DNA of 64,000 bases from Caulobacteraceae bacterium (GTDB taxonomy: Bacteria; Pseudomonadota; Alphaproteobacteria; Caulobacterales; Caulobacteraceae): the NCBI GenBank assembly GCA_947476325.1, contig CANJPZ010000001.1:62001-126000 (forward strand). The letters run 5' to 3'. Both the position numbers and the translations under genes were made by a program. Positions 1 to 64,000 of the stretch are shown here, piece after piece. Under the pieces are notes generated by a model. The model ran no database searches. It saw nothing but the letters and a program-made list of their open reading frames with translations, and was not told the origin of the DNA. Each line of letters starts with the position of its first letter. Position 1 is the stretch's first letter.

Positions 1-1055
1 ACGCGACCCTGTCCGATCCGCCGGTCATTCAGCCGCTTAATCTGATGCTGGACCTGGCGGGCGAGGCCATGCGCGCGCGCCTGTTCGTCGTGCAGGACGA
101 GGGCGGCCGCGAGGCCTGTCTGCGTCCGGACTTCACCGTCGCCATCGCCCGCGAGCACTTTCGCAGCGGCGGCGCCTCCGGCCGATATCGCTATGAAGGC
201 CGGGCCTTCCGTGTCGCCCCGGCCGGGGCCTTGGACAGCCACCCGGAAGAATTTCTGCAGGTGGGCGTTGAAGTCTTCGGCGAGCCGGCCAGCCCGGGGG
301 CCGACGCCGAAATTCTCGGTGCCGCCTGGCGCGCCGCCTGCGCGGGCGGACGGGGTGATCTGTCCCTGCGCCTGGGCGATGTTGCGCTGTTCGGAGCCGT
401 TCTGTCGTCTCTGGACGTGGCTCCAGAGGTCGCCGGCCGTCTGGTCCGCGCCCTTGGCCGGCCGCGACAGCTGTCGGTCCTGCTGCAGCGCGCGGGCCGC
501 GATGCCGCGCTCGATGCGCAGGAGGCGCGGATCGCCGGCCTGCCCCGCGACGCCGCCATGGCCGCTATCGAGGCGATCTGGGCCCAGAAGGACCTTGAGC
601 CGATCGGCGGGCGGGGCGCGGCCGAAATCGCCGAACGTCTGGCGGCCAAGGCGTTTGCCGCCCGCTCGCCCCGGCTGACGGCGGCGCAGCTGAAGACCAT
701 TGACCGGTATCTTGCCCTGAGCGGCGCGCCGCAAGACGTTCTGTCGGACGTAAAGACCCTGACGGGCGGCGCGGCGGCCCAGGCGGCGCTTGAGTCCTGG
801 GCCGGGCGTCTGGCGGGTTTCAGGCAGGCCGGTGTCGACCTGACCCGCGCCACCCTGAACACCCGTTTTTCCCGCGCCTTTGGCTATTACGACGGCTTCC
901 TCTTTGAAGTGCTGTCCGCGTCACTGCCGGCCGACGCGCCCCTGGCCGCCGGCGGACGATACGATGGTCTGACCGAGCGCCTCGGCGGAATGACCTCGAG
1001 CGCGGTAGGCTGCATGGTCCGGCCGGCGCGGGTCTGGATGGAGACCGGTCGATGA
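1..1055 (+). CDS. hisZ: ATP phosphoribosyltransferase regulatory subunit HisZ (5' end missing)
   Basis: HisZ is a class II histidyl-tRNA-synthetase paralogue that forms the regulatory subunit of the short-form ATP phosphoribosyltransferase, the first step of histidine synthesis in the cytoplasm. The reading frame is open to the window edge (first full codon at base 3), so the true start lies upstream and the ATG at 45 is probably internal. HisRS-like motifs are visible: CLRPDFT near the start, YRYEGRAFRV, and the C-terminal GGRYDGLTERLGG. It overlaps hisG by four bases (ATGA), indicating translational coupling. HisZ accompanies short HisG proteins, and the neighbouring HisG lacks the long-form regulatory domain. 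I see no sign of degeneration. Confidence 0.9.
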   Translation, partial: ATLSDPPVIQPLNLMLDLAGEAMRARLFVVQDEGGREACLRPDFTVAIAREHFRSGGASGRYRYEGRAFRVAPAGALDSHPEEFLQVGVEVFGEPASPGADAEILGAAWRAACAGGRGDLSLRLGDVALFGAVLSSLDVAPEVAGRLVRALGRPRQLSVLLQRAGRDAALDAQEARIAGLPRDAAMAAIEAIWAQKDLEPIGGRGAAEIAERLAAKAFAARSPRLTAAQLKTIDRYLALSGAPQDVLSDVKTLTGGAAAQAALESWAGRLAGFRQAGVDLTRATLNTRFSRAFGYYDGFLFEVLSASLPADAPLAAGGRYDGLTERLGGMTSSAVGCMVRPARVWMETGR

Positions 1056-1777
1056 GCGACCCCCTGATCCTGGCCCTGCCGTCCAAGGGGCGCCTGAAAG
1101 AACAGTGCGAAGCCTGGCTGGAATCGGCCGGCTATCGCCTGGAGACCTCAGGCTCGGGCCGGGGCTACACCGCTGTGCTGAAGGGCGCGCCGGGGATCAC
1201 CGTCCAGTTGCTGTCGGCGGGCAGCATCGCCGCCGCCCTGGACGCCGGCGATGTTCATCTGGGCGTGACCGGCGAGGACCTGTTGCGCGAACGCAGCGAG
1301 GACATCGACGCGCGTGTCATGCTGCTGCGCCCCCTGGGGTTCGGCTCTGCGGATGTGGTGGTCGCCGCGCCCGAAGCCTGGATCGACGTCGACACCATGG
1401 CCGACGTCGACGAGGTGGCGCACGACTATCTGGCCCGCACCGGCGGGCGCCTGCGCGTGGCCACCAAGTACACTATCCTGACCCGGACCTTCTTCGCCGC
1501 CCACGGCGTCGTCGATTACCGGATCGTGCCCTCGGCGGGCGCCACCGAAGGCGCGCCGGCGGCAGGATCGGCGGAGTTGATTGTCGACATCACCACCACC
1601 GGCACGACCCTGACCGCCAACAATCTGAAGATCCTGAAGGATGGTATCATCCTGAAGAGCCAGGCGAATCTGGCTGCCAGCCTGACGGCGATCTGGAGCT
1701 CTGCCCAGAAATCAGGCGCCGCGGCGATTCTCTCAAAAGACGAACAGGCCGGACTGGTCGCGCAATTGGATAGGTAA
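1052..1777 (+). CDS. hisG: ATP phosphoribosyltransferase catalytic subunit HisG, short form
   Basis: HisG condenses ATP with phosphoribosyl pyrophosphate to give phosphoribosyl-ATP, the committed step of histidine synthesis. The 241-residue product begins with the family start LALPSKGRL and has the PRPP-binding segment around residues 170-200, including DITTTGTTLTANNL, followed by IILKSQANL. The length fits the short form, which needs HisZ, and that gene lies directly upstream with a four-base overlap. The remaining his genes present in the window (hisBHAFE) are about 15 kb away, so the pathway is split over at least two loci here; hisD, hisC and hisI are not in the window. Confidence 0.95.
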   Translation: MSDPLILALPSKGRLKEQCEAWLESAGYRLETSGSGRGYTAVLKGAPGITVQLLSAGSIAAALDAGDVHLGVTGEDLLRERSEDIDARVMLLRPLGFGSADVVVAAPEAWIDVDTMADVDEVAHDYLARTGGRLRVATKYTILTRTFFAAHGVVDYRIVPSAGATEGAPAAGSAELIVDITTTGTTLTANNLKILKDGIILKSQANLAASLTAIWSSAQKSGAAAILSKDEQAGLVAQLDR

Positions 1778-1779
1778 GC

Positions 1780-1797
1780 TTGGACGGCGGCGTCCAA
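1780..1797 (+). terminator. Short hairpin just after hisG
   Basis: A perfect 7-bp stem (TTGGACG / CGTCCAA, loop GCGG) begins two bases after the hisG stop codon. It has no following T-run, so it may be a weak terminator or an mRNA 3'-end stabiliser rather than a classical intrinsic terminator. Confidence 0.35.
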
Positions 1798-1840
1798 ACT
1801 AAGGCCAAAATCGCGGATTTCCCCCGCCTATAAGGCCCTT

Positions 1841-1995
1841 GTGAAGATCAACCGATTGACTCACCCCCCGTTCGAGGGTTCCTTGGCCCCGCGAGAGAGA
1901 CCCGGCCGACAGAGCATGGGATCATCGGCGTTTCGGGGAGGAAACGCCTCTACTTCTTCAGACCCGCCGCGAGTATCCCCCGCGGCGGGTTTGTC
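1841..1995 (+). ncRNA. Candidate small RNA between hisG and the M13 peptidase gene
   Basis: This gap between convergent genes has no credible reading frame but is structured. A TATAAG -10-like element lies at 1829-1834. A hairpin GGCGTTT / AAACGCC with a purine loop (CGGGGAGG) lies near 1927-1948. A strong GC hairpin followed by TTTG (1963-1992) resembles an intrinsic terminator on the plus strand. I do not recognise an Rfam family. The element could equally be a long hisG 3' untranslated region. The start point is a guess from the -10-like element. Confidence 0.25.
1963..1992 (+). terminator. Intrinsic-terminator-like hairpin downstream of hisG
   Basis: A perfect 9-bp stem CCCGCCGCG / CGCGGCGGG with a 9-nt loop is followed by TTTGTC. 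It lies on the plus strand between convergent genes and would end hisG read-through or a small transcript. The T-tract is short, so efficiency is uncertain. Confidence 0.5.
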
Positions 1996-2006
1996 ATGTC
2001 TGGACC

Positions 2007-4055
2007 TCACCAGATGTGGGCCCGCTTCTCCGGCGCGATAAACATCTTGCCGCCCGGCTGAATGTTGAAGGCCGTGTACCAGGCGTCGACATTGGGCAGG
2101 GTGCCGTTAACGCGATAGGCGTCCGGCGAATGAGGGTCAGAGGCCAGCTGCTGGATGATGGCGGCGTCGCGTTTCTTGTCGAGCCACGACTGGCCATAGG
2201 CCAGGAAGAACCGCTGGTCGCCGGTCAGTCCGTCGATCACCGGCGCCGGCTTGCCGCCAAGGGCCGCATGATAGGCGTCCAGCGCGATCAGGATGCCGCC
2301 CAGGTCGGCGATGTTCTCGCCCATGGTCAGGCCGCCATTGATCTTGTGACCCGGCACCGGCTCATAGGCGTTGAACTGGGCGCCGAGGATGCTGGCCTGG
2401 GCGTCGTAGCGTTTGGAATCTTCCGGCGTCCACCAGTCGCGCAACAGGCCTGTGGCGTCGGAATGGCGGCCCTGGTCGTCGAAGCCGTGGGTGATCTCGT
2501 GGCCGATGACCGCGCCGATCGAGCCGTAGTTGACCGCCAGGTCCGCATCCGGATCGAAATAGGGCGGCTGCAGGATGGCCGCCGGGAAGACCACTTCATT
2601 GAGGGTCGAGTCGTAATAGGCGTTCACCGTCTGGGGGGTCATGCCCCATTCCAGCCGGTCGATGGGCTTGCCCAGCTTGTTCCGCTGATAGTCCCACTCA
2701 AAGGCGAGCGAGCGGCGGACATTGCCGTAGAGGTCCCTGGCGTCGATGCGCAAGGCCGAATAGTCCCGCCACTTGTCCGGATAGCCGATCTTCACATTGA
2801 TGGCCTCCAGCTTGCGCTGGGCTTCGATGCGGGTCTCGGGGGCCATCCACGAGGCGTTCTGCAGACGGGTCTTGAGCGCTGATTTCAGATTGTTCACCAG
2901 GGTCACCATCTTGGCCTTGGACTCCGGCGGGAAGTACTTGGCCACATAGAGCCGGCCGACCGCTTCGCCGAGAGTCATGTTCACGGCCGCCACGCCGCGC
3001 TTGTAGCGCGGCCGCAGCTCCTGGATGCCGTTAAGGGTCTTGTTGCGGAACTCGAACCGCGAATCGACAAACCGCTTGGACAGATAGGGCGAGGCCTGAT
3101 CGGTCATGGTGAAGGCCTGCCAGGCCTGCAAGGTGGGGATGTCCGTCTCGGCGAAGGCCTTGGCGATGGCTGGGAACGACGACAGCTCGCCCAGCACGAC
3201 CTTTTGCTGACCGTCGAGCCTGGCGGCCCTGAGGAAGTCGGCCCACGGGAAGTCCGCCGTCAGGGTGTTGAGATCCTGGGGCGTGCTGGCGTTGTACATC
3301 TTGATGTCATCGCGGCGCTGTTCGCGCGGCCAGGTCGCCTGGGCGATCCTTGTCTCATAGGCGATGATGTTGTCGGCGTTCTTTTCGGGCTCGGCCCAGC
3401 CGACCATCGTCAGGGTCCGCACGATGTAGGCGCGATAGGCCTTGAGATCATCGGCATGCTTGGGGTCGAGGTAGTAGTCCCTGTCAGGCAGATCCAGACC
3501 GTCGGAGTTTATGTAGGTGACATAGTGGTCCGGGGCGCGCTGGTCGATGCCGACAAAGGGGGCGAACAGCATGCCGTAATAGCTGCCCAGGCCCTCTCCC
3601 ATGACGGCGGCGAGCTTTGGCCGGGTGTCGGCCGCGCGGACCTTGGCCAGGTCGCCGGCCAGTGGTTTGGCGTCCAGGTCTTCGACGCGCTTTTCGTCCA
3701 TGAAGCTGTTGTACACCGCGCCGACCTGGGCCTGTTCGCCCTTGGGCATCCAGGCGTGTGAGGCGTCTTCGATGATCGCCCGAAGCCGCGCATCCGAAAG
3801 CTCGGTCAGCTGTTCGGCCGGGCCCCAGCTGGCGCGGTCGGCGGGGATCTTGAGATCGTCAAACGCCTTGCCGGCCGAATACCGGAAGAAGTCGTCGCCG
3901 GGCCCGGCGCTCTTGTCCATTCCGGGCAGGCTCATGCCCCAGGTTCCGTAACGCGGCGCCGCCAGATTGGTCTGGTCGCCGGCCGGCCTGCAGCCGAAGG
4001 CCAGCAGGGTAGCGCCCAGCACCGCCGTCAATTGAACCTTGTGAACCCAAGCCAT
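2007..4055 (-). CDS. M13 family zinc metallopeptidase, predicted lipoprotein
   Basis: M13 (neprilysin/PepO-type) endopeptidases cleave short peptides using one zinc. The 682-residue product has the zinc motif HEITH at residues 519-523 and the downstream GENIADLGG motif that provides the third ligand, with the family's long N-terminal cap domain in front. An N-terminal hydrophobic segment ends in the lipobox LAFGC, so it is probably an envelope lipoprotein. I chose the ATG at 4055 because GGGGAGG lies six bases upstream; an in-frame start 45 bases earlier would put a non-hydrophobic stretch before the signal. It is convergent with hisG and transcribed alone. The substrate is unknown. Confidence 0.9.
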   Translation of the reverse strand: MAWVHKVQLTAVLGATLLAFGCRPAGDQTNLAAPRYGTWGMSLPGMDKSAGPGDDFFRYSAGKAFDDLKIPADRASWGPAEQLTELSDARLRAIIEDASHAWMPKGEQAQVGAVYNSFMDEKRVEDLDAKPLAGDLAKVRAADTRPKLAAVMGEGLGSYYGMLFAPFVGIDQRAPDHYVTYINSDGLDLPDRDYYLDPKHADDLKAYRAYIVRTLTMVGWAEPEKNADNIIAYETRIAQATWPREQRRDDIKMYNASTPQDLNTLTADFPWADFLRAARLDGQQKVVLGELSSFPAIAKAFAETDIPTLQAWQAFTMTDQASPYLSKRFVDSRFEFRNKTLNGIQELRPRYKRGVAAVNMTLGEAVGRLYVAKYFPPESKAKMVTLVNNLKSALKTRLQNASWMAPETRIEAQRKLEAINVKIGYPDKWRDYSALRIDARDLYGNVRRSLAFEWDYQRNKLGKPIDRLEWGMTPQTVNAYYDSTLNEVVFPAAILQPPYFDPDADLAVNYGSIGAVIGHEITHGFDDQGRHSDATGLLRDWWTPEDSKRYDAQASILGAQFNAYEPVPGHKINGGLTMGENIADLGGILIALDAYHAALGGKPAPVIDGLTGDQRFFLAYGQSWLDKKRDAAIIQQLASDPHSPDAYRVNGTLPNVDAWYTAFNIQPGGKMFIAPEKRAHIW

Positions 4056-4134
4056 GTGAAGCCTCCCCGTCCGTCCATGCACGCTTCCAGTCGTGCACAA
4101 GGACTGCGACCATATTTGGACGCAGCGGCTTAGC

Positions 4135-4644
4135 CTAGGGAACTTTGGCCTTTGTCACCGGCTCAGGTGGCGCAATCTGCACCGTGAAGGCAACCCGCAC
4201 GGTTTCAACTCGGTTCAGTCGGCGAAAGGTCAAGGTCGCGGGAATTGTCTGGCCCTCACTGGTGGACGTTTTCAATCCGACCATCATGGCATGGTAGCCG
4301 CCAGGCGCCAGTTCAAGCGTCCCGCGAGGCGCAATGACCACGCCGTTAGGGAACGACTTCATGGAATAGACCCCGTTCGCCTCCACGGTCTGGTGAAGTT
4401 CAACGCGGGCCGCTCGAGGTGTCGATATCGATACCAAGGCAATCGGCCATGCGCCCGTATTGGCGATGACAGCGAAACCAGCGCCCGTTCCGCCTGCCGG
4501 GGCCGGGCGACTCCAGGGACTATGAACGACTAGGCCGGATGACGGAAAGTCATAGTCGCGGGCCGGAGCGGCTGCAGCGCTGAGGGCCAGGATTGCCAGT
4601 CCGATCGCAAATCGGGCGGGGCCTGTGTTTCCAGCATGCTTCAT
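4135..4644 (-). CDS. Copper chaperone PCu(A)C family protein
   Basis: PCu(A)C proteins carry Cu(I) in the periplasm and deliver it for assembly of the CuA centre of cytochrome c oxidase. The 169-residue protein has a signal peptide (ILALSAAAAPA) and the conserved copper ligands in the pattern His-x(n)-Met...His-x-Met: VELHQ, then VYSMKSFPNG, then GGYHAMMVGL. The C-terminal part is the usual beta sandwich. It is divergent from the antiporter gene. A SCO/SenC gene, whose product works on the same oxidase site, starts at the far end of this window, but the two are not linked. Precise partner assignment is inference. Confidence 0.85.
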   Translation of the reverse strand: MKHAGNTGPARFAIGLAILALSAAAAPARDYDFPSSGLVVHSPWSRPAPAGGTGAGFAVIANTGAWPIALVSISTPRAARVELHQTVEANGVYSMKSFPNGVVIAPRGTLELAPGGYHAMMVGLKTSTSEGQTIPATLTFRRLNRVETVRVAFTVQIAPPEPVTKAKVP

Positions 4645-4748
4645 GGCTATCGCTTAGGCGGCGGCCCGCAAATCCTGCAAGCCCTATTTCACCGGGCGGT
4701 CCTGCACGCCATAGTGACCGCCTCGAGTCACAGGAGACGCCCCGGACC

Positions 4749-6533
4749 TTGGACGCCCAGGCCGCTACCGCCGGATACAAGGACATCGTGCTGTTCCTGG
4801 TTACGGCGGGCGTGGTGGCGCCCCTGTTCCGCCGCTGGAAAATCAGCCCGATCCTGGGCTTCCTGCTGGCGGGGGTAGTGCTGGGCCCGTTCGGGCTGGG
4901 CGCGCTGGGCAAGACCGCGCCCTGGCTGGCGACCTTTACGATCAGCGATCCCGAACAGGTCGCCCAGCTGGCCGAGCTGGGCGTCGTCTTCCTGCTGTTC
5001 ATGATCGGACTGGAGCTGTCCTGGGAGCGCCTGCGCCTCATGCGGCGGATGGTGTTTGGTCTGGGCGGCCTGCAGGTCGCCGTCTGCCTGGGCGTCATCG
5101 CGGCGGCGGCCCACGCCCTGGGCCAGCCCTGGCCGGCGGCCCTGGCTATCGGCGCGGCTCTGGCCCTGTCGTCCACAGCGATCGTCATGCCCCTGCTGGC
5201 CGAGCGCAAGCGCCAGCACTCGCCGGCCGGCCGGGCCATTTTTTCGGTGCTGCTGTTCCAGGATCTGGCGGTGGCCCCGATCCTGATCACCCTGGCCGTG
5301 GCGGCCGGCCACGCCGGCGAGGCGCCGTCGCCCAAACTGCTGCTCGCCTTCGCTCCCGCCGCCATCGGCCTTGTCGTCCTGGTCGTCGCCGGGCGGCTCG
5401 TCCTGCGGCCGATGATGAAGTCGGTGGCGCGCGCCAAGAGCGAAGAGCTGTTCATGGCCGCCTGCCTGCTGGTGGTCATCGGTGCGGGCCTGCTCAGTGC
5501 GCTCAGCGGCCTGTCCATGGCGCTGGGCGCCTTCATCGCCGGCCTGCTGCTGGCCGAGACCGAGTTCCGCCACGAGATCGAGGTGACTATAGAACCCTTC
5601 AAGGGCCTGCTGCTCGGCCTGTTCTTCGTCTCGGTGGGCATCGGCCTTGATCTGTCCCTGCTGGCCCACCATCCGGTGCGCATCGTCGGCATCGCCGCCG
5701 GCCTGTTCGCCCTGACCGGTATGGTCGTGCTGGTCCTGTCGCGCGCCTTTGGCCTGACGTGGCGCCAGGCGGCCGAGGCGGCCTTGCTGCTGGCGGCGGG
5801 CGGCGAGTTCGCCTTTGTCATCATCGGCAACGCCATCGACGGCGATCTGGTCCGCAAGTCGGTCGGCCAGACGGTGCTGGTCGCCGCCACCCTGTCGATG
5901 TTCACCGTGCCTGTGCTGGCCGGCCTGGCCGCCCGGCTGGGTTCAGGGAGACCCGCGGCCGACGCCGCGCCGGCAGAGGCTCCAGGCGATCCGGGCTCGG
6001 GCCCCAAGGTTCTGGTGGTCGGCTACGGCCGCGTCGGACGGCTGGTCGGCGAGATGCTGGACGCCCATGAGATCGCCTGGGTCGGGGCCGACCGCGACAC
6101 CCGCGGCGTCGAGGCCGCGCGCCGGGCGGGCAAGAGCCTCTATTTCGGCGATGCGTCGAAACCGGAATTCCTGAAGCGCTGCGGCCTGGAAACCGCGCCC
6201 GCCCTGGTGGTGACCATGGACAGCCCTGAGGGTGTCGAGGCGGTGGTGGCGGTCGCGCGCGAGCTTCGCCCCGACCTGACAATTGTCGCCCGCGCCCGCG
6301 ACGCGCGCCATGCCCAGCGGCTATACGAGCTGGGCGCCACCGATGCGGTGCCCGAGACCATCGAGGCCTCGCTGCAGTTGTCCGAAGCCGTGCTGGTCGA
6401 CATCGGCATCCCCATGGGCCTGGTCATCGCCTCGATCCACGAGCGTCGAGACGAGTTCCGCAAGATTCTGAACCGGCCCGATGCTCTGGGCGGACGCGTG
6501 CGCCGCGCCCGGGACGCCATGCGCCGGACCTAG
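4749..6533 (+). CDS. CPA2 family monovalent cation:proton antiporter (KefB/KefC-like)
   Basis: This inner-membrane protein combines a multi-helix Na+/H+-exchanger domain (about residues 1-400, including FLLFMIGLELSWERL and the SSTAIVMPLL segment) with a C-terminal RCK/TrkA-N nucleotide-binding domain starting at KVLVVGYGRVGRLVGEML. Such proteins exchange potassium or sodium for protons under control of nucleotide or glutathione adducts. I start it at TTG 4749, downstream of a GGAG element in the leader; the earlier in-frame ATG at 4593 would add a non-hydrophobic extension overlapping the divergent copper-chaperone gene. No KefF/KefG ancillary gene is adjacent, so the exact ion and gating ligand are not assignable. 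Its TAG stop lies inside a dispersed repeat. Confidence 0.85.
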   Translation: MDAQAATAGYKDIVLFLVTAGVVAPLFRRWKISPILGFLLAGVVLGPFGLGALGKTAPWLATFTISDPEQVAQLAELGVVFLLFMIGLELSWERLRLMRRMVFGLGGLQVAVCLGVIAAAAHALGQPWPAALAIGAALALSSTAIVMPLLAERKRQHSPAGRAIFSVLLFQDLAVAPILITLAVAAGHAGEAPSPKLLLAFAPAAIGLVVLVVAGRLVLRPMMKSVARAKSEELFMAACLLVVIGAGLLSALSGLSMALGAFIAGLLLAETEFRHEIEVTIEPFKGLLLGLFFVSVGIGLDLSLLAHHPVRIVGIAAGLFALTGMVVLVLSRAFGLTWRQAAEAALLLAAGGEFAFVIIGNAIDGDLVRKSVGQTVLVAATLSMFTVPVLAGLAARLGSGRPAADAAPAEAPGDPGSGPKVLVVGYGRVGRLVGEMLDAHEIAWVGADRDTRGVEAARRAGKSLYFGDASKPEFLKRCGLETAPALVVTMDSPEGVEAVVAVARELRPDLTIVARARDARHAQRLYELGATDAVPETIEASLQLSEAVLVDIGIPMGLVIASIHERRDEFRKILNRPDALGGRVRRARDAMRRT

Positions 6534-6624
6534 AGCGCATTCCGAAAAGCGGAAACCGGTTTCCGGAATAAATATCAAAGATCTGGAGCGGCGATCTGAG
6601 TCCATCTGATCGCAACCCGCTCTA
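6531..6624. repeat. Dispersed hairpin repeat, complete copy 1
   Basis: This 94-bp element has terminal inverted repeats TAGAGCG...CGCTCTA and two internal hairpins: ATTCCGAAAA / TTTCCGGAAT, and GCGATCTGA / TCTGATCGC (each imperfect by a base). The left edge supplies the TAG stop of the antiporter gene and the right edge supplies the TAG stop of the convergent PQQ protein gene. A second full copy is at 22164 and derivatives are at 28742 and 30038. Similar sequences are common in intergenic DNA of alphaproteobacteria (established knowledge, not checked here). Confidence 0.85.
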
Positions 6625-8982
6625 GTCCTCCGGCGGCGGGCCGCCGCGTCCGCCTGCGCCCGCACCACCGCGTCCCGCGCCGCCGCCCCGCGCCGGCTGC
6701 GGCCCCAGCGACTTGACGACGTACTTGCCGATCGCGTCGACATCCGACGGCGACAGGCTGTTGGACAGGGCCGGCATTTCGCCCTGACCCTGGGCGATCA
6801 CCCGGGTGATGTTGGCAAAGTCGGTGCGGCCGGTAATGCGCGGTCCGGTGCCGCCCGAGCCGTCGGCGGCGTGGCAGCCGGCGCAGGTTCGGGTGAAGGC
6901 GGCCTGACCGGCGGCCCGTTCGGCCGGCGTGGCGGTGATCTGGGCGCTGGCCGCGGCCACCGAGGGCGGCGCCGGGGCAAGCGGCACGCCGCCGGCCGGA
7001 GCCGGGCCGTTTTCGCTGGCGCCGTCGAGGGTGAGCGCAACGATCTCGGCCGGCTTGCCCGGCGCGGAGACGGCGACGACGATATATTGCCGGCCGTTGT
7101 GCATGTAGGTCATGGGCGCGCCGGTCGACAGGGTGGGCAGTTCGGTCGAATGGACGACCTTGCCGTCGCGCTTGTCATAGACGCGCAGCAGGGGCCCGCC
7201 GCGGCTGGCTGAAATCGTGCCGGACTCGCCCATGAACAGGAGCTGTTTCGTGAGCAGCGGACCGGGGCGGATGTCGAACTGGCCCATGTGGTCAAAGTCC
7301 AGACCCAGGCCCTGCAGCGCCGGGCTGTTGCGAACCGAGTCGGGCGCGCCGCCGTCCGCCACGTGCCAGAGCATGTCGCCCTTGTTCATGTCCATGGCCA
7401 CCAGTTCGCTGTACGGCGGCTTGAACAGCGGCAGGCCGCGCGGTCCCATGAGCGTGGTGTTGTTGGCCTGAACATAGGCCAGGTTGGTGCGGGCCGGATC
7501 GCCCTTGGCCACGCCAACGGCGCTGGGCCGGTTGCGCGTGGGAATATAGAGCACATTGGTGTCCGGATCGAAGGCGCCGCCGTTCCAGTTGGCGCCGCCG
7601 CCGAAGCCTGGAAAGACCAGCGAGCCCTTGATCTGCGGGGTGACCAAAGCCGGCGGGGTGAACAGCGGGCCCTTGTCATAGGACTTCATGATCTCGATCG
7701 CCTCGGCGCGCAGCTGGGGCGTGAAATCGATCAGATTGTTTTCGTCATAACCCTGGGGCGCGAAGGGAACCGGACGGGTGGGGAAGGGCTGGGTGGGCGA
7801 GGTCTTTTCGCCGGGAACCCGGCTTTGCGGCACCGGCCGCTCCTCGATCGGCCAGATCGGATGTCCGGTGCGGCGGTCGAAGGTGAAAATGAAGCCCTGC
7901 TTGGTCAGCTGACTGACGGCCTGGATGCGCCGGCCGCCGACCACCACGTCGTGCAGGATGGGCGCGGTCGGGTTGTCGTAGTCAAAGATGCCGTGGTGCA
8001 CGGTCTGGAAGTGCCAGATGCGGCGGCCGGTCTTGGCGTCCAGGCAGACGATGCTTTCGGCGAACAGGCCGTTGCCCGGACGCTCGACGCCGGCAAAATC
8101 GTTCGAGGGCGTCTCGGTGGGCAGATAAACGTAACCCAGCTCCGGATCGGCGCTCATCATCGTCCAGACCCCGGCCTGTCCGACAAAGTCAGCGGCGCCG
8201 TTTTCCCAGGTCTCGTAGCCGAACTCGCCCTTGCGGGGCACGACGTGGAAGGTCCAGACCAGCCGGCCGGTGCGCACGTCGTAGCCGCGGATGTCGCCCG
8301 GCAAAACTTCCTTGTTGCGGCCCGGCGAGGGGATGATCTGGGCGATGACGATGTCTCCGACCACCAGGGCCGGCGAGACCGAGCGCACATCGCTGCGCAC
8401 CGCGCGCTCCGGCGCCAGGTTGTCGCGCAGGTTCACGGTTCCGTTCTGGCCGAAGTTGGCCGCGGCGCGGCCGGTCTTGGCATCGATGGCGATCAGGCGG
8501 CCATCCAGCGAGTTGTGGAACAGGCGCTTGTCCTTGCCGTCCGTCCAGTAGGCCAGGCTGCGGGGGCCCAGTGAGGCCGCGCCGCCGCCGATGTCGGCGG
8601 GCTGGGGCTCATAGGTCCAGATCGTCTTGCCGGTGCCCGCGTCGATGGCGGCCGCGCCATGGTTCAGCCAGGGCACGTAAAGCACGCCGTCGTCCAGCAG
8701 GGGCGTTGCCTTGTAGTTGTTCGAGGCCGCCCCGCCCGAGGCTTCGGCCGTCCAGCGCCAGGCGATCTTCAGGCGGCTGACATTGGACAGGTTGATCTGG
8801 TCCAGCGGCGCATAGCGGGTCTGGCCAGCGTCGCCGCCCCAGTATTTCCACTTGGTGGGATCGTAGACCTTGAGGGTCGAGGTGGCCCGGCTCGAGGCGA
8901 CATTGGTCGACGCACAGGCGGCGGCCGTGATCATGACCGTCGCCGTGATCAGCGCCCTGACGAGTCCGCGATGCAGTTTCAT
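6622..8982 (-). CDS. PQQ-type beta-propeller dehydrogenase with C-terminal cytochrome c domain, predicted lipoprotein
   Basis: The 786-residue protein has the quinoprotein propeller signature from its start (WKYWGGDAGQTRYAPLDQIN) through repeated blades, as in membrane-type quinoprotein alcohol/glucose dehydrogenases, then a C-terminal cytochrome c domain with heme-binding CAGCH and a distal Met (GEMPALS). The N-terminus has a hydrophobic segment ending in TAAAC, a lipobox, so it is probably a periplasm-facing lipoprotein. The last 25 residues form a Gly/Arg/Pro-rich tail of unknown role. I place the start at ATG 8982, preceded by a purine-rich GGGGTGGG. It probably oxidises an alcohol or sugar and passes electrons through its heme, but the substrate cannot be read from sequence. 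Confidence 0.85.
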   Translation of the reverse strand: MKLHRGLVRALITATVMITAAACASTNVASSRATSTLKVYDPTKWKYWGGDAGQTRYAPLDQINLSNVSRLKIAWRWTAEASGGAASNNYKATPLLDDGVLYVPWLNHGAAAIDAGTGKTIWTYEPQPADIGGGAASLGPRSLAYWTDGKDKRLFHNSLDGRLIAIDAKTGRAAANFGQNGTVNLRDNLAPERAVRSDVRSVSPALVVGDIVIAQIIPSPGRNKEVLPGDIRGYDVRTGRLVWTFHVVPRKGEFGYETWENGAADFVGQAGVWTMMSADPELGYVYLPTETPSNDFAGVERPGNGLFAESIVCLDAKTGRRIWHFQTVHHGIFDYDNPTAPILHDVVVGGRRIQAVSQLTKQGFIFTFDRRTGHPIWPIEERPVPQSRVPGEKTSPTQPFPTRPVPFAPQGYDENNLIDFTPQLRAEAIEIMKSYDKGPLFTPPALVTPQIKGSLVFPGFGGGANWNGGAFDPDTNVLYIPTRNRPSAVGVAKGDPARTNLAYVQANNTTLMGPRGLPLFKPPYSELVAMDMNKGDMLWHVADGGAPDSVRNSPALQGLGLDFDHMGQFDIRPGPLLTKQLLFMGESGTISASRGGPLLRVYDKRDGKVVHSTELPTLSTGAPMTYMHNGRQYIVVAVSAPGKPAEIVALTLDGASENGPAPAGGVPLAPAPPSVAAASAQITATPAERAAGQAAFTRTCAGCHAADGSGGTGPRITGRTDFANITRVIAQGQGEMPALSNSLSPSDVDAIGKYVVKSLGPQPARGGGAGRGGAGAGGRGGPPPED

Positions 8983-9099
8983 GTGTCCCACCCCTTGCGC
9001 CTTGCTGGCGCATATCGGCGGTCCGGCCCCCGAGCCGGCCACCTTTGGGAAAGACTTAGCGCCCGGGGACGCAACCGACAACCGGCCTTGGGCGGGCCG

Positions 9100-9588
9100 T
9101 CAGCCGACCTTGATGGTGTAGTCGGTCCATTCCTTGATCTTGCCGTTCTTGACGAAGAACACCCCAACGCCTTCGAACAGCAGCGGCTGGGTCGTCGAGG
9201 TGAACTTGTCGATCCGGTGATTGATCACGATCGGCCCGGAGCAAAAGGTCGACAGCACCTTCAGCTCGATGGCCGAGGCGTTGTCGACATAGCCCTTCAG
9301 GCGGTTGGTGATCGCCTCAAAGCCCTTGTCCGGCGGGCTGGTCTCGGTCATCCGGTAGACGCAGTCGGGCGCCAGATAGGCCAGCTGGCCGCTCATGTCC
9401 TTGGGCTTGATGGCTTCGAGGAAATCGTTGACCACCTTGACATTGGCCTGTTCGGCAGCGCTCCATCCCGCGCCTTGCGCCTGGGCCTTGCCCGAGAAGG
9501 CGGCCATCATCACGGCGCCCAGGGTGGCCGTGCCCAGCAGATTGCGGCGGGTCGCGTCGAGTTTGGGGTCTTCCGGGGGCGTTTCCAT
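9100..9588 (-). CDS. NTF2-like (SnoaL / limonene-epoxide-hydrolase fold) protein with Tat-type signal
   Basis: The 162-residue product starts with a twin-arginine stretch (ATRRNLLGTATLG) followed by a hydrophobic segment and AQA, so it is likely exported by Tat. The rest resembles the cone-shaped alpha+beta NTF2 fold: VVNDFLEAIKPKD, DCVYRMTETSP, and the end GVFFVKNGKIKEWTDY, typical of SnoaL/LEH-like proteins. Members include hydrolases, isomerases and pure binding proteins, so no reaction is assigned. The gene is co-oriented with the PQQ protein gene about 120 bases downstream and could be co-transcribed with it, which hints at a shared periplasmic oxidation pathway (inference). Confidence 0.75.
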   Translation of the reverse strand: METPPEDPKLDATRRNLLGTATLGAVMMAAFSGKAQAQGAGWSAAEQANVKVVNDFLEAIKPKDMSGQLAYLAPDCVYRMTETSPPDKGFEAITNRLKGYVDNASAIELKVLSTFCSGPIVINHRIDKFTSTTQPLLFEGVGVFFVKNGKIKEWTDYTIKVG

Positions 9589-9725
9589 GGGGTCATCCAG
9601 CTGTTGAGGGGTCCAGTGCGGACAGCCCAGCTTGCTGAACGATCGCCCGGGACGCAAGCGTCAAGCCGCCCCGGCCTTTCGGCCAGGGCGCAAGCCTGAT
9701 CTGCTGTATTGTCGACCCGAAATTT

Positions 9726-9800
9726 TGGAGCGGGCGAGGCGATTCGAACGCCCGACCCCAACCTTGGCAAGGTTGTGCTCTACCCCTGAGCTACGCCCGC
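9726..9800 (-). tRNA. tRNA-Gly (GCC)
   Basis: Read on the minus strand, the gene folds as a tRNA. The acceptor stem is GCGGGCG/CGCCCGC, the D arm starts TAGCTCAGGGGTAGAGC, the anticodon loop TTGCCAA carries GCC (9766-9768), and the T arm contains GTTCGAATC. A T discriminator and an encoded CCA (9726-9728) follow. All stems pair well. It stands alone between the NTF2-like gene and the DUF6065 gene. Confidence 0.97.
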
Positions 9801-9890
9801 ACTCCGTGGGCGGCCCAAGGAGGAACCACCCGAAATTTCGAGAGGCGGCTTATGGCAGAGGGCCCCGGGCTTGGCAAGCGGCCAGCCGCA

Positions 9891-10631
9891 TCAGCCCTGC
9901 CGAATGGGCTTCAAGCGCCGCTTGTTGACGTGGGCGGTGGGGGCCGGGCCGCTGTCGTCAGGCATCTCGCCCTTGAAGTAGAGACGCTGCCAGGCCTCCT
10001 TGACCGCTTCGGGGTCCTTGAAGTGGAGCCGGCGGTTGAATTCCTCGCGCAGCTTGAACCAGGCGTCGTACTGACCGCGCAGGTCGACGTTGTCGTCCAG
10101 ATTGCGGCGGACGATGTCGAACTCTTCCAGCGGCTTGTCCTGGACCAGGGTGATGAAGCAGAACGGCTCACCCTTGGTGAAGTGCACCGAGCCCGGCCGG
10201 GTAAACAGCCAGTTCATGGTGAAGGGGAAGGGCAGCCAGTCGGTCTCGACCAGGCCTGATAAGGGCTGGATGCCGTCCTTGATGTGGTTGGGCGGGCCCA
10301 TGGTCCAGGTCGACCAGCCGGGCGGGGTCTTGAACAGATAGCCGGTGTGAAAGGTCACCACGCCATGGGTGAAGTGGGATTTGACGAAATCCTCAAAGCC
10401 CGGAAACGGGTATTCCGACTGAAAGGTGATGTCCGAGGCGTTCATGCCGCCGTTCCAGGTGGCGGTGAAGCTGACGGGACACAGGACTTCCCATCCCGTC
10501 GTGTTGGCCATGGTCAGAGGCAGGCAGCGATAGGGATGGCGATAGGCGAAGGTCTCCATCCAGTTGCGCTGGGCGCGGCCCGGAATGATCTCGGGCGGGC
10601 GCGAATGGGTGGGATAGCACTCGAGTTTCAT
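9891..10631 (-). CDS. DUF6065 family protein of unknown function
   Basis: This 246-residue soluble protein has the look of the DUF6065 family: an N-terminal YRCLPLTMANTTGWEVLCP stretch, then FTATWNGG, FTHGVVTFHTGYLF, and FPFTMNWLFTRPG, ending in a charged helical region. Family members occur in scattered alphaproteobacteria and have no established activity; the fold contains several aromatic-rich beta segments. There is no signal peptide or membrane helix. It lies alone on the minus strand between tRNA-Gly and the ProXp-ala-type gene on the opposite strand. I recognise the family by its conserved stretches but cannot confirm it without a profile search. Confidence 0.7.
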   Translation of the reverse strand: MKLECYPTHSRPPEIIPGRAQRNWMETFAYRHPYRCLPLTMANTTGWEVLCPVSFTATWNGGMNASDITFQSEYPFPGFEDFVKSHFTHGVVTFHTGYLFKTPPGWSTWTMGPPNHIKDGIQPLSGLVETDWLPFPFTMNWLFTRPGSVHFTKGEPFCFITLVQDKPLEEFDIVRRNLDDNVDLRGQYDAWFKLREEFNRRLHFKDPEAVKEAWQRLYFKGEMPDDSGPAPTAHVNKRRLKPIRQG

Positions 10632-10744
10632 CTTGGCTCACTGTCGCCGGGACGGAAGGGTGGCTAGCTTCGTAGCTGGTCAGGACGCACGGCGTCCAGA
10701 TGGGAGGCGGGTTGAGCCCCGTTCAATTCTTGATACCCTTGTCC

Positions 10745-11239
10745 ATGCCCGCAACCCGCGCCGATCTGTTTGCTTTTTTCGACGCCCGGAGAATCGCCCA
10801 TCACACCCTTGAGCACACGCCGGTCTTTCGGGTTGGTGAGGGCGAAGAAATCAAGGCGGCCCTTCCCGGCGGGCACACCAAGAACCTGTTCCTGAAAGAC
10901 GCAAAGGGCCAGCTTTGGCTGATCTCGGCGCTGGGCGAGACGAAGATCGACCTGAAATCCCTGCCGGCCAGGATCGGCGCGGCGCGATTGTCGTTCGGAT
11001 CGGAGGCGCGACTCTTCGATGCGCTGGGCGTTCGCCCCGGTTCGGTGACCGCGTTCGCGCTGATCAATGATCCGGAACACAGGGTCCGCTTTGTCGCCGA
11101 CGCCGCCCTGATGGCCGCCGATCCGGTGAATTTCCATCCCCTGTCCAACGACGCCACCACCGCCATCAGCCAGGCGAATTTCAGCCGCTTCCTGGCTGCG
11201 CTGGGCGTTGAGCCGCTGATCGTTGATTTTGCCGCCTGA
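10745..11239 (+). CDS. Trans-editing aminoacyl-tRNA deacylase of the YbaK/ProXp-ala (PrdX) type
   Basis: These small free-standing domains hydrolyse mischarged tRNA, in the ProXp-ala group Ala-tRNA(Pro) made by prolyl-tRNA synthetase. The 164-residue product shows the fold's conserved pieces: [22 protein letters not shown] with the catalytic-type lysine, [21 protein letters not shown], and [14 protein letters not shown]. The ATG at 10745 puts the expected N-terminus ([12 protein letters not shown]) right at the start; an upstream in-frame ATG at 10700 would add 15 residues with no family match. It precedes the thioredoxin gene by about 80 bases. Substrate specificity within the family is inferred from the overall pattern only. 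Confidence 0.82.
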
Positions 11240-11317
11240 GGCACCATTGCGCGCGCGGCGCCTTGCGACCATTTTGGGCTTGAACCGTTTAGACGGGCGA
11301 AAGCCCAGCGAGGACCC

Positions 11318-12211
11318 ATGATCATCGGCGAAACCAAACCCGCGGCAAAGGACCTGGTGAAGGACGGCTCGGACGCCACCTTCATGGACGATGTGGTCGA
11401 CGCCTCCATGACCACGCCGGTGATTGTCGATTTCTGGGCCCCCTGGTGCGGGCCCTGCCGGCAACTCGGCCCGGTGATCGAGCGTCTGGTCAATGAGGCC
11501 AAGGGCGCGGTCAAACTGGTCAAGATCGATATCGACCAGAACCCCGCCTATGCCGGACAGCTGCGGGTGCAGTCGATCCCGGCGGTGTTCGCCTTCAAGG
11601 ACGGCAAGCCGGTAGACAGCTTCCTGGGCGCCCTGCCCGAAAGCCAGATCAAGGCCTTCATCGCCAAGCTGACCGCCGGGGCCAAGCCCGTCGATGTCAC
11701 CGGCGATCTGCTGGCCCTGGCCGCCGAAGCCCTGAAACTGGGTGACACCAGCGGCGCGGCCCGGGCTTTCGCCCAGGTTCTCCAGGTCGATCCGGAAAAC
11801 CCAAGGGCCGTCGCCGGTCTGGCGCGCTGCCATCTCGAAGGCGGGGATATCGAGCGGGCCGAAGAAGTTCTGGCCATGGCTCCGGACGATGCAAAGGACG
11901 CCGACCTGGATAGCGTGCGCGCCGCCCTGCGCGTGCGGGGCGATGCGCCGCAAGACATCTCGCCCCTCAAGGCCGCGGTGGACGCCGCGCCCGGCGATTT
12001 TCCGGCGCGCATGGCCTACGCCAAAGGTCTGGCTGGCCATGGACGGTTCGGCGAGGCCGCCGACCAGCTGTTCGCGATCATCGAAAAAGACGCCGAATGG
12101 AACGACAAGGCGGCCCGCGCCGCCCTGCTGGAACTGTTCGAGGCCGTGGGCCTGTCTTCGGAATTCACCCGGGCCGGACGGCGCAGGCTGTCGGCCATTC
12201 TTTATTCCTAA
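11318..12211 (+). CDS. YbbN/CnoX-type thioredoxin with tetratricopeptide tail
   Basis: The 297-residue protein begins with a thioredoxin domain (residues about 20-125) that retains a complete WCGPC active site in FWAPWCGPCRQLGP and ends in a helical repeat domain (about 135-297) rich in Ala and Leu. This architecture matches E. coli YbbN/CnoX, a holdase and redox chaperone that hands clients to DnaK or GroEL. Because both cysteines are present, a thiol-disulfide activity is possible in addition to the holdase role. A GAGG element lies before the ATG. It sits at the head of a run with the LON-N protein and Trm112 genes, 10-base spacing suggesting one operon. Confidence 0.88.
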   Translation: MIIGETKPAAKDLVKDGSDATFMDDVVDASMTTPVIVDFWAPWCGPCRQLGPVIERLVNEAKGAVKLVKIDIDQNPAYAGQLRVQSIPAVFAFKDGKPVDSFLGALPESQIKAFIAKLTAGAKPVDVTGDLLALAAEALKLGDTSGAARAFAQVLQVDPENPRAVAGLARCHLEGGDIERAEEVLAMAPDDAKDADLDSVRAALRVRGDAPQDISPLKAAVDAAPGDFPARMAYAKGLAGHGRFGEAADQLFAIIEKDAEWNDKAARAALLELFEAVGLSSEFTRAGRRRLSAILYS

Positions 12212-12220
12212 GGACCCGTC

Positions 12221-12880
12221 ATGCCGGCTCCGGTGCGGAAAATCGCTGACCTGCCCACCGTCATCCCGGTGTTCCCGCTGGATGGCGCGGTGCTGCTGCC
12301 CCACGCGGCCCTGCCGCTCAACATCTTTGAGCCGCGCTATCTGAACATGATCGACGATGCCTTGGCGAGCGACCGGGTGATCGGCATGATCCAGACCCGG
12401 GCCGGCGGCTCGCGCCAGCATCCGGCCCTGTGCGATGTGGGGTGCGTTGGTCGCATCACCTCATTTTCCGAAACCGGCGATGGCCGCTACATGATCACCC
12501 TGACGGGCGTCGCCCGGTTCCGCGTCGGGCGCGAACTTCAGGTGACAACGCCCTATCGTCAGGTCGAGGCGGACTTTTCCAGCTTCGCGGCTGACCTGGC
12601 GCCGGCCGGCGACGACGACGGCTTTGACCGGATGGTGTTTCTGGCCGCCCTGAAGGCCTACCTCGATCACCGGGGCCTGGATATCGAATGGGACGGCGCG
12701 CGCGATGCGCCGGGCGAGGCCCTGGTCAATTCCCTGTCCATGGCCCTGCCTTTCGAGCCGGCTGAAAAGCAGGCCCTGCTGGAAGCGGCGACCATTCTGG
12801 AGCGCCGTGACGCATTGATCGCCCTGTTGCGCATCGACGCCGCCGACAACGACGATGACGGCCCCCGGCCGTTGCAGTAA
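12221..12880 (+). CDS. LON peptidase N-terminal (substrate-binding) domain protein
   Basis: This 219-residue protein resembles the N-terminal substrate-recognition domain of Lon protease without the ATPase and protease parts: [22 protein letters not shown] in segments, GMIQTR, and the GCVGRITSF and [16 protein letters not shown] strands. Free-standing LON-N proteins are widespread in proteobacteria but have no settled function; a role as adaptor or chaperone is only a suggestion. AAGGA precedes the start. It is nine bases downstream of the YbbN-type thioredoxin gene and ten bases before the Trm112 gene, a gene order I associate with alphaproteobacteria. Confidence 0.85.
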
Positions 12881-12890
12881 GCAGGGGCCC

Positions 12891-13094
12891 ATGAGCACCT
12901 CCAGGACCGCCGCGCCCGAACCCGAGATCGACCCTCGTCTGCTTGAGGTTCTGGTCTGCCCTGTGACCCACGGCCCCCTGACCTATGACCGGGCGGCGCG
13001 CGAACTGGTCAGCGTCCAGGCCGGCCTGGCCTACCCCGTCCGCGATGGCGTCCCGCTGCTGCTGCCGGAAGAGGCCCGCCGGCTGGATGGGTGA
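12891..13094 (+). CDS. Trm112 family zinc-ribbon-like protein
   Basis: The 67-residue product has the bacterial Trm112/YcaR pattern: [19 protein letters not shown], then [23 protein letters not shown]. In eukaryotes and archaea Trm112 activates RNA and protein methyltransferases; in bacteria the short YcaR-like proteins have no proven partner. Only the first cysteine of the usual zinc pairs is clearly kept (VCPVTHG), so zinc binding is doubtful here. I start at ATG 12891 with AGGGG upstream; an earlier in-frame ATG at 12855 overlaps the LON-N gene. It is the last gene of the run. Confidence 0.85.
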
Positions 13095-13135
13095 GGCGGA
13101 TCGGCTTCCACGCTCGATCTTTTATTAAACCGTTC

Positions 13136-13227
13136 GTCCCCGCGAAGGCGGGGACCCAACCGGCGCTCAAGCCGCCCTGCGCGGCTGATGCGGCAGGCTG
13201 GTCATGGGTCCCCGCCTTCGCGGGGAC
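13136..13227. repeat. Long inverted repeat with 23-bp perfect arms
   Basis: The arms at 13136-13158 and 13205-13227 are exact reverse complements. Each is itself nearly palindromic around CCGCGAAGGCGG. The 46-base spacer contains the smaller hairpin GCCGCCCTGCGCGGC. It lies between the Trm112 gene and the convergent hydroxylase gene, where such REP-like units usually sit. A transcript through it would form a very stable stem and probably stops both genes. Confidence 0.85.
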
Positions 13228-13262
13228 AATCGGTTGAAATGGTCAGATCGCTGACCTGACGC

Positions 13263-14513
13263 CTAGAGCGGCTGGCCCCGCAGCAGCCGGGGCAGGTCAC
13301 CCACCGCGCCGCCGGCCTCTTCCATGAAGAACCGCCGGGCCGGACCGATCTTGCCGACCGCCGCCATGCCGATGCCCCGCGCCACGCGCAGCAGCGGATG
13401 GTCGTTGGAAAACAGCCGCACAAAGACGTCTGTGGCCGCCGCCAGGGATACATTGTCGAACCGCCGCCAGGCCACATAGCGCTCAAGCACCGCTTCCGAC
13501 CCGATGTCCTCGCCCAGCCGCAGGGCCTCGACCAGCACCTGGGCCAGGGCAGCGACATCCTTGAGGCCCAGATTCAGGCCCTGCCCGGCGATGGGGTGGA
13601 CCGCGTGAGCGGCGTCGCCCAGCAGCGCCATGCGCGGGGCGTACATCCGCTCGGCCATCTGCAGGGACAGCGGATAGGTAAAGCGCGGCCCGGCCAGATG
13701 CACCTCGCCCAGAAACGCGCCGAACCGGCGCGACAGATGGGCTTCCACCACCTCGATCCGCGCGGCTTTCAGGGCCACGGCGCGGGCCGGGCTCTCGGTC
13801 CACACCAGGCTGGCGCGCTTGCCGGTCAGGGGCAGGATGGCGAAGGGGCCGGAAGGCAGGAAATATTCATGGGCGACGCCGTCGTGGGCTTCGTCCATGG
13901 CCACGGTGGCGACAAAGCCGGTCTGTTTGTAATTCCAGCCGATGACGCCGATGCCCGCAGCCTGGCGAACCGTGGAGTTGCGCCCTTCGGCGCCGACCGC
14001 CAGCGGCGCGCGCAGGGTGCGCCCGTCTTCCAGGGTGACCACGGCCGCCGGGCCTTCGACGTTCACGCAAACCACCCGGGCCGGCGCCAGCACCTCGATC
14101 CCGGCGGCGGTAACCGCCTGGGCCAGGGCGGCGCGGGCGTGACGGTTCTCAATCATGTAGCCCAGAGGCTCGCCGCCAGAGGCGTCGGAAATCTCGGCCG
14201 CGTCAAAGCGCAGGAACAGGCCCATCCCGGGCCCTGCCGCCGCGCCCGGGGTCGGATCATCAGTGACCAGGATCTGCTCGATGCGCTGGGCGTGCGGAAC
14301 CAGCGCCTCGCCGACGCCGATCTCCATCCACTGGCGAAAGGTCGACCAGGCGATGGCCGAGGCGCGGCCGTCGAATTCGGGCGCTGTCTGGATCTCGAAC
14401 ACCTGGGGGTCGATCAGGATGGTCTTTACCCCGGCGCTGTTCAGGGCAAGGGCCAGGGTCGCGCCGGCCATGCCCGCGCCCGCGATAATCACATCCGCGT
14501 CGTAAGTGCTCAC
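13263..14513 (-). CDS. UbiH/UbiF/COQ6 family FAD-dependent hydroxylase
   Basis: The 416-residue protein is a class A flavoprotein monooxygenase of the ubiquinone hydroxylase type, which adds hydroxyl groups to the aromatic ring of ubiquinone precursors at the inner membrane. The N-terminal dinucleotide fold IIAGAGMAGATLALAL, the internal DG-type region, and the second FAD motif GDAAHAVHPIAGQGLNLG near residue 290 are all present. Alphaproteobacteria often use one or two such enzymes for several ring positions, so I do not assign UbiH, UbiF or UbiL. The start codon is GTG at 14513 and no strong ribosome-binding site is visible. It is monocistronic and convergent with the Trm112 gene. Confidence 0.88.
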   Translation of the reverse strand: MSTYDADVIIAGAGMAGATLALALNSAGVKTILIDPQVFEIQTAPEFDGRASAIAWSTFRQWMEIGVGEALVPHAQRIEQILVTDDPTPGAAAGPGMGLFLRFDAAEISDASGGEPLGYMIENRHARAALAQAVTAAGIEVLAPARVVCVNVEGPAAVVTLEDGRTLRAPLAVGAEGRNSTVRQAAGIGVIGWNYKQTGFVATVAMDEAHDGVAHEYFLPSGPFAILPLTGKRASLVWTESPARAVALKAARIEVVEAHLSRRFGAFLGEVHLAGPRFTYPLSLQMAERMYAPRMALLGDAAHAVHPIAGQGLNLGLKDVAALAQVLVEALRLGEDIGSEAVLERYVAWRRFDNVSLAAATDVFVRLFSNDHPLLRVARGIGMAAVGKIGPARRFFMEEAGGAVGDLPRLLRGQPL

Positions 14514-14563
14514 CGGTGTGTTCTAGGTCCGATGGCCGATCGGGCAAAGCGGAACCTTGCGGT

Positions 14564-14912
14564 TCAGCTGCCGGCGTATCGCTCATTGCGCGCCCGGCGG
14601 ATCGCCTCGTCCAGCGCCCTTGAAAAATCGCGCCGCTGGCCGGGGCTCAGGGCGCGGGCTACGCTGATCCGGCGGCCGGACATCGCCAGCCGCACCGCCG
14701 TCTCGCCGGGCTCCGGGCGGGTGAAAGCGGTCGACGGGGACCAGACGGCCCAGCCCGACGAAGGGCAACACCAGGTGCGCGCCCAGCAGCATGAAGGTGG
14801 TCATCGGAATGGCCGCCAGCGCCAGGGTGATCCCCATCACAACCTTCAGCCCCCGCGGCGACAGCGAGCGGGCCGGCGTGATTTCGGGGTCCATGTAATA
14901 GGCGAGCGTCAT
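14564..14912 (-). pseudogene. DUF2244 family membrane protein gene, broken by a deletion and frameshift
   Basis: From ATG 14912 the frame reads like the DUF2244 N-terminus: ARSLSPRGLKVVMGITLALA, a second hydrophobic stretch, then LVLPFVGLG at about 14746. After that the same frame becomes Arg/Pro/Gly nonsense ending at 14583. In another frame the DUF2244 C-terminal half is intact: AVWSPSTAFTRPEPGE, SGRRISVARALSPGQRRDF, ending at TGA 14564. The two halves abut with about 45 family residues missing between them, so a deletion of roughly 130-140 bp that is not a multiple of three is the simplest reading. It could be a true pseudogene or a sequence-assembly collapse. Confidence 0.7.
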
Positions 14913-14964
14913 GGCGGGCCATCCTAGCTTGGCGCGCGCCGCGGCGCACGGCATCTTGCGGGCC

Positions 14965-15630
14965 ATGACACGCGCTCCCAGAAAACGCCTGCCCGCGAAA
15001 GAGGCCGCGCGGATTGCCGAAATCTTCGCCCGCCTCGCCGCCTTCATGCCCGAGCCGAAGACCGAACTGGATTTCGACAGCCCCTATACCCTGGTGGTCG
15101 CCGTCGCCCTGTCGGCCCAGGCGACCGACAAGTCGGTCAACAAGGCCACCGAAAAACTGTTTGCCGCCGCAAACACCCCCCAAGCCATGCTGGACCTCGG
15201 CGTCGAGGGCCTGATCCCCTTCATCCAGTCGATCGGCCTTTACCGGACCAAGGCCAGGAACGTCATCGCCACAGCGCAGATCCTGGTCGAGCAATACGGC
15301 GGCCAGGTCCCTTTGAGCCGCACAGCGCTCCAGTCTTTGCCCGGCGTCGGGCGCAAGACGGCCAGCGTGGTGCTGAACGAACTGGACATAGAGCCGGCCA
15401 TCGCCGTCGACACCCACGTCTTTCGAGTCGCCCACCGCCTGAAGTTTTCGGACGGCAAGGCCCCCGACCAGGTTGAGGCCGACCTGATGGTCGTCGTGCC
15501 GAAAGACTATCTGATCAAGGCCCACCACTGGCTGATCCTGCACGGCCGCTACACCTGCCTCGCCCGCCGGCCGAAATGCGAGATCTGCCCGATCGCCGAT
15601 CTTTGCCCCTCGCGGGACCTGTTCATCTGA
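14965..15630 (+). CDS. nth: Endonuclease III (DNA glycosylase/AP lyase)
   Basis: Nth removes oxidised pyrimidines and nicks the resulting abasic site in base-excision repair. The 221-residue product shows the helix-hairpin-helix LPGVGRKTASVVL with the catalytic lysine, the downstream catalytic aspartate in AIAVDTHVFRVAHRL, and the four-cysteine iron-sulfur loop CLARRPKCEICPIADLC (C-x6-C-x2-C-x5-C) near the C-terminus. I use ATG 14965, at which the family homology begins; an earlier ATG at 14911 would overlap the start of the divergent DUF2244 gene. The adenosine kinase gene follows 25 bases downstream, so the two may be co-transcribed. Confidence 0.95.
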   Translation: MTRAPRKRLPAKEAARIAEIFARLAAFMPEPKTELDFDSPYTLVVAVALSAQATDKSVNKATEKLFAAANTPQAMLDLGVEGLIPFIQSIGLYRTKARNVIATAQILVEQYGGQVPLSRTALQSLPGVGRKTASVVLNELDIEPAIAVDTHVFRVAHRLKFSDGKAPDQVEADLMVVVPKDYLIKAHHWLILHGRYTCLARRPKCEICPIADLCPSRDLFI

Positions 15631-15655
15631 GGCGATATTCTGTACGGCTCGGCCC

Positions 15656-16636
15656 ATGACCGACCGCTATGATGTCGCCGCTATCGGCAATGCAATCGTT
15701 GATGTGATCGCCTCGTCCGACGACGCGTTCCTCGCCAGCCAGTCCCTCGCCAAGGGTGGCATGACCCTGATCGACCAGAACCGCTCGACCGCCCTGCTGG
15801 CGGCGATGGGCAAGGGGGTCGAGACCTCCGGCGGCTCGGCGGCAAACACTATCGCCGGGGTTACCAGTTTCGGCGGGCGCGGCGCCTTCGTGGGCAAGGT
15901 CGCCGACGACCGGCTGGGCGAGGTGTTCCGCCGCGAGCTAGGCGCCGATTTTCACAGCGCGGGCCCCGTTACCGGCGGCCCGGCCACCGGCTGCTGCCTG
16001 ATCAATGTCACCCCTGACGCCCAGCGCACCATGGCAACCTTCCTGGGCGCCGCCGGCCTTGTCTCGCCCGACGACATCGATCCGGCCGTTATCGAAGCCG
16101 CGCGCATTGTCTATCTGGAAGGCTATCTGTTTGACCCGCACGAGGCCCGGCGCGCCTTCGCCAAGGCTGCGGCCCTGGCCCGCGGCGCTGGCCGTCTGAT
16201 GGCGCTCACCCTGTCGGACTCTTTCGTCGTCGAGCGTCATCGCGAGGCCCTTCTGGGCTTTATCGAGGACCAGGTCGATGTGCTGTTCGCCAACGAGAGC
16301 GAGCTTTGCGCCCTATTCCAGACCGATTTCGATCAGGCTCTGGGCGCAGTGCGCTCCATCGCCCGCATCGCCGCGGTAACCCGCAGTGAAAAGGGCTCGG
16401 TGGTCGCCGAGGGCGCCGAAGTTCACACCATTGCCGCCGAACCGGTCGCCACCCTGGTCGACACTACCGGCGCGGGCGACCAGTACGCCGCAGGCTTTTG
16501 CCTGGGTCTGGCGCAGGGCCGGCCCATGGCTGTCTGCGGCCGGCTGGGCTCCATCGCCGCCGCCGAGGTGATTTCCCACTACGGGCCTCGCCCCCAGGTC
16601 AGCCTGGCCGCACTGGCAAGCGCCGCCGGTCTCTGA
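15656..16636 (+). CDS. Adenosine kinase (PfkB family)
   Basis: This 326-residue ribokinase/PfkB-family protein has the two family signatures: the N-terminal GGSAANTIAG near residue 60 and the C-terminal TTGAGDQYAAGF with the catalytic aspartate near residue 270. Alphaproteobacterial proteins of this pattern (start DVAAIGNAIVDVIA, LEGYLFDP in the middle) are annotated as adenosine kinases, which phosphorylate adenosine to AMP in purine salvage; another nucleoside or sugar substrate cannot be excluded. It lies between nth and hisB, 13 bases ahead of hisB, and could feed transcription into the his cluster. Confidence 0.85.
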   Translation: MTDRYDVAAIGNAIVDVIASSDDAFLASQSLAKGGMTLIDQNRSTALLAAMGKGVETSGGSAANTIAGVTSFGGRGAFVGKVADDRLGEVFRRELGADFHSAGPVTGGPATGCCLINVTPDAQRTMATFLGAAGLVSPDDIDPAVIEAARIVYLEGYLFDPHEARRAFAKAAALARGAGRLMALTLSDSFVVERHREALLGFIEDQVDVLFANESELCALFQTDFDQALGAVRSIARIAAVTRSEKGSVVAEGAEVHTIAAEPVATLVDTTGAGDQYAAGFCLGLAQGRPMAVCGRLGSIAAAEVISHYGPRPQVSLAALASAAGL

Positions 16637-16649
16637 TAGGGAGCGCCCC

Positions 16650-17246
16650 ATGGAAAAGGGCCGCACAGCACAAGTGGTTCGCGAGACCAAGGAGACGCAG
16701 ATCCGCGTCACCCTGAATCTCGACGGGACCGGCGTCACGAAGATTTCGACAGGGATCGGATTCTTCGACCACATGCTGGAGAGTTTCGGCCGTCACGGTG
16801 CCATCGATCTCGACATCGAGACCAAGGGCGACCTGCACATCGACATGCACCACACCATCGAGGACACCGGCATCGTGCTGGGCCAGGCGGTGGCGAAAGC
16901 GCTGGACGGCTTCAAGGGCATCCGCCGGTTCGGGTGCGCCTACATCCCCATGGACGAGACCCTGACGCGCTGCGCGCTGGATCTCTCCAACCGCGCCTAC
17001 CTCATCTACAAGGTCGACTATCTGAAGCCCAAGGTCGGCGACGTCGACACCGAACTGTTCAAGGAATTCCACCAGGCCTTCGCCATGAATTCCGGCGCCT
17101 GCCTGCACCTGGAAACCCTTTACGGCGCCAACAGCCACCACATCGCCGAAAGCGGCTTCAAGGCCCTGGCCCGGGCCCTGCGCCAGGCGGTGGAGATCGA
17201 CCCGCGAACGGGCGGAATGGCCCCTTCGACCAAGGGCGTTCTTTAA
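16650..17246 (+). CDS. hisB: Imidazoleglycerol-phosphate dehydratase
   Basis: HisB dehydrates imidazole glycerol phosphate to imidazole acetol phosphate. The 198-residue protein is the monofunctional dehydratase, without the phosphatase domain seen in enterobacterial HisB. The metal-binding histidine clusters are intact: GFFDHMLESFGRHG, DMHHTIEDTGIVLGQA and NSHHIAESGFKA. It heads the cluster hisB-hisH-hisA-hisF-hisE, all in one direction with short gaps or overlaps; hisH starts six bases after its stop. Confidence 0.97.
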   Translation: MEKGRTAQVVRETKETQIRVTLNLDGTGVTKISTGIGFFDHMLESFGRHGAIDLDIETKGDLHIDMHHTIEDTGIVLGQAVAKALDGFKGIRRFGCAYIPMDETLTRCALDLSNRAYLIYKVDYLKPKVGDVDTELFKEFHQAFAMNSGACLHLETLYGANSHHIAESGFKALARALRQAVEIDPRTGGMAPSTKGVL

Positions 17247-17251
17247 GGCTC

Positions 17252-17896
17252 ATGTCCACCGTCGCCCTGATCGATTACGGCTCGGGCAATCTGGCCTCGG
17301 CCGAAAAGGCGCTTGTCGCCGCCGCCAAGGCCGCGGGCGACAAGCTGCGCGTCAATGTCACCGATCGGCCGGATGAGGTTTTGGCCGCCGACCGCATTGT
17401 CCTTCCCGGCGTCGGCGCTTTCGCCGCCTGCATGGACGCCCTCGAAGAGCGGCCGGGTCTGGCGCCCGCCATCGCAAAGGCCGTCCTCGACAACGGCAAG
17501 CCGTTCCTGGGCATCTGTGTCGGCATGCAATTGCTGGCCTCCCGAGGCCTGGAATTCGGCGAGCGGGCGGGCCTGGGCTGGATCGCCGGCGATGTCCGCC
17601 GCCTGACGCCGGCCGGTCACGAATTCAAGATTCCCCACATGGGCTGGAACGCCCTGACCGGCGTTGCGCCTCATCCGCTGTTCGAGGGCCTGGGGGACGG
17701 GACCCACATGTACTTCACCCACTCCTTCGCCCTCTATCCGGCCGATACGGCGGCCATCGCCGCCAGCGTCGACCACGGCGGCCTGTTCGCCGCAGCGGTG
17801 ACCAGGGGCAATATCGCCGGGGTCCAGTTTCACCCGGAAAAGAGCCAGACCTCCGGCCTTCGCCTGTTGCAGAACTTCATCGAGTGGCGCCCATGA
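17252..17896 (+). CDS. hisH: Imidazole glycerol phosphate synthase glutaminase subunit
   Basis: HisH is the class I glutaminase that supplies ammonia to HisF. In the 214-residue product the nucleophile cysteine lies in [12 protein letters not shown], and the His-Glu pair of the triad lies in [10 protein letters not shown] near the C-terminus; the oxyanion region PGVGAF is present. The start at ATG 17252 gives the expected N-terminus [11 protein letters not shown]. Its stop overlaps the hisA start (ATGA), so translation of the two is probably coupled. Confidence 0.97.
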
Positions 17897-18627
17897 TCCT
17901 CTATCCCGCCATAGACCTGAAGGACGGCCAGTGCGTGCGCCTGCTGCACGGCGACATGGACAAGGCCACGGTGTTCAACAATTCCCCGGCCGACCAGGCC
18001 GCGCGGTTCCAGGCTGACGGCTTTTCCTGGCTGCACGTGGTTGACCTGAACGGCGCCATCGAGGGCCGGGCAGTCAACGGCCCGGCCGTGCGCGCCATCC
18101 TTTCGGCGACCAGCAATCCCGTCCAGCTGGGCGGCGGCATCCGCTCGATCGCCAATATCGAGACCTGGCTCGAGGCCGGGATATCCCGCGTCATTCTGGG
18201 CACCATCGCCGTGCGCGATCCGCAACTTGTCAAGGACGCCGCCCGCCGCTTCCCGGGCAAGGTCGCCGTCGGCATCGATGCGCGCGATGGCATGGTAGCG
18301 GTCGAAGGCTGGGTCGAGACCTCCACCCTGTCGGCCATCGATCTGGCCCGCCGGTTCGAGGACGCCGGGGTATCGGCCATCATCTTCACCGACATCGCCC
18401 GCGACGGCGCCCTGACCGGCGTCAATGTCGAGGCCACCGGCACCCTGGCCGATGCGGTCACGATCCCGATCATCGCTTCGGGGGGCGTGGCCTCGGTTCA
18501 GGACATCGTCGATCTGAAGGCCCGTAAAGGCGCGCCCATATCCGGCGCCATCCTCGGCCGCTCGCTCTATTCCGGCGCCGTCAAACCGGCCGAAGCCCTG
18601 AAAGCAGCGGAATTGGCCGCATGCTGA
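17893..18627 (+). CDS. hisA: ProFAR isomerase (phosphoribosylformimino-5-aminoimidazole carboxamide ribotide isomerase)
   Basis: HisA is a TIM-barrel enzyme that performs the Amadori rearrangement of ProFAR to PRFAR. The 244-residue product starts [15 protein letters not shown], with the catalytic aspartate in strand 1, and has the second aspartate region [14 protein letters not shown] at about residue 170, the half-barrel repeat seen also in HisF. ATG 17893 overlaps the hisH stop by four bases; the frame's earlier ATG at 17884 lies inside hisH. It overlaps hisF by seven bases. Confidence 0.97.
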
Positions 18628-19388
18628 AGATCCGCGCCATCCCCTGTCTCGACGTCAAGGACGGGCGCGTGGTCAAGGGCGTCAATTTCGTCAGCCTGCG
18701 CGACGCCGGTGATCCGGTCGAACAGGCCGCCGCCTATGACGCGGCCGGCGCGGATGAGCTGATGTTTCTCGACATCACCGCCAGCCACGAAGGCCGCGGC
18801 GCGATCCTCGACGTCATTGCCCGCACCGCCGAGGTCTGTTTCATGCCGGTCGGCGTCGGCGGCGGCATCCGCACGGTGGAAGACGCTCGCCGCCTCTTAC
18901 GCGCCGGCGCCGACAAGGTCTCGGTCAACACCGCCGCCGTCGAAAACCCCGATCTTCTGAGCGCCTGCTCCGACGCCTTCGGCGCCCAGGCCGTGGTCGC
19001 CGCCATCGACGCCAAACAGCGCGAGGACGGTTCGGGCTGGAACATCTTCACCTATGGCGGGCGCAAGGACACCGGCATCGACGCGGTCGAGTACGCCGTC
19101 CACGCGGTCGCCAAGGGCGCGGGCGAGATCCTGCTCACCTCCATGGACCGCGACGGGGCCAAAACGGGTTATGACATTCCCCTGCTGAAGGCCGTCAGCG
19201 CCGCGATCGGCGTGCCGGTGATCGCCTCGGGCGGCGCCGGAACCGTCGATCACCTGATCGAAGCCGTGCGCGACGGCGGCGCCGACGCCGTGCTGGCCGC
19301 CTCGATCTTCCACTTCGGCGAAATCTCCGTACACGACGCCAAGGCCGCCATGGCCGCCGCCGGCCTGCCGATGCGGATGACGCGCTAG
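18621..19388 (+). CDS. hisF: Imidazole glycerol phosphate synthase cyclase subunit
   Basis: HisF cyclises PRFAR with ammonia tunnelled from HisH, giving imidazole glycerol phosphate and AICAR. The 255-residue TIM barrel carries both essential aspartates in [14 protein letters not shown] and [14 protein letters not shown], and phosphate-binding loops VGVGGGIRT and ASGGAG. It overlaps hisA by seven bases and is followed after 47 bases by hisE, so it belongs to the same transcription unit. Confidence 0.97.
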
Positions 19389-19435
19389 CCGCCCTTGCCC
19401 ATTGCGCTTGTCCTCAACGGGTAGGAAAAGGGGCC

Positions 19436-19774
19436 ATGAGCCGTTTTTCCGAAGTCCTCGAGCGCCTTGCCGCCACCATCGCCGAGCGCAAGGGTGCCGA
19501 CCAGGCCGTCTCCTGGACGGCCCGCCTGCTGGCCAACCCGAAACTGGCCGCCAAGAAACTGGGTGAAGAGGCGATCGAAACCGCCCTGGCCGAGAACGCG
19601 CTCGAGACGATCGCCGAGAGCGCCGACCTGATTTACCACTGGCTGGTGCTGCTGGAAGCGCGCGGCGTCAGTCTGGACGACGTCGCCGCCCGCCTCGAAG
19701 ACCGCGAAGGCCTGTCAGGCGTCGCCGAAAAAGCGGGCCGCCCGAAGGAATTCAATCCGGACTCGTACCAGTAG
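19436..19774 (+). CDS. hisE: Phosphoribosyl-ATP pyrophosphohydrolase
   Basis: HisE hydrolyses phosphoribosyl-ATP to phosphoribosyl-AMP. The 112-residue all-helical protein has the MazG-like metal motif in KLGEEAIETALAE and, further on, AESADLIYHWLVLL. It is the stand-alone form, not fused to HisI. A good ribosome-binding site (GGTAGGAAAAGGGG) precedes ATG 19436. It closes the his cluster and converges with the ccr gene, whose stop lies only ten bases away, with no hairpin between them. Confidence 0.95.
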   Translation: MSRFSEVLERLAATIAERKGADQAVSWTARLLANPKLAAKKLGEEAIETALAENALETIAESADLIYHWLVLLEARGVSLDDVAARLEDREGLSGVAEKAGRPKEFNPDSYQ

Positions 19775-19783
19775 GCAGCCCGC

Positions 19784-21085
19784 CTAGCCGTTCCCCGCCG
19801 CGATTTCCTGCACTTCCTCGAACGTCCGCAGACCCGGGCGCTGGGCGCAGACGAGCACGGCCATGTTCCCCGGCAGATGCTGGTTATCCAGCATCTTTTC
19901 GTGGGCGGCCGGGATCTGGTCCCAGGTGAACACTTCCGACAGGCAGGGATCGATGCGCCGGTCGATGACCAGCTGGTTGGCCTGGCTGGCCTGCATCAGG
20001 TTGGCGAAGTGGCTGCCCTGGACGCGCTTTTGGCGCATCCACAGGAACCGGGCGTCCATGGTAAGATTGAAGCCCGAGGTGCCGGCGCAGATGACCACCA
20101 TGCCGCCGCGCTTGACCAGGAACACCGAGACCGGGAAGGTCTGCTCGCCCGGGTGTTCGAACACCAGGTCCAGGTCCTTGTTGCCGGTGATCTGCCAGAT
20201 CGCCTTGCCGAACTTGCGGCTCTCTTTCATGTAGTCGGTGAACTCAGGGCCGTTGACCGTCGGCAGCTGGCCCCAGCAGTTAAAGTCCTTGCGGTTCAGC
20301 ACCGCCTTGGCGCCCATCGACATGACGAATTCGCGCTTGGACTCGTCCGAGACCACGCCGATGGCGCTGGCCCCGGTGACCGCCGCCAGCTGGATCGCGA
20401 AACAACCCAGACCGCCAGAGGCACCCCAGACCAGAACGTTCTGGCCGGGCTTCAGCTCGTGCGGCTTGTGGCCGAACAGCATGCGGTAGGCGGTAGCGAG
20501 GGTCAGGGTGTAGCAGGCCGCCTCTTCCCAGGCCAGGTGCTTGGGGCGCGGCATCAGCTGACGGGCCTGGGCGCGGCAGAACTGGGCGAACGAGCCGTCC
20601 GGGGTCTCATAGCCCCAGATGCGCTGGGACGGCGAGAACATCGGATCACCGCCGTTGCACTCTTCGTCGTCGCCGTCATCCTGGTTGCAGTGGATGACCA
20701 CCTCGTCGCCGCACTTCCAGCGTTTGACCTTGGCGCCGACCTTCCAGACTATGCCCGAAGCATCGGATCCGGCGATGTGGAAAGGCTGCTTGTGGCCATC
20801 CAGCGGCGAGATCGGCTCGCCAAGCGCGGCCCACACGCCGTTGTAATTGACCCCGGCTGCCATCACCAGAACGAGGACCTCGTCCTCGCCGATCTCCCAG
20901 GTGGGGACGATCTCGACCTGCATGGCCTTGGCGGGGCGCCCGTGGCGTTCCTTGCGGATCGCCCAGGCATACATGGTCGCGGGCACATGATAGGCTGGCG
21001 GCACTTCGCCGATCTCATAGAGGTCCTTGATGGGGGCCTCAGTGAGGGGCCCGGTCAGGGGTTCGGTCAGGGTCGCGGCGGTCAT
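19784..21085 (-). CDS. ccr: Crotonyl-CoA carboxylase/reductase
   Basis: Ccr reduces crotonyl-CoA with NADPH while fixing CO2 to give ethylmalonyl-CoA, the defining step of the ethylmalonyl-CoA pathway for acetate and C1 assimilation. The 433-residue medium-chain dehydrogenase/reductase has the family features: KDLYEIGEVPP and YHVPATMYAWAIRKERHG at the start, AAGVNYNGVWAALGEP, the cofactor fold VWGASGGLGCFAIQLA, and FEHPGEQTFPVSVF. I use ATG 21085 rather than the TTG four codons upstream. The ethylmalonyl-CoA mutase gene lies about 1.2 kb upstream on the other strand, supporting a working pathway. Its promoter should lie in 21086-21368, where I cannot identify a secure element. Confidence 0.95.
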   Translation of the reverse strand: MTAATLTEPLTGPLTEAPIKDLYEIGEVPPAYHVPATMYAWAIRKERHGRPAKAMQVEIVPTWEIGEDEVLVLVMAAGVNYNGVWAALGEPISPLDGHKQPFHIAGSDASGIVWKVGAKVKRWKCGDEVVIHCNQDDGDDEECNGGDPMFSPSQRIWGYETPDGSFAQFCRAQARQLMPRPKHLAWEEAACYTLTLATAYRMLFGHKPHELKPGQNVLVWGASGGLGCFAIQLAAVTGASAIGVVSDESKREFVMSMGAKAVLNRKDFNCWGQLPTVNGPEFTDYMKESRKFGKAIWQITGNKDLDLVFEHPGEQTFPVSVFLVKRGGMVVICAGTSGFNLTMDARFLWMRQKRVQGSHFANLMQASQANQLVIDRRIDPCLSEVFTWDQIPAAHEKMLDNQHLPGNMAVLVCAQRPGLRTFEEVQEIAAGNG

Positions 21086-21368
21086 GGTCCAACTCAATGA
21101 TGCTTCAGGTCGGCCGACGTCTCGCGAACCTTGAACCGGGCTTTAGGGCCCCGTTCTGGTCCGACTCATTATGTGGCGACCCCGAAATTCAAACGCCGCG
21201 CCGTGGCCGGGCATACGCGGGCCTTTCGGGTTCGAAGGCCACCTGTTGCAGATTTTTTCGCGCCTGAAAATGGATTCCTTTTGCAGCGCAACAAAAAGGC
21301 GCCGCGCAAGCGGCTTGACGCATCCCCCGGCCTGACTGCAAATGGCGCGCTTATGAGGAGTGACCTGC

Positions 21369-22166
21369 GTGCTGCGTAGATCGGCTATCGTACTAACGGC
21401 GGTCTTTGGTCTGGTCTTCACGACCCTGGCCCTCGCTCAGCCGCCCTTTCAGCCGCCGCCCAACGCCAGCATCCCGCCGGATGCGCGGATTTTCCTCTAT
21501 CCCATCACCCGCTTCCGCGGCACGCCGGCGGTTCTGACCGCATCAGACCCCACAATGCCCATCGCTTCAGCCGAGAGCATTGTCGTGGTTCGCGGCGTCT
21601 GGGACCTGTGCTCGGAGAAATATTACTACGGCAAGTGCATCCGGGTCTCCTCGACCATGATGGACATCCCCATCGCCATCGTCGTGCGCTCGGCCCACCT
21701 GGTGGGCGACGCCGGTCCGACCTTTACCGAAGCGCCGGTGGCGCGCGCCGGCCCGGATATTCCGATGCAGCACGAAAACCGGATCGTCGAGGCCCGCCCG
21801 ACCCCCGCGCCTGTCGTTGCGCCCAAGGTCGAAGAGGGCGGCAAGGCCGGCGACAACCCGTCCCTGGCGGGGGTGTCCGAGACCAAGTTCTTCGCCGCTC
21901 CGGCCCAGAACGGCCTGCGGGTTCTGGCCTGCGCCGGCCAGGCCGGGCCCAAGCCGGCGGCGCGGTGCGTCCAGGCGTCGGCTGACGGGTTCTGCGTCTC
22001 GGTGGGCCTGAAGGAATCGGCCTATCGCGAAACCGAACTGGTCGACGGCAAGGCCTATCTGTCCAACGTGCTGTGCAAATCCACCCCGGATGAGCCGGCC
22101 CGCGACAGCGCAGGCTCTGGCGGCGGCGGCGGATTGCGGATTCCGTTCCTGAAACGCGGCAACTAG
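21369..22166 (+). CDS. Secreted protein with a beta/gamma-crystallin-like domain, function unknown
   Basis: The 265-residue product begins with a clear signal peptide (LRRSAIVLTAVFGLVF...ALA) followed by a Pro-rich linker. Residues about 35-115 resemble a beta/gamma-crystallin unit: IFLYPITRFRGTPAVLTA, a region ending ESIVVVRGVWDLCSE, and a second strand pair YYYGKCIRV. A Pro/Ala-rich hinge follows, then a C-terminal region with five cysteines (VLACAG, ARCVQASADGFCVSVG, VLCKS) that could form disulfides. The end is Gly-rich (SGGGGGLRIPF). I start at GTG 21369 because AGGAG lies eight bases upstream. No catalytic motif is seen. It lies between ccr and the ethylmalonyl-CoA mutase gene; a functional link is not evident. 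Confidence 0.65.
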   Translation: MLRRSAIVLTAVFGLVFTTLALAQPPFQPPPNASIPPDARIFLYPITRFRGTPAVLTASDPTMPIASAESIVVVRGVWDLCSEKYYYGKCIRVSSTMMDIPIAIVVRSAHLVGDAGPTFTEAPVARAGPDIPMQHENRIVEARPTPAPVVAPKVEEGGKAGDNPSLAGVSETKFFAAPAQNGLRVLACAGQAGPKPAARCVQASADGFCVSVGLKESAYRETELVDGKAYLSNVLCKSTPDEPARDSAGSGGGGGLRIPFLKRGN

Positions 22167-22266
22167 ATCGCATTCCGAAAAGTGGGAACCGGTTTTCGGA
22201 ATAAATGCGCGCTAAAATAAAAACTTGGAGCGGCGATCTGATTCCATCAGATCGCAACCCGCTCTA
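22164..22266. repeat. Dispersed hairpin repeat, complete copy 2
   Basis: This 103-bp copy begins exactly at the TAG stop of the crystallin-like gene (TAGATCG, one change from the consensus edge) and ends CGCTCTA. Hairpin 1 is ATTCCGAAAA / TTTTCGGAAT (10 bp, perfect), then AATAAATGCGCGCTAAAATAA, then hairpin 2 GCGATCTGA / TCAGATCGC (9 bp, perfect). Compared with the copy at 6531 the two arms of hairpin 2 match better and the spacer is longer. Confidence 0.87.
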
Positions 22267-22328
22267 GACCTTTCGTCCGGCGGGTTTCCGATATTGCGCT
22301 GCAGCACGTGCTGGGCGATTATCGAGCC

Positions 22329-24326
22329 ATGACCGATACGCCTTTCCAGCACCCCGCCGACAAACCCTGGCTGTTCCGCACCTACGCGGGCCACTCCACC
22401 GCGGCCAAATCGAACGAGCTTTACCGCGGCAATCTGGCCAAGGGTCAGACGGGCCTGTCGATCGCCTTCGATCTGCCGACCCAGACCGGCTATGATCCCG
22501 ATCACGTCCTGGCCCGCGGCGAAGTCGGCAAGGTCGGGGTGCCGGTCAGCCATCTGGGCGACATGCGCGCCCTGTTCGACCAGATCCCGGTCGAGCAGAT
22601 GAACACCTCCATGACCATCAATGCCCCGGCCGCCTGGCTGCTGGCGCTTTATGTGGCCCTGGCCGAAGAGCAGGGCGCGCCAGCCGGCACCCTGCAAGGC
22701 ACCACCCAGAACGACCTGATCAAGGAATATCTGTCGCGCGGCACCTACATCTATCCGCCGGCCCCGAGTCTGCGGCTGATCAGCGACATGATCGTCTGGT
22801 GCTACAAGGAAACGCCTAAGTTCAACCCGATGAACGTCTGCAGCTATCACCTGCAGGAAGCCGGCGCGACGCCGGAACAGGAGCTGGCCTTTGCACTGGC
22901 CACCGCCCTGTCCGTGCTCGACGCGGTCAAGGCCTCCGACCAGGCGCCCGACGCCGAGTTCCCCATTGTCGCCCAGCGCATCAGCTTCTTCGTCAACGCC
23001 GGGATCCGTTTCGTCACCGAGCTGTGCAAGATGCGCGCGTTCACCGAGTTGTGGGACGAGATCCTGCTGGAACGTTACGGCGTCCAGGACCCCAAGGCCC
23101 GCCGCTTCCGCTATGGCGTCCAGGTCAACTCCCTGGGCCTGACCGAACAGCAGCCGGAAAACAACGTCTACCGCATCCTGCTCGAGACGCTTGCGGTCAC
23201 CCTGTCCAAGGATGCCCGGGCCCGCGCCGTGCAGCTGCCGGCCTGGAACGAGGCGCTCGGTCTGCCCCGGCCCTGGGACCAGCAGTGGTCGCTTCGCCTG
23301 CAACAGATCCTGGCTTTCGAGACCGACCTTCTGGAGTTTGAAGACCTGTTCGACGGCTCGCACGTCGTCGCCGCCAAGGTCGCCCAGCTGAAGGAAAGCG
23401 CCCGCGCCGAACTGGCCGCCATCGACGAGATGGGCGGTGCCGTGGCCGCGGTCGAGAGCGGCTACATGAAGGCCCGCCTGGTTGAATCCAACACCGGCCG
23501 GCTGCAGAAAATCGAAGCCGGCGAGATGACCGTCGTCGGCGTCAACCGGTACAATTCGACCGAAATCTCACCGCTTACCGCCGGCGAAGGCTCAATCCTG
23601 GTGGTCGACCCGGCCGTCGAGGCCCTGGCCGTCGCCGGCATCACCGCCTGGCGCGCGGCCCGCGATCCGGCCGCCGTCGCCACAGCCCTGGCCGCGCTGA
23701 AAGCCGCCGCGCAAGGGTCCGCCAACATCATGCCGCCGTCCATCGCCTGCGCCAAGGCCGGCGTCACCACCGGCGAATGGGCCCAGACCCTGCGCGAGGT
23801 GTTCGGCGAATATCGCGCCCCCACCGGCGTCGGAGAAGGAAACCGCATGAGCATGCAGGGCGAGATCGCCGGCGTCCGCGCCGAGGTTGACCGGGTCTCG
23901 GCAAAACTGCGCCGTCGCCTGAAACTGCTGGTCGGCAAGCCGGGTCTCGACGGCCACTCCAACGGCGCCGAACAGATCGCCGTCCGCGCCCGCGATTGCG
24001 GCTTCGAGGTGCTCTACGAGGGCATCCGCCTGACACCCGCCCAGATCGTCAACGCCGCCCTCGAAGAAGGCGTCCACGTGGTCGGCCTGTCGATCCTGTC
24101 CGGCTCGCACCTGGCCCTGGTCGAGGACGTGCTGGCCGGCATGAAGGCGGCGGGCATCGGCGACATCCCGGTCATCGTCGGCGGCATCATCCCCCCCGAA
24201 GACGAGGCCCGCCTGAAAGCCATGGGCGTGGCGGCGGTCTACACCCCGAAAGACTACGACCTGACTGCCATCATGGCTGACATCGTCAAGGTGGCGGAAC
24301 GGGCGGCGGAGACGGTGGCGGCCTAG
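22329..24326 (+). CDS. ecm: Ethylmalonyl-CoA mutase (B12-dependent)
   Basis: Ecm isomerises ethylmalonyl-CoA to methylsuccinyl-CoA with adenosylcobalamin in the ethylmalonyl-CoA pathway. The 665-residue protein carries the acyl-CoA mutase TIM barrel (SIAFDLPTQTGYDPDH, then MNTSMTINAPAAWLLALY, GTTQNDLIKEYLSRGTYIYP) and a C-terminal cobalamin domain with the DxHxxG ligand motif in KPGLDGHSNGAEQI, SILSGSH and VGGIIPPED. The MeaA-type layout and its position near ccr favour ethylmalonyl- over methylmalonyl-CoA mutase. ATG 22329 matches the family start; the frame opens at a GTG 21 bases earlier. No MeaB-type G-protein chaperone gene is in the window. Confidence 0.92.
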   Translation: MTDTPFQHPADKPWLFRTYAGHSTAAKSNELYRGNLAKGQTGLSIAFDLPTQTGYDPDHVLARGEVGKVGVPVSHLGDMRALFDQIPVEQMNTSMTINAPAAWLLALYVALAEEQGAPAGTLQGTTQNDLIKEYLSRGTYIYPPAPSLRLISDMIVWCYKETPKFNPMNVCSYHLQEAGATPEQELAFALATALSVLDAVKASDQAPDAEFPIVAQRISFFVNAGIRFVTELCKMRAFTELWDEILLERYGVQDPKARRFRYGVQVNSLGLTEQQPENNVYRILLETLAVTLSKDARARAVQLPAWNEALGLPRPWDQQWSLRLQQILAFETDLLEFEDLFDGSHVVAAKVAQLKESARAELAAIDEMGGAVAAVESGYMKARLVESNTGRLQKIEAGEMTVVGVNRYNSTEISPLTAGEGSILVVDPAVEALAVAGITAWRAARDPAAVATALAALKAAAQGSANIMPPSIACAKAGVTTGEWAQTLREVFGEYRAPTGVGEGNRMSMQGEIAGVRAEVDRVSAKLRRRLKLLVGKPGLDGHSNGAEQIAVRARDCGFEVLYEGIRLTPAQIVNAALEEGVHVVGLSILSGSHLALVEDVLAGMKAAGIGDIPVIVGGIIPPEDEARLKAMGVAAVYTPKDYDLTAIMADIVKVAERAAETVAA

Positions 24327-24427
24327 CGCCCGCGCTCAAGCAGCGAGGCGCAGCCGAGCGTTAGCGCCACCAAAAAGCGTTTTCCTTCCGGGCTGCCCGG
24401 CATGGCCCTGTGAAACCCACGCCCGCC

Positions 24428-24468
24428 CGTCATCCTGAGGAGCCGCGCAGCGGCGTCTCGAAGGACGC
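24428..24468. repeat. Palindromic dispersed repeat unit
   Basis: The unit begins CGTCATCCTGAGGAGCC, has a central GCGCAGC, and ends GTCTCGAAGGACG. Its ends form an imperfect inverted repeat (TCCT...AGGA, CGTC...GACG). Units of this type are scattered through many alphaproteobacterial intergenic regions. Only one copy is present here, so calling it dispersed rests on general knowledge. Confidence 0.55.
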
Positions 24469-24616
24469 ATAGTCGGTGGGCTCCTTACGCGGGCGTCTGA
24501 GACTTCGCCGTCGAGATCCGAAGCCGTCTACAGTTTTCTAACCGCGGGCGCCGCCCTCTCACAGCCAGAGCCATGACCTGCCTTCGGAAGATAGAGCGCA
24601 TTCAAACCCGCCCAAG

Positions 24617-24631
24617 GTAAACCCGCCTTAA
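24617..24631 (+). promoter_or_regulatory. Possible CtrA-binding box upstream of ftsK
   Basis: GTAA-ACCCGCC-TTAA matches TTAA-N7-TTAA with one mismatch, 50 bases before the ftsK start. A single near-match in 354 bases can arise by chance, but promoter placement upstream of a division gene in a CtrA-bearing lineage makes it worth noting. Confidence 0.3.
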
Positions 24632-24680
24632 CCCTCCTGCCCGATGCTGCGCGTTCAACGAACCACAACAGGCAGACGGC

Positions 24681-27002
24681 ATGGCGCGCGCGGCGCAGGC
24701 GACCTATCGGGACTTGATTGCCGACCTCTTCCGGCGGGCGTGGGCGCACCATGTCATGGCACGGTTGCGGGGCGGCGTGGTCGCGGCTGTCGGATTTGCC
24801 TTTCTCATCGCCCTGGCCGGCTATCACGCTGACGATCCTAGCTGGAACGTCGCCTCGGGCGCGCCGGTGCGCAACCTGCTGGGTCCGGCCGGCGCCAATG
24901 CCGCCGACTTTGGCATGCAAACCTTCGGGATCGCCATCTGGGGCGGCGCCCTGTTCATGGTGCTGACCGGTCTTTGGCGTGCGGCGGATCGTGATCCCGA
25001 CGCCTCACGCCGCCATTTGCGGCTGCGCGGCCTGGCAGCGGTCGGCGCGGTCCTGCTGCTGGCCGGCGCGGCCTCGGCGGTGCCTCACCTTGAAATCTGG
25101 CCCCTGGCCGGCGGCCTGGGCGGCATGCTGGGCGATCTGGTGTTCGGCGCCCTGTTCAGCCTGTTTGCCTTCGCCCGCGTGCCGGGCGCGGACATCGCCG
25201 CCAGCGCCCTGCTGGGCGTCGGCGGATTTTTGCTGCTCAATCTGGCGCTCGGGATCGGCGCGCGCCAGTACCTGGCGTCCGGCGCCCGGCTGTCGGGCCT
25301 GATGTTCGGAACCCGGCGCAGGGTCGCCGACAAGCCGGTGCGGCGCACCGCCGTCGCCCGGCGCGAGACGCCCGCAGCCCCCCCTCTGGATGACGTACCC
25401 CCCGCGCCCGAGCCCCTGGTGGCCGGCACCCAGCGGCTCAAAGCCTCGAAGCGCGAAGGCCGCGAAGGCCAAAAGGCGTTCGATTTCGTCCAGAGCGACG
25501 GCTTCCGCATGCCCGAGCTGGCCATGCTGGCCAAGCCGCGCCCGCGCCAGAACACCGTCGATGAGGCCAGCCTTCGCCAGAACGCCCGCCTGCTGGAAGG
25601 CGTGCTGGCCGAGTTTGGCGTGCGCGGCCAGATCGACCAGATCCGCCCCGGCCCCGTGGTCACCCTCTATGAACTGGTCCCCGCGCCGGGCGTGAAAACC
25701 GCCCGCGTCGTGGCCCTGGCCGACGACATCGCCCGCTCGATGAGCGTGGCCTCCTGTCGAGTCGCCGTGGCCACCGGCCGCAACGCCATCGGCATCGAGC
25801 TGCCCAATTCCAAGCGCGAAACCGTCTATCTGCGAGACCTGTTGTCCTCAGCCGAGTTCGAGCGCGCCGGTCTGACCCTGCCCCTGGCCCTGGGCGAAAG
25901 CATCGGCGGCGAGCCCTATGTCGCCGATCTGGCCAAGATGCCTCACCTGCTGATCGCCGGCACCACCGGCTCGGGCAAGTCGGTGGGCGTCAACGCCATG
26001 ATCCTGTCGATCCTGTACCGGCTGCCGCCCGACAAGTGCCGGTTCATCATGATCGACCCCAAGATGCTGGAGCTGTCGGTCTACGATGGCATTCCGCACC
26101 TGCTGGCCCCGGTCGTCACCGATCCCAAGAAGGCCATAGTCGCGCTCAAGTGGACGGTGCGCGAGATGGAAGACCGCTATCGCCGCATGTCCAAGATCGG
26201 CGTGCGCAATGTCGCCGGCTATAACGAGCGCGTGGCCGAGGCCGCCGCCAAGGGCGAGCACTTCGAGCGCACCGTGCAGACCGGCTTCGACGAGGCCGGC
26301 CGCGCCATCTTCGAGAGCGAAAAGATCCGCCCCGAGCCCATGCCGTTCCTGGTGGTGGTCATCGACGAGGTCGCCGACCTGATGATGGTGGCCGGCAAGG
26401 ATATCGAAGGCGCCGTCCAGCGGCTGGCCCAGATGGCCCGCGCGGCCGGCATTCACCTGATCATGGCCACCCAGCGCCCGTCGGTGGACGTCATCACCGG
26501 CACCATCAAGGCCAATTTCCCGACCCGGATCAGCTTCCAGGTCACCTCCAAGATCGATGCGCGCACCATCCTGGGCGATTCCGGGGCCGAGCAGCTGCTG
26601 GGCCAGGGCGACATGCTGTACATGGCCGGCGGCGGCAAGGTCACCCGCCTGCACGGCCCCTTCGTCTCGGACGGCGAGGTCGAGGCGGTGACCAGCTTCC
26701 TGCGCGACCAGGGCGAGCCGCAGTACCTAGAAGACGTCACCGCCGGCGGCGATGACGAGGACGAAGGCGGCGGCGACAGTGGCTTTGGCGGCGAGGGCGG
26801 CGGTAACGAGCTTTACGACCAGGCCGTCGCCGTTGTCACCCGCGACCGCAAGGCCTCGACCAGCTATATCCAGCGCCGCCTGCAGATCGGCTACAACCGC
26901 GCCGCCTCGCTGATGGAACGGATGGAAAAGGAAGGCGTTGTCGGCGCGGCCAATCACGCCGGCAAACGCGACATCCTCGCCGGCCCGCCGCCGCGGCTGT
27001 AG
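24681..27002 (+). CDS. ftsK: FtsK/SpoIIIE-type DNA translocase
   Basis: FtsK sits at the division septum and pumps chromosome ends into daughter cells, activating dimer resolution at dif. The 773-residue protein has an N-terminal membrane part with about four helices (residues 30-220), a short linker, the RecA-like motor with Walker A AGTTGSGKSVGVN near residue 430 and Walker B VVVIDEVADLMM, a glycine-acidic linker (GGDDEDEGGG), and the gamma winged-helix that reads KOPS (LYDQAVAVVTRDRKASTSY...). The linker is short compared with E. coli FtsK, as usual in alphaproteobacteria. lolA follows 43 bases downstream. Confidence 0.95.
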   Translation: MARAAQATYRDLIADLFRRAWAHHVMARLRGGVVAAVGFAFLIALAGYHADDPSWNVASGAPVRNLLGPAGANAADFGMQTFGIAIWGGALFMVLTGLWRAADRDPDASRRHLRLRGLAAVGAVLLLAGAASAVPHLEIWPLAGGLGGMLGDLVFGALFSLFAFARVPGADIAASALLGVGGFLLLNLALGIGARQYLASGARLSGLMFGTRRRVADKPVRRTAVARRETPAAPPLDDVPPAPEPLVAGTQRLKASKREGREGQKAFDFVQSDGFRMPELAMLAKPRPRQNTVDEASLRQNARLLEGVLAEFGVRGQIDQIRPGPVVTLYELVPAPGVKTARVVALADDIARSMSVASCRVAVATGRNAIGIELPNSKRETVYLRDLLSSAEFERAGLTLPLALGESIGGEPYVADLAKMPHLLIAGTTGSGKSVGVNAMILSILYRLPPDKCRFIMIDPKMLELSVYDGIPHLLAPVVTDPKKAIVALKWTVREMEDRYRRMSKIGVRNVAGYNERVAEAAAKGEHFERTVQTGFDEAGRAIFESEKIRPEPMPFLVVVIDEVADLMMVAGKDIEGAVQRLAQMARAAGIHLIMATQRPSVDVITGTIKANFPTRISFQVTSKIDARTILGDSGAEQLLGQGDMLYMAGGGKVTRLHGPFVSDGEVEAVTSFLRDQGEPQYLEDVTAGGDDEDEGGGDSGFGGEGGGNELYDQAVAVVTRDRKASTSYIQRRLQIGYNRAASLMERMEKEGVVGAANHAGKRDILAGPPPRL

Positions 27003-27045
27003 AGGCTGCCCAAAAGTGGTCACGCTGCCGGATTAGGAACGCTTG

Positions 27046-27678
27046 ATGACCCATTCGATTTCCCGCCGCCTTTTCACCGCCGGCCTGTTGCTGGCGCCGG
27101 GCGTCGGCCTGGCCGCCGCCCCGGTCCTGTCGGACGAGGACAAGACCACGGTCGACAAGGCTGTGGCCTATCTGCAGGGTCTGAGCCGCGCCCGCGGCCG
27201 CTTCACCCAGACAGACTCGCGCGGCAAGACGGCGATTGGCGATGTCTATCTGCAGCGCCCCGGCAAGATCCGTTTCGAATATGACGCCCCGAACAACAAC
27301 ATCCTAGTCATCTCTGACGGCAACCAAGTCTCGGTCGCCGACAGCAAGCTGAAGACCACCGACCGCTATCCCCTGCGCTCAACCCCCCTGTCGCTGTTCC
27401 TGGCCAAGCAGATTCGCCTGGATCGCGGCGTGGTCGTCACCCAGGTCGACCGTGCGCCGGGCAAGTTCACCATCACCGCCCGCGATGGCGGCAAGGATAC
27501 CGCCGGCTCGATCATCATCACCTTCTCCGACGAGCCGGTCGGCCTGATGGAATGGACCATTATCGACGCCCAGCGCCAGCGTACGCGGATTCAGCTCAAC
27601 AGCCTGAACCCTGTGGCCTCGCTGGACCCGGAGCTGTTCAAGTTCGCCATTCCGCGCACGACCGGCAAAGGTCCCTGA
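27046..27678 (+). CDS. lolA: Outer-membrane lipoprotein carrier protein LolA
   Basis: LolA receives lipoproteins from LolCDE and ferries them across the periplasm to the outer membrane. The 210-residue product has a signal peptide (SRRLFTAGLLLAPGVGLAAA) and the LolA open-barrel pattern: LQGLSRARGRFTQTD, GDVYLQRPGKIRFEYDAPN, LVISDGNQVSVAD and TPLSLFLAKQI. ATG 27046 has GGAA a few bases upstream; a TTG one codon earlier is less likely. It follows ftsK closely, an order shared by other alphaproteobacteria, and probably reads from the same transcript. Confidence 0.9.
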   Translation: MTHSISRRLFTAGLLLAPGVGLAAAPVLSDEDKTTVDKAVAYLQGLSRARGRFTQTDSRGKTAIGDVYLQRPGKIRFEYDAPNNNILVISDGNQVSVADSKLKTTDRYPLRSTPLSLFLAKQIRLDRGVVVTQVDRAPGKFTITARDGGKDTAGSIIITFSDEPVGLMEWTIIDAQRQRTRIQLNSLNPVASLDPELFKFAIPRTTGKGP

Positions 27679-27887
27679 GGGACGATTCGCCACCTCCGCG
27701 TGGAGCGGCGCGTGACTTTTTTGAGACAGGCAAGAACAAGCGGAAATATTCTTGACTTTTTTTCATCCCGTGGCCATCATGTCACTTGCGGGATCGGAGT
27801 AGACGCCCGGCCCCGCCACGCCGGACCGGACCCCTATCCCCTCCCGGGCGCGGCGCTGATAAACAGAGATAGACCCCTCTCGAAAGT

Positions 27888-27925
27888 CGCCCGGCGCAGC
27901 CCCACTGCGCCGGGCGCATCCTTTT
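27888..27925 (+). terminator. Strong intrinsic-terminator-like hairpin just upstream of xth
   Basis: A perfect 12-bp stem CGCCCGGCGCAG / CTGCGCCGGGCG with loop CCCCA is followed by CATCCTTTT. It ends only 13 bases before the xth start codon and 210 bases after lolA. It may end lolA read-through, act as an attenuator for xth, or be the 3' end of a small RNA whose -35-like TTGACT lies near 27752. Confidence 0.6.
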
Positions 27926-27937
27926 ACGGTATCCCTT

Positions 27938-28744
27938 ATGCGCCTTAGGCTTGCGACCTGGAACGTCAACTCCGTCAGGCTTCGCGCCGAACAGGCGGCC
28001 CGCTTTGCGGAGCAAAGCGGCACCGACGTCATCTGCATGCAGGAGATCAAGTGCCAGGCGGCGGAATTCCCCCGCGCGGCCTTTGAGGACGCCGGCCTGC
28101 CTTACCTGAAGATCGCCGGGCAAAAGGGCTGGCACGGCGTGGCCATCGCCTCGCGCTACCCGATCGAGGATGCGCCCGCCCTGGACATCTGCCGCGAGGG
28201 CCATGCCCGCTGCGTCGGCGGGATCATAGTGGGCGTCGAGGTGCAAAACTTCTACATCCCCGCCGGCGGCGACGAGCCGGACCGCGCCGCCAATCCCAAG
28301 TTCGACCACAAGCTCGATTTCTACGAGCGCCTGACGGCTGAAGTGGCCCGCCGCGATCCGAAGGCGCCGCTGGTCGTCACCGGCGACCTCAACATCGCGC
28401 CCGGCGAGCACGATGTCTGGAACCACAAGTACATGCTCAAGGTGGTCAGCCACACCCCGGCCGAGCTTGAGGCCTTCGCCGCCCTGATGGCGGCCGGCCA
28501 GTTCACCGATCTGGTGCGCCAGGCCATTCCCGACCCCGAAAAGCTGTTTTCCTGGTGGAGCTACCGCGCCGCCGACTTCCGCCAGTCCAACCGCGGCCTG
28601 AGGCTGGACCACATCCTCATCTCGCCCGGCCTGCGAGACGCCGCCCTGCGCACCGGCAAGGCCGAAGCCCGCGTCCACGACGACGTGCGCGAATGGGAGC
28701 GGCCCAGCGACCACGCGCCGGTCAGCGCCGATTTCGGCCTCTAG
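27938..28744 (+). CDS. xth: Exodeoxyribonuclease III
   Basis: Xth is an AP endonuclease and 3'-5' exonuclease of base-excision repair. The 268-residue protein has the complete exonuclease-endonuclease-phosphatase motif set: TWNVNSVRLR, CMQEIKC with the metal-binding glutamate, GDLNIAPGEHDVW, LRLDHILIS and the catalytic SDHAPV at the end. The ATG at 27938 begins directly at the family start. Its TAG stop is the first triplet of a dispersed repeat. It is convergent with the response regulator gene. Confidence 0.95.
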   Translation: MRLRLATWNVNSVRLRAEQAARFAEQSGTDVICMQEIKCQAAEFPRAAFEDAGLPYLKIAGQKGWHGVAIASRYPIEDAPALDICREGHARCVGGIIVGVEVQNFYIPAGGDEPDRAANPKFDHKLDFYERLTAEVARRDPKAPLVVTGDLNIAPGEHDVWNHKYMLKVVSHTPAELEAFAALMAAGQFTDLVRQAIPDPEKLFSWWSYRAADFRQSNRGLRLDHILISPGLRDAALRTGKAEARVHDDVREWERPSDHAPVSADFGL

Positions 28745-28802
28745 AGCGCATTCCGAAAAGTGGGAACCGGTTTTCGGAATAAATGCGCGTTAAAACAATG
28801 AT
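28742..28802. repeat. Dispersed hairpin repeat, left half only (copy 3)
   Basis: This copy starts at the xth stop codon (TAGAGCG), has the perfect 10-bp hairpin ATTCCGAAAA / TTTTCGGAAT and the tail AATAAATGCGCGTTAAAACAA, but lacks the second hairpin and the CGCTCTA edge. It runs directly into the stop of the convergent cenR gene at 28803. Confidence 0.85.
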
Positions 28803-29489
28803 CTAGGGCTGCAGTCGATAGCCGCCCGCCTCGGTCAGCAACAGCTTGGCCGCCCCCGGGGGCGGCTCGATCTTTTGCCTCAGGCGATAGACGTGGGTTT
28901 CCAGGGTGTGGGTAGTGACGCCGGCGTTATAGCCCCACACCTCGGTTAGCAGCTCTTCGCGGGAGACCGGAATTTCCCCGGCCCGGTAGAGGTATTTCAG
29001 GATCGCCGTTTCCTTTTCCGTCAGCCTCACCTTCTTGCCGACCTGGTCGAACAGCGCCTTGGCGGCGGGCCGGAACTCGTAGGGGCCGATGTGATAGACC
29101 GCGTCCTCCGAGGCCTCGTGGCTGCGCAGCTGGGCGCGGATGCGGGCCAGCAGCACGGCGAACTTGAACGGCTTGGTGACATAGTCGTTGGCGCCGGCGT
29201 CCAGCCCCAGGATGGTGTCGGAATCGCCCGTGGCGCCGGTCAGCATGATGATCGGGGCGCTGGCCCCGGCCTTGCGCATCAGCCGGCAGGCTTCGCGGCC
29301 GTCCATGTCGGGCAGGTCAACATCCAACAGGATCAGGTCGACCCGCCCGTCCTTGGCCATGCGCACGCCGTCGGTGGCGGTGGCGGCCTGGATCGCCGTG
29401 AACTCCTGATGCAGCTCGATCTGTTCCATCAGGGCGGCGCGCAAATCGTCGTCGTCGTCGATGATGAGTATGGTTTTCTTCTGCGCCAT
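28803..29489 (-). CDS. cenR: OmpR-family response regulator, probable CenR
   Basis: The 228-residue protein has a receiver domain with the acidic pocket IIDDDDD, phospho-acceptor D56 in LLDVDLPDMDG and switch lysine in VTKPFK, then a winged-helix DNA-binding domain (VRLTEKETAILKYL, THTLETHVYRLRQKIEP, LTEAGGYRL). In Caulobacter the essential envelope regulator CenR is encoded on this side of the origin, a short distance from ntrZ, leuS, parAB and hemE; the position and sequence both fit, so I call it CenR with moderate confidence. No kinase gene adjoins it. ATG 29489 gives the family start; a longer frame extends 12 codons upstream. Confidence 0.75.
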   Translation of the reverse strand: MAQKKTILIIDDDDDLRAALMEQIELHQEFTAIQAATATDGVRMAKDGRVDLILLDVDLPDMDGREACRLMRKAGASAPIIMLTGATGDSDTILGLDAGANDYVTKPFKFAVLLARIRAQLRSHEASEDAVYHIGPYEFRPAAKALFDQVGKKVRLTEKETAILKYLYRAGEIPVSREELLTEVWGYNAGVTTHTLETHVYRLRQKIEPPPGAAKLLLTEAGGYRLQP

Positions 29490-29536
29490 GCTGTGAACAT
29501 GCACCGGTCCGGGGCCATAGGCCAAGAGGGGAATCG

Positions 29537-30040
29537 ATGATCTTTCGAGCTTGGCCGGACGGAAAATTCACCGGCCCCGGCATTTCGGCCCGTTGCGCCC
29601 TTGGCCGCTCCGGCGTCGTCTCCGCCGCCGACAAACGCGAAGGCGATGGCGCAACGCCCGCCGGGACCTGGCCGATCCGCCGTGTGCTGTACCGCCCTGA
29701 CCGCCCGGCCCTGCCGCGGACGGCCCTACCCATGAGCCCCATCGCGCCCGAAGACGGCTGGTGCGATGCGCCGGGCGATGCCGCCTACAACCAGCCGGTG
29801 ACGCGCCCCTACCGCGCCAGCAGCGAGGCGATGTGGCGTGAGGACGGCGTCTACGATGTGGTGGTCGTGCTGGGCTACAACGACGATGCGCCCGTTTCGG
29901 GCCGCGGCTCGGCGATCTTCCTGCACCTGGCCCGCCCCGGCTATGAGCCCACCGAGGGCTGCGTGGCCCTGAACCGCGCGGACATGGAGGCGTTTCTCTC
30001 CGCCGCCCGGCCGGGCGATGTCCTCGAAATCAGCGCCTAG
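29537..30040 (+). CDS. L,D-transpeptidase catalytic domain (YkuD) protein
   Basis: YkuD-type enzymes make 3-3 cross-links in peptidoglycan or attach proteins to it, using a cysteine nucleophile. The 167-residue protein has the motif HLARPGYEPTEGCVALN, in which the His and the Cys of EGCVAL are the catalytic residues, preceded by REGDGATPAGTWPI typical of this branch. I see no clear signal peptide, so export is uncertain; this short form (related to proteins labelled L,D-transpeptidase family) often lacks one. It is divergent from cenR by 47 bases, so the two may share a regulatory region, which fits a cell-envelope theme. The stop codon is in a repeat. Confidence 0.85.
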   Translation: MIFRAWPDGKFTGPGISARCALGRSGVVSAADKREGDGATPAGTWPIRRVLYRPDRPALPRTALPMSPIAPEDGWCDAPGDAAYNQPVTRPYRASSEAMWREDGVYDVVVVLGYNDDAPVSGRGSAIFLHLARPGYEPTEGCVALNRADMEAFLSAARPGDVLEISA

Positions 30041-30073
30041 AGCCCATTCCGAAGGCGCGCTAAAACAAGGACC
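30038..30073. repeat. Dispersed hairpin repeat, internally deleted remnant (copy 4)
   Basis: TAGAGCCCATTCCGAA is joined directly to GGCGCGCTAAAACAAGG, so the loop and right arm of hairpin 1 are missing. The left edge is the stop codon of the transpeptidase gene. The right part, read on the other strand, encodes the last Leu-Phe and the TAG stop of the convergent yggS gene. Confidence 0.75.
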
Positions 30074-30710
30074 TGGTGCCGAACAGCGCCGATCCGACCC
30101 GAACGCTGGTCGCGCCCTCGGCGATGGCGGTCTCGAAGTCATCGCTCATGCCCATCGACAGCTTGTCCAGGCCGTTGCGCGCGGCGATGGCGGCCAGCTG
30201 GGCGAAATAGGGTCCGGCGGGCTCACCGGCCGGCGGAATGCACATCAGCCCCTCGAGGGTCAGGCCCAGATCGCGGCAAAGGGCGATGAACCCGTCGGCC
30301 TGATCGGGCGCAACCCCGGCCTTTTGCGCCTCGCGGCCGATATTCACCTGGACATAAAGCCGGGGGATCTTCGGCTGGACGGCCAGGGCCCGGGCCAGCT
30401 TTTCCCGGTCCAGGGTCTCGATGACGTCAAAGAACGCGGCCGCCTCCGCTGCCTTGTTGCTCTGCAGCGGCCCGATCAGGCGAAGCTCGATCCCGTCCCG
30501 CCGCCCGCTCCAGCGGCCGATCGCCTCCTGCACGCGGTTTTCCCCGAACACCGTCTGTCCCTGCGCCAGCACCGGCGCAATCGCGCTCCAGTCCTGGGTC
30601 TTGGACACCGCCGTCAGGGTGATGCCGGCCGGATCGCGGCCACAGGCGCGCGCAGCCGCGGCCATGCGGTCAAGAATAATCTGGCGTCGGGAGGGTGAAG
30701 TCTGGGTCAA
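30060..30710 (-). CDS. YggS/PROSC family pyridoxal-phosphate homeostasis protein
   Basis: YggS proteins bind pyridoxal phosphate without a known reaction and balance B6 vitamers and amino-acid pools. The 216-residue protein shows the family pattern: LTAVSKTQ with the PLP-binding lysine, FGENRVQEA, LIGPLQSNKA, VNIGREAQKAGV, LMCIPPAG and LSMGMSDDFETAIAEGATSVRVG. The start is TTG 30710; a later ATG at 30665 would cut the N-terminal helix. The final two codons and stop come from the dispersed repeat at 30038, so the C-terminus was probably rewritten when that element moved in. Confidence 0.92.
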   Translation of the reverse strand: MTQTSPSRRQIILDRMAAAARACGRDPAGITLTAVSKTQDWSAIAPVLAQGQTVFGENRVQEAIGRWSGRRDGIELRLIGPLQSNKAAEAAAFFDVIETLDREKLARALAVQPKIPRLYVQVNIGREAQKAGVAPDQADGFIALCRDLGLTLEGLMCIPPAGEPAGPYFAQLAAIAARNGLDKLSMGMSDDFETAIAEGATSVRVGSALFGTRSLF

Positions 30711-30740
30711 GGGCCTGGCCGGACGGGCCCTGGGGCGGCC

Positions 30741-31133
30741 CTAGAACTTGTAGCTGGCGCCGAGGCGCACGCGGGGCGTGACCGGGCTTGTCGCTTCGGG
30801 CGCGGCCGGCTTGGCGTCGGTCAGGCCGACGGCGCCGCCGACGCGGATCGACGGGGTGACCTTGTAGAAGGCCCCGGCCTCGACGTCCTTGATGTTCATT
30901 TCGCGGGTGACCGGCTGTTGCAGCTCGAGCTTCAGGCCCCAGTGCGACTTGCCGTCCAGTTCGAGAACCTTGGGCTGCTGGCTGTTGTTGAGGGTATAGG
31001 CCTCGCGCGCGGTGCTGGCGGCGTCGGAAAAGGCGGCGGCGGCGCGCGGCGCGCTCTGGGCATGGGCAAGGCTGGCCGATCCCGAGAGGATCACCGCCGC
31101 CAGAACAGCCACAGGCAGTTTGATATCCGCCAT
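30741..31133 (-). CDS. ntrZ: NtrZ-like periplasmic protein
   Basis: The 130-residue product has a signal peptide ending in AHAQ and a short beta-rich mature part: AREAYTLNNSQQPKVLELDG, WGLKLELQQPVTRE, VEAGAFYKVTPSIRVGGAVG, and the end PRVRLGASYKF, like a strand set from an outer-membrane-type barrel. Caulobacter NtrZ is a periplasmic inhibitor of the NtrY kinase, controlling NtrX. The match rests on my memory of that family's conserved strings and on location near cenR. The ntrYX genes are not in this window. The start ATG 31133 is chosen as the first codon of the signal peptide; 17 upstream codons are unlike it. Confidence 0.65.
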   Translation of the reverse strand: MADIKLPVAVLAAVILSGSASLAHAQSAPRAAAAFSDAASTAREAYTLNNSQQPKVLELDGKSHWGLKLELQQPVTREMNIKDVEAGAFYKVTPSIRVGGAVGLTDAKPAAPEATSPVTPRVRLGASYKF

Positions 31134-31310
31134 CACTCTACGCGCCTTCAACAGACTTGAATTGGGCGGGGATCCCGCCGTCATCCACTATCACCCGGCA
31201 GACTTAAGAATGATTGTACCTTCGGTCAACGCGTTCGCCCCCCTCAAACGAGGGTTGGGCGATTTGCCGCGCAGGCTGTTGCTTGTAGGTCACGCGCGCG
31301 ATTCGGGGTT

Positions 31311-31338
31311 TTGCACGGCGCGCACGATGTTATAGACG
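31311..31338 (+). promoter_or_regulatory. Possible housekeeping promoter for the DUF3576/leuS unit
   Basis: TTGCACG is followed after 12 bases by TTATAGAC, close to the Caulobacter-type arrangement TTGACG-N10-14-GCTANAWC, about 45 bases before the DUF3576 start codon. Two to three positions deviate in each half. Confidence 0.35.
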
Positions 31339-31382
31339 CTTCCGTACGGTTCGGGCGGGGTGTCCGGTAGGAGAGCTTGAGC

Positions 31383-31856
31383 ATGGCGTTTCAACGTTCG
31401 CGGGTGCGGCGAACCTTTGCGATCGCAGCCCTGGTGGCTGTGTCGGCGGCGGCCATTTCGGTCAGCGGCTGCGCGTCGGTTAATCCGTTCAAGCGCAGCG
31501 CCCAGAGCGGGACCGCCTCTGGCGGCTCGGATACGGCGATTGGCGTCAACGCCTATCTGTGGCGCGCCTCGCTGGATACCCTGGCCTTCATGCCCCTGGC
31601 CTCGGCCGACCCCTACGGCGGCATCATCATCACCGACTGGTATTCAGACCCGGCCCAGCCGTCCGAGCGCTTCAAGGCGACGGTCTATATCCTCGACACG
31701 CGCCTGCGCGCCGACGGCCTGAACGTGGCGGTTCACCGCCAGGCCAAGAGCGCCACCGGCGAATGGCAGGATGCGGCGACCTCGGCCAACACGTCCGAGT
31801 CCATCGAGCGGGCCATTCTCGTGCGCGCCCGCCAGATGCGTATCAACGGCCGCTAG
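31383..31856 (+). CDS. DUF3576 family lipoprotein
   Basis: The 157-residue product has an N-terminal positively charged segment, a hydrophobic helix and lipobox VSGC (about residue 30), then a compact domain with AIGVNAYLWRASLDTLAFMP, YGGIIITDWYSDP and RFKATVYILDTRLRADGLNV that I recognise as DUF3576. The function is unknown; the lipid anchor suggests an outer-membrane or inner-membrane surface protein. GGAG lies nine bases before ATG 31383. It comes immediately before leuS in this and many other alphaproteobacteria, so the two are likely co-transcribed with lptE and holA. Confidence 0.85.
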   Translation: MAFQRSRVRRTFAIAALVAVSAAAISVSGCASVNPFKRSAQSGTASGGSDTAIGVNAYLWRASLDTLAFMPLASADPYGGIIITDWYSDPAQPSERFKATVYILDTRLRADGLNVAVHRQAKSATGEWQDAATSANTSESIERAILVRARQMRINGR

Positions 31857-31886
31857 CCGCTTTTTGAGACCTGATCGGCGCACCCC

Positions 31887-34469
31887 ATGACGCGCTACAA
31901 TCCAAAGGAAACCGAGCCCAGGTGGCGGGCCGCCTGGGAACGGGCGAAGCTTTTCCACGCCGGCTCGCCCCACGAAGCCCACGGCCGCCCCAAATGGTAC
32001 GTGCTGGAGATGTTCCCCTATCCGTCGGGGAAACTGCACATGGGCCATGTGCGCAACTACGCCATGGGCGATGTCGTGGCCCGCTACAAGCGCGCCCAGG
32101 GCTTCAACGTCCTGCACCCCATGGGCTGGGACGCCTTTGGCATGCCGGCCGAGAACGCGGCCATGGAAAGCGGCATCCATCCGAAAGTCGCCACCTACAA
32201 CCAGATCGCCAACATGCGCGAGCAGCTCAAGACGCTGGGCCTGGCCATCGACTGGGACCGCGAGTTCGCCACCTGTGATCCGGAATATTACGGCAAGCAG
32301 CAGGCCTGGTTCCTGCGCCTGCTGAAGTCGGGCCTGGTCTATCGCAAGGAATCGCAGGTCAACTGGGATCCGGTCGACCACACCGTGCTGGCCAACGAAC
32401 AGGTCATCGAGGGCCGCGGCTGGCGCTCGGGCGCGCTGGTCGAGCGGCGCAAGCTGACCCAGTGGTTCCTGCAGATCACCCGCTATGCCGATGACCTGCT
32501 CAAGGGCCTGGAGACCCTGGACCGCTGGCCGGACAAGGTGCGGCTGATGCAGGAAAACTGGATCGGACGCTCGCGCGGCCTGCGGATGAGCTTTGCCTTT
32601 GCCGGCGCCGCTCCCGCCGGGTTCGAGGACGGCGTTTCGGTCTACACCACCCGCCCCGACACCCTGTTCGGGGCCAGTTTCATCGCCATCGCCGCCGACC
32701 ATCCCCTGGCCCAGGCCGTGGCCGCGAAAGACGGGGCGGCCGCCGCCTTCATCGCCGCCTGCAAGACCGGCGGGGTCTCCGCCGCCGACATCGAAACGGC
32801 CGAGAAACAGGGCTACGACACCGGCCTGAAGGTCGCCCATCCCTTCGTCGAGGGCGCCAGCCTGCCGGTCTGGATCGCCAATTTCGTGCTGATGGACTAC
32901 GGAACCGGCGCCATCTTCGGCTGCCCGGCCCACGACCAGCGCGACCTGGATTTCGCCCGCAAGTACCATCTGCCGGTCAAGCCTGTGGTCCTGCCCGCCG
33001 GCGAGGACGCGGCCAGCTTCACCGTCGGCAAGGAGGCCTTTACCGGCCCCGGCGCCCTGATCAATTCCGCCTTCCTCGACGGCCTGGACATCGAAACGGC
33101 CAAGGCGCAGGCGATTTCGCGCATCGAGGCAAAGGGTCAAGGCGAAGGCGCCATCGTCTACCGCCTGCGCGACTGGGGGGTCTCTCGCCAGCGCTACTGG
33201 GGCTGCCCCATCCCCATCGTCCATTGCGGCAAATGCGGCGTGGTCCCGGTTCCCGAAGACCAGCTGCCGGTTCTGCTGCCCGACGATGTCACCTTCGATG
33301 TCCCCGGCAATCCGCTGGCCCGTCATCCGACCTGGAAACACACCGCCTGCCCGTCCTGCGGGGGCGAGGCCCTGCGCGAGACCGACACCCTCGACACCTT
33401 TGTCGATTCGTCCTGGTATTTCGCCCGCTTCACCGATCCGGACGCCGCCGAGCCCATCGACAAGGCCGCCGCCGACTACTGGCTGCCGGTCGACAACTAC
33501 ATCGGCGGGGTCGAGCACGCCGTCCTGCACCTGCTCTACGCCCGCTTCGTCACCCGCGCCCTCAAGGACGAGGGCCTGTTGTCCGTCGCCGAGCCCTTCG
33601 ATGGCCTGTTCACGCAAGGCATGGTCACCCACGAAGCCTTCCGCTCGCGCAACGGCGACTGGCTGACGCCGGACTCGGTGGAAAAGCGCGGCGACGGCTG
33701 GTTCGACCGCGAACTTGGCCAGCCGGTCGAGATGGTCGGCGTCGAAAAGATGTCGAAGTCCAAGAAAAACGTCGTCGCCCCCGAAGACATCTTCGACCAG
33801 TACGGCGTCGACGCCGCCCGCCTGTTCGTCATGTCGGACTCGCCGCCCGAACGCGACGTTCAGTGGAGCACCGGCGGCGTCGAAGGCGCCTGGCGCTTCA
33901 TCAACCGCGTCTGGGCCGAGTTCGACGCCCACGAGATCGAGGACTGGGACGTCGAGGACGCCGACGACGCGGCCGCCAACGCCCTGACCAAGGCCACCCA
34001 CAAGCTGATCAAGGCCGTGGGCGAGTCCATCGAACAGTTCCGCTTCAACACCGGCATCGCCCGCCTCTACGAGTTCCTCAACCTGCTGAAACAGGCCTCG
34101 CCGGTCGGCGCGGGCCCCGATCTGCTGGCCGCGCGCCACGCCGCCCTGTCGGCCTTCGCCCGCCTGATCGCCCCCTTCACCCCCCACCTGGCCGAGGAAT
34201 GCTGGGCCCGGGTCGGCGGCGACGGCATGGTCTCGGCCGCGCCCTGGCCCACCTGGTCGGAACATCTGGCGGCCGAGGACGAAAAGGTCCTGCCGATCCA
34301 GATCAACGGCAAGCGCCGCGGCGAAATCCGCGTGCCCGCCGGCCTGGCCGAAAGCGAAGTTGAAAAGATCGTGCTGGCGGACGCGGCCACCTTGCGTCAC
34401 CTTGAGGGCCTGACCGTTCGCAAGGTGATCGTGGTGAAAGACCGTATCGTCAACATCGTGGTGGGCTGA
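31887..34469 (+). CDS. leuS: Leucyl-tRNA synthetase
   Basis: LeuS charges tRNA-Leu. The 860-residue class Ia enzyme has the HIGH-type motif [15 protein letters not shown] near residue 45, the editing CP1 domain (about 220-420, with [16 protein letters not shown]), a zinc-ribbon-like cysteine pair set (CGKCG and CPSCGG), and the KMSKS motif in [12 protein letters not shown] near 620, followed by the anticodon-binding domain. The length is normal. Its stop shares a base with the lptE start (TGATG). Confidence 0.97.
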
Positions 34470-34969
34470 TGGACCGGCGTGGCATCCTTGGCGCCCTTTT
34501 GAGCCTGCCGCTGCTGGCCGGTCTGGCCGGCTGCGGTTTTACGCCTCTCTATGCGACCGGCGGCCTGACCGGTCAGATGGCCCTGATCAGCGTCGAGGCC
34601 CCCGAAGGCCGCACCGCCTATCTGCTGCGCGAGCAGCTCGACGATGCTCTGGCCCGCGACCGCAGCCATCCGGCCGCCTACCGGCTGGCGCTCACCCTGA
34701 CCGAACAGCGCGATCCGCGCGGCCTTGGCCCCAGCAACACCGCCAGCCGCTATGAGCTGTCGCTCGACGTCCACTATGTCCTGACCGAGATCACCGGCGG
34801 CAAGGAGCTGCGCACCGGCGACCAGAAGGTGCTGATCTCCTACCCGGCCGTCACCCCGCCTTATGCCGGCGTCGTCGCCCAGCAGGACGGCCAGCAGCGC
34901 GCCGCGGCCGAAGCGGCCCGCCGCATCCGCCTCGACCTGTCACAATATTTCCTGAAATCAAAGACTTAA
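34469..34969 (+). CDS. lptE: LPS-assembly lipoprotein LptE
   Basis: LptE plugs the LptD barrel and helps place lipopolysaccharide in the outer leaflet. The 166-residue product has a signal peptide with lipobox LAGC (residues about 20-23), the usual GFTPLYATGG right after the cysteine, then a region around LREQLDDALARD and RYELSLDVHYVLTE. The order leuS-lptE-holA is a widespread proteobacterial arrangement and supports the call. It overlaps leuS by one base; holA follows seven bases later. Confidence 0.93.
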   Translation: MDRRGILGALLSLPLLAGLAGCGFTPLYATGGLTGQMALISVEAPEGRTAYLLREQLDDALARDRSHPAAYRLALTLTEQRDPRGLGPSNTASRYELSLDVHYVLTEITGGKELRTGDQKVLISYPAVTPPYAGVVAQQDGQQRAAAEAARRIRLDLSQYFLKSKT

Positions 34970-34975
34970 ACGGAA

Positions 34976-36031
34976 ATGATCCTCAGCAAACGGGCCGAGG
35001 TCGAACGCTTCATCAAGGATCCCGCGCCGGACGTGCGGGCCATTCTGATCTACGGCAAGGACCGGGGCGGCGTGCGTGAGCGGGCCAACGCCATCGCCGT
35101 CAAGGTCACCGAACGCCCCGACGATCCCTTCGACGTCGCCCTGCTGACCGACAGCGATATCACCGCCGACGCCGCGCGCCTTGAAAGCGAGCTGTCGTCC
35201 CTGTCGCTGATGGGCGGCCGCCGCCTGATCCGGCTGCGCATGTTCGAGGAAAAGGCCGCCCCCGACCGCGCCGCCGCCGAGGCCCTCAAGGCCCACGCCG
35301 AGGGCGCCTACAACCGCGACGCCGTCTTCCTCATTGAGGCCGGGGCCCTTGGCCGCGAGAGCGCCCTGCGCGCCGCCGCCGAAAAGGCCAAGACCGGCGC
35401 CCTGGCCATCCCCTGCTACGACGACGAGGCCGGCGATGTGGCCCGCATGACCCGCGAGGCCCTGGCCCGCGACGGTGTTTCCCTGAACGGCGAGGCGCTG
35501 GAGCTGTTCGCCGCCCGCCTGCCCGCCGAGCGCGGCGTCGCCCGCCAGGAGATCGAGCGGCTGATCCTCTACCTGGGCCCGGGCAGCGGCATCGTCGCCA
35601 CGCCGGCCGATCTGGAGCCCTTCCTCGGGGTCGAGCCCGACGCCTCCCTGGCCGAAGCCGCCCAGGACGCCTTTGGCGGGCGCCTCAAACCGGCCCAGGC
35701 CGCCCTGCGCCGCGCCGCCCTCGAAGGCGAAGCCGGCCCCGCCGCCGTGCGCGCCTTCGGCAGCCATCTGGCCAAGCTTCGCAAGGCCCTGACCCTGCAC
35801 CAGGCCGGCGCCGGTCTTGCCGAAGCCGCCAAGTCCTCCGGCGTGTTCTGGAAAAACGAGCGCGAGTTCCTCCGCCAGGCCCGCGCCTGGCCGCTGGCCG
35901 CCCTGGACGGCCTCAACACCGAGATCCTCAACGCCGACCGCGCCTGCAAACAGACCGGCAGTCCGGATGAACTGATCGCCGAACGCCTGGCCCTGACCGT
36001 CGCCTACAAGGCGCGGCGGCTGGGGCTGTAG
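34976..36031 (+). CDS. holA: DNA polymerase III delta subunit
   Basis: HolA is the wrench that opens the beta clamp in the clamp loader. The 351-residue protein has the delta pattern: AILIYGKDRGGVRERANAIA, MGGRRLIRLRMFEE, VFLIEAGALG, and a C-terminal helical domain (residues 220-351). It lacks a Walker A motif, as expected for delta. It closes the leuS-lptE-holA unit; the stop is followed by the small lipoprotein gene 115 bases on. Confidence 0.92.
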   Translation: MILSKRAEVERFIKDPAPDVRAILIYGKDRGGVRERANAIAVKVTERPDDPFDVALLTDSDITADAARLESELSSLSLMGGRRLIRLRMFEEKAAPDRAAAEALKAHAEGAYNRDAVFLIEAGALGRESALRAAAEKAKTGALAIPCYDDEAGDVARMTREALARDGVSLNGEALELFAARLPAERGVARQEIERLILYLGPGSGIVATPADLEPFLGVEPDASLAEAAQDAFGGRLKPAQAALRRAALEGEAGPAAVRAFGSHLAKLRKALTLHQAGAGLAEAAKSSGVFWKNEREFLRQARAWPLAALDGLNTEILNADRACKQTGSPDELIAERLALTVAYKARRLGL

Positions 36032-36102
36032 GGGGAACAACGCGCGTTCACTGGGGTGGGTTGGTTGTTTGACAACAGTTAATAGGTCCCCAAATTCACC
36101 AA

Positions 36103-36119
36103 GCCGACAAATTGTCGGC
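36103..36119. promoter_or_regulatory. Palindrome upstream of the small lipoprotein gene
   Basis: GCCGACAA-A-TTGTCGGC has perfect 8-bp arms and one central base. It lies 27 bases before the start codon of the small lipoprotein gene and after a TTGACA at 36069-36074. This could be an operator or a small hairpin in the leader. Confidence 0.4.
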
Positions 36120-36145
36120 GTTTCAGACCAGAGGGAGCTAGCGAA

Positions 36146-36478
36146 ATGCGACCAGGAAGGCGCGCTGGTCTGAAAACACTGTCGGCGTGCGCCCTTGGCT
36201 GCGCTTTGCTGCTTTCATCCTGTGCGTCGAATTTGGAGTCGACGGCTCGAGTAATCCGGGCCGATATTTTAGGTCAATTGCAGGTCGGTTCCGGCCGTGG
36301 ACAAGTAGAAGACTTTTTAAAGAGGAAGGGCTGGCTAAATTATCACTGGGAAGCGGGCGACCAGCGGAAAATTGTTGTCGAAATTGTCGAGCCAAAAGAG
36401 ATAGTCATTTATTTGTATTTTGACGAAAACGAAAAATACCTGCGGTCCGAGGTAGATACGATTTATCCAGGTCTGTGA
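36146..36478 (+). CDS. Small predicted lipoprotein, unknown function (possible SmpA/BamE-like fold)
   Basis: The 110-residue product has an N-terminal Arg/Lys-rich start, a hydrophobic segment and lipobox LLSSC (about residue 25). The mature part, with ADILGQLQVGSGRGQVEDFL, LNYHWEAGD, EIVIYLYFDENEKYLRSEV, has the spacing of a two-helix, three-strand SmpA/OmlA-like unit, but I cannot confirm that. The DNA is markedly AT-richer than its neighbours (for example CTTTTTAAAGAGG, AAATTATCAC), suggesting foreign origin or relaxed constraint. AGGGAG precedes the ATG. It interrupts the space between holA and parB. Confidence 0.6.
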   Translation: MRPGRRAGLKTLSACALGCALLLSSCASNLESTARVIRADILGQLQVGSGRGQVEDFLKRKGWLNYHWEAGDQRKIVVEIVEPKEIVIYLYFDENEKYLRSEVDTIYPGL

Positions 36479-36565
36479 ATGCTGTGGATTGCAGAGCAGT
36501 CTTGGGATCCTGCCTTCACACCCGGAACCATATGGCCGTCGTCGAAATAGACAGAAGCCCGCCGC

Positions 36566-37435
36566 CTACGCCCCCGGCGCCAGTCTGCGGCAGATGTCTT
36601 CCAGCTGTTCCAGGGTCGAATAGGTAATCCCCAGACTGCCCTTGCCGCCCTTGTCGCGGATATCCACCTTCAGCCCCAGAGCGTCCGACAGGCGCTTTTC
36701 CAGCGCCAGGGTGTCGATGTCCTTGCCCGACCGGGCCTTGCCGCCGCTCTCCCGCGCGGCAGGCTCATCGCCCCGCGCCAGAGCCTCGGCGTCGCGCACC
36801 GTCATGCCGCCGTCAACGATCCGCCGGGCCAGGGCCTCGGGATTGGCGGCGCCGAGGATCGCCCGCGCGTGACCGGCGCTCAAATGCCCGGCCAGCACCA
36901 TGTCCTGCACCCCTTGCGGCAGGGCCAGCAGGCGCACCGTATTGGCCACGTGGCTGCGGCTCTTGCCGATGGCGGCGGCGACGTCTTCCTGGGTGCGGCC
37001 AAAGCTGTCGATCAGGTTGCGATAGCCCTGCGCCTCTTCCATGGCATTGAGGTCCGCCCGCTGGACGTTTTCCAGAATGGCGATCTCCAGGGCCTCGGCG
37101 TCGTTGAGGTCGCGCACAATGATCGGGATTTCCCGCTCGCCGGCCCGCTGGGCCGCGCGCCAGCGGCGCTCGCCGGCCACGATCTGGAATTCGCCGGGCG
37201 CGCCGGCCACGGGCCGCACCAGGATCGGCTGCAGCAGGCCGCGCTGGCGGATGGACTCGGCCAGTTCCTCGATCTCGGTCTCGGCAAAGACGCGGCGCGG
37301 CTGATCAGGGTTGCGCCGGATCAGCTCGATCGGCGCCAGGCGGCGGCCATCGCCCACCGGGGCCGGCGCGGCCTCCTGGGTCTCACCCAGCAGGGCCGAC
37401 AGGCCCCGGCCCAGTCCACGTTTCTGATCCGCCAT
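36566..37435 (-). CDS. parB: Chromosome-partitioning protein ParB
   Basis: ParB binds parS near the origin, spreads as a CTP-dependent clamp and is pulled by ParA. The 289-residue protein has the short N-terminal ParA-contact segment KRGLGRGLSALLG, the CTPase/ParB-N region PDQPRRVF...LLQPILVRP and VAGERRWRAAQRAG, the helix-turn-helix TQEDVAAAIGKSRSHVANTVRLL, and a C-terminal dimer domain. Two parS sites lie 3.4 kb away, beside mnmE. It is transcribed 19 bases downstream of parA in the mnmG-rsmG-parA-parB unit. Confidence 0.97.
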   Translation of the reverse strand: MADQKRGLGRGLSALLGETQEAAPAPVGDGRRLAPIELIRRNPDQPRRVFAETEIEELAESIRQRGLLQPILVRPVAGAPGEFQIVAGERRWRAAQRAGEREIPIIVRDLNDAEALEIAILENVQRADLNAMEEAQGYRNLIDSFGRTQEDVAAAIGKSRSHVANTVRLLALPQGVQDMVLAGHLSAGHARAILGAANPEALARRIVDGGMTVRDAEALARGDEPAARESGGKARSGKDIDTLALEKRLSDALGLKVDIRDKGGKGSLGITYSTLEQLEDICRRLAPGA

Positions 37436-37454
37436 CGTTGTTCCCCAAGACCCC

Positions 37455-38276
37455 TTAAGCGGCGCGCGCCTGACGGGCCCGCTCCTGAGTGACCAGTTCG
37501 CGGGCCAGTTTCAGATAGGCCTGGCTGCCCGCGCAGGCCAGGTCGTAGATCAGGGCCGGCTTGCCGAACGACGGCGCCTCGGAAACCCTGACGTTTCTTG
37601 GAATTCGCGTATGATAGACCTTGTCGCCGAAGTGGGCGCGCACGTCCGATTCCACCTGTCCCGACAGGCGGCTGCGGGTGTCGTACATGGTCAGGACAAT
37701 GCCCTGGATCTCGATCTGCGGATTGAGGCTGGAGCGCACCAGCTCGACGGTGCGGACCAGCTGGCTGAGGCCTTCCAGCGCGAAGAACTCGCACTGCAGC
37801 GGCACCAGCACGGCGTCGGCCGCGGCCATGGCGTTGACCGTCAGCACGTTCAGCGACGGCGGACAGTCGATCAGCACATAGGTGAACCGCTCGGGCCCTT
37901 CCTGATGGCGCAGGGGCGCCAGCGCATCCTTCAGCCTGAACGAGCGGCGCGAATCGGTGGCCAGTTCCAGCTCGACCCCCGACAGATCCTGATCGGACGG
38001 GGCGATATAGAGACCCGGAACACTGGTCCTGATCGCCGCTTCGTTGAGGGTCCCCTCGCCCAGCAGGACATCATAGCTGGTTACCTTGCGCTCGTGCCGC
38101 GCCACGCCCAGGCCGGTGGTGGCGTTACCCTGCGGATCAAGGTCGATGATCAGCACGCGCTCGCCCACTGCGGCCAGGGCCGTGCCCAGATTGATTGCCG
38201 TGGTGGTCTTGCCGACGCCGCCCTTCTGGTTCGACACCGACAGCACGCGCAGGGCCTGGGGTTTCCTAGCGCTCAC
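37455..38276 (-). CDS. parA: Chromosome-partitioning ATPase ParA
   Basis: ParA forms a nucleotide-dependent DNA-bound gradient that draws the ParB-parS complex poleward. The 273-residue protein has the deviant Walker A SNQKGGVGKTTTAINL, a Walker A' LIIDLDPQGNAT and the Walker B IDCPPSLN. I start at GTG 38276 with GGGGGA five bases upstream; the frame stays open to TTG 38297 inside rsmG. The 11-base overlap with rsmG indicates coupled translation. Together with parB it forms the polar origin-segregation system. Confidence 0.96.
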   Translation of the reverse strand: MSARKPQALRVLSVSNQKGGVGKTTTAINLGTALAAVGERVLIIDLDPQGNATTGLGVARHERKVTSYDVLLGEGTLNEAAIRTSVPGLYIAPSDQDLSGVELELATDSRRSFRLKDALAPLRHQEGPERFTYVLIDCPPSLNVLTVNAMAAADAVLVPLQCEFFALEGLSQLVRTVELVRSSLNPQIEIQGIVLTMYDTRSRLSGQVESDVRAHFGDKVYHTRIPRNVRVSEAPSFGKPALIYDLACAGSQAYLKLARELVTQERARQARAA

Positions 38277-38922
38277 GCACGTCCCCCGAAATGACAACGA
38301 TCTGGCCGGACGGGTCGCTCTGGCTGGGCCGCAGGGCGTAGCTGAACTTCCAGGCGGTTTCGGCTTCGGCTATCTCGCTCACCACATCACGCCCCTTGAG
38401 GAACAAAGCTGTGGCCCCGGTACGCAGGTAGGGCCGGGCATACCCTAGCAGGCGGACCATCGGTGCGCATGCGCGGGCGGTGACAATATCCACGACAATC
38501 TTCAGCTCTTCGGCCCGCGCGTTATGCACCGCCGCCGGCAGGGCCAGGGCCTCGACCACGGCCCGCAAAAACGTGCAGCGCTTGGTCATGCTCTCGATCA
38601 GGTGGACCTGCGCGCCTTCGCGGCCCTTCAGGAAAATGGCCAGCACGATACCCGGAAACCCCGCGCCTGCGCCCAGATCGGCCCAGACCTCGGCGTCCGG
38701 CGCGAGTTTCAACAGCTGGGCGCTGTCCCAGGCGTGGCGTGACCAGAACTCGGCCAGGGCCGAGGGCCCGACCAGGTTCATTTTCTCGTTCCACTCGGCC
38801 AGCAGGGCCAGATAGGCGTGCAGATCCGCCATCTGCGCCGGCGTGGCGCCTGTGGCGGCCTGAAAGCTCGCCGCATCGGTGACCGCGCGCGCGGCCTCAG
38901 GCTGCGCGAGGACGACGGACAT
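38266..38922 (-). CDS. rsmG: 16S rRNA (guanine-N7)-methyltransferase RsmG
   Basis: RsmG (GidB) methylates G527 of 16S rRNA in the 530 loop. The 218-residue protein shows the SAM-binding motif [31 protein letters not shown], and the lysine-bearing segment LFLKGRD. ATG 38922 gives the expected N-terminus; the 60 upstream codons in frame are inside mnmG and Pro/Arg-rich. It overlaps mnmG by 26 bases and parA by 11 bases. Confidence 0.95.
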
Positions 38923-40750
38923 GAACCAGCAAGGCGGTAAGGGCTCCGGGGGTGATCCCCTCGATCCGCCCGGCCTGGCCGAGCGTCGTGGGGCGAATGG
39001 CGGCCAGCTTGGTGCGGGCCTCGTTGGAAAGTCCGCCGATGGCGGCATAGTCGATATCGGCGGGCAGGCGCAGGTCCTCGTCGCGCCGGAAGGCGGCGAC
39101 ATCGGCGGCCTGACGATCCAGATAGCCGGCGTAGGTGGCGTCGATCTCGACCTGTTCGCGGATGACGGGCGGCCAGGCGGCGATCTGCGGCCAGACCCCG
39201 GCCAGCTGGTCGAAGGTGATCTCCGGATAGGCCAGCAGCTGGGTCAGGCTGCGGCGCTGGCCGTCGGCATTGACCTTGAAGCCGTGGCCCTGGGCCTGGG
39301 CGGGCGACAGGGTGAGGGCTTTGGCTTCAGCGCGGGCATCGTCCAGCAGGCTGGCCTTGGCGGCATAGGCGCGGGCCCGCGCCTCGCCGACGCAGCCCAG
39401 CGCAACGCCAAGCGGCGTCAGCCTTTGGTCGGCATTGTCGGCCCGCAGGATCAGGCGAAATTCGGCCCGGCTGGTGAACATCCGGTAGGGTTCGGTGACG
39501 CCCCGGGTGACCAGATCGTCGATCATCACGCCGATATAGGCCTGGTCGCGGGTGAAGGTGGCGGGCTCGGCGCACGCGGCCGCGCGGGCGGCGTTCAGCC
39601 CGGCGACCAGGCCTTGCGCGCCGGCCTCTTCATAGCCTGTGGTGCCGTTGATCTGGCCGGCCAGATAAAGGCCCGTCAGCCGCTTGACCTCCAGGGCGGG
39701 GGTCAGCTCGCGCGGGTCGACATAGTCGTATTCGATCGCATAGCCGTAGCGGCGGACCTGAACGTTCTCGAGTCCCGGGATGGTGCGCAGGAACAGGTCC
39801 TGGGTTTCTTCCGACACCGAGGTCGAGATGCCGTTGGGATAGACCGTGTCGTCGTCCAGACCTTCCGGCTCGAGAAAGATCTGGTGGCTGGTCTTGTCGG
39901 CGAAGCGGACGACCTTGTCCTCGATGGACGGGCAATAGCGCGGCCCCCGCCCCGTGAGCTTGCCGCCATAGACCGCCGACTCCGACAGGCGTTCGGCGAT
40001 GATCCTGTGGGTGGCCTCGGTCGTGTAGGTGACGCCGCACGCAACCTGCGGCGTGCTTATCGACACTGTCAGGAAGGAAAACGGGACCGGATCGGCATCG
40101 GCTTCCTGCCGCTCGAGCAGGCTCCAGTCGATGGACGAGCCGACCAGCCGCGCCGGCGTGCCGGTCTTCAGGCGCCCCATCGACAGGCCCAGATCATAGA
40201 GCCGGTCGGCGAGGCCGATGGAGGGCTCATCGCCCACCCGGCCGGCGGAAATCCGTTCTTCGCCCCGGTGGATGACGCCCTTCAGGAAGGTGCCGGTGGT
40301 CAGCACGACCTTGGGCGCGGCGTAGGTGCGACCGCTGGCGCCGATGGCCCCGGCCACTGCTGCGCCTTGCACCACAAGGTCTTCGACCCCGTCGGCGATG
40401 ATCTCGAGGTTCGGGTAGTTCGCCAGTTCGGCCTGCATGGCCTGGCGGTAAAGCTTGCGGTCGATCTGGGCGCGGGGGCCGCGCACCGCCGGGCCGCGCG
40501 AGCGGTTGAGCATGCGGAACTGGATGCCGGCTTTGTCGGCCATGCGGCCCATCAGGCCGTCGAGGGCGTCGATCTCGCGCACCAGGTGGCCCTTGCCCAG
40601 GCCGCCGATGGCCGGGTTGCAGGACATCTCGCCGAGGGTCTCGATCTTGTGGGTGAGCAGCAGGGTGCGCGCGCCGAAACGGGCCGCGGCGGCCGCGGCC
40701 TCACATCCGGCGTGTCCGCCGCCAATGACGATGACATCCCACTGGGTCAT
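38897..40750 (-). CDS. mnmG: tRNA uridine 5-carboxymethylaminomethyl modification enzyme MnmG (GidA)
   Basis: MnmG works with MnmE to install the cmnm5U34 modification in tRNA anticodons. The 617-residue protein starts with the FAD fold [20 protein letters not shown], has [19 protein letters not shown] with the catalytic cysteine, the second motif in [13 protein letters not shown], and the C-terminal helical part [16 protein letters not shown]. Length is typical. It is head of the run to parB; the gap to mnmE upstream contains two parS sites. Confidence 0.97.
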
Positions 40751-40797
40751 AGGGCGGCTTATAGGGTTGGGGGGCGGCGAGAGTCGAGGCTGGTGAT

Positions 40798-40813
40798 TGT
40801 TTCACGTGGAACA
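40798..40813. promoter_or_regulatory. parS site 1 (one mismatch)
   Basis: TGTTTCACGTGGAACA matches the bacterial parS palindrome TGTTTCACGTGAAACA at 15 of 16 positions. It lies 34 bases after the 40764 region of the mnmG leader, between mnmG and mnmE, and is 35 bases from the perfect copy. Confidence 0.92.
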
Positions 40814-40847
40814 ATGATGGGCCGGCGCCGCATATCCGGGCGCGGGA

Positions 40848-40863
40848 TGTTTCACGTGAAACA
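40848..40863. promoter_or_regulatory. parS site 2 (perfect)
   Basis: TGTTTCACGTGAAACA is an exact 16-bp parS palindrome. Its last base directly abuts the TGA stop of mnmE (40864-40866). It is the likely loading site for the ParB encoded 3.4 kb away and lies about 8 kb from the putative replication origin. Confidence 0.97.
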
Positions 40864-42201
40864 TCACTTGCCGATGCAGAACTTGCCGAACACCGCGCCG
40901 AGGATTTCTTCAGCGTCGATCCGGCCGGTGATGCGTCCCAGCGCCCGCGCCGCCAGTCGCACGTCTTCCGCCGCCAGTTCGACCTGCGGCGCCTCCAGAG
41001 CGGCGGCCAGCCGGTCCCGCGCCACCCTCAGACTTTCCGCATGGCGCATCCGCGTGGTGGCCGGGAATTCCCGCGCCGCCAGGGCGGTGACCACGCGCTC
41101 TGTAATCGCCGCCAGCAAATCGGCAAGACCGGCGCCTCGCGTCGACACCAGATGTGCAGTGACGCCGGCCTTTTCGGCACTGAATCTACACGCCGCCTCA
41201 TCGGTTCCGGCCGGCAGATCGGCCTTGTTCAGCAGGCAAAGGTCGCCGGCCTGCGCCAGATCGGCGGCAAAACGCCAGTCGCCGGCGCTGCCTGCGCGGT
41301 CCACCACCCACAGCCGAAGGTCCGCGTTCCGGGCCCAGGCTTGCGCGCGCCGCACGCCCTCGGCCTCGATGGCCTCGCCGGTTTCGCGCACCCCCGCCGT
41401 GTCGGCCAGGATCACCTTGTAGCCGGCCAGGTCGAACGGCGCCTCGATAACATCCCGCGTCGTGCCGGGCGTCGCGGTGACGATCGCCGCCTCGCGGGCG
41501 ATCAAGGCATTGAACAGGCTCGATTTTCCGGCGTTGGGCGCGCCGATCACCGCAATCCGGTAGCCGTCCCTTACCCTCTGTCCCCGCGCCTGGTCGGCGA
41601 TCGCCTCATCCAGTTGCCCCAGCAACCCCCTGAGGCTCTCCTTCGCCGCGTCCGCAACATCCCCCGGCACCTCCTCGTCCGGAAAGTCCACTCCCGCCTC
41701 CAGCAGCGCCAGGCTCTCGATCAGTCTTTCCCGCCACACCTCATGCCGCCGCGACAACGCCCCGCCCAGCTGCGCCAAAGCCTGATCCGCCTGACCTTTC
41801 GTCTCCGCGTCGATCAGGTCGGCAACGCCTTCGGCCTGAGCCAGGTCCAGCTTGCCGTTCTCGAAGGCGCGCCGCGTGAATTCACCCGGATCGGCCGGCC
41901 GCAACCCCAGCGCCAGCAGGGAACCCTGCAGCCGCTCGATCACCGCCCGCCCGCCATGAATATGGAACTCGGCGCTGTCCTCACCCGTGTAGCTGCCGGG
42001 CCCCGGAAACCACAGGACAAGGGCCTCATCGATATCACCGGCCGCATCCCGCAACCGCCGCAGACTGGCCCGCCGCGCCGCCGGCAACCGGCCGCCCAGC
42101 GCCCGCAACGCCTCACCCGAGCCTGGCCCCGAAATCCGGACCGCCGCCACCGCCGCACGGCCGGCCGCGCTCGCCAGAGCGAAGATGGTGTCCTGGGCCA
42201 C
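40864..42201 (-). CDS. mnmE: tRNA modification GTPase MnmE (TrmE)
   Basis: MnmE is the GTPase partner of MnmG in wobble-uridine modification. The 445-residue protein has an N-terminal tetrahydrofolate-binding domain ([19 protein letters not shown]), a helical domain, and an inserted G domain with [22 protein letters not shown] and LNKADLP, and ends with the diagnostic CIGK whose cysteine is conserved. The start codon is GTG 42201. It lies just downstream of the small DUF6489 gene (8-base gap), so the two are probably co-transcribed. Confidence 0.96.
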
Positions 42202-42209
42202 GGCCTAGA

Positions 42210-42440
42210 TCAGGCCTTGCTGGCGGCCGCCGACATGAGCCGCATGAACTGCTCCTGCGCCTGACCGCCGAGCGCAAACCAGTTCTTCATCAGCTCGTCG
42301 GGCTTCAGGGCGCTCATATTCTCGTCCATGCGCTTTTGCATCTCGGCGACGATGTGGTCGTTCAGCGGGGCAACATCCGGCAGGCCCATGAAGGCGCGGG
42401 CTTCTTGCGGGGTGCAGTCGATGTCGATGGTCACTTTCAC
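42210..42440 (-). CDS. DUF6489 family small protein
   Basis: This 76-residue protein has the pattern of DUF6489: KVTIDIDCTPQEARAFMGLPD near the start, ending in an amphipathic helix (LGGQAQEQFMRLMSAAASK). The family is small and of unknown function; the acidic first half and helical second half suggest a soluble adaptor. No signal peptide or transmembrane segment is present. It is the leading gene of the mnmE transcript, eight bases ahead of it, and divergent from the dienelactone hydrolase gene. Confidence 0.75.
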   Translation of the reverse strand: MKVTIDIDCTPQEARAFMGLPDVAPLNDHIVAEMQKRMDENMSALKPDELMKNWFALGGQAQEQFMRLMSAAASKA

Positions 42441-42519
42441 GTGCGCGCTCCGGGGCTTGCCGATCTCGTCAGTCTCTGGATAACGCTAGTTCGAGGCGTT
42501 TGACAAAGGGGACGACAAG

Positions 42520-43221
42520 ATGAGCGGCGAATACGTGACGATCCAGGCCAAGGGTGGATCCTTCAGCGCCTATGTGGCGCGCCCTGCCGGCCCGGGCCCT
42601 GCGCCGGCGGTTGTGGTCCTGCAGGAGATCTTCGGCGTCAACGCCGTGATGCGCGCCATGACCGACGAGCTGGCCGCCAAGGGATTTATCGCCATCTGCC
42701 CGGACCTGTTCTGGCGGCTGGAGCCCGGCGTCGACATCACCGACCAGACCCCCGGCGAATGGAAGACCGCCCTGGATTTGATGAATCGCTTTGACGTCGA
42801 CGCCGGCGTTGGCGACATCGCCGCCACCATCAACCATGTGCGCGCTGATCCGGCCTGCAACGGAAAAGTCGGCGCGGTGGGCTTTTGTCTTGGCGGCAAG
42901 CTCGCCTTCCTGACGGCGGCCCGCACGGATATCGACGCCGCCGTTTCCTACTACGGCGTCGGGCTCGAAAACCTGCTGGGTGAGGCCGGGGCGATCCGCA
43001 AGCCGACGATGCTCCACATCGCCGCCGAGGACTCCTTCTCGTCGAGACCCGCCCAGGCCCAGGTCGAAGCAGGCCTGGCGAACAATTCCAACGTCGCCAT
43101 CCACGTCTATGAGGGCCGCGACCATGCCTTCGCCCGGCCCGGCGGCGAGCACTACGATGCCGGGGATGCGGCGCTGGCGGCCCAGCGCACCCTGAATTTC
43201 TTCAACAAGACCCTGAGTTAG
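42520..43221 (+). CDS. Dienelactone hydrolase family protein
   Basis: The 233-residue alpha/beta hydrolase has the DLH-type cysteine nucleophile in GAVGFCLGGKLAF (about residue 125) and the late acid/histidine pair region in YEGRDHAFARPGG. The N-terminal VVLQEIFGVNAVMRAMTDELA is typical of the family. DLH members hydrolyse dienelactone in chlorocatechol breakdown, but most genome paralogues act on other esters or lactones, so the substrate is unassigned. It is followed four bases later by a quinone oxidoreductase gene, suggesting an operon for small-molecule detoxification (inference). Confidence 0.85.
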   Translation: MSGEYVTIQAKGGSFSAYVARPAGPGPAPAVVVLQEIFGVNAVMRAMTDELAAKGFIAICPDLFWRLEPGVDITDQTPGEWKTALDLMNRFDVDAGVGDIAATINHVRADPACNGKVGAVGFCLGGKLAFLTAARTDIDAAVSYYGVGLENLLGEAGAIRKPTMLHIAAEDSFSSRPAQAQVEAGLANNSNVAIHVYEGRDHAFARPGGEHYDAGDAALAAQRTLNFFNKTLS

Positions 43222-43225
43222 GGCA

Positions 43226-44197
43226 ATGCTGGCTATCGAGGCGGAAAGGGCCGGCGGGCCTGAGGTTCTGAAAGTGGTCGAGCGGCCGGTTCCGGCCCCG
43301 GGCCCCGGACAGATCCTGGTCCGCCACGCGGCGGTCGGCCTGAACTTCATCGACACCTATCAGCGCAGTGGTCTTTACCCCGTCGCCTTTCCCGCGGTGC
43401 TGGGGCTTGAGGCCGCCGGCGTCGTTGAGGCCATAGGTGCGGGCGTAACGCGCTTTGCGGTCGGCGACCGTGCCGCCTACGCCAATGGCCCGATCGGCGC
43501 CTACGCCGAAGCGCACTGCGTCCCGGAAGGCCGCGCGGTCCACGTTCCGGCCGCCGTTTCCCTCGAGGTTGCCGCCGCCAGCATGCTCAAGGGCATGACC
43601 GCCGAATATTTGCTGCGCCGCTGTTTTCCCGTCCAGCCCGGCCAGGCCATCCTGATCCACGCCGCAGCGGGAGGAACCGGCCAGATCCTGGTGCAGTGGG
43701 CCAAACACCTGGGCGCCATCGTGATCGCCACCGCCGGAGGTGAGGAAAAACTCGTCCTGGCCCGGTCTCTGGGCGCAGACCACGCCATCGATTACCGGAC
43801 CGAAGACGTCGCCAAACGGGTGCGCGACATCACCGGCGGCAAGGGCGTGGCGGTGGCCTATGATTCGGTGGGCCCGGCGACCTTTGAGGGCACTATCGCC
43901 TCCCTCGCCCGGCGCGGAACTTTCGTCAGTTTCGGAAATGCATCGGGTCCGGTCGCGCCCTTCGCGCCGCTGCGGCTCCAGCAGGCCGGCTCACTGTTCT
44001 TCACCCGCCCGACGCTGGTGGATTACGTAGCGACCACCGAAGACCTCGACGCCTGCGCCGCAGCCCTGTTCGAGGTGATCGCCTCTGGCGTCGTCAAGAT
44101 CGCCATCAGCCAGACCTTCCCCCTGGCCCAGGTCCGCGCCGCCCACGAGGCGCTGGAAGGCCGGCGCACCACGGGCTCGACCCTGCTGATCCCCTAG
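43226..44197 (+). CDS. Quinone oxidoreductase-type NADPH dehydrogenase (zinc-less MDR)
   Basis: The 323-residue protein is a zinc-independent medium-chain reductase of the zeta-crystallin/QorA type: GLNFIDTYQRSGLYP at the N-terminus, LKGMTAEYLLRRCFPV, the NADPH fold IHAAAGGTGQILVQWAKHLGA, and the ending FPLAQVRAAHEALEGR. Such enzymes reduce quinones or alkenals with NADPH in the cytoplasm. It is four bases downstream of the dienelactone hydrolase gene and probably in the same unit. The gene converges with a GST gene four bases beyond its stop. Confidence 0.9.
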   Translation: MLAIEAERAGGPEVLKVVERPVPAPGPGQILVRHAAVGLNFIDTYQRSGLYPVAFPAVLGLEAAGVVEAIGAGVTRFAVGDRAAYANGPIGAYAEAHCVPEGRAVHVPAAVSLEVAAASMLKGMTAEYLLRRCFPVQPGQAILIHAAAGGTGQILVQWAKHLGAIVIATAGGEEKLVLARSLGADHAIDYRTEDVAKRVRDITGGKGVAVAYDSVGPATFEGTIASLARRGTFVSFGNASGPVAPFAPLRLQQAGSLFFTRPTLVDYVATTEDLDACAAALFEVIASGVVKIAISQTFPLAQVRAAHEALEGRRTTGSTLLIP

Positions 44198-44200
44198 GCC

Positions 44201-44818
44201 CTACTTTACCTGGGTCATACGCTGGTAGGCCGGCCGGTCCGTCAGGCGCTTCACATAGTCGCCGATGTCATCGGGGATCAGGGGCGCAAGTTCGAAAGCG
44301 GGCGCCGCCAGCGCCAGACCGACGCCATAGCCCACCGAGATGTCGGCGAGGGTGAAGTCATCGCCGGCCATATAGGAACCCTTGGCCAGCCGCTGGCTGA
44401 TGACGCCGAGCCGCTTGGCGAAGGACGCGCGGATGACGTCCATGGTGTAGTTCTGCTTCTGGTCGTCGGGCGCCCGGAAGGCGGTGGCGACGATCGCATT
44501 GAGCGGGCCGGCCAGAGTTGCTTCGCCGAACACCAGCATCTCGCGGTAGGTCCAGTAGTCCCGGTGGCCAGGCTCCAGCGCCAGCGGAGTAGGGCCGTAG
44601 GTTGCGGCGATATACTCCAGGATGGTGATGGATTCGAACAGCACCACATCCCCGTCGATCATCAGCGGAATGGTGTCGGCCGGGTTATGAAGCTTGAACT
44701 CCGGCGGCTTGGGCGCGCCCAGGGTGAGGATTTCGACCGCGTAGGGAACGCCCATTTCCTCCAGCAGCCAGACAGGCCGGTTCGATCGCGCGCGGGGGGC
44801 GTGATAAAGCTTGATCAT
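44201..44818 (-). CDS. Glutathione S-transferase family protein
   Basis: The 205-residue protein has a thioredoxin-fold N-terminal domain (YHAPRARSNRPVWLLEEMGV, then the cis-proline region PADTIPLMIDGDVVLFESITILEY) and an all-helical C-terminal domain with GDDFTLADISVGYG. No catalytic serine or cysteine is obvious at the start, where it reads ARSNRP, so the class is uncertain. It could conjugate glutathione to electrophiles or act as a peroxidase. Its start is 22 bases downstream of the rho stop on the same strand, so co-transcription is possible. Confidence 0.85.
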   Translation of the reverse strand: MIKLYHAPRARSNRPVWLLEEMGVPYAVEILTLGAPKPPEFKLHNPADTIPLMIDGDVVLFESITILEYIAATYGPTPLALEPGHRDYWTYREMLVFGEATLAGPLNAIVATAFRAPDDQKQNYTMDVIRASFAKRLGVISQRLAKGSYMAGDDFTLADISVGYGVGLALAAPAFELAPLIPDDIGDYVKRLTDRPAYQRMTQVK

Positions 44819-44839
44819 GGAATAACCCCTTGATACTTA

Positions 44840-46255
44840 TCAGGTATTCATCGACTGGAAGAATTCGCCATTGGTCTTGGTCTGGCGCAGTTTTTCCAGC
44901 AGGAATTCGATGGCGTCCTGCGGGCCCATCGGGTTGAGGATGCGGCGCAGCACATAGGTCTTCTGCAGTTCGTCGCGCGGCGTGATCAGCTCTTCCTTGC
45001 GGGTGCCGGACTTCAGGATGTCCATGGCCGGGAAGATGCGCTTGTCGGCCACCTTGCGGTCCAGCACGATTTCCGAGTTGCCGGTGCCCTTGAACTCTTC
45101 GAAGATCACCTCGTCCATGCGGCTGCCGGTGTCGATCAGAGCCGTGGCGATGATGGTCAGGGACCCGCCTTCCTCGATATTCCGCGCCGCGCCGAAGAAG
45201 CGTTTGGGCCGCTGCAGGGCGTTGGCGTCAACGCCGCCGGTCAGCACCTTGCCCGATGACGGCACGACCGTGTTGTAGGCGCGGCCCAGGCGCGTGACGG
45301 AATCCAGCAGGATGACCACATCGCGCTTGGTCTCCACCAGGCGCTTGGCCTTTTCGATGACCATTTCAGCGACCTGGACGTGGCGGGTGGCCGGCTCGTC
45401 GAAGGTCGAGGCGATGACCTCGCCTTTGACCGTGCGCTGCATGTCGGTGACTTCTTCAGGTCGCTCGTCGATCAGCAACACCATCAGATAGCATTCGGGG
45501 TGGTTGGTCTCGATCGACTTGGCGATGTTCTGCAGCATCACCGTCTTGCCGACCCGCGGCGGGGCGACGATCAGGCAGCGCTGGCCCTTGCCCAGCGGGG
45601 CGACGATGTCGATCACCCGTCCCGAGCGGTCCTTAACCGTCGGATCGGGCAGCTCCATGGTGAAGCGCTCGTCCGGATAAAGCGGCGTCAGGTTATCGAA
45701 GTGGACCTTGTGGCGAACGTTGTCGGCCGGCTCGAAATTGACGACGCTGACGCCGGTCAGGGCGAAATAGCGCTCGCCTTCGCGCGGTGAGCGGACCGCC
45801 CCGTCGACCGTATCGCCGGTCTTCAGGCCGAATTTGCGGATCTGCGAGGGAGAGACATAGATGTCGTCCGGGCCCGGCAGATAGTTGGCTTCCGGGGAGC
45901 GCAGGAAACCGAATCCGTCCGGCAGCACTTCCAGGGTGCCCGAGCCCGAGATCGCCACGCCCTCGTCGGCCAGCGACTTCAGGATCGCATAGAGCATATC
46001 CTGCTTGCGCATGGTGTTGGCGTTTTCGATCTCCAGGTTCTCGGCGAACGCCTGCAGGTCGGTGGTCGGCTTTTCCTTCAGCTCCTGAAGCGACATCGAC
46101 TTCAGTCCCTGGGCCGCGATGAACAGGCTGGCCTGGGTGGGCTCTTCGGGCCCGTCCTGGCCTTCGCCATTCTCGGCGGCCTCGGTCTCGGCGCTGGCCT
46201 CGCCAATGGTGTCGATATCGGGATCTTCGGAAGGAATGATGTCGTCTTCAGACAT
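44840..46255 (-). CDS. rho: Transcription termination factor Rho
   Basis: Rho is the hexameric RNA helicase that ends untranslated transcripts. The 471-residue protein has an acidic N-terminal extension, an OB-fold RNA-binding region ([18 protein letters not shown]), and the RecA-type motor with Walker [16 protein letters not shown], Walker [17 protein letters not shown] and the Q/R-loop region. The extension (about 45 residues rich in Glu and Asp) is longer than in E. coli Rho. The gap before hemJ (46256-46502) has no gene or clear structure. Confidence 0.97.
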
Positions 46256-46502
46256 GGGTCGGTTCTCTTTGGATAAACAAACAGATCAGGACCTCGCCAG
46301 CGATGCGCAGGCGAGGGGTCAGATCGGAAATGGGTCTGCGCCGGAGCGCTGAGGGGAAGCCGGCGGGTCCGTCGCGATCACGCATCGGGGCCGGTAAGAG
46401 GCGGGAACGCGAAGCTTGCGCCGCACGTCTGGAACTAGCGGAAACACGGATGGGCGGGAGGCGTCAAGGATTTCCGTGAAGGACGGCGTTTCCGGCCCCG
46501 GC

Positions 46503-46970
46503 CTACTTGACCCCCATGGTCACGCACAGGACCATGATCACCGCCGCCAGGAACGGCAATTCGTTGGTGGCGCGCCAGTATTTTTCCGAGCGGGTGCTGG
46601 TCCCGGCCAGCAGCGCCTTGCGGGCCCGGCCCAGATAGTGGTGCCAGAAGGTCAGGAAGGCCACGCCCGTCAGCTTGGCGATCATGGCCGGCAACAGCAA
46701 AAAGGCCCATCCCATCCTCCCGGCCCCGTCGACATAGATCAGGATGCCTCCGAACAGCCAGGCGGCGACCATGGCTGGGTTCATGATGATGTGGAAAAGC
46801 TTGCGCTCCATCTGTTCGAAATAGTCGGTGGCGACCGCCGATCCCTGCCCGGCTCGGGTGTGATAGGCAAACAGCCGCGGCAAATAGAGCAGGCCAGCCA
46901 TCCAGGCGATCACCGACAGGATGTGCAGCCCACGCCACAGGTCATAGTGCTCGATCAGAAACCCGCTCAT
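46503..46970 (-). CDS. hemJ: Protoporphyrinogen oxidase HemJ
   Basis: HemJ is a small membrane protein that oxidises protoporphyrinogen IX to protoporphyrin IX in organisms lacking HemG or HemY. The 155-residue product has about four transmembrane helices, an N-terminal histidine region DLWRGLHILSVIAWMAG, and LPRLFAYHTRAG, residues typical of the family's conserved His-Trp-Met core. Start ATG 46970 has GGGAGG upstream. It overlaps the hemH stop by four bases; the gene order hemE-hemH-hemJ-rho matches the origin region of Caulobacter. Confidence 0.9.
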   Translation of the reverse strand: MSGFLIEHYDLWRGLHILSVIAWMAGLLYLPRLFAYHTRAGQGSAVATDYFEQMERKLFHIIMNPAMVAAWLFGGILIYVDGAGRMGWAFLLLPAMIAKLTGVAFLTFWHHYLGRARKALLAGTSTRSEKYWRATNELPFLAAVIMVLCVTMGVK

Positions 46971-47998
46971 GCCGCCTCCCTGCAGGGACATATCGGGCCG
47001 CAGGCCTCGAAGGTCCAGCCCTCGCCGGGCGCCACCACAGCCTCGGACGCCAGGGCTGCCTCCACCAGATCGGCCAGGGCGCCGATGAACAGCGGATCGC
47101 AGCTGAGGGTGGGGACACGAATATATTCGCCGCAACCCAGGGCGATGGCCTGCTCGCGATACTCGTGATCCAGCTCGATCAGGGTCTCGACATGCTCGGA
47201 GACAAAGGCGATCGGGCAGACGATAACCCCGCGCCCGGCTTTGACCGCTGCATCAATCGCCTCGACCGTCGAAGGCCCGGTCCAGACCAGGCGCCCGACC
47301 CGGCTTTGATAGCAGACGGCGTGATCAAATCCGCCGCCCAGCGCCGCAACCACGGCGGCGGCTGTCGCCTCGACCTGCTTTTGATAGGGATCACCGCCGT
47401 CGATGGTCTTTTGCGGCAGGCCGTGGGCCGAGAACAACACCCGCACGGGCCCCTTGGCGGCCTTCAGGGCTGTGGCCACGCCAGCGGCGTGTGCGGCGAT
47501 GAAATTGGGCTGGACCGGATAGCAACAGATCTCGCGCACGCGGCCGGGGCCTTTGTAGGCCGCTTTCCAGGCCTTGACCGACGAGCGCGTGGTGGTGGTC
47601 GAATACTGCGGATAGAGCGGCAGCAGGATCACCTCGTCCGGCGCATAGTCGGCGACGTCCCGGGCGGCTTCTTCGGTGAACGGATGCCAGTAGCGCATGG
47701 CCAGGAAGATACGGGCCTGCCGGGTTATCAGCCGGCCCTGGAGGGCAGTGGTCAGGGCCACGGCCTGGGCCCGGGTCTCGGCGAGCAGCGGCGAGGCGCC
47801 GCCCATCATCGCATAGTTGGCGCCGGACGGTTTGGCGCGGGTGGACGAGATGACCTGGGCCAGGATCTGCCGCAACGGCGTGGGCAAGGTGATGATCGCC
47901 GGGTCAGAGAACAGGTTCTTCAGAAACGGCTGCACCGCCGCCAGACTGTCAGGCCCGCCCAGATTGAACAGAACGACAGCGACCTTGCGCGCGGGCAT
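46967..47998 (-). CDS. hemH: Ferrochelatase
   Basis: HemH inserts iron into protoporphyrin IX to make heme. The 343-residue protein begins VAVVLFNLGGPDSLAAVQPFL, has LFSAHGLPQKTIDGGDPY with the catalytic histidine, the second half ICPIAFVSEHVETLIELD, and ends with CGPICPCREAA, a Cys-rich tail that could bind an iron-sulfur cluster as in some bacterial ferrochelatases. It overlaps hemE by one base and hemJ by four, making a tight operon. Confidence 0.95.
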   Translation of the reverse strand: MPARKVAVVLFNLGGPDSLAAVQPFLKNLFSDPAIITLPTPLRQILAQVISSTRAKPSGANYAMMGGASPLLAETRAQAVALTTALQGRLITRQARIFLAMRYWHPFTEEAARDVADYAPDEVILLPLYPQYSTTTTRSSVKAWKAAYKGPGRVREICCYPVQPNFIAAHAAGVATALKAAKGPVRVLFSAHGLPQKTIDGGDPYQKQVEATAAAVVAALGGGFDHAVCYQSRVGRLVWTGPSTVEAIDAAVKAGRGVIVCPIAFVSEHVETLIELDHEYREQAIALGCGEYIRVPTLSCDPLFIGALADLVEAALASEAVVAPGEGWTFEACGPICPCREAA

Positions 47999-49029
47999 CA
48001 GGACCCTGTGACCCGGGCCAGCGCCCGTTCGATGTGGGCGATCGGGGTGTCAGGCAGCAGGCCATGGCCCAGATTGAAGATATAGGGCCCGCTTCCCCAT
48101 TGTTCGATCAGCTGGTCGATCCGCGCGTCCATCGCCGGCCCTCCCGCCCGCAGCAGCAGGGGATCAAGCGCCCCCTGGATGGTTCTGGTCTTCTGGATAC
48201 GCAGCCCGGCCGCGGCGGCGGCGCCGACGTCCAGCGCCACACAATCAACGCCGGCCCGGTCTGCATAAACTTCGGCGAGACTGGAGGCTCCCCTCGGAAA
48301 TCCTATGATCGGGGCGGTCACGCACAGATCTCTCAAGCCCTTTACGATCCGCGCGTGCGGGCGGATCACCAGACGCTCGAACAGATCTTCCGGCAGGTTC
48401 TCGGCCCAGCTTTCAAAGATCTTCAGCGCCTGGGCGCCGCTGCGCGCCTGCATGGCCAGATAGGCGATCGTGCCATCGACCAGCACATCGATCAGGGCGT
48501 CCAGCTCGGCCGGGTTGGTATAGGCATAGGTGCGCGCCCGCTCGCGATCCGATGAGCCACCTTCCAGCATATAGGTCGCCACTGTCCACGGCGCTCCGGC
48601 AAACCCGATCAGGGCGCGGTGCGGCTCTAGCTGAGCCCGAACCCGTTTGAGCGTCTCACCCACGGCGGACAACCGACCGGTTGAGGCGGCGACCTCGGCG
48701 GCCAGTTTTTCGATCGGCGGCAGCGGCGCCAGCTTTGGCCCTTCACCAGCTTCAAACCAGACGTCCTGGCCCAGGGCCCGTGGCAGCAACAGGATATCGG
48801 CAAACACGATGGCCGCGCTGAGCGGAAACCGGCGCATGGGCTGCATCGTCGCCTCGGCCGCCATTTCCGGATTGAGGCAAAACGAAATGAAGTCAGGCGC
48901 CTTTTCACGAAGGGCCCTGTACTCAGGCAAGGTCCGCCCGGCCTGGCGCATGAACCACACCGGCGGACGGGCAAGGGTCTCGCCGGCAAGGGCGCGGAGC
49001 AGGGCGGGCTTATGGTCAGGCGATGTCAT
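47998..49029 (-). CDS. hemE: Uroporphyrinogen decarboxylase
   Basis: HemE decarboxylates uroporphyrinogen III to coproporphyrinogen III. The 343-residue protein has PPVWFMRQAGRTLPEYR with the substrate-binding arginines, GFAGAPWTVATYMLEGG, and GHGLLPDTPIAHIERAL at the C-terminus. ATG 49029 gives the normal start; the frame runs 24 codons further into the origin. The gene leads hemE-hemH-hemJ away from the replication origin, as in Caulobacter, where the hemE promoter lies inside the origin. Confidence 0.95.
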   Translation of the reverse strand: MTSPDHKPALLRALAGETLARPPVWFMRQAGRTLPEYRALREKAPDFISFCLNPEMAAEATMQPMRRFPLSAAIVFADILLLPRALGQDVWFEAGEGPKLAPLPPIEKLAAEVAASTGRLSAVGETLKRVRAQLEPHRALIGFAGAPWTVATYMLEGGSSDRERARTYAYTNPAELDALIDVLVDGTIAYLAMQARSGAQALKIFESWAENLPEDLFERLVIRPHARIVKGLRDLCVTAPIIGFPRGASSLAEVYADRAGVDCVALDVGAAAAAGLRIQKTRTIQGALDPLLLRAGGPAMDARIDQLIEQWGSGPYIFNLGHGLLPDTPIAHIERALARVTGS

Positions 49030-49111
49030 GACGCCCTTAAAGCCTTTGCGCTCTCCGCTCTCAAGAGGGGTGACACACAAGCCGGGGGACCGGGGCCCCA
49101 TCCTGTCTTCC

Positions 49112-49126
49112 TTAAAGAAGTCTTAA
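49112..49126. promoter_or_regulatory. CtrA-binding box, hemE side of the origin
   Basis: TTAA-AGAAGTC-TTAA is an exact CtrA consensus, 83 bases from the hemE start and overlapping the probable hemE promoter. By analogy with Caulobacter, CtrA~P here would repress both initiation and hemE. Confidence 0.9.
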
Positions 49127-49162
49127 TAAAAGTTCGGAAGAGGCAGTATGGCCAGGGCATAC

Positions 49163-49171
49163 CGTGGATAA
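49163..49171 (-). promoter_or_regulatory. Best DnaA box in the origin
   Basis: The minus strand reads TTATCCACG, one mismatch (last base) from TTATCCACA. It lies in the hemE half of the origin. Confidence 0.75.
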
Positions 49172-49295
49172 GCTTTACAGAACCCGGTTTGCAGGGCGTG
49201 CGTCCACAGATCCATGCGGGTCTGTGAAGTGCGGGATTAGCCTGCCAAGCCCCTGATTCAACACTATATCCGGATTTGCTTCCGGTGGACCAAAC

Positions 49296-49304
49296 GGTGG
49301 ATTA
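49296..49304 (-). promoter_or_regulatory. Weaker DnaA-like box
   Basis: The minus strand reads TAATCCACC, and a related TGGTCCACC lies four bases to its left (49284-49292). Both keep the TCCAC core and resemble the low-affinity G-boxes of the Caulobacter origin. Confidence 0.5.
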
Positions 49305-49447
49305 ACCGGACTGGAAAACCCTTTGGGGGGTTTGTTCAGGTCGAGCTGAAGCCCGGGAAAACGGGCACAACAAACCGCCTGGCCATACAGGGTGGGCCCG
49401 GCGCGATCGCTTCCGGCGTGGAGAGGTGGGCACAAGTTCCCGCTTCG

Positions 49448-49462
49448 TTAAGACTTCGTTAA
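49448..49462. promoter_or_regulatory. CtrA-binding box, PPSR side of the origin
   Basis: TTAA-GACTTCG-TTAA is an exact CtrA consensus, about 60 bases before the start of the PPSR gene and 336 bases from the other origin box. Confidence 0.9.
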
Positions 49463-49520
49463 CCCTCCAGACACAGGTCAGCGTGGACAACTTGGCCGCA
49501 AGGTCCGAAATAGACGCCTC

Positions 49521-50366
49521 ATGACCTCAAATCGCCTGGCCACCTATTTTCATGTCCACCTGGTGTCGGACTCCACCGGCGAGACCCTCAACGCCATGGC
49601 GCGGGCGGTTTGCGCGCGGTTTGAGGACGTTTTGCCTATCGAGCACATCTATCCCCTTGTCCGTTCGGAAAAGCAGATGGCGCGGGTGATTGAAGAGATC
49701 GCCAACGCACCGGGCATCGTGCTGCACACCATTGTTGATCCCGGCCTGCGGGAGCGCCTGGAAAAGGCCTGCGCGGATCTGCAGGTATCATGTCTGGCCG
49801 CGCTTGATCCCCTGATCTCGGCCATGGGCCGCTATCTGGGCGCTGCGGTTTCCAGCCGGGTCGGCGCCCAGCACAATCTCGACAACGACTACTTCAACCG
49901 CATGGGCGCCCTGACCTATGCGATTTCCCATGACGACGGCCAGGCGACCAATGATCTGGACAATGCCGACGTGGTGCTGGTCGGAATCAGCCGCACTTCC
50001 AAGACGCCGACCTGCATCTATCTCGCCCATCGTGGGGTCAAGGCGGCCAATGTGCCGCTGGTGCCGGGGGCAGCCCTGCCGGAAGGTTTGCTGGGCCTCA
50101 AGCGTGCCATGGTGGTGGGGCTTACCGCCTCCCCCGACAGGCTGGTGCAGATTCGGCGCAATCGCCTTTTGTCCCTCAAGGAAGACCGCGAGAGCGCCTA
50201 TATCGACGCCGACGCCGTGCGCGACGAAGTTATCGCCGCCCGCCGGCTGTATGAGCGCCAGGGCTGGCCGGTGATCGACGTGACCCGCAGATCGGTCGAG
50301 GAGACCGCCGCGGCGATCCTCAACCTGCTCACCGCCGGCCGCGGCAAGGTTGAAGTCCTCACGTGA
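49521..50366 (+). CDS. Pyruvate, phosphate dikinase/PEP synthase regulatory protein (PPSR)
   Basis: This DUF299-type bifunctional ADP-dependent kinase/Pi-dependent pyrophosphorylase switches a dikinase on and off by reversible threonine phosphorylation. The 281-residue protein begins FHVHLVSDSTGETLNAMARA and carries the P-loop-like GISRTSKTPTCIYLAHRGVKAAN and the late RIRRNRL-type basic region. It is the gene immediately right of the replication origin in Caulobacter. The stop overlaps the maf start by four bases, so the run PPSR-maf-aroE-coaE is a chain of ATGA overlaps. Confidence 0.93.
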   Translation: MTSNRLATYFHVHLVSDSTGETLNAMARAVCARFEDVLPIEHIYPLVRSEKQMARVIEEIANAPGIVLHTIVDPGLRERLEKACADLQVSCLAALDPLISAMGRYLGAAVSSRVGAQHNLDNDYFNRMGALTYAISHDDGQATNDLDNADVVLVGISRTSKTPTCIYLAHRGVKAANVPLVPGAALPEGLLGLKRAMVVGLTASPDRLVQIRRNRLLSLKEDRESAYIDADAVRDEVIAARRLYERQGWPVIDVTRRSVEETAAAILNLLTAGRGKVEVLT

Positions 50367-50953
50367 AGCGATTGATCCTGGCCTCGAAGAGCGAGGTGCG
50401 CGCCAGCCTGCTGCGCAGCGCCGGCGTTGTGTTTGACACCGCCTCTCCCGGCGTCGACGAAGACGCGGCCAAAACCGAGCTGGCCCACGTCTCGCCGCGT
50501 GAGATTGCCGGCGATCTGGCTGACCGCAAGGCCCTGGCTCTGACGCAGTATGGCGCGAGCGACGGCCTGGTGATCGGCGCCGACCAGACCCTGGAATACG
50601 AGGGCCGGCTGTTCGACAAAGCCGAGAGCCTGGAAGACGCCCGCGCCCGGCTGTGGCTGTTGCGCGGTCGCACGCACAATCTGCATGCGGCCGTAAGCCT
50701 GGCCCGCCAGGGCGTTGTTCTGTGGCGCGAAACTGTCACCGTCAGTCTGACCATGCGTGATTTTTCGGACGCCTGGCTGGACGGCTATCTGGCGCGCAAT
50801 CCCCAGGTTCTAAGCTCGGTGGGCTGCTATCAGCTCGAAGGCGAAGGGGTTCAACTGTTCAGCCGAATCGACGGAGACTATTTCGCCATCCTGGGCCTGC
50901 CGCTTGTGGGACTGCTGGAGGCGTTGAGGCATGAGGGGGCGTTGCCGCAATGA
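50363..50953 (+). CDS. maf: Maf family nucleotide pyrophosphatase
   Basis: Maf proteins hydrolyse non-canonical nucleoside triphosphates and were first linked to septum inhibition. The 196-residue protein has LASKSEVRASLLRSAGV, the metal-binding region GADQTLEYEGRLFDKAES and GCYQLEGEGVQLFSRIDGDYFAILGLPL, all typical. The first motif has SKSEVR rather than the more common SxSPRR, which occurs in some alphaproteobacterial subfamilies. Four-base overlaps with PPSR and aroE indicate translational coupling. Confidence 0.9.
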   Translation: MKRLILASKSEVRASLLRSAGVVFDTASPGVDEDAAKTELAHVSPREIAGDLADRKALALTQYGASDGLVIGADQTLEYEGRLFDKAESLEDARARLWLLRGRTHNLHAAVSLARQGVVLWRETVTVSLTMRDFSDAWLDGYLARNPQVLSSVGCYQLEGEGVQLFSRIDGDYFAILGLPLVGLLEALRHEGALPQ

Positions 50954-51789
50954 CCGTTCGCGCCGGCGTGGTGGGCTCGCCCGCCAGACACTCCCTAAGC
51001 CCGCTGATCCATTCGGCCTGGCTGAAGGCAGCTGGCATCGACGGCGTCTATCGGCTTTATGACATCGCTGCTGACGGCTTTGCCGGCTTTCTGCAAGGTG
51101 CGCTGGACGACGGCCTGCGCGGCGTCAATGTCACCCTGCCCTTCAAGGAGCAGGCCCTGATGGCGGCCGATGAGGCCAGCGAAGCAGCCCAGCTGGCCGG
51201 CGCCGCCAATCTGCTGATCTTCGAGGGCGGCGGCATAAGGGCCCAGAACACCGACGGCGAAGGCTTGCTCTATGCCCTGGCCCGCCAGGCGCCGGGCGTC
51301 GATTTCATCCGCAAGCCGGTGGTTTTGCTCGGGGCTGGGGGCGCCGCCAAGGGCGCTGCGGCGGCCCTGGCCAATGCCGGCGCCATGGAGATCCGCATCG
51401 TGAACCGCACCGGCGCGCGGGCCGATCAGCTGGCGGTCGAGCTGATGCTCGACTTTGAAACCGATGTCATGCGCTGGGATTTTGACGGCGCGCTGGAAGG
51501 CGCTGGACTGCTGATCAATGCGGCGACGGCGGGCTTGGGCGGCCATGATGACCGGCGCCTGGATCTGTCCGGCGCATCACCCGATCTGGTGGTGATGGAC
51601 ATGGTCTATTCGCCCCTGACCACGCCTCTGCTGACAAAAGCCATCGCCCGCGGCCTGCGTACGGTTGATGGCCTCGAAATGCTCATAGGCCAGGCGATTC
51701 CGTCGTTTGAGGCTCTGTTCGCCCAACAGCCGCCTGCTGATGTCGACGTCCGCGGCCTGGCGCTGGCCGAACTGGAGCGCCGGGGGTGA
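50950..51789 (+). CDS. aroE: Shikimate dehydrogenase
   Basis: AroE reduces 3-dehydroshikimate to shikimate with NADPH in aromatic amino-acid synthesis. The 279-residue protein has the substrate motif [35 protein letters not shown] with the catalytic lysine, and the NADP fold [15 protein letters not shown], ending with the [16 protein letters not shown] region. It sits in the PPSR-maf-aroE-coaE chain with four-base overlaps on each side. Confidence 0.95.
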
Positions 51790-52382
51790 AGATCGTCGCC
51801 CTGACAGGCTCCATCGGCATGGGCAAGTCGACGACGGCGGTCATGTTCGCCGAAGAAGGCGTGCCTGTGCATGATGCCGACGCCGAAGTGCATTCGCTTT
51901 ATGACGTGGGTGGTGCGGCGGTGGCCCGGATCGAGGCGGCATTTCCCGGCGTGGTCCGCGATGGCAAGGTCGACCGGGCCGCGCTCAGCCACAAGGTGGT
52001 CGGCGACACCGCCGCCCTGAAGCAACTGGAGAGCATCGTCCATCCCTTGATCGGCGAGAGCCGGGCGGCATTCTTCGATGCGGCGCGCAAGGCGGGCAAG
52101 GACATCGTCCTGCTGGATGTGCCCCTGCTCTACGAAACCGGCGGTGAGACCCGGGTCGATGCGGTGGTGGTGGTCTCAGCCCCGCCCCAGGACCAGCGCG
52201 TGCGCGTTCTGGCCCGCGACGGCATGACCGCCGAAAAATTCGACGCCATCCTTGCCCGGCAGACACCGGACGCTGAAAAGCGCCGCCGCGCTGACTTTGT
52301 CATCGATACAGGCCGGGGGCTGGAGGCGGCGCGCGACCAGGTGCGGAAAGTGATCACAGCCTTGCGTCAACCGACCCCTTGA
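51786..52382 (+). CDS. coaE: Dephospho-CoA kinase
   Basis: CoaE phosphorylates dephospho-CoA, the last step of coenzyme A synthesis. The 198-residue P-loop kinase has [33 protein letters not shown] and [20 protein letters not shown], all in place. The start overlaps aroE by four bases. dnaQ follows 31 bases later with its own weak leader. Confidence 0.95.
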
Positions 52383-52413
52383 AGGCCCCGCCAAACCCGG
52401 TCAAACCAGCGCC

Positions 52414-53118
52414 ATGGCCCGCGAAATCATACTCGATGTCGAGACCACCGGCCTTGACCCACGTTCGGGCCATCGGGTCATCGAGCTGGCCTGTGTCGAA
52501 CTGGTCGATTTCATGCCGACCGGCGCCCATTTCCATCAGCTGATCCACCCCGAACGGGATATCGATCCCGACGCCGAGCGCGTGCACGGCATTTCTCTGG
52601 CCCAGCTGGAAGGCAAGCCTCGATTTGGTGAGCCCCAGGTGGTGGACGCTTTTCTGGCGTTTGTCGGCGAGGCCAGCCTGATCGCTCACAATGCGCCTTT
52701 CGACCGTGGCTTTATCAACTGGGAACTGGGCCTGACCGGTAACCGCGAAATCCCCGAAACGCGCTGGATTGACACCCTGCCCATGGCGCGCCGGCGATTT
52801 CCGGGCGCCTACAACTCGCTGGATGCCCTGTGCAAGCGCTTCAGGATTTCCCTGGCGGACCGCGAAAAGCACGGCGCCCTGATCGACTGCCGCCTTCTGG
52901 CCCAGGTCTATCTGGAACTGTCGGGCGGCAAGGAGCGGGCTCTGGACCTGTCGCCGGCCCAAAACAAGGCACAGACTCGGGCAGCAAGCGGAACGGCCGA
53001 CTATGGTGCAAGACCACGGGCGTTGACGCCGCGCCTGACGGCGGACGAACAGGCCGCCCACGAAGCCTTTGTCGCCAGCGCCCTCAAGGACGGGGCGTTC
53101 TGGATGAAAGCGCTCTAG
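52414..53118 (+). CDS. dnaQ: DNA polymerase III epsilon subunit (proofreading exonuclease)
   Basis: Epsilon proofreads the replicative polymerase. The 234-residue DEDDh exonuclease has ILDVETTGLDPRSGHRVIELA with the first Asp/Glu pair, SLIAHNAPFDRGFINWELGL, and the Exo III region EKHGALIDCRLLAQVY with the His and Asp. A short C-terminal tail (about residues 185-234) may bind the alpha subunit. It closes the rightward run from the origin and converges with secB, their stops overlapping by four bases. Confidence 0.95.
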   Translation: MAREIILDVETTGLDPRSGHRVIELACVELVDFMPTGAHFHQLIHPERDIDPDAERVHGISLAQLEGKPRFGEPQVVDAFLAFVGEASLIAHNAPFDRGFINWELGLTGNREIPETRWIDTLPMARRRFPGAYNSLDALCKRFRISLADREKHGALIDCRLLAQVYLELSGGKERALDLSPAQNKAQTRAASGTADYGARPRALTPRLTADEQAAHEAFVASALKDGAFWMKAL

Positions 53119-53612
53119 GCGTTTTCGCTGGCGGCCAGGGCCTCGGCCTCGGCGCGGCGCTGCATGTAGATGCCGCCGAAATCGATAGGGTCGATGCGCA
53201 GGGGCGGGAAGCCGCCTTCGGCCGTCAGGTCCGAAATCAATCGACGCGCAAAGGGGAACAGGAAACGCGGGCAGTCGACCGCCAGAACCGCTTCCAGCTC
53301 TTCGGGCGGCACGCCGGCGATGCCGAACAGGCCGCCGTACACCACTTCGGCATGAAAGGCCGTTTCCAGCTCGCGGCTCGCCGTGGCGGCCAGCTTCAGG
53401 TCAACCTCGAACAGGCCATCTTCGCGACCACGGACATTGATCTCGACCTGACGCTCGATCTTGAGCGCCGAGATGTCGCCGAGCAGTGATTGCGGAGCCT
53501 TGGGGTTTTCAAAGCTGGCGTCGCGCACGTACTGGGCGAGAATGCGGATTCCCGGGGGCGGAGCGTCAGCTTGGGGCGCCTCGCCCGCCTGCGGCGTCTG
53601 GTCTTCGGCCAT
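53115..53612 (-). CDS. secB: Protein-export chaperone SecB
   Basis: SecB holds preproteins unfolded and delivers them to SecA. The 165-residue protein has the core PGIRILAQYVRDASFENP, VNVRGREDGLFEVDLKLAATA-like strands split here as INVRGREDGLFEVDL, and the late region CPRFLFPFARRLISDLTAEGGFPPLRIDPIDF, with a Gln/Pro-rich N-terminal tail common in alphaproteobacteria. It is divergent from timA and convergent with dnaQ, matching the order found right of the Caulobacter origin. Confidence 0.95.
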   Translation of the reverse strand: MAEDQTPQAGEAPQADAPPPGIRILAQYVRDASFENPKAPQSLLGDISALKIERQVEINVRGREDGLFEVDLKLAATASRELETAFHAEVVYGGLFGIAGVPPEELEAVLAVDCPRFLFPFARRLISDLTAEGGFPPLRIDPIDFGGIYMQRRAEAEALAASENA

Positions 53613-53764
53613 GGCTCTAAATGTTCCGTCTGGACTAGGTGCGTGAAGCCCGCGCTGCTATCACGCACTATAGGCAGGCGCAACGCCGCGCCGGCGCCTA
53701 TATGATATGCTGACGGACCGGCGATTTATGCCGGCGTCTTTGGTACAGGATGGAAAGCGGCCCG

Positions 53765-54376
53765 GTGTCACAGCTCATCACCATGATCATCTTCGCCGTT
53801 GCGGCTGTGGTGGTTCTCTATCAGCTTTACGCCGTGCTCGGCCGGCGGGTCGGGCGGCAACCCGAAGACGCCGCCAACCCGCCCGTGACGCCGCCGGTTC
53901 GCGAAGAGCTGGACGCACGCTCAGAGGAAGACGCTGCGGCCCTCACAGGCCTGGCGGCGCTTCGGGCCCGCGATCCCTCGTTTGACGCCGGCCGTTTCCT
54001 GAACGGCGCCCGGTCGGCCTATGAAATGATCGTCAAGGATTTCGCTGAAGGCGACCGTGAGGCGCTGCAGAACCTGCTCGCGCCCGGCGTGCTTGCGGCC
54101 TTCGAAAAGGTCATAGCCGCGCGCGAAGCGGCCGGCGAGACGCAATCGGTGGAATTCATCCAGCCGCCGCGCGGCGATCTGGAAACCATAAAGGTTGAAG
54201 GCGACAAGGCCGGCATCAAGGTCCGCTTCCTGGCCGAACAGCGCGTCCGCACCCGGACCAGCGAGGGCGAGGCCGTTGATGACCGCCGTACCGCGGAAGC
54301 TTGGACATTTGAACGCAACCTTAAGAGCCGTGACCCTAACTGGCTGCTCGTTCGGGTAGACGCAGCAGAGGCTTAA
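53765..54376 (+). CDS. timA: Tim44/TimA family protein
   Basis: This 203-residue protein has an N-terminal membrane helix (IIFAVAAVVVLYQLYAVLG), a Gln/Pro-rich linker, and a C-terminal Tim44-like domain (FDAGRFLNGARSAYEMIVKDF, TFERNLKSRDPNWLLVRVDA). Bacterial TimA resembles the Tim44 domain of the mitochondrial import motor and is of uncertain role at the inner membrane. I start at GTG 53765, where the family's N-terminus begins, with GGAAAG upstream; an in-frame ATG 15 bases earlier is the alternative. mltA follows seven bases later. Confidence 0.85.
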   Translation: MSQLITMIIFAVAAVVVLYQLYAVLGRRVGRQPEDAANPPVTPPVREELDARSEEDAAALTGLAALRARDPSFDAGRFLNGARSAYEMIVKDFAEGDREALQNLLAPGVLAAFEKVIAAREAAGETQSVEFIQPPRGDLETIKVEGDKAGIKVRFLAEQRVRTRTSEGEAVDDRRTAEAWTFERNLKSRDPNWLLVRVDAAEA

Positions 54377-54383
54377 GGAATCC

Positions 54384-55523
54384 ATGAGGCGTGCGAGTCT
54401 GGCGGCCGCTCTTGCAGCCGCGGTCTTTCTGCATGGGTGCGCCAGCGCGCCAAAGCCGCAACCTGTGGCGCCCGCCGCGCCTTCGCGGCCTGCCGCGCCG
54501 CAAACCGCGCCCGCACCGCCAACGCCGTCTCCGGCCACGCCGGCCCCTTCAGCGCCGCCCGCCACCACAAGGGGCAGCGGCGAATTCTATCTGCGCCCCA
54601 GCGATCTGCCGGGTTGGACGGCGGAAGATCACCAGGCGGCCCTTGCCGCCTATCAGGCCGCCTGCGCCCTGCCGCGCGACTGGCCCTCCCAGGAGACCTG
54701 CAACGCCGCGCGCCTGTTGGGGCAGGCCGACGAGCCCACCGCGCGGCGGTTTCTGGAAACTGCCTTCCGCGTCGAGCCCCTGTCCGGAACGGGCCTGCTG
54801 ACCGCCTATTTCGCCCCGCAGTACGAGGCGCGCGAGCGGCCCGGCGGCGTCTTCAACATGCCGGTGCGTCCCGTGCCCGCCGATTTTCACGCCGGCCAGC
54901 CCTATGCCGACCGCAAGACCATCGAGGCCCGCCCGCCGAACGGGGCCCTGGCCTGGATGAAGGCCGAGGATCTGTTCTTCCTGCAGATCCAGGGATCGGG
55001 AACCCTGGTCTATCCCGACGGCCACCGCATGAAGGTGGTTTTCGCCGCTCACAATTCACGGGGCTTTGTCGGCATCGCCAATCCGATGCGCGACCGGGGC
55101 CTGCTGGCCGCCAACAACACCTCGGGCGATGCCATTCGACAGTGGCTGGCCGATCACCGTGGCCCGCGCGCCGCCGAGATCATGCAGCTCAATCCGCGAT
55201 ATGTGTTCTTCAATCTCGAACCCGACGACGGGGTCGAGCCCAAGGGCGCTGCGGGTCTGCCGCTGCCGTCGGGCCATGCCGTCGCCGTCGATCCGGCCTA
55301 CCACGAGATGGGTGACGTGATCTGGATCGACGCCGCCGCCCCGACCCTGGCGGGCGCCTTTGCGACCTATCAACGGATGGTTATCGCCCTCGATGGCGGC
55401 GGCGCCATCAAGGGCGATATCCGCGCTGATCTCTATCTGGGCCGGGGCGAAGACGCCGGGCGCGAGGCTGGACGGGTTCGCCACGACCTGCGCATGTACC
55501 GGTTCATTCCGCTCGAACGTTGA
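54384..55523 (+). CDS. mltA: Membrane-bound lytic murein transglycosylase A
   Basis: MltA cleaves peptidoglycan to 1,6-anhydromuropeptides at the outer membrane. The 379-residue protein has a signal peptide with lipobox LHGC, a long Pro/Ala linker (residues 25-70), the MltA domain with LTAYFAPQYEARERP, and the 3D domain at the C-terminus (VIWIDAAAPTLAGA, YLGRGEDAGREAGR) with its aspartates. It is seven bases downstream of timA and four bases upstream of the Smr gene, so all three probably share a transcript. Confidence 0.92.
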   Translation: MRRASLAAALAAAVFLHGCASAPKPQPVAPAAPSRPAAPQTAPAPPTPSPATPAPSAPPATTRGSGEFYLRPSDLPGWTAEDHQAALAAYQAACALPRDWPSQETCNAARLLGQADEPTARRFLETAFRVEPLSGTGLLTAYFAPQYEARERPGGVFNMPVRPVPADFHAGQPYADRKTIEARPPNGALAWMKAEDLFFLQIQGSGTLVYPDGHRMKVVFAAHNSRGFVGIANPMRDRGLLAANNTSGDAIRQWLADHRGPRAAEIMQLNPRYVFFNLEPDDGVEPKGAAGLPLPSGHAVAVDPAYHEMGDVIWIDAAAPTLAGAFATYQRMVIALDGGGAIKGDIRADLYLGRGEDAGREAGRVRHDLRMYRFIPLER

Positions 55524-55527
55524 CGCC

Positions 55528-56037
55528 ATGAGCCACCGGCCCTCGCCCGATGAAACAAGACTGTGGTCGGTGGTCGCCGCGACGGTGCGGCCCCTGCCGG
55601 GCCGCCCGACGCTGCATCCTCACGGGCCTCTCGATCCTGGTGCTCCGGCCGCCCGCCTGCCCGCCCCTGCGCCGCCGAAACCGGTCGCTGCCGGCCGGAC
55701 ATCGCCGCCCACGGCCATAGAGCCCGGCCGGCGGCGCAAGATCGCGCGGGGCCGCAGCGCGCTTGAAGCCACCCTCGATCTGCACGGTTATGGCCAGGAC
55801 GCCGCGGAGGTCGTGCTGCGAGGATTTCTCCTGCGCGCCTACGACCAGGGCCTGCGCGCGGCTCTGGTGATCACCGGTCGGGGCGTTCAGGGCTCGGGCG
55901 TCCTGCGCCGCCGCACGCCGGAATGGCTGGCGGCCGCAGATTTGAGGCACATCATCGCCGGGTTTTCCGAGTCCCACCAAAAGCACGGCGGTGAAGGCGC
56001 GCTTTACGTCGCGCTGAAACGCAAGCCGGCGGGATAG
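55528..56037 (+). CDS. Smr (MutS2 C-terminal) domain protein
   Basis: The 169-residue protein has a disordered Pro-rich first half and a C-terminal Smr domain: ATLDLHGYGQDAAEVVLRGFL, LVITGRGVQGSGVLRRRTPEWL and HGGEGALYVALKRK. Smr domains bind or nick nucleic acids; free-standing bacterial Smr proteins have no settled role, though some act on ribosomes or recombination intermediates. The DLHG and TGRG motifs expected for activity are present. The order timA-mltA-smr near secB recurs in alphaproteobacteria. Confidence 0.88.
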   Translation: MSHRPSPDETRLWSVVAATVRPLPGRPTLHPHGPLDPGAPAARLPAPAPPKPVAAGRTSPPTAIEPGRRRKIARGRSALEATLDLHGYGQDAAEVVLRGFLLRAYDQGLRAALVITGRGVQGSGVLRRRTPEWLAAADLRHIIAGFSESHQKHGGEGALYVALKRKPAG

Positions 56038-56100
56038 GGAAAGTCCGCAAGGAAATTTCCCATGTCTCGACGCGTTCCACAGGGGAGGCTAGACAAAGCC

Positions 56101-57198
56101 ATGGCCGATGATGCGGGCAAGGCAGGGGTGGGAAAGCAGAAGTTCGGCCAGGGCTTCCTGACCGACATCTGGTACTTCGCGGCCCTGTCGTCGGACCTCA
56201 GGGCCGGCGAGCTCAAACGCTACGAAATCCTGGGTGAGCCAGTGATGCTGGGGCGCGGGGCCTCGGGTGAAATCTTTGCCCTGCGCGATATCTGCCCTCA
56301 CCGCGCCTCGCCCCTGTCGGCCGGGCGAATCGTCAGCGAGGCCGGTGGCGGCGAAAGCGTCGAGTGCCCCTATCATGGCTGGCGATTCCGGCCCGACGGG
56401 GTCTGCGCGGCCATTCCCTCGCTGGTCGATGGCCAGGACCTCGATCCCGAAAAGATCCGCGTGCGGCGCTATCCCGTAGCCGAAAGCCAGGGCCTGGTGT
56501 TCGTCTGGGTGGCCGGCGACGCCAGAGGCGCCGGCGAGCCGACCGAGCCGCCGCCGCTCTTCCCGGGCGTCGTCGGCGGCGCGCCCAAGATCGTCGATTC
56601 CATGGTCTTCGACGCCCACATCGACCATGCCGTGGTCGGCCTCATGGATCCGGCCCACGGACCTTATGTGCACCGCCAGTGGTGGTGGCGCACCAGCGGC
56701 TCGCAGCACGCCAAGGCCAAGAAATTCGCGCCCGCCGAGCAGGGTTTTTCCATGCTCCGGCACGAGCCGTCGAAAAACAGTCGCGCCTACGCCATCCTGG
56801 GCGGCGAGCCCCTGACCGAGATAACCTTCCGTATTCCGGGGCTTCGCTGGGAGCACATCACGGTCGGCGCGCGCCAGGTGCTGTCCCTGACCTGTCTGAC
56901 GCCCCTGACCGACAAGGCCACCCGGATTACCCAGATCATCTGGTCCGACCACCCGGCCTTTGTATTCCTCAAGCCCTTCATCAAGGCCGGGGCCAAGGCC
57001 TTCCTGCGCCAGGACGCCGGCATGGTGAACCTGCAGAATGAGGGCCTGAAGTACGATCCGACCCTGTTGTGGATCGACGACGCTGACAAACAGGCCAAGT
57101 GGTACCAGCAGCTCAAACGCGAATGGACCACCTCGCGGGCTGAGGGCCGCGCCTTCGTCAATCCGGTCCAGCCGGGGACCTTGCGGTGGAAAAGCTAG
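56101..57198 (+). CDS. Rieske non-heme iron oxygenase, alpha-subunit type
   Basis: The 365-residue protein has an N-terminal Rieske domain with the [2Fe-2S] ligands in ICPHRASPLSAG and CPYHGWRF and a C-terminal catalytic domain of the PaO/VanA-like branch; the mononuclear-iron region reads DHAVVGLMDPAHGPYVH, with His-His-Asp candidates. Such enzymes hydroxylate or demethylate aromatic or polycyclic substrates using a separate reductase; no reductase or ferredoxin gene adjoins, so the partner must be elsewhere. I choose ATG 56101 after GGGGAGG; an ATG at 56062 would add 13 residues. Its stop overlaps the convergent divL gene by four bases. The substrate is unknown. Confidence 0.85.
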   Translation: MADDAGKAGVGKQKFGQGFLTDIWYFAALSSDLRAGELKRYEILGEPVMLGRGASGEIFALRDICPHRASPLSAGRIVSEAGGGESVECPYHGWRFRPDGVCAAIPSLVDGQDLDPEKIRVRRYPVAESQGLVFVWVAGDARGAGEPTEPPPLFPGVVGGAPKIVDSMVFDAHIDHAVVGLMDPAHGPYVHRQWWWRTSGSQHAKAKKFAPAEQGFSMLRHEPSKNSRAYAILGGEPLTEITFRIPGLRWEHITVGARQVLSLTCLTPLTDKATRITQIIWSDHPAFVFLKPFIKAGAKAFLRQDAGMVNLQNEGLKYDPTLLWIDDADKQAKWYQQLKREWTTSRAEGRAFVNPVQPGTLRWKS

Positions 57199-59510
57199 AA
57201 CATCTCCGCCTGGCCGGGGCCGTCGACGATGGCCTCTTCCGGCAGGTGCAGAGTGAAGGTCGAGCCTGAGCCCGGCTCGCTTTCCAGTGCCACCCAGCCG
57301 CCGTGCAGCTCGACAATGGCCTTGACCAGGGCCAGGGCCAGCCCCGGACCGCCCTGTTCGCGGCCTATGAAGCGATCAAAGATGTGGGCCTGCACGTGGA
57401 ACGGAATACCCCGCCCGCGGTCGTTGACCCTGAGGGTAATCTCGCTGCCCGCCCGGCCCGCCGTGACCGTGACAATGGCGCCCCGCGGACTCTGGCGAAG
57501 CGCGTTCTCAAGCAGGTGGTCCAGGGCTTGCCCCAGACGGTGCGGGTCGGCCCGGATCAGGCCGATCTGCGAGCCACAGTCGATCTCGATCGCAACACCC
57601 AATTCCACGCAGTCCCGGACGAACCTATCCTTCGCCGCGTCCAGCATGCCGGCAATGGTGACGTCGCTGAGATCCAGCGCCATCTCGCCCGCGTCGATCT
57701 GGGCCATGTCCAGCACATCGTCGATGGACCGCGCCAACTGTGTCGCCGCCAAACGGACCGAGCCGATATAGCCGCGCGCCTGGGCGGGCAGGGCGTCGCC
57801 CGAAAAGTCCAGCAGCTCTGAATAGCCGATGATGGTGGTCAGCGGCGTTCTGAGTTCATAGGAGACATTGCCGACGAAATCGCGCTTGAGTCGTTCGGCC
57901 TCGGCCAGGGCGGCCGAGCGATCCTGATAAGCCTTTTCCAGGCCGCGCTTTTCAGTGACGTCCGAAAACGCGATCAATGTCGCGCCATCGGGCAGGGGCC
58001 GCGATTGCCAAGCGACGATTCGGTCATTGCTGGTGCGCGCCTCGCCGCCGGTTACGACGCGACTGACCGGATCAGGATCAGTGACCCTGCCTTTCAGGTC
58101 ACGCCAGAACCCGACGTCGTGCAGGCGCGGGGTGCACAGATCGACCACGCCGTTGAAGTCTCCGGCGTCCTCGACTTGAGCCTTTGATATATTCCAGAAC
58201 TGTTCGAAGGCGTCGTTGTGCAGGCGCAGCCGTCCGTCGGACGCAAAGACCGCTATGGCGTCATTCAGCTTGTCGAGGGTCGCCTGGTGGACCTGGATCA
58301 GCGCGTTGTACTGGGCCTTCAGCCGCAGCTCGCCGGTGATATCGGAATACAGCAACAGCAGGCCGCCCATGGGATGGGCCTGGCGCACGACCCGCAGGGT
58401 GCGTCCGTCAGGCAAGCTCCACAGTTCGTCTGGCCCCTGCTCCAGTTCGGCGTAGTGGCCGAGCTCGTGGGCTTTCCAGGCGGCGTAGTCGGCGGTTTCG
58501 GGCAATCGGCGGCGCTGGCGCAGGCGATCGAGTAGCTCGCCGTGGGTCGGCGCTTCAGCAAGCCAGGCTGGCTCCAGACCCCACAGATTGGCGAACGCGG
58601 TATTGTGGAAGGCCAGGCGCTTGGCGGCAGTGAACACCGCCACGCCGTCCGCAATGTGATTGAGGGTATCGTCGTGGGCGGTGGCGTGGCGTTTTACGGC
58701 CTCGCGCAGGTCTTCGGTTTCGGTCACATCGGTGGCGCGAAGGACGATCTCGTCTCCCACACTTGGCGCGGCGACAATCCGGTAGGCGCGGCGTTGGCCG
58801 CCAGCGGCAATCCAGCGCAGTGTTTCTCGGGGGCCGCCTGCGTTCCTGGCGTCGCGGGCCAGGGCTTCAGTGGCCTTGTCAAAAGACAGGCCTCGCTCCC
58901 GCGCATCTTCCAGACTGCTCGCGTCGACCGCCGCTAGCCAACCGGCGTTAGCCCAGGCGAGCTCGCCTTCTTGACTGATGATCCAGACGATGTCGCCGAG
59001 CGCTTCCAGCACCGCCAGCGGCCGGCGATCACCACCTTCGATCGCCGATGCCGGACCTCCGGGTGTCAGTCGCAACCAGGCTGACCCGCCGGCCGTTCCG
59101 CCCAGAACACCGATCGAGGCGCCCCCGATCCGGGCGGTGAAGGCGCATGGCTCGCCCTGGCCAATCAGGGCCTGGACCACAGCCGCATAGGCCGGATCGT
59201 TCTGCATCAGGGCGTCGACCAGTCGCGTGGCCAGCGGTGGGCAACCCGCGATCACGGCACAGCGCGCCAGCGCGTCCGCGCCTGCGGTCAGAATGGCGTC
59301 ATCCCCGTTCAGACAGATAAGGGCTGACCCGGCCGCCTCGAGGGCCGCTGTTGCCGTGCCGGCTTCCAGTTCCAGGACCTCAAGCCGCTGATCGCCGGAC
59401 GCGGCGCGCGCTTCTTCGCGCCGGCGCGCGGCGACGGCCCACGCCGTTGCGGCAACAGCCAGCGCGACCGCGCCGACCGCGGCGGTCAGGACATAGTCTG
59501 AAACGACCAT
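57195..59510 (-). CDS. divL: DivL-type cell-fate signalling protein (tyrosine in place of the kinase histidine)
   Basis: DivL is a non-canonical histidine-kinase homologue that, with DivK and CckA, controls CtrA activity and polarity in Caulobacter. The 771-residue protein has one N-terminal membrane helix (VLTAAVGAVALAVAATAW), several PAS-like regions (about 160-540; IAVFASDGRLRLHNDAFEQF is one), a dimerisation helix with FVGNVSYELRTPLTTIIGYS, and a HATPase domain ending FTLHLPEE. The residue at the phospho-His position is Tyr551 (codon TAT at 57858-57860), the hallmark of DivL (Y550 in Caulobacter, 769 residues). GGPGLALALVKAI keeps a G-box, but DivL function does not need kinase activity. 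The neighbours differ from Caulobacter's divL locus. Confidence 0.93.
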   Translation of the reverse strand: MVVSDYVLTAAVGAVALAVAATAWAVAARRREEARAASGDQRLEVLELEAGTATAALEAAGSALICLNGDDAILTAGADALARCAVIAGCPPLATRLVDALMQNDPAYAAVVQALIGQGEPCAFTARIGGASIGVLGGTAGGSAWLRLTPGGPASAIEGGDRRPLAVLEALGDIVWIISQEGELAWANAGWLAAVDASSLEDARERGLSFDKATEALARDARNAGGPRETLRWIAAGGQRRAYRIVAAPSVGDEIVLRATDVTETEDLREAVKRHATAHDDTLNHIADGVAVFTAAKRLAFHNTAFANLWGLEPAWLAEAPTHGELLDRLRQRRRLPETADYAAWKAHELGHYAELEQGPDELWSLPDGRTLRVVRQAHPMGGLLLLYSDITGELRLKAQYNALIQVHQATLDKLNDAIAVFASDGRLRLHNDAFEQFWNISKAQVEDAGDFNGVVDLCTPRLHDVGFWRDLKGRVTDPDPVSRVVTGGEARTSNDRIVAWQSRPLPDGATLIAFSDVTEKRGLEKAYQDRSAALAEAERLKRDFVGNVSYELRTPLTTIIGYSELLDFSGDALPAQARGYIGSVRLAATQLARSIDDVLDMAQIDAGEMALDLSDVTIAGMLDAAKDRFVRDCVELGVAIEIDCGSQIGLIRADPHRLGQALDHLLENALRQSPRGAIVTVTAGRAGSEITLRVNDRGRGIPFHVQAHIFDRFIGREQGGPGLALALVKAIVELHGGWVALESEPGSGSTFTLHLPEEAIVDGPGQAEMF

Positions 59511-59638
59511 CGAATTGCCGCTTGCCCCGGACGCAAGATTCGCCCGTCGAGCGAATCATAGGGCGGATGAGCAATCCGGCGAAGACAAAACCCGCAGGCC
59601 TATCGCGACAGCAGCATTTTGAGCCACAATAGGCGTCC

Positions 59639-60208
59639 ATGAGCGCCATCCTCTATCCCGTCGCCCAGAACGCAGAGCGCGCCCTGGCCTCGCCCGTCGG
59701 CCGGGCCGCGCGCGAGAGTGAGGCGGTGATTCTTGCCGGCGGCGCCGTTACCTTTGTCAGCGAGCCGGCAGGGCCTGCGTTCGAGACCTATCAAGCGGCG
59801 CTTTCGGCCTGGAAAGATCGTATTGATGATGGCCGGCAGCTTGCGCCAGAGGATCGATTTTGCGCCCTGCGCGAAGTGATTGTTCACGAGGGTGGCCGAC
59901 GGGCCCGGATGAAGGTTGCCCGGCCGGTGTACAGGGACGGCAAACGCTGGAGCGCGCCGCCTGCCTTGCCGCCTACGGCCTGGCGCCTGTCGGTGAGCTA
60001 TTGGCGGGTTGCGGACGCCGAGGAGCGAGCTGCGCTGGAACAGGCTCGCAAGGTGCGCCGCAAAGCCGCCTCCGAAGTTGATGCCGCTACCCTGCGAGCC
60101 CTGGCTCGTCAGCCCTTGTTGCCCGTGCGGCCGCAACAGCCGCTGGACATAGGCTTGTTCGAATACCGCCTGCCCGAGGCGCCGCACATCATTGTGCCCG
60201 ATGAGTGA
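59639..60208 (+). CDS. Protein of unknown function coupled to a metallopeptidase gene
   Basis: I do not recognise this 189-residue soluble protein. It has a hydrophobic N-terminal half (REAVILAGGAVTFV-like, written here as SEAVILAGGAVTFVSEPAG), several basic Arg pairs (GGRRARMKVARPVYRDGKRW), and an Ala/Arg-rich helical C-terminal part (EERAALEQARKVRRKAASE) ending LPEAPHIIVPDE. No signal peptide, membrane helix or catalytic motif is clear. The last codons overlap the start of a zincin-type gene by eight bases, so the two are translationally coupled and likely act together. It is divergent from divL by 128 bases. Confidence 0.6.
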   Translation: MSAILYPVAQNAERALASPVGRAARESEAVILAGGAVTFVSEPAGPAFETYQAALSAWKDRIDDGRQLAPEDRFCALREVIVHEGGRRARMKVARPVYRDGKRWSAPPALPPTAWRLSVSYWRVADAEERAALEQARKVRRKAASEVDAATLRALARQPLLPVRPQQPLDIGLFEYRLPEAPHIIVPDE

Positions 60209-60611
60209 GCTGCCTGTCTGGGCCGTTCGGCCCGCCCCGTCGCTGGAAGACTTCGCCCAGCTTGGTGAGGCGGCGTTTCGCGACCTGCCCGAACCATTCC
60301 GCAGTCTGGCCGGCGACGTGCTTATCAGGGTCGACGATTTTCCGGGTGAGGATGTTCTGGCTGAGCTGGGCGTTGAGGATCCGTTTGAGCTGACCGGGCT
60401 CTACAGCGGCGTCGATCTGGGTCGCCGTTCGGTGCTCGATCCTGAACCGGCTGTCTCGCGCATCTTCCTCTATCGGCGGCCGATCCTCGATGAATGGGCA
60501 GAGCGCGGCGACCTGACCCTGGCCGAACTGATCAACCATGTTCTGGTCCACGAGATCGGCCATCACTTCGGTCTGTCGGACGACGATATTGACCGGGTCG
60601 AGGCCGAATGA
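60201..60611 (+). CDS. Small zincin-type metallopeptidase family protein
   Basis: The 136-residue protein has the zinc-binding HEIGHHFGLSDDDI near its C-terminus, in the arrangement HExxHHFGLSDxD seen in a family of short, mostly uncharacterised bacterial zincins (metallopeptidase family protein). The preceding LAELINHVLVHEI is a helix typical of the active site. ATG 60201 overlaps the upstream gene by eight bases. No signal peptide. The substrate is unknown; a role in processing the coupled protein is only a guess. Confidence 0.85.
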   Translation: MSELPVWAVRPAPSLEDFAQLGEAAFRDLPEPFRSLAGDVLIRVDDFPGEDVLAELGVEDPFELTGLYSGVDLGRRSVLDPEPAVSRIFLYRRPILDEWAERGDLTLAELINHVLVHEIGHHFGLSDDDIDRVEAE

Positions 60612-60701
60612 TCCGCAAGGGCCCGATTTGCGTATCATTCACAATAGGGGCCTAATTGGCGTCTAAGGTACGAAGTGACGCCGCCGTGAGGTGAAGCAGG
60701 C

Positions 60702-61226
60702 ATGAAACGCGCGCTCAAAGTCCTTGTTTTGCTGGCCATGGCTCCGACCCTGGCCTTCGCACTGACGTCAGCGCCCCAGCCGCGCAAGCCCGTCGCGCCA
60801 ACCTTCTTTACCGGCGAGTGGTACGAGATCGCCCGGACCGACAACTGGCGCCAGAAGGACTGCGAGGCGCCGACCTATCAGTTCGAACCCCTGAAGGCGA
60901 CCACCGCCACCTTCACCCTGACCTGCCGAAAGGGCTCGCCGGCCGGACCACCTGAGGCGATCAGGGTGACTATCCGGGTGCCCCAGGACCAGGCGCGCAA
61001 CAAGTTCCGGGTCTCCGCCATGGGCGGGCTGTTATCGACCGATTACTGGGTGCTGGACATCGCCGACGACAATTCCTGGTCGATCCTGGCCACGCCGGGT
61101 GGGGGTTATGTCTGGTTGCTGGCGCGCAGGCCGGCGCTTGATTCGCCTACCAGAACCCGCCTGTTGAATGACATTCGCGGCATGGGCTACGACATGAACA
61201 AGATCGTGCTGCCCCGCCAGGCCTAG
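60702..61226 (+). CDS. Lipocalin family protein (Blc-like)
   Basis: Lipocalins carry hydrophobic ligands in a beta barrel. The 174-residue protein has an N-terminal hydrophobic signal (VLVLLAMAPTLAFALTS), the first lipocalin block GEWYEIARTDNW (G-x-W), a second segment STDYWVLDIADDNSWSILATP and a C-terminal helix with RLLNDIRGMGYD. There is no lipobox cysteine, so unlike E. coli Blc it is probably a soluble periplasmic protein. Two cysteines (KDCEAP, LTCRKG) may form a disulfide. A GAAGCAGGC leader precedes ATG 60702; it is monocistronic. Confidence 0.82.
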   Translation: MKRALKVLVLLAMAPTLAFALTSAPQPRKPVAPTFFTGEWYEIARTDNWRQKDCEAPTYQFEPLKATTATFTLTCRKGSPAGPPEAIRVTIRVPQDQARNKFRVSAMGGLLSTDYWVLDIADDNSWSILATPGGGYVWLLARRPALDSPTRTRLLNDIRGMGYDMNKIVLPRQA

Positions 61227-61248
61227 ACGCGCCACCGATTGACCCGGG

Positions 61249-61263
61249 GAACGTAGCCGGAAC
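61249..61263. promoter_or_regulatory. LexA (SOS) box upstream of mmcB
   Basis: GAAC-GTAGCCG-GAAC is the reverse complement of GTTC-N7-GTTC, the alphaproteobacterial LexA operator, with no mismatch. A -35-like TTGACC lies five bases to its left (61239-61244) and the mmcB ATG codon lies 13 bases to its right, so LexA bound here would block the promoter. Confidence 0.85.
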
Positions 61264-61276
61264 ATAGTTCGTCAGC

Positions 61277-61694
61277 ATGGACGCCGAAGTCACCTTTATT
61301 ACCCTTACGCGCCCAGAGGTCACCGGCGCGGTTGTTTGAGGCGCTTGGCTATGCGCCGTTGCTGGAGGTGGGCCTGCCAAACGGCCGGCGGGCCGACATC
61401 ATGGCGCTGGGCCCTCGCGGCCAGATCGCCATAGCCGAAGTCAAATCGAGCCTGGAAGATTTTCGGGTCGATCTGAAGTGGCCCGACTATCTGCCTTATT
61501 GCGACGCCTTCTATTTTGCGGTGGCGCCCGAGTTCCCGCGCGACATCCTGCCAGACGGCCCGGGCCTGATCATCGCCGACGGGTTCGGCGGTGCGGTGGT
61601 GGGCGAGGCGCCGCACACGACCCTGGTTCCTGCCCGGCGCAAAGCCCTGCTGTTGGCCTTCGCCCGCCTGGCGGCGTTTAGGGCTACGTTCTGA
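61277..61694 (+). pseudogene. mmcB: mmcB-type SOS-linked DNA repair gene, apparently frameshifted near its start
   Basis: From ATG 61277, 14 bases after the LexA box, the frame reads MDAEVTFITLTRPEVTGAVV and stops at TGA 61337. The family's next part, LFEALGYAPLLEVGLPNGRRAD, continues in a different frame from 61332 (a TTG) with nothing missing further on: AEVKSSLEDFRVDLKWPDYL, FYFAVAPEFP and PARRKALLLAFARL, ending at 61694. The two segments fit together with about five family residues missing, so a small deletion of about 13-14 bases (a shift) is likely. Translation from TTG 61332 would give a truncated 120-residue protein of the nuclease-like fold. MmcB takes part in SOS-linked DNA repair in Caulobacter. 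Confidence 0.65.
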
Positions 61695-61739
61695 AGGCCA
61701 TTTACGAGGCGCCAACGTTCAGCCTCGCTGCCTGAGCGC

Positions 61740-62297
61740 CTACTTTGGGGCCCGCTTGCTCAGAATGCGCTGCAGGGTGCGTCGGTGCATGTTGAGCCGG
61801 CGAGCGGTCTCGGAAACATTCTTGCCGCACATTTCATAGATTCGTTGGATATGCTCCCAACGAACGCGATCGGCCGACATCGGATTTTCGGGCGGAGGCG
61901 GACTCTCGCCTCCGACTGCAAGCAGGGCGCGGGCCACATCGTCGGCGTCAGCGGGCTTGGCCAGATAGTCGATGGCGCCTGCCTTAACCGCCGCGACGGC
62001 GGTGGCGATATTGCCATAACCGGTCAGCATGACGATTTTCGCGTCCGGCCGGGCCGCCTGCAGCGCCCGCACCACCTGCAGGCCGTTGCCGTCCTCCAGC
62101 CGCATGTCCAGCACCGCGTAGGCCGGCGCCCGCGCGCGAACCTGGTTGATCGCTTCGGTGACAGACTCGGCCAGCACGGGTTCGAAGCCGCGAACCTCCA
62201 GCGCCCGGCCCAGGCGGGTGCGTAAGGGCGCGTCATCATCCAGCAGCAGCAGGCTCTTGTCTGGCAGGGCCGCAATAATCTGCGTCAGGTCAGCCAT
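61740..62297 (-). CDS. regA: RegA/ActR/PrrA-type response regulator
   Basis: This 185-residue regulator has a receiver domain (LLLLDDDAPLRTRL; phospho-acceptor D64 in YAVLDMRLEDGNG; switch lysine in YLAKPADAD) and a C-terminal Fis-type helix-turn-helix KNVSETARRLNMHRRTLQRIL, with the proline-rich linker PPPPEN between them. RegA proteins are global redox regulators of respiration and metabolism in alphaproteobacteria. ATG 62297 gives the family start MADLTQIIA; in-frame ATGs at 62300 and 62336 are alternatives and have no clear SD. The cognate kinase gene lies 71 bases upstream on the same strand. Confidence 0.93.
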   Translation of the reverse strand: MADLTQIIAALPDKSLLLLDDDAPLRTRLGRALEVRGFEPVLAESVTEAINQVRARAPAYAVLDMRLEDGNGLQVVRALQAARPDAKIVMLTGYGNIATAVAAVKAGAIDYLAKPADADDVARALLAVGGESPPPPENPMSADRVRWEHIQRIYEMCGKNVSETARRLNMHRRTLQRILSKRAPK

Positions 62298-62368
62298 CAT
62301 CTCTTTCGCTGTGGATGAAGCGAGCGCTCCATTCATTGATCTATCTTGGAACCTGTTTTCGTCGCGCT

Positions 62369-63757
62369 TCAAGCGCCAAGCGACGAATAATCTCGCAGAA
62401 CGGGCGCCTCGATGTCGCTGCGCGGCCAGCGTGCTGACACGACAGCGCCGCCACGCCGGACATTTTCAAAGGTCACACTGGCGCCTGACTTCTCAAGAAG
62501 GGTCTTGGCGATAAACACGCCCAGCCCCATTCCCTCATGTCCCGAGCGCGACCCCTCGCCCGACGGCCGGGTGGTGACATAGGGCTGTCCGAGCCTCGAC
62601 ATGACCTCGGGCGCGAAACCCTGCCCGTCATCCTGGACCTCGAGGATCACGGCCCGCTCATCGTAGCGGGCCCGGACAAGCACTTCGAGCTTGGCGAAAT
62701 CGACGGCGTTGTCGATCAGGGTGGTCATGGCGTGGAGCATATCAGGAAGCCGCCGAATTTCCGGAGGCGCCTTCCCGGGCGGGCCCGATAAAACGCCCTC
62801 GATGCGAATGTCACCGCCGATGTGCGGTTCGATTACCTCGTTGAGAAACTGGGCGAGGGTAAGCCGCTCGTGCATGGTGTCACGGGCCTCAGGCGCCTCG
62901 GTCAATCGTCTGAGGATTTCCCGGCAGCGTTCGGCCTGCTGTACCAGCAGTTCTGCGTCGTCGCGCAGGGTGCCGGGTGCGGACTCGCGCGCCAGTTCCC
63001 TGGACACGATCTGGATGGTGGCCAGGGGGGCGCCCAGCTCGTGGGCCGCCGCTGCGGCCAGGGCCCCGAGCGCCGAAAGGCGCTGCTCTCGGGCCAGAAC
63101 CTGCTGCGCCACGTTCAGCGCGATTTCCATGCGCTCCGCTTCCTGCGAAGCGCGCCAGGCATAACTGGCCGTAAAGCCGATCGTGGACGCCAGGGCGACC
63201 GAGATACCGGTGCGATAGAGGGTCGGGAGCTTGATCAGCTCGTCCAGGGGCGCCGGTAGCGGCCAGGCCCAGAGGGACAGGGCGGCCACGCAGACAAATC
63301 CCAGCATCACCATGGCCAGTACATAGATCGATCGGGTCGCCGTCGCGGCCAGGGTGATGGGGGCCACGAGAAGAAAGGCGAACGGATTGGCGACGCCGCC
63401 CGTAAAGAATACCAGGCTCGAAAGCTGGACGGTATCGAAGGCCAGAATGGCGACGTTTTCCCAGTCGGCCGGCTGGCGCTGCCGCCTGTCGAGGCCATAA
63501 AGGACCAGATTGAGCGCCGCGCTGAGAAGCACAACAGGTGCGCACCAAAGCCAGGGAAATCTTACGCCGAGCGCCAGTGCTGCAAAGCCCAGCAAAATCG
63601 CCTGGCCTACAATTCCCCTCCAGCGCAGGGCAACAAGGGTGTGCAGACGCAGCCGACCACGGCCCGCGGCGAACGCCCAGGGAGCAAAGGCCTCGGCGGC
63701 GTAGTCTTGCGGGCCAGGCGGCGAAGGGCTATCGGGGCGGGCGGTTGAGGACGACAT
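62369..63757 (-). CDS. regB: RegB/ActS/PrrB-type redox sensor histidine kinase
   Basis: The 462-residue membrane kinase has six predicted helices (about residues 45-200), the quinone-sensing heptapeptide GGVANPF at 120-126, the phospho-acceptor histidine at 239 in AAAAHELGAPLAT, the redox-sensitive cysteine position at 278 (QAERCREIL), and the ATP-binding G-boxes DDGQGFAPE and GMGLGVFIAKTLLEKSGA. RegB senses quinone redox state and controls RegA. It lies head-to-tail before regA and divergent from senC, an arrangement like the prrB-prrC-prrA loci of Rhodobacter. Confidence 0.93.
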   Translation of the reverse strand: MSSSTARPDSPSPPGPQDYAAEAFAPWAFAAGRGRLRLHTLVALRWRGIVGQAILLGFAALALGVRFPWLWCAPVVLLSAALNLVLYGLDRRQRQPADWENVAILAFDTVQLSSLVFFTGGVANPFAFLLVAPITLAATATRSIYVLAMVMLGFVCVAALSLWAWPLPAPLDELIKLPTLYRTGISVALASTIGFTASYAWRASQEAERMEIALNVAQQVLAREQRLSALGALAAAAAHELGAPLATIQIVSRELARESAPGTLRDDAELLVQQAERCREILRRLTEAPEARDTMHERLTLAQFLNEVIEPHIGGDIRIEGVLSGPPGKAPPEIRRLPDMLHAMTTLIDNAVDFAKLEVLVRARYDERAVILEVQDDGQGFAPEVMSRLGQPYVTTRPSGEGSRSGHEGMGLGVFIAKTLLEKSGASVTFENVRRGGAVVSARWPRSDIEAPVLRDYSSLGA

Positions 63758-63822
63758 GGGGGCGTAAGCTTCGCCCGTCCTGACCGCCCTGTCACCTGTC
63801 CGCCAGCAAGAGGCCGCCCAAT

Positions 63823-64000
63823 ATGCTCACGCGTCGCGCCGTCTGGCTCCCGGTCGCCGTTTTGGGCCTTTCGGCCTGTCGGCCCCGGAGCCGTACGACA
63901 AGTGTGGCGATTGACGGCCCATCCGCCGTGGGCGGGCCCTTCCAGCTGGTCGACGCCGACGGCCATCCCGTCACGGAGGCCGTGCTTAAGGGCAAATGGA
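63823..64000 (+). CDS. senC: SCO/SenC family copper-binding protein (3' end beyond window)
   Basis: Only the first 59 codons are present. The frame has a signal-like hydrophobic segment (WLPVAVLGLSACRPRS, with a possible lipobox SAC), then VGGPFQLVDADGHPVTEAVLKGKW, the conserved start of the SCO/SenC thioredoxin fold just ahead of the CxxxC copper motif that lies outside the window. SCO proteins deliver copper to cytochrome c oxidase; GAGG lies upstream of ATG 63823. It is divergent from regB by 65 bases, as in related regB-senC loci, so the two may share promoter control. Confidence 0.85.
   Translation, partial: MLTRRAVWLPVAVLGLSACRPRSRTTSVAIDGPSAVGGPFQLVDADGHPVTEAVLKGKW

Follow-up and report, generated by a model that had tools for sequence, protein, structure and literature searches.

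A very probable chromosome origin between hemE and PPSR in a relative of Caulobacter, with a set of binding sites that looks trimmed and rearranged

The intergenic region between hemE and PPSR in this Caulobacteraceae genome is very probably the site where this uncultured relative of Caulobacter starts to copy its chromosome. It occupies positions 49030–49520 of the window, that is, of the whole stretch of 64,000 nucleotides analysed (Table 1). The best explanation, which we regard as highly likely, is a chromosome origin orthologous to Cori of Caulobacter crescentus, controlled by DnaA and CtrA, whose regulatory set has been remodelled in the genus. The origin is in the expected place and, on sequence comparison, its set of binding sites looks trimmed and rearranged with respect to relatives.

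Profile matches identified both flanking genes, in line with an earlier reading of the letters alone (the sequence-only reading), which had placed the gap between hemE and PPSR at the Caulobacter origin position. The hemE start at 49029 is backed by alignment with relatives. In the available part of PMC1914354, C. crescentus Cori is flanked by hemE and COG1806, and the gap between them was identified by experiment as the origin of that species. On the left side the gene order is holA / parB-parA-rsmG-mnmG-mnmE / rho / hemH-hemE, followed by the gap; to its right lie PPSR-maf-aroE-coaE-dnaQ-type exonuclease-secB. A pair of parS sites, the only ones genome-wide at up to one mismatch, is found ∼8.2 kb from the gap, so that parAB and parS are both near it, as at a Cori locus; in C. 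crescentus, too, parS lies near Cori. Gene order, the parS pair, the homologous gaps and the presence of genes for CtrA, GcrA and DnaA point to the Caulobacteraceae origin (Cori). The earlier placement at the Caulobacter origin position is upheld, with CtrA boxes that far exceed chance and keep their positions within the genus. The genome (2.65 Mb in 39 contigs) contains the genes for CtrA, GcrA and DnaA and encodes three HU/IHF-fold proteins. Its dnaA gene (L129, G000 C1:333104–334480) is 222 kb from the gap on the same contig; the distance between dnaA and the origin differs by ∼50 kb between two Caulobacter species (PMC4221894, available in part). No Rfam family was found at gathering score in 48500–50000. 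A RegA/RegB-type (ActR/PrrA, ActS/PrrB) redox two-component pair is encoded at 61740–63757, ∼12 kb from the origin.

Table 1. Features of the putative origin region and its surroundings (window positions; C1 is the contig carrying the window).
Feature	Position	Strand	Basis and remarks
Intergenic region, very probable origin (Cori equivalent)	49030–49520	.	491 bp; counterpart found at 114 distinct loci
hemE, uroporphyrinogen decarboxylase (left flank)	47998–49029	-	PF01208 (URO-D), E 9e-97
PPSR / COG1806 (DUF299) kinase-pyrophosphorylase (right flank)	49521–50366	+	PF03618 (Kinase-PPPase), E 5e-92
parB	36566–37435	-	TIGR00180 over cut-off
parA	37455–38297	-	ParA/MinD-type models matched below curated cut-offs
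parS-like site	40798–40813 (C1:102798–102813)	.	One mismatch to TGTTTCACGTGAAACA
parS site, exact palindrome	40848–40863 (C1:102848–102863)	.	Whole-genome search
AT-richest 40 bp, candidate unwinding element	49100–49139	.	27/40 A+T; overlaps box A; putative function
CtrA box A, TTAAAGAAGTCTTAA	49112–49126	.	Exact TTAA-N7-TTAA, inside AT-rich segment; exact in 3/3 genus members
DnaA-like TTATCCACG	49163–49171	-	One mismatch to TTATCCACA; not TCCAC in two other genus members
GCGTCCACA	49200–49208	+	TCCAC core unconserved in genus
Single GANTC (CcrM-type), GATTC	49255–49259	.	Motif scan
TGGTCCACC	49284–49292	-	TCCAC core unconserved in genus
DnaA-like TAATCCACC	49296–49304	-	GTGGATT invariant in 3/3 genus members
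Sixth TCCAC core	49417–49425	-	Unconserved in genus
CtrA box E, TTAAGACTTCGTTAA	49448–49462	.	Exact TTAA-N7-TTAA; exact in 3/3 genus members
TCCACA place, 7 nt after box E	49470–49475	+	GACACA in window; TCCACA in 22/27 E-box loci
Invariant 15 nt, CGTGGACAACTTGGC	49482–49496	.	3/3 genus members; DnaA-like TTGTCCACG at 49482–49490, minus strand

The gap was compared with those of relatives in a set of 114 distinct hemE–PPSR gaps (98 before the last 20 stretches were added), drawn from the best 80 of 98 named loci, 30 loci obtained by searching 199 family genomes and 20 further stretches. A total of 130 loci were handled, from which six without hemE in the stretch (L034, L114, L124, L165, L169 and L170) and 10 duplicate gaps were removed. 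Genera g15 and g16, without coordinates among the matches listed, fall outside the 114, as do g12, g20 and a single locus of g21, which lacked hemE. Gap length ranged from 441 to 683 bp, and the window's gap aligns with those of relatives with shared elements in order, both in an alignment of 16 of the 98 gaps and among three genus members. These three, the window's genome included, are the genomes found for genus g1; all keep boxes A and E, and they form a clade (support 100/98) in a tree of the PPSR protein. As a separate observation, no hemE could be recognised in the stretch upstream of PPSR in L124 (G102), L165, L169 and L170, and the origin locus may be rearranged in them.

Two exact TTAA-N7-TTAA sites had been noticed in the gap from its letters; both are present, and no other such site occurs in the 64 kb. 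Dinucleotide shuffles of the gap yielded a mean of 0.006 such boxes, and two were reached in 0 of 5,000. Genome-wide the exact pattern occurs 10 times (reversed control pattern, 5), boxes A and E being the only two of the 10 less than 500 bp apart. Downstream of the ctrA match, at a distance of ∼280 bp, lies another of these exact boxes (G000 C3:40397–40411). The start codons of hemE and PPSR are 82 and 58 bp from their respective boxes; the earlier statement that the boxes sit near two outward promoters therefore holds for position alone, because a scan of 48950–49600 for promoters of the sigma-70 type, the one type covered, found no promoter-like site. A central CtrA box is absent from the gap, where the best central match has two mismatches; TTAACC at 49302 is a possible weaker or half CtrA site. 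The near mirror symmetry of boxes A and E (14 of 15 positions identical with one box reversed, by eye) is not seen in the other two genus members and was therefore given no weight.

Six TCCAC cores were detected in the gap (49164-, 49203+, 49285-, 49297-, 49418- and 49483-) against 1.02 expected, and six or more arose in 2 of 5,000 dinucleotide shuffles. The cluster of DnaA-like sites proposed by the sequence-only reading is thus enriched above chance, with six cores instead of the five counted there; it is also largely unconserved, GTGGA being kept in all three genus members only at the cores 49297 and 49483 (by eye). With a looser rule (9-mers at up to two mismatches from TTATCCACA or TGATCCACA, 214 in 64 kb), the bin 49001–49500 contains five sites and is joint top with one other among 128 bins of 500 bp. 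The best 9-mer is TTATCCACG at 49163, in line with the earlier statement that one site comes close to a full-consensus DnaA box; in a 16-row alignment, 11 of the other 15 rows show a W-box-like GGGGA at this site (by eye). According to the available text of PMC4285127, the G-box is TGATCCACA and the W-box TCCCCA. The former was not found in the gap, and the latter had no match in it on either strand, with one GGGGA seen. Because both are absent and the TCCACA at box E is degenerate, the low-affinity G-box model invoked earlier fits only loosely. DnaA-trios, searched as three-unit runs in the 114 loci, were rejected as a candidate: such runs occurred in 11 loci on the plus and 13 on the minus strand versus 8.9 (s.d. 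3.3) and 7.5 (s.d. 2.1) in shuffles, a somewhat high minus-strand count, yet no clear enrichment across relatives.

Of the 27 loci whose box E is exact, 22 have a TCCACA that begins exactly 7 nt past it, the exceptions being the three g1 members, L024 and L117; the two other g1 members have TACCCA (L019) and TCCCAA (L020) in this place. Next to the 159 CtrA boxes, all of which were searched, just two further TCCACA were found within 60 nt rightwards. TGTGGA, the opposite orientation, was seen to the right at +3 (five times) and +41 (once); its commonest place was 34 nt leftwards (n=13). In the window, TTGTCCACG occurs in reverse 19 nt beyond box E, and GTGGACAACTTGG is confined, among the 114 loci, to the three of genus g1. 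Positions 49482–49496 are the best conserved 15 nt of a gap with a mean three-way identity of 37 percent, and a block that stands out at this level of identity suggests selection. From its sequence, TTGTCCACG at 49482–49490 would be a DnaA site. There is a real, if less than even, possibility that the block is instead the upstream part of the PPSR promoter, for example with a -35 of TTGGCC at 49492 and a -10 of GAAATAG at 49507–49513, and that TTGTCCACG is incidental. Its location 25–39 bp upstream of the PPSR start and the invariance of GAAATAG, likewise seen in 3/3 genus members, favour this alternative, but the block encloses a full TCCAC core (GTGGACAA), superfluous for a -35 element, it is missing from the 111 other loci despite retained PPSR, and the sigma-70 scan yielded no promoter here. 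The DnaA-site and promoter readings are compatible with each other.

The TTAA-N7-TTAA pattern was found 141 times in 98 gaps, versus 0 to 8 times for every other spacing from N0 to N15. Among the 114 gaps, a central box was exact in 84 and present at up to one mismatch in 104, with none at up to one mismatch in 10. Since the ‘central' class combines boxes from several positions and includes box E a second time in L171 and L172, the central-box counts are those of the gap-length control, in which lengths 5, 6, 8 and 9 gave 0–1 exact matches and 4–36 at up to one mismatch, so that the count at up to one mismatch includes some chance matches. The central box is absent from 3/3 g1 members (best match two mismatches). 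The layout with outer boxes only is also found in L092 and L158 and so is not unique to g1. On the tree, built on the PPSR protein alone and with the first 25 names listed for larger clades, a minimum of five state changes is required for the central box. The simplest reading of these sequences is that g1 has lost its central box. Two other loci, L156 and L157 (genus g4), contain no exact CtrA box and have seven TCCAC cores at identical places; the g4 gap is perhaps a DnaA-rich, CtrA-poor origin.

An exact CtrA pair 334–395 bp apart (start to start) was detected in 62 of 390 family genomes (51 plus 12, one in both), against 1 for the reversed control, by a pattern search that is not itself tied to the origin. 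In 36 of the 37 genomes with PPSR coordinates among the matches listed, the pair was within ∼130 bp of the PPSR match (by eye); in G153 it was ∼400 bp away. The pair was seen in genera g1, g5, g19, g21 and g22, with spacings, within the 334–395 bp searched, of 336–337, 357–362, 367, 376–381 and 385–387 bp. Members of g5, g19, g21 and g22 resemble the window in having exact boxes towards both gap ends and differ in spacing, 357–387 bp (59/62 genomes) versus 336, 337 and 336 bp in g1, the shortest within the searched range. Helical phasing of boxes A and E (336 bp being 32 turns of 10.5 bp) was rejected, as no constant phase was found (five cluster means, R 0.56, p ∼0.21 at 10.5 bp).

The boxes could also be missing through errors of assembly or alignment, or through neutral drift without regulatory consequence, which we consider rather unlikely. 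Other loci do lack the central box (the 10 of 114 above), its state has changed repeatedly on the PPSR tree, and laboratory cultures of C. crescentus cope with weakened CtrA sites (PMC4468827, available in part). Against this, three separate genomes present the same absences, near-equal box spacing and the same invariant block, conspicuous in so divergent a gap; assembly error in particular is unlikely because these traits are common to the three.

Smaller elements were also recorded in the gap. The A+T content of its AT-richest segment was matched elsewhere in the 64 kb in only three 200-bp bins. The one GANTC site noted from the sequence was found again and is the sole one in the gap. An element, CATACAGG, at 49384–49391 is invariant in 3/3 genus members, and we know of no binder for it. 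Against a shuffle mean of 3.2, CATACA is present in 14 of 114 gaps; 11 of these have it 123–142 bp before PPSR. Between hemE and box A, at 49083–49105, two terminator-like stem-loops overlap, one on each strand (two found versus a shuffle mean of 0.8).

The sequence-only reading had expected GC skew to switch sign at the gap. This was not seen over 0–360 kb of C1, either in raw skew or in skew at fourfold sites after a coding-strand correction based on crude open-frame gene calls; the right arm of C1 stays negative overall, and neither intergenic skew nor GGGNAGGG counts on C1 gave a clear signal at the gap. The local result either speaks against an origin here or carries no information, and we do not take it as refuting one; skew is described as insufficient for several alphaproteobacteria in the available part of PMC1914354. 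Skew was also sampled at 20 places in G095, a complete relative with a contig that begins immediately before PPSR; it was positive in 9 of 10 stretches at 200–2000 kb, negative in 8 of 8 at 2200–3600 kb and near zero at 0 and 3800 kb. Unlike the local skew in the window's contig, the sampled skew of G095 does switch at the origin locus. That the gap is merely a divergent hemE/PPSR promoter region under CtrA, with the true origin elsewhere, would agree with the local skew, the distant dnaA and the four of six TCCAC cores unconserved in the genus, but is very improbable given that experiments in C. crescentus identified this very gap as the origin (PMC1914354), that G095 skew switches at this locus, that the only parS pair is close by, that the two CtrA boxes and the TCCAC cluster far exceed shuffles and that the gap is long in all 114 loci.

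Read as a Cori-type origin, the gap shares with C. crescentus Cori, as characterised in the available part of PMC1914354, its flanking genes, TTAA-N7-TTAA boxes, an AT-rich segment of ∼40 bp and weak DnaA-like sites. In C. crescentus, five CtrA sites, central ones among them, are present in the origin, along with a dual IHF/CtrA site, two TGATCCACA G-boxes close to CtrA sites and W-boxes of the sequence TCCCCA (PMC1914354, PMC4285127 and PMC4468827, each in part). By contrast, the gap studied here has two exact CtrA boxes, not five, and no central one; it has neither TGATCCACA nor TCCCCA, and the TCCACA at +7 from box E is degenerate, as in 3/3 g1 members, with a reversed TTGTCCACG instead. 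A counterpart of the dual IHF/CtrA site was not found in the gap, which lacks both the central box and TAACGCTCTGTT, the latter present in 2 of 98 gaps (L109 and L112). The IHF consensus itself matched just 3 of 98 gaps, so the gap may still contain a degenerate IHF site. In the Rickettsiales (Rickettsia and Wolbachia), hemE adjoins a gap with CtrA- and DnaA-type sites, the second flanking gene in Wolbachia being COG1253; this likeness follows the published description in the available part of PMC1914354. A literature search of open-licence papers found none on the origin of this genus. A comparative study of Caulobacter origins by Shaheen et al. (2009) is cited in PMC4468827 and PMC4285127.

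In the mechanism we propose, DnaA would bind weak sites, the best candidates being TTGTCCACG at 49482, TAATCCACC at 49296 and TTATCCACG at 49163, and bound DnaA would open the AT-rich segment at about 49100–49139. In non-replicating cells, CtrA on box A would cover this segment upstream of hemE and, together with CtrA on box E upstream of PPSR, would hold initiation off. CtrA at both boxes would also affect the divergent hemE and PPSR genes, perhaps quieting their promoters. Remodelling in the genus would have removed the central CtrA box and the TCCACA at box E; a DnaA-like site in reverse orientation, 19 nt past that box, is invariant.

How CtrA blocks Cori is an unsettled question. In the available text of PMC4468827, steric exclusion of DnaA is called the simplest mechanism, acting at G-boxes that touch or overlap CtrA sites in C. 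crescentus, yet weakening all five CtrA sites only mildly perturbs the laboratory cell cycle. As the joined CtrA–DnaA element is missing from g1, steric exclusion may act differently there. A bolder suggestion, which we hold to be less likely than not, is that competition between CtrA and DnaA at the joined element is gone in g1 and that control is exerted at both ends, with CtrA on box A masking the unwinding segment and CtrA on box E facing a new reversed DnaA site. The observation is genuine and mostly expected; the origin would be of a known type, and what is new is its site set, which looks trimmed and rearranged in this genus. For the family, the fixed 7-nt join of box E and TCCACA gives a well-defined rule of design that lends itself to testing. 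A lineage with the outer CtrA boxes and without the joined element would be a natural mutant for the Cori block and, if our suggestion is true, steric exclusion of DnaA would have been naturally replaced in one lineage.
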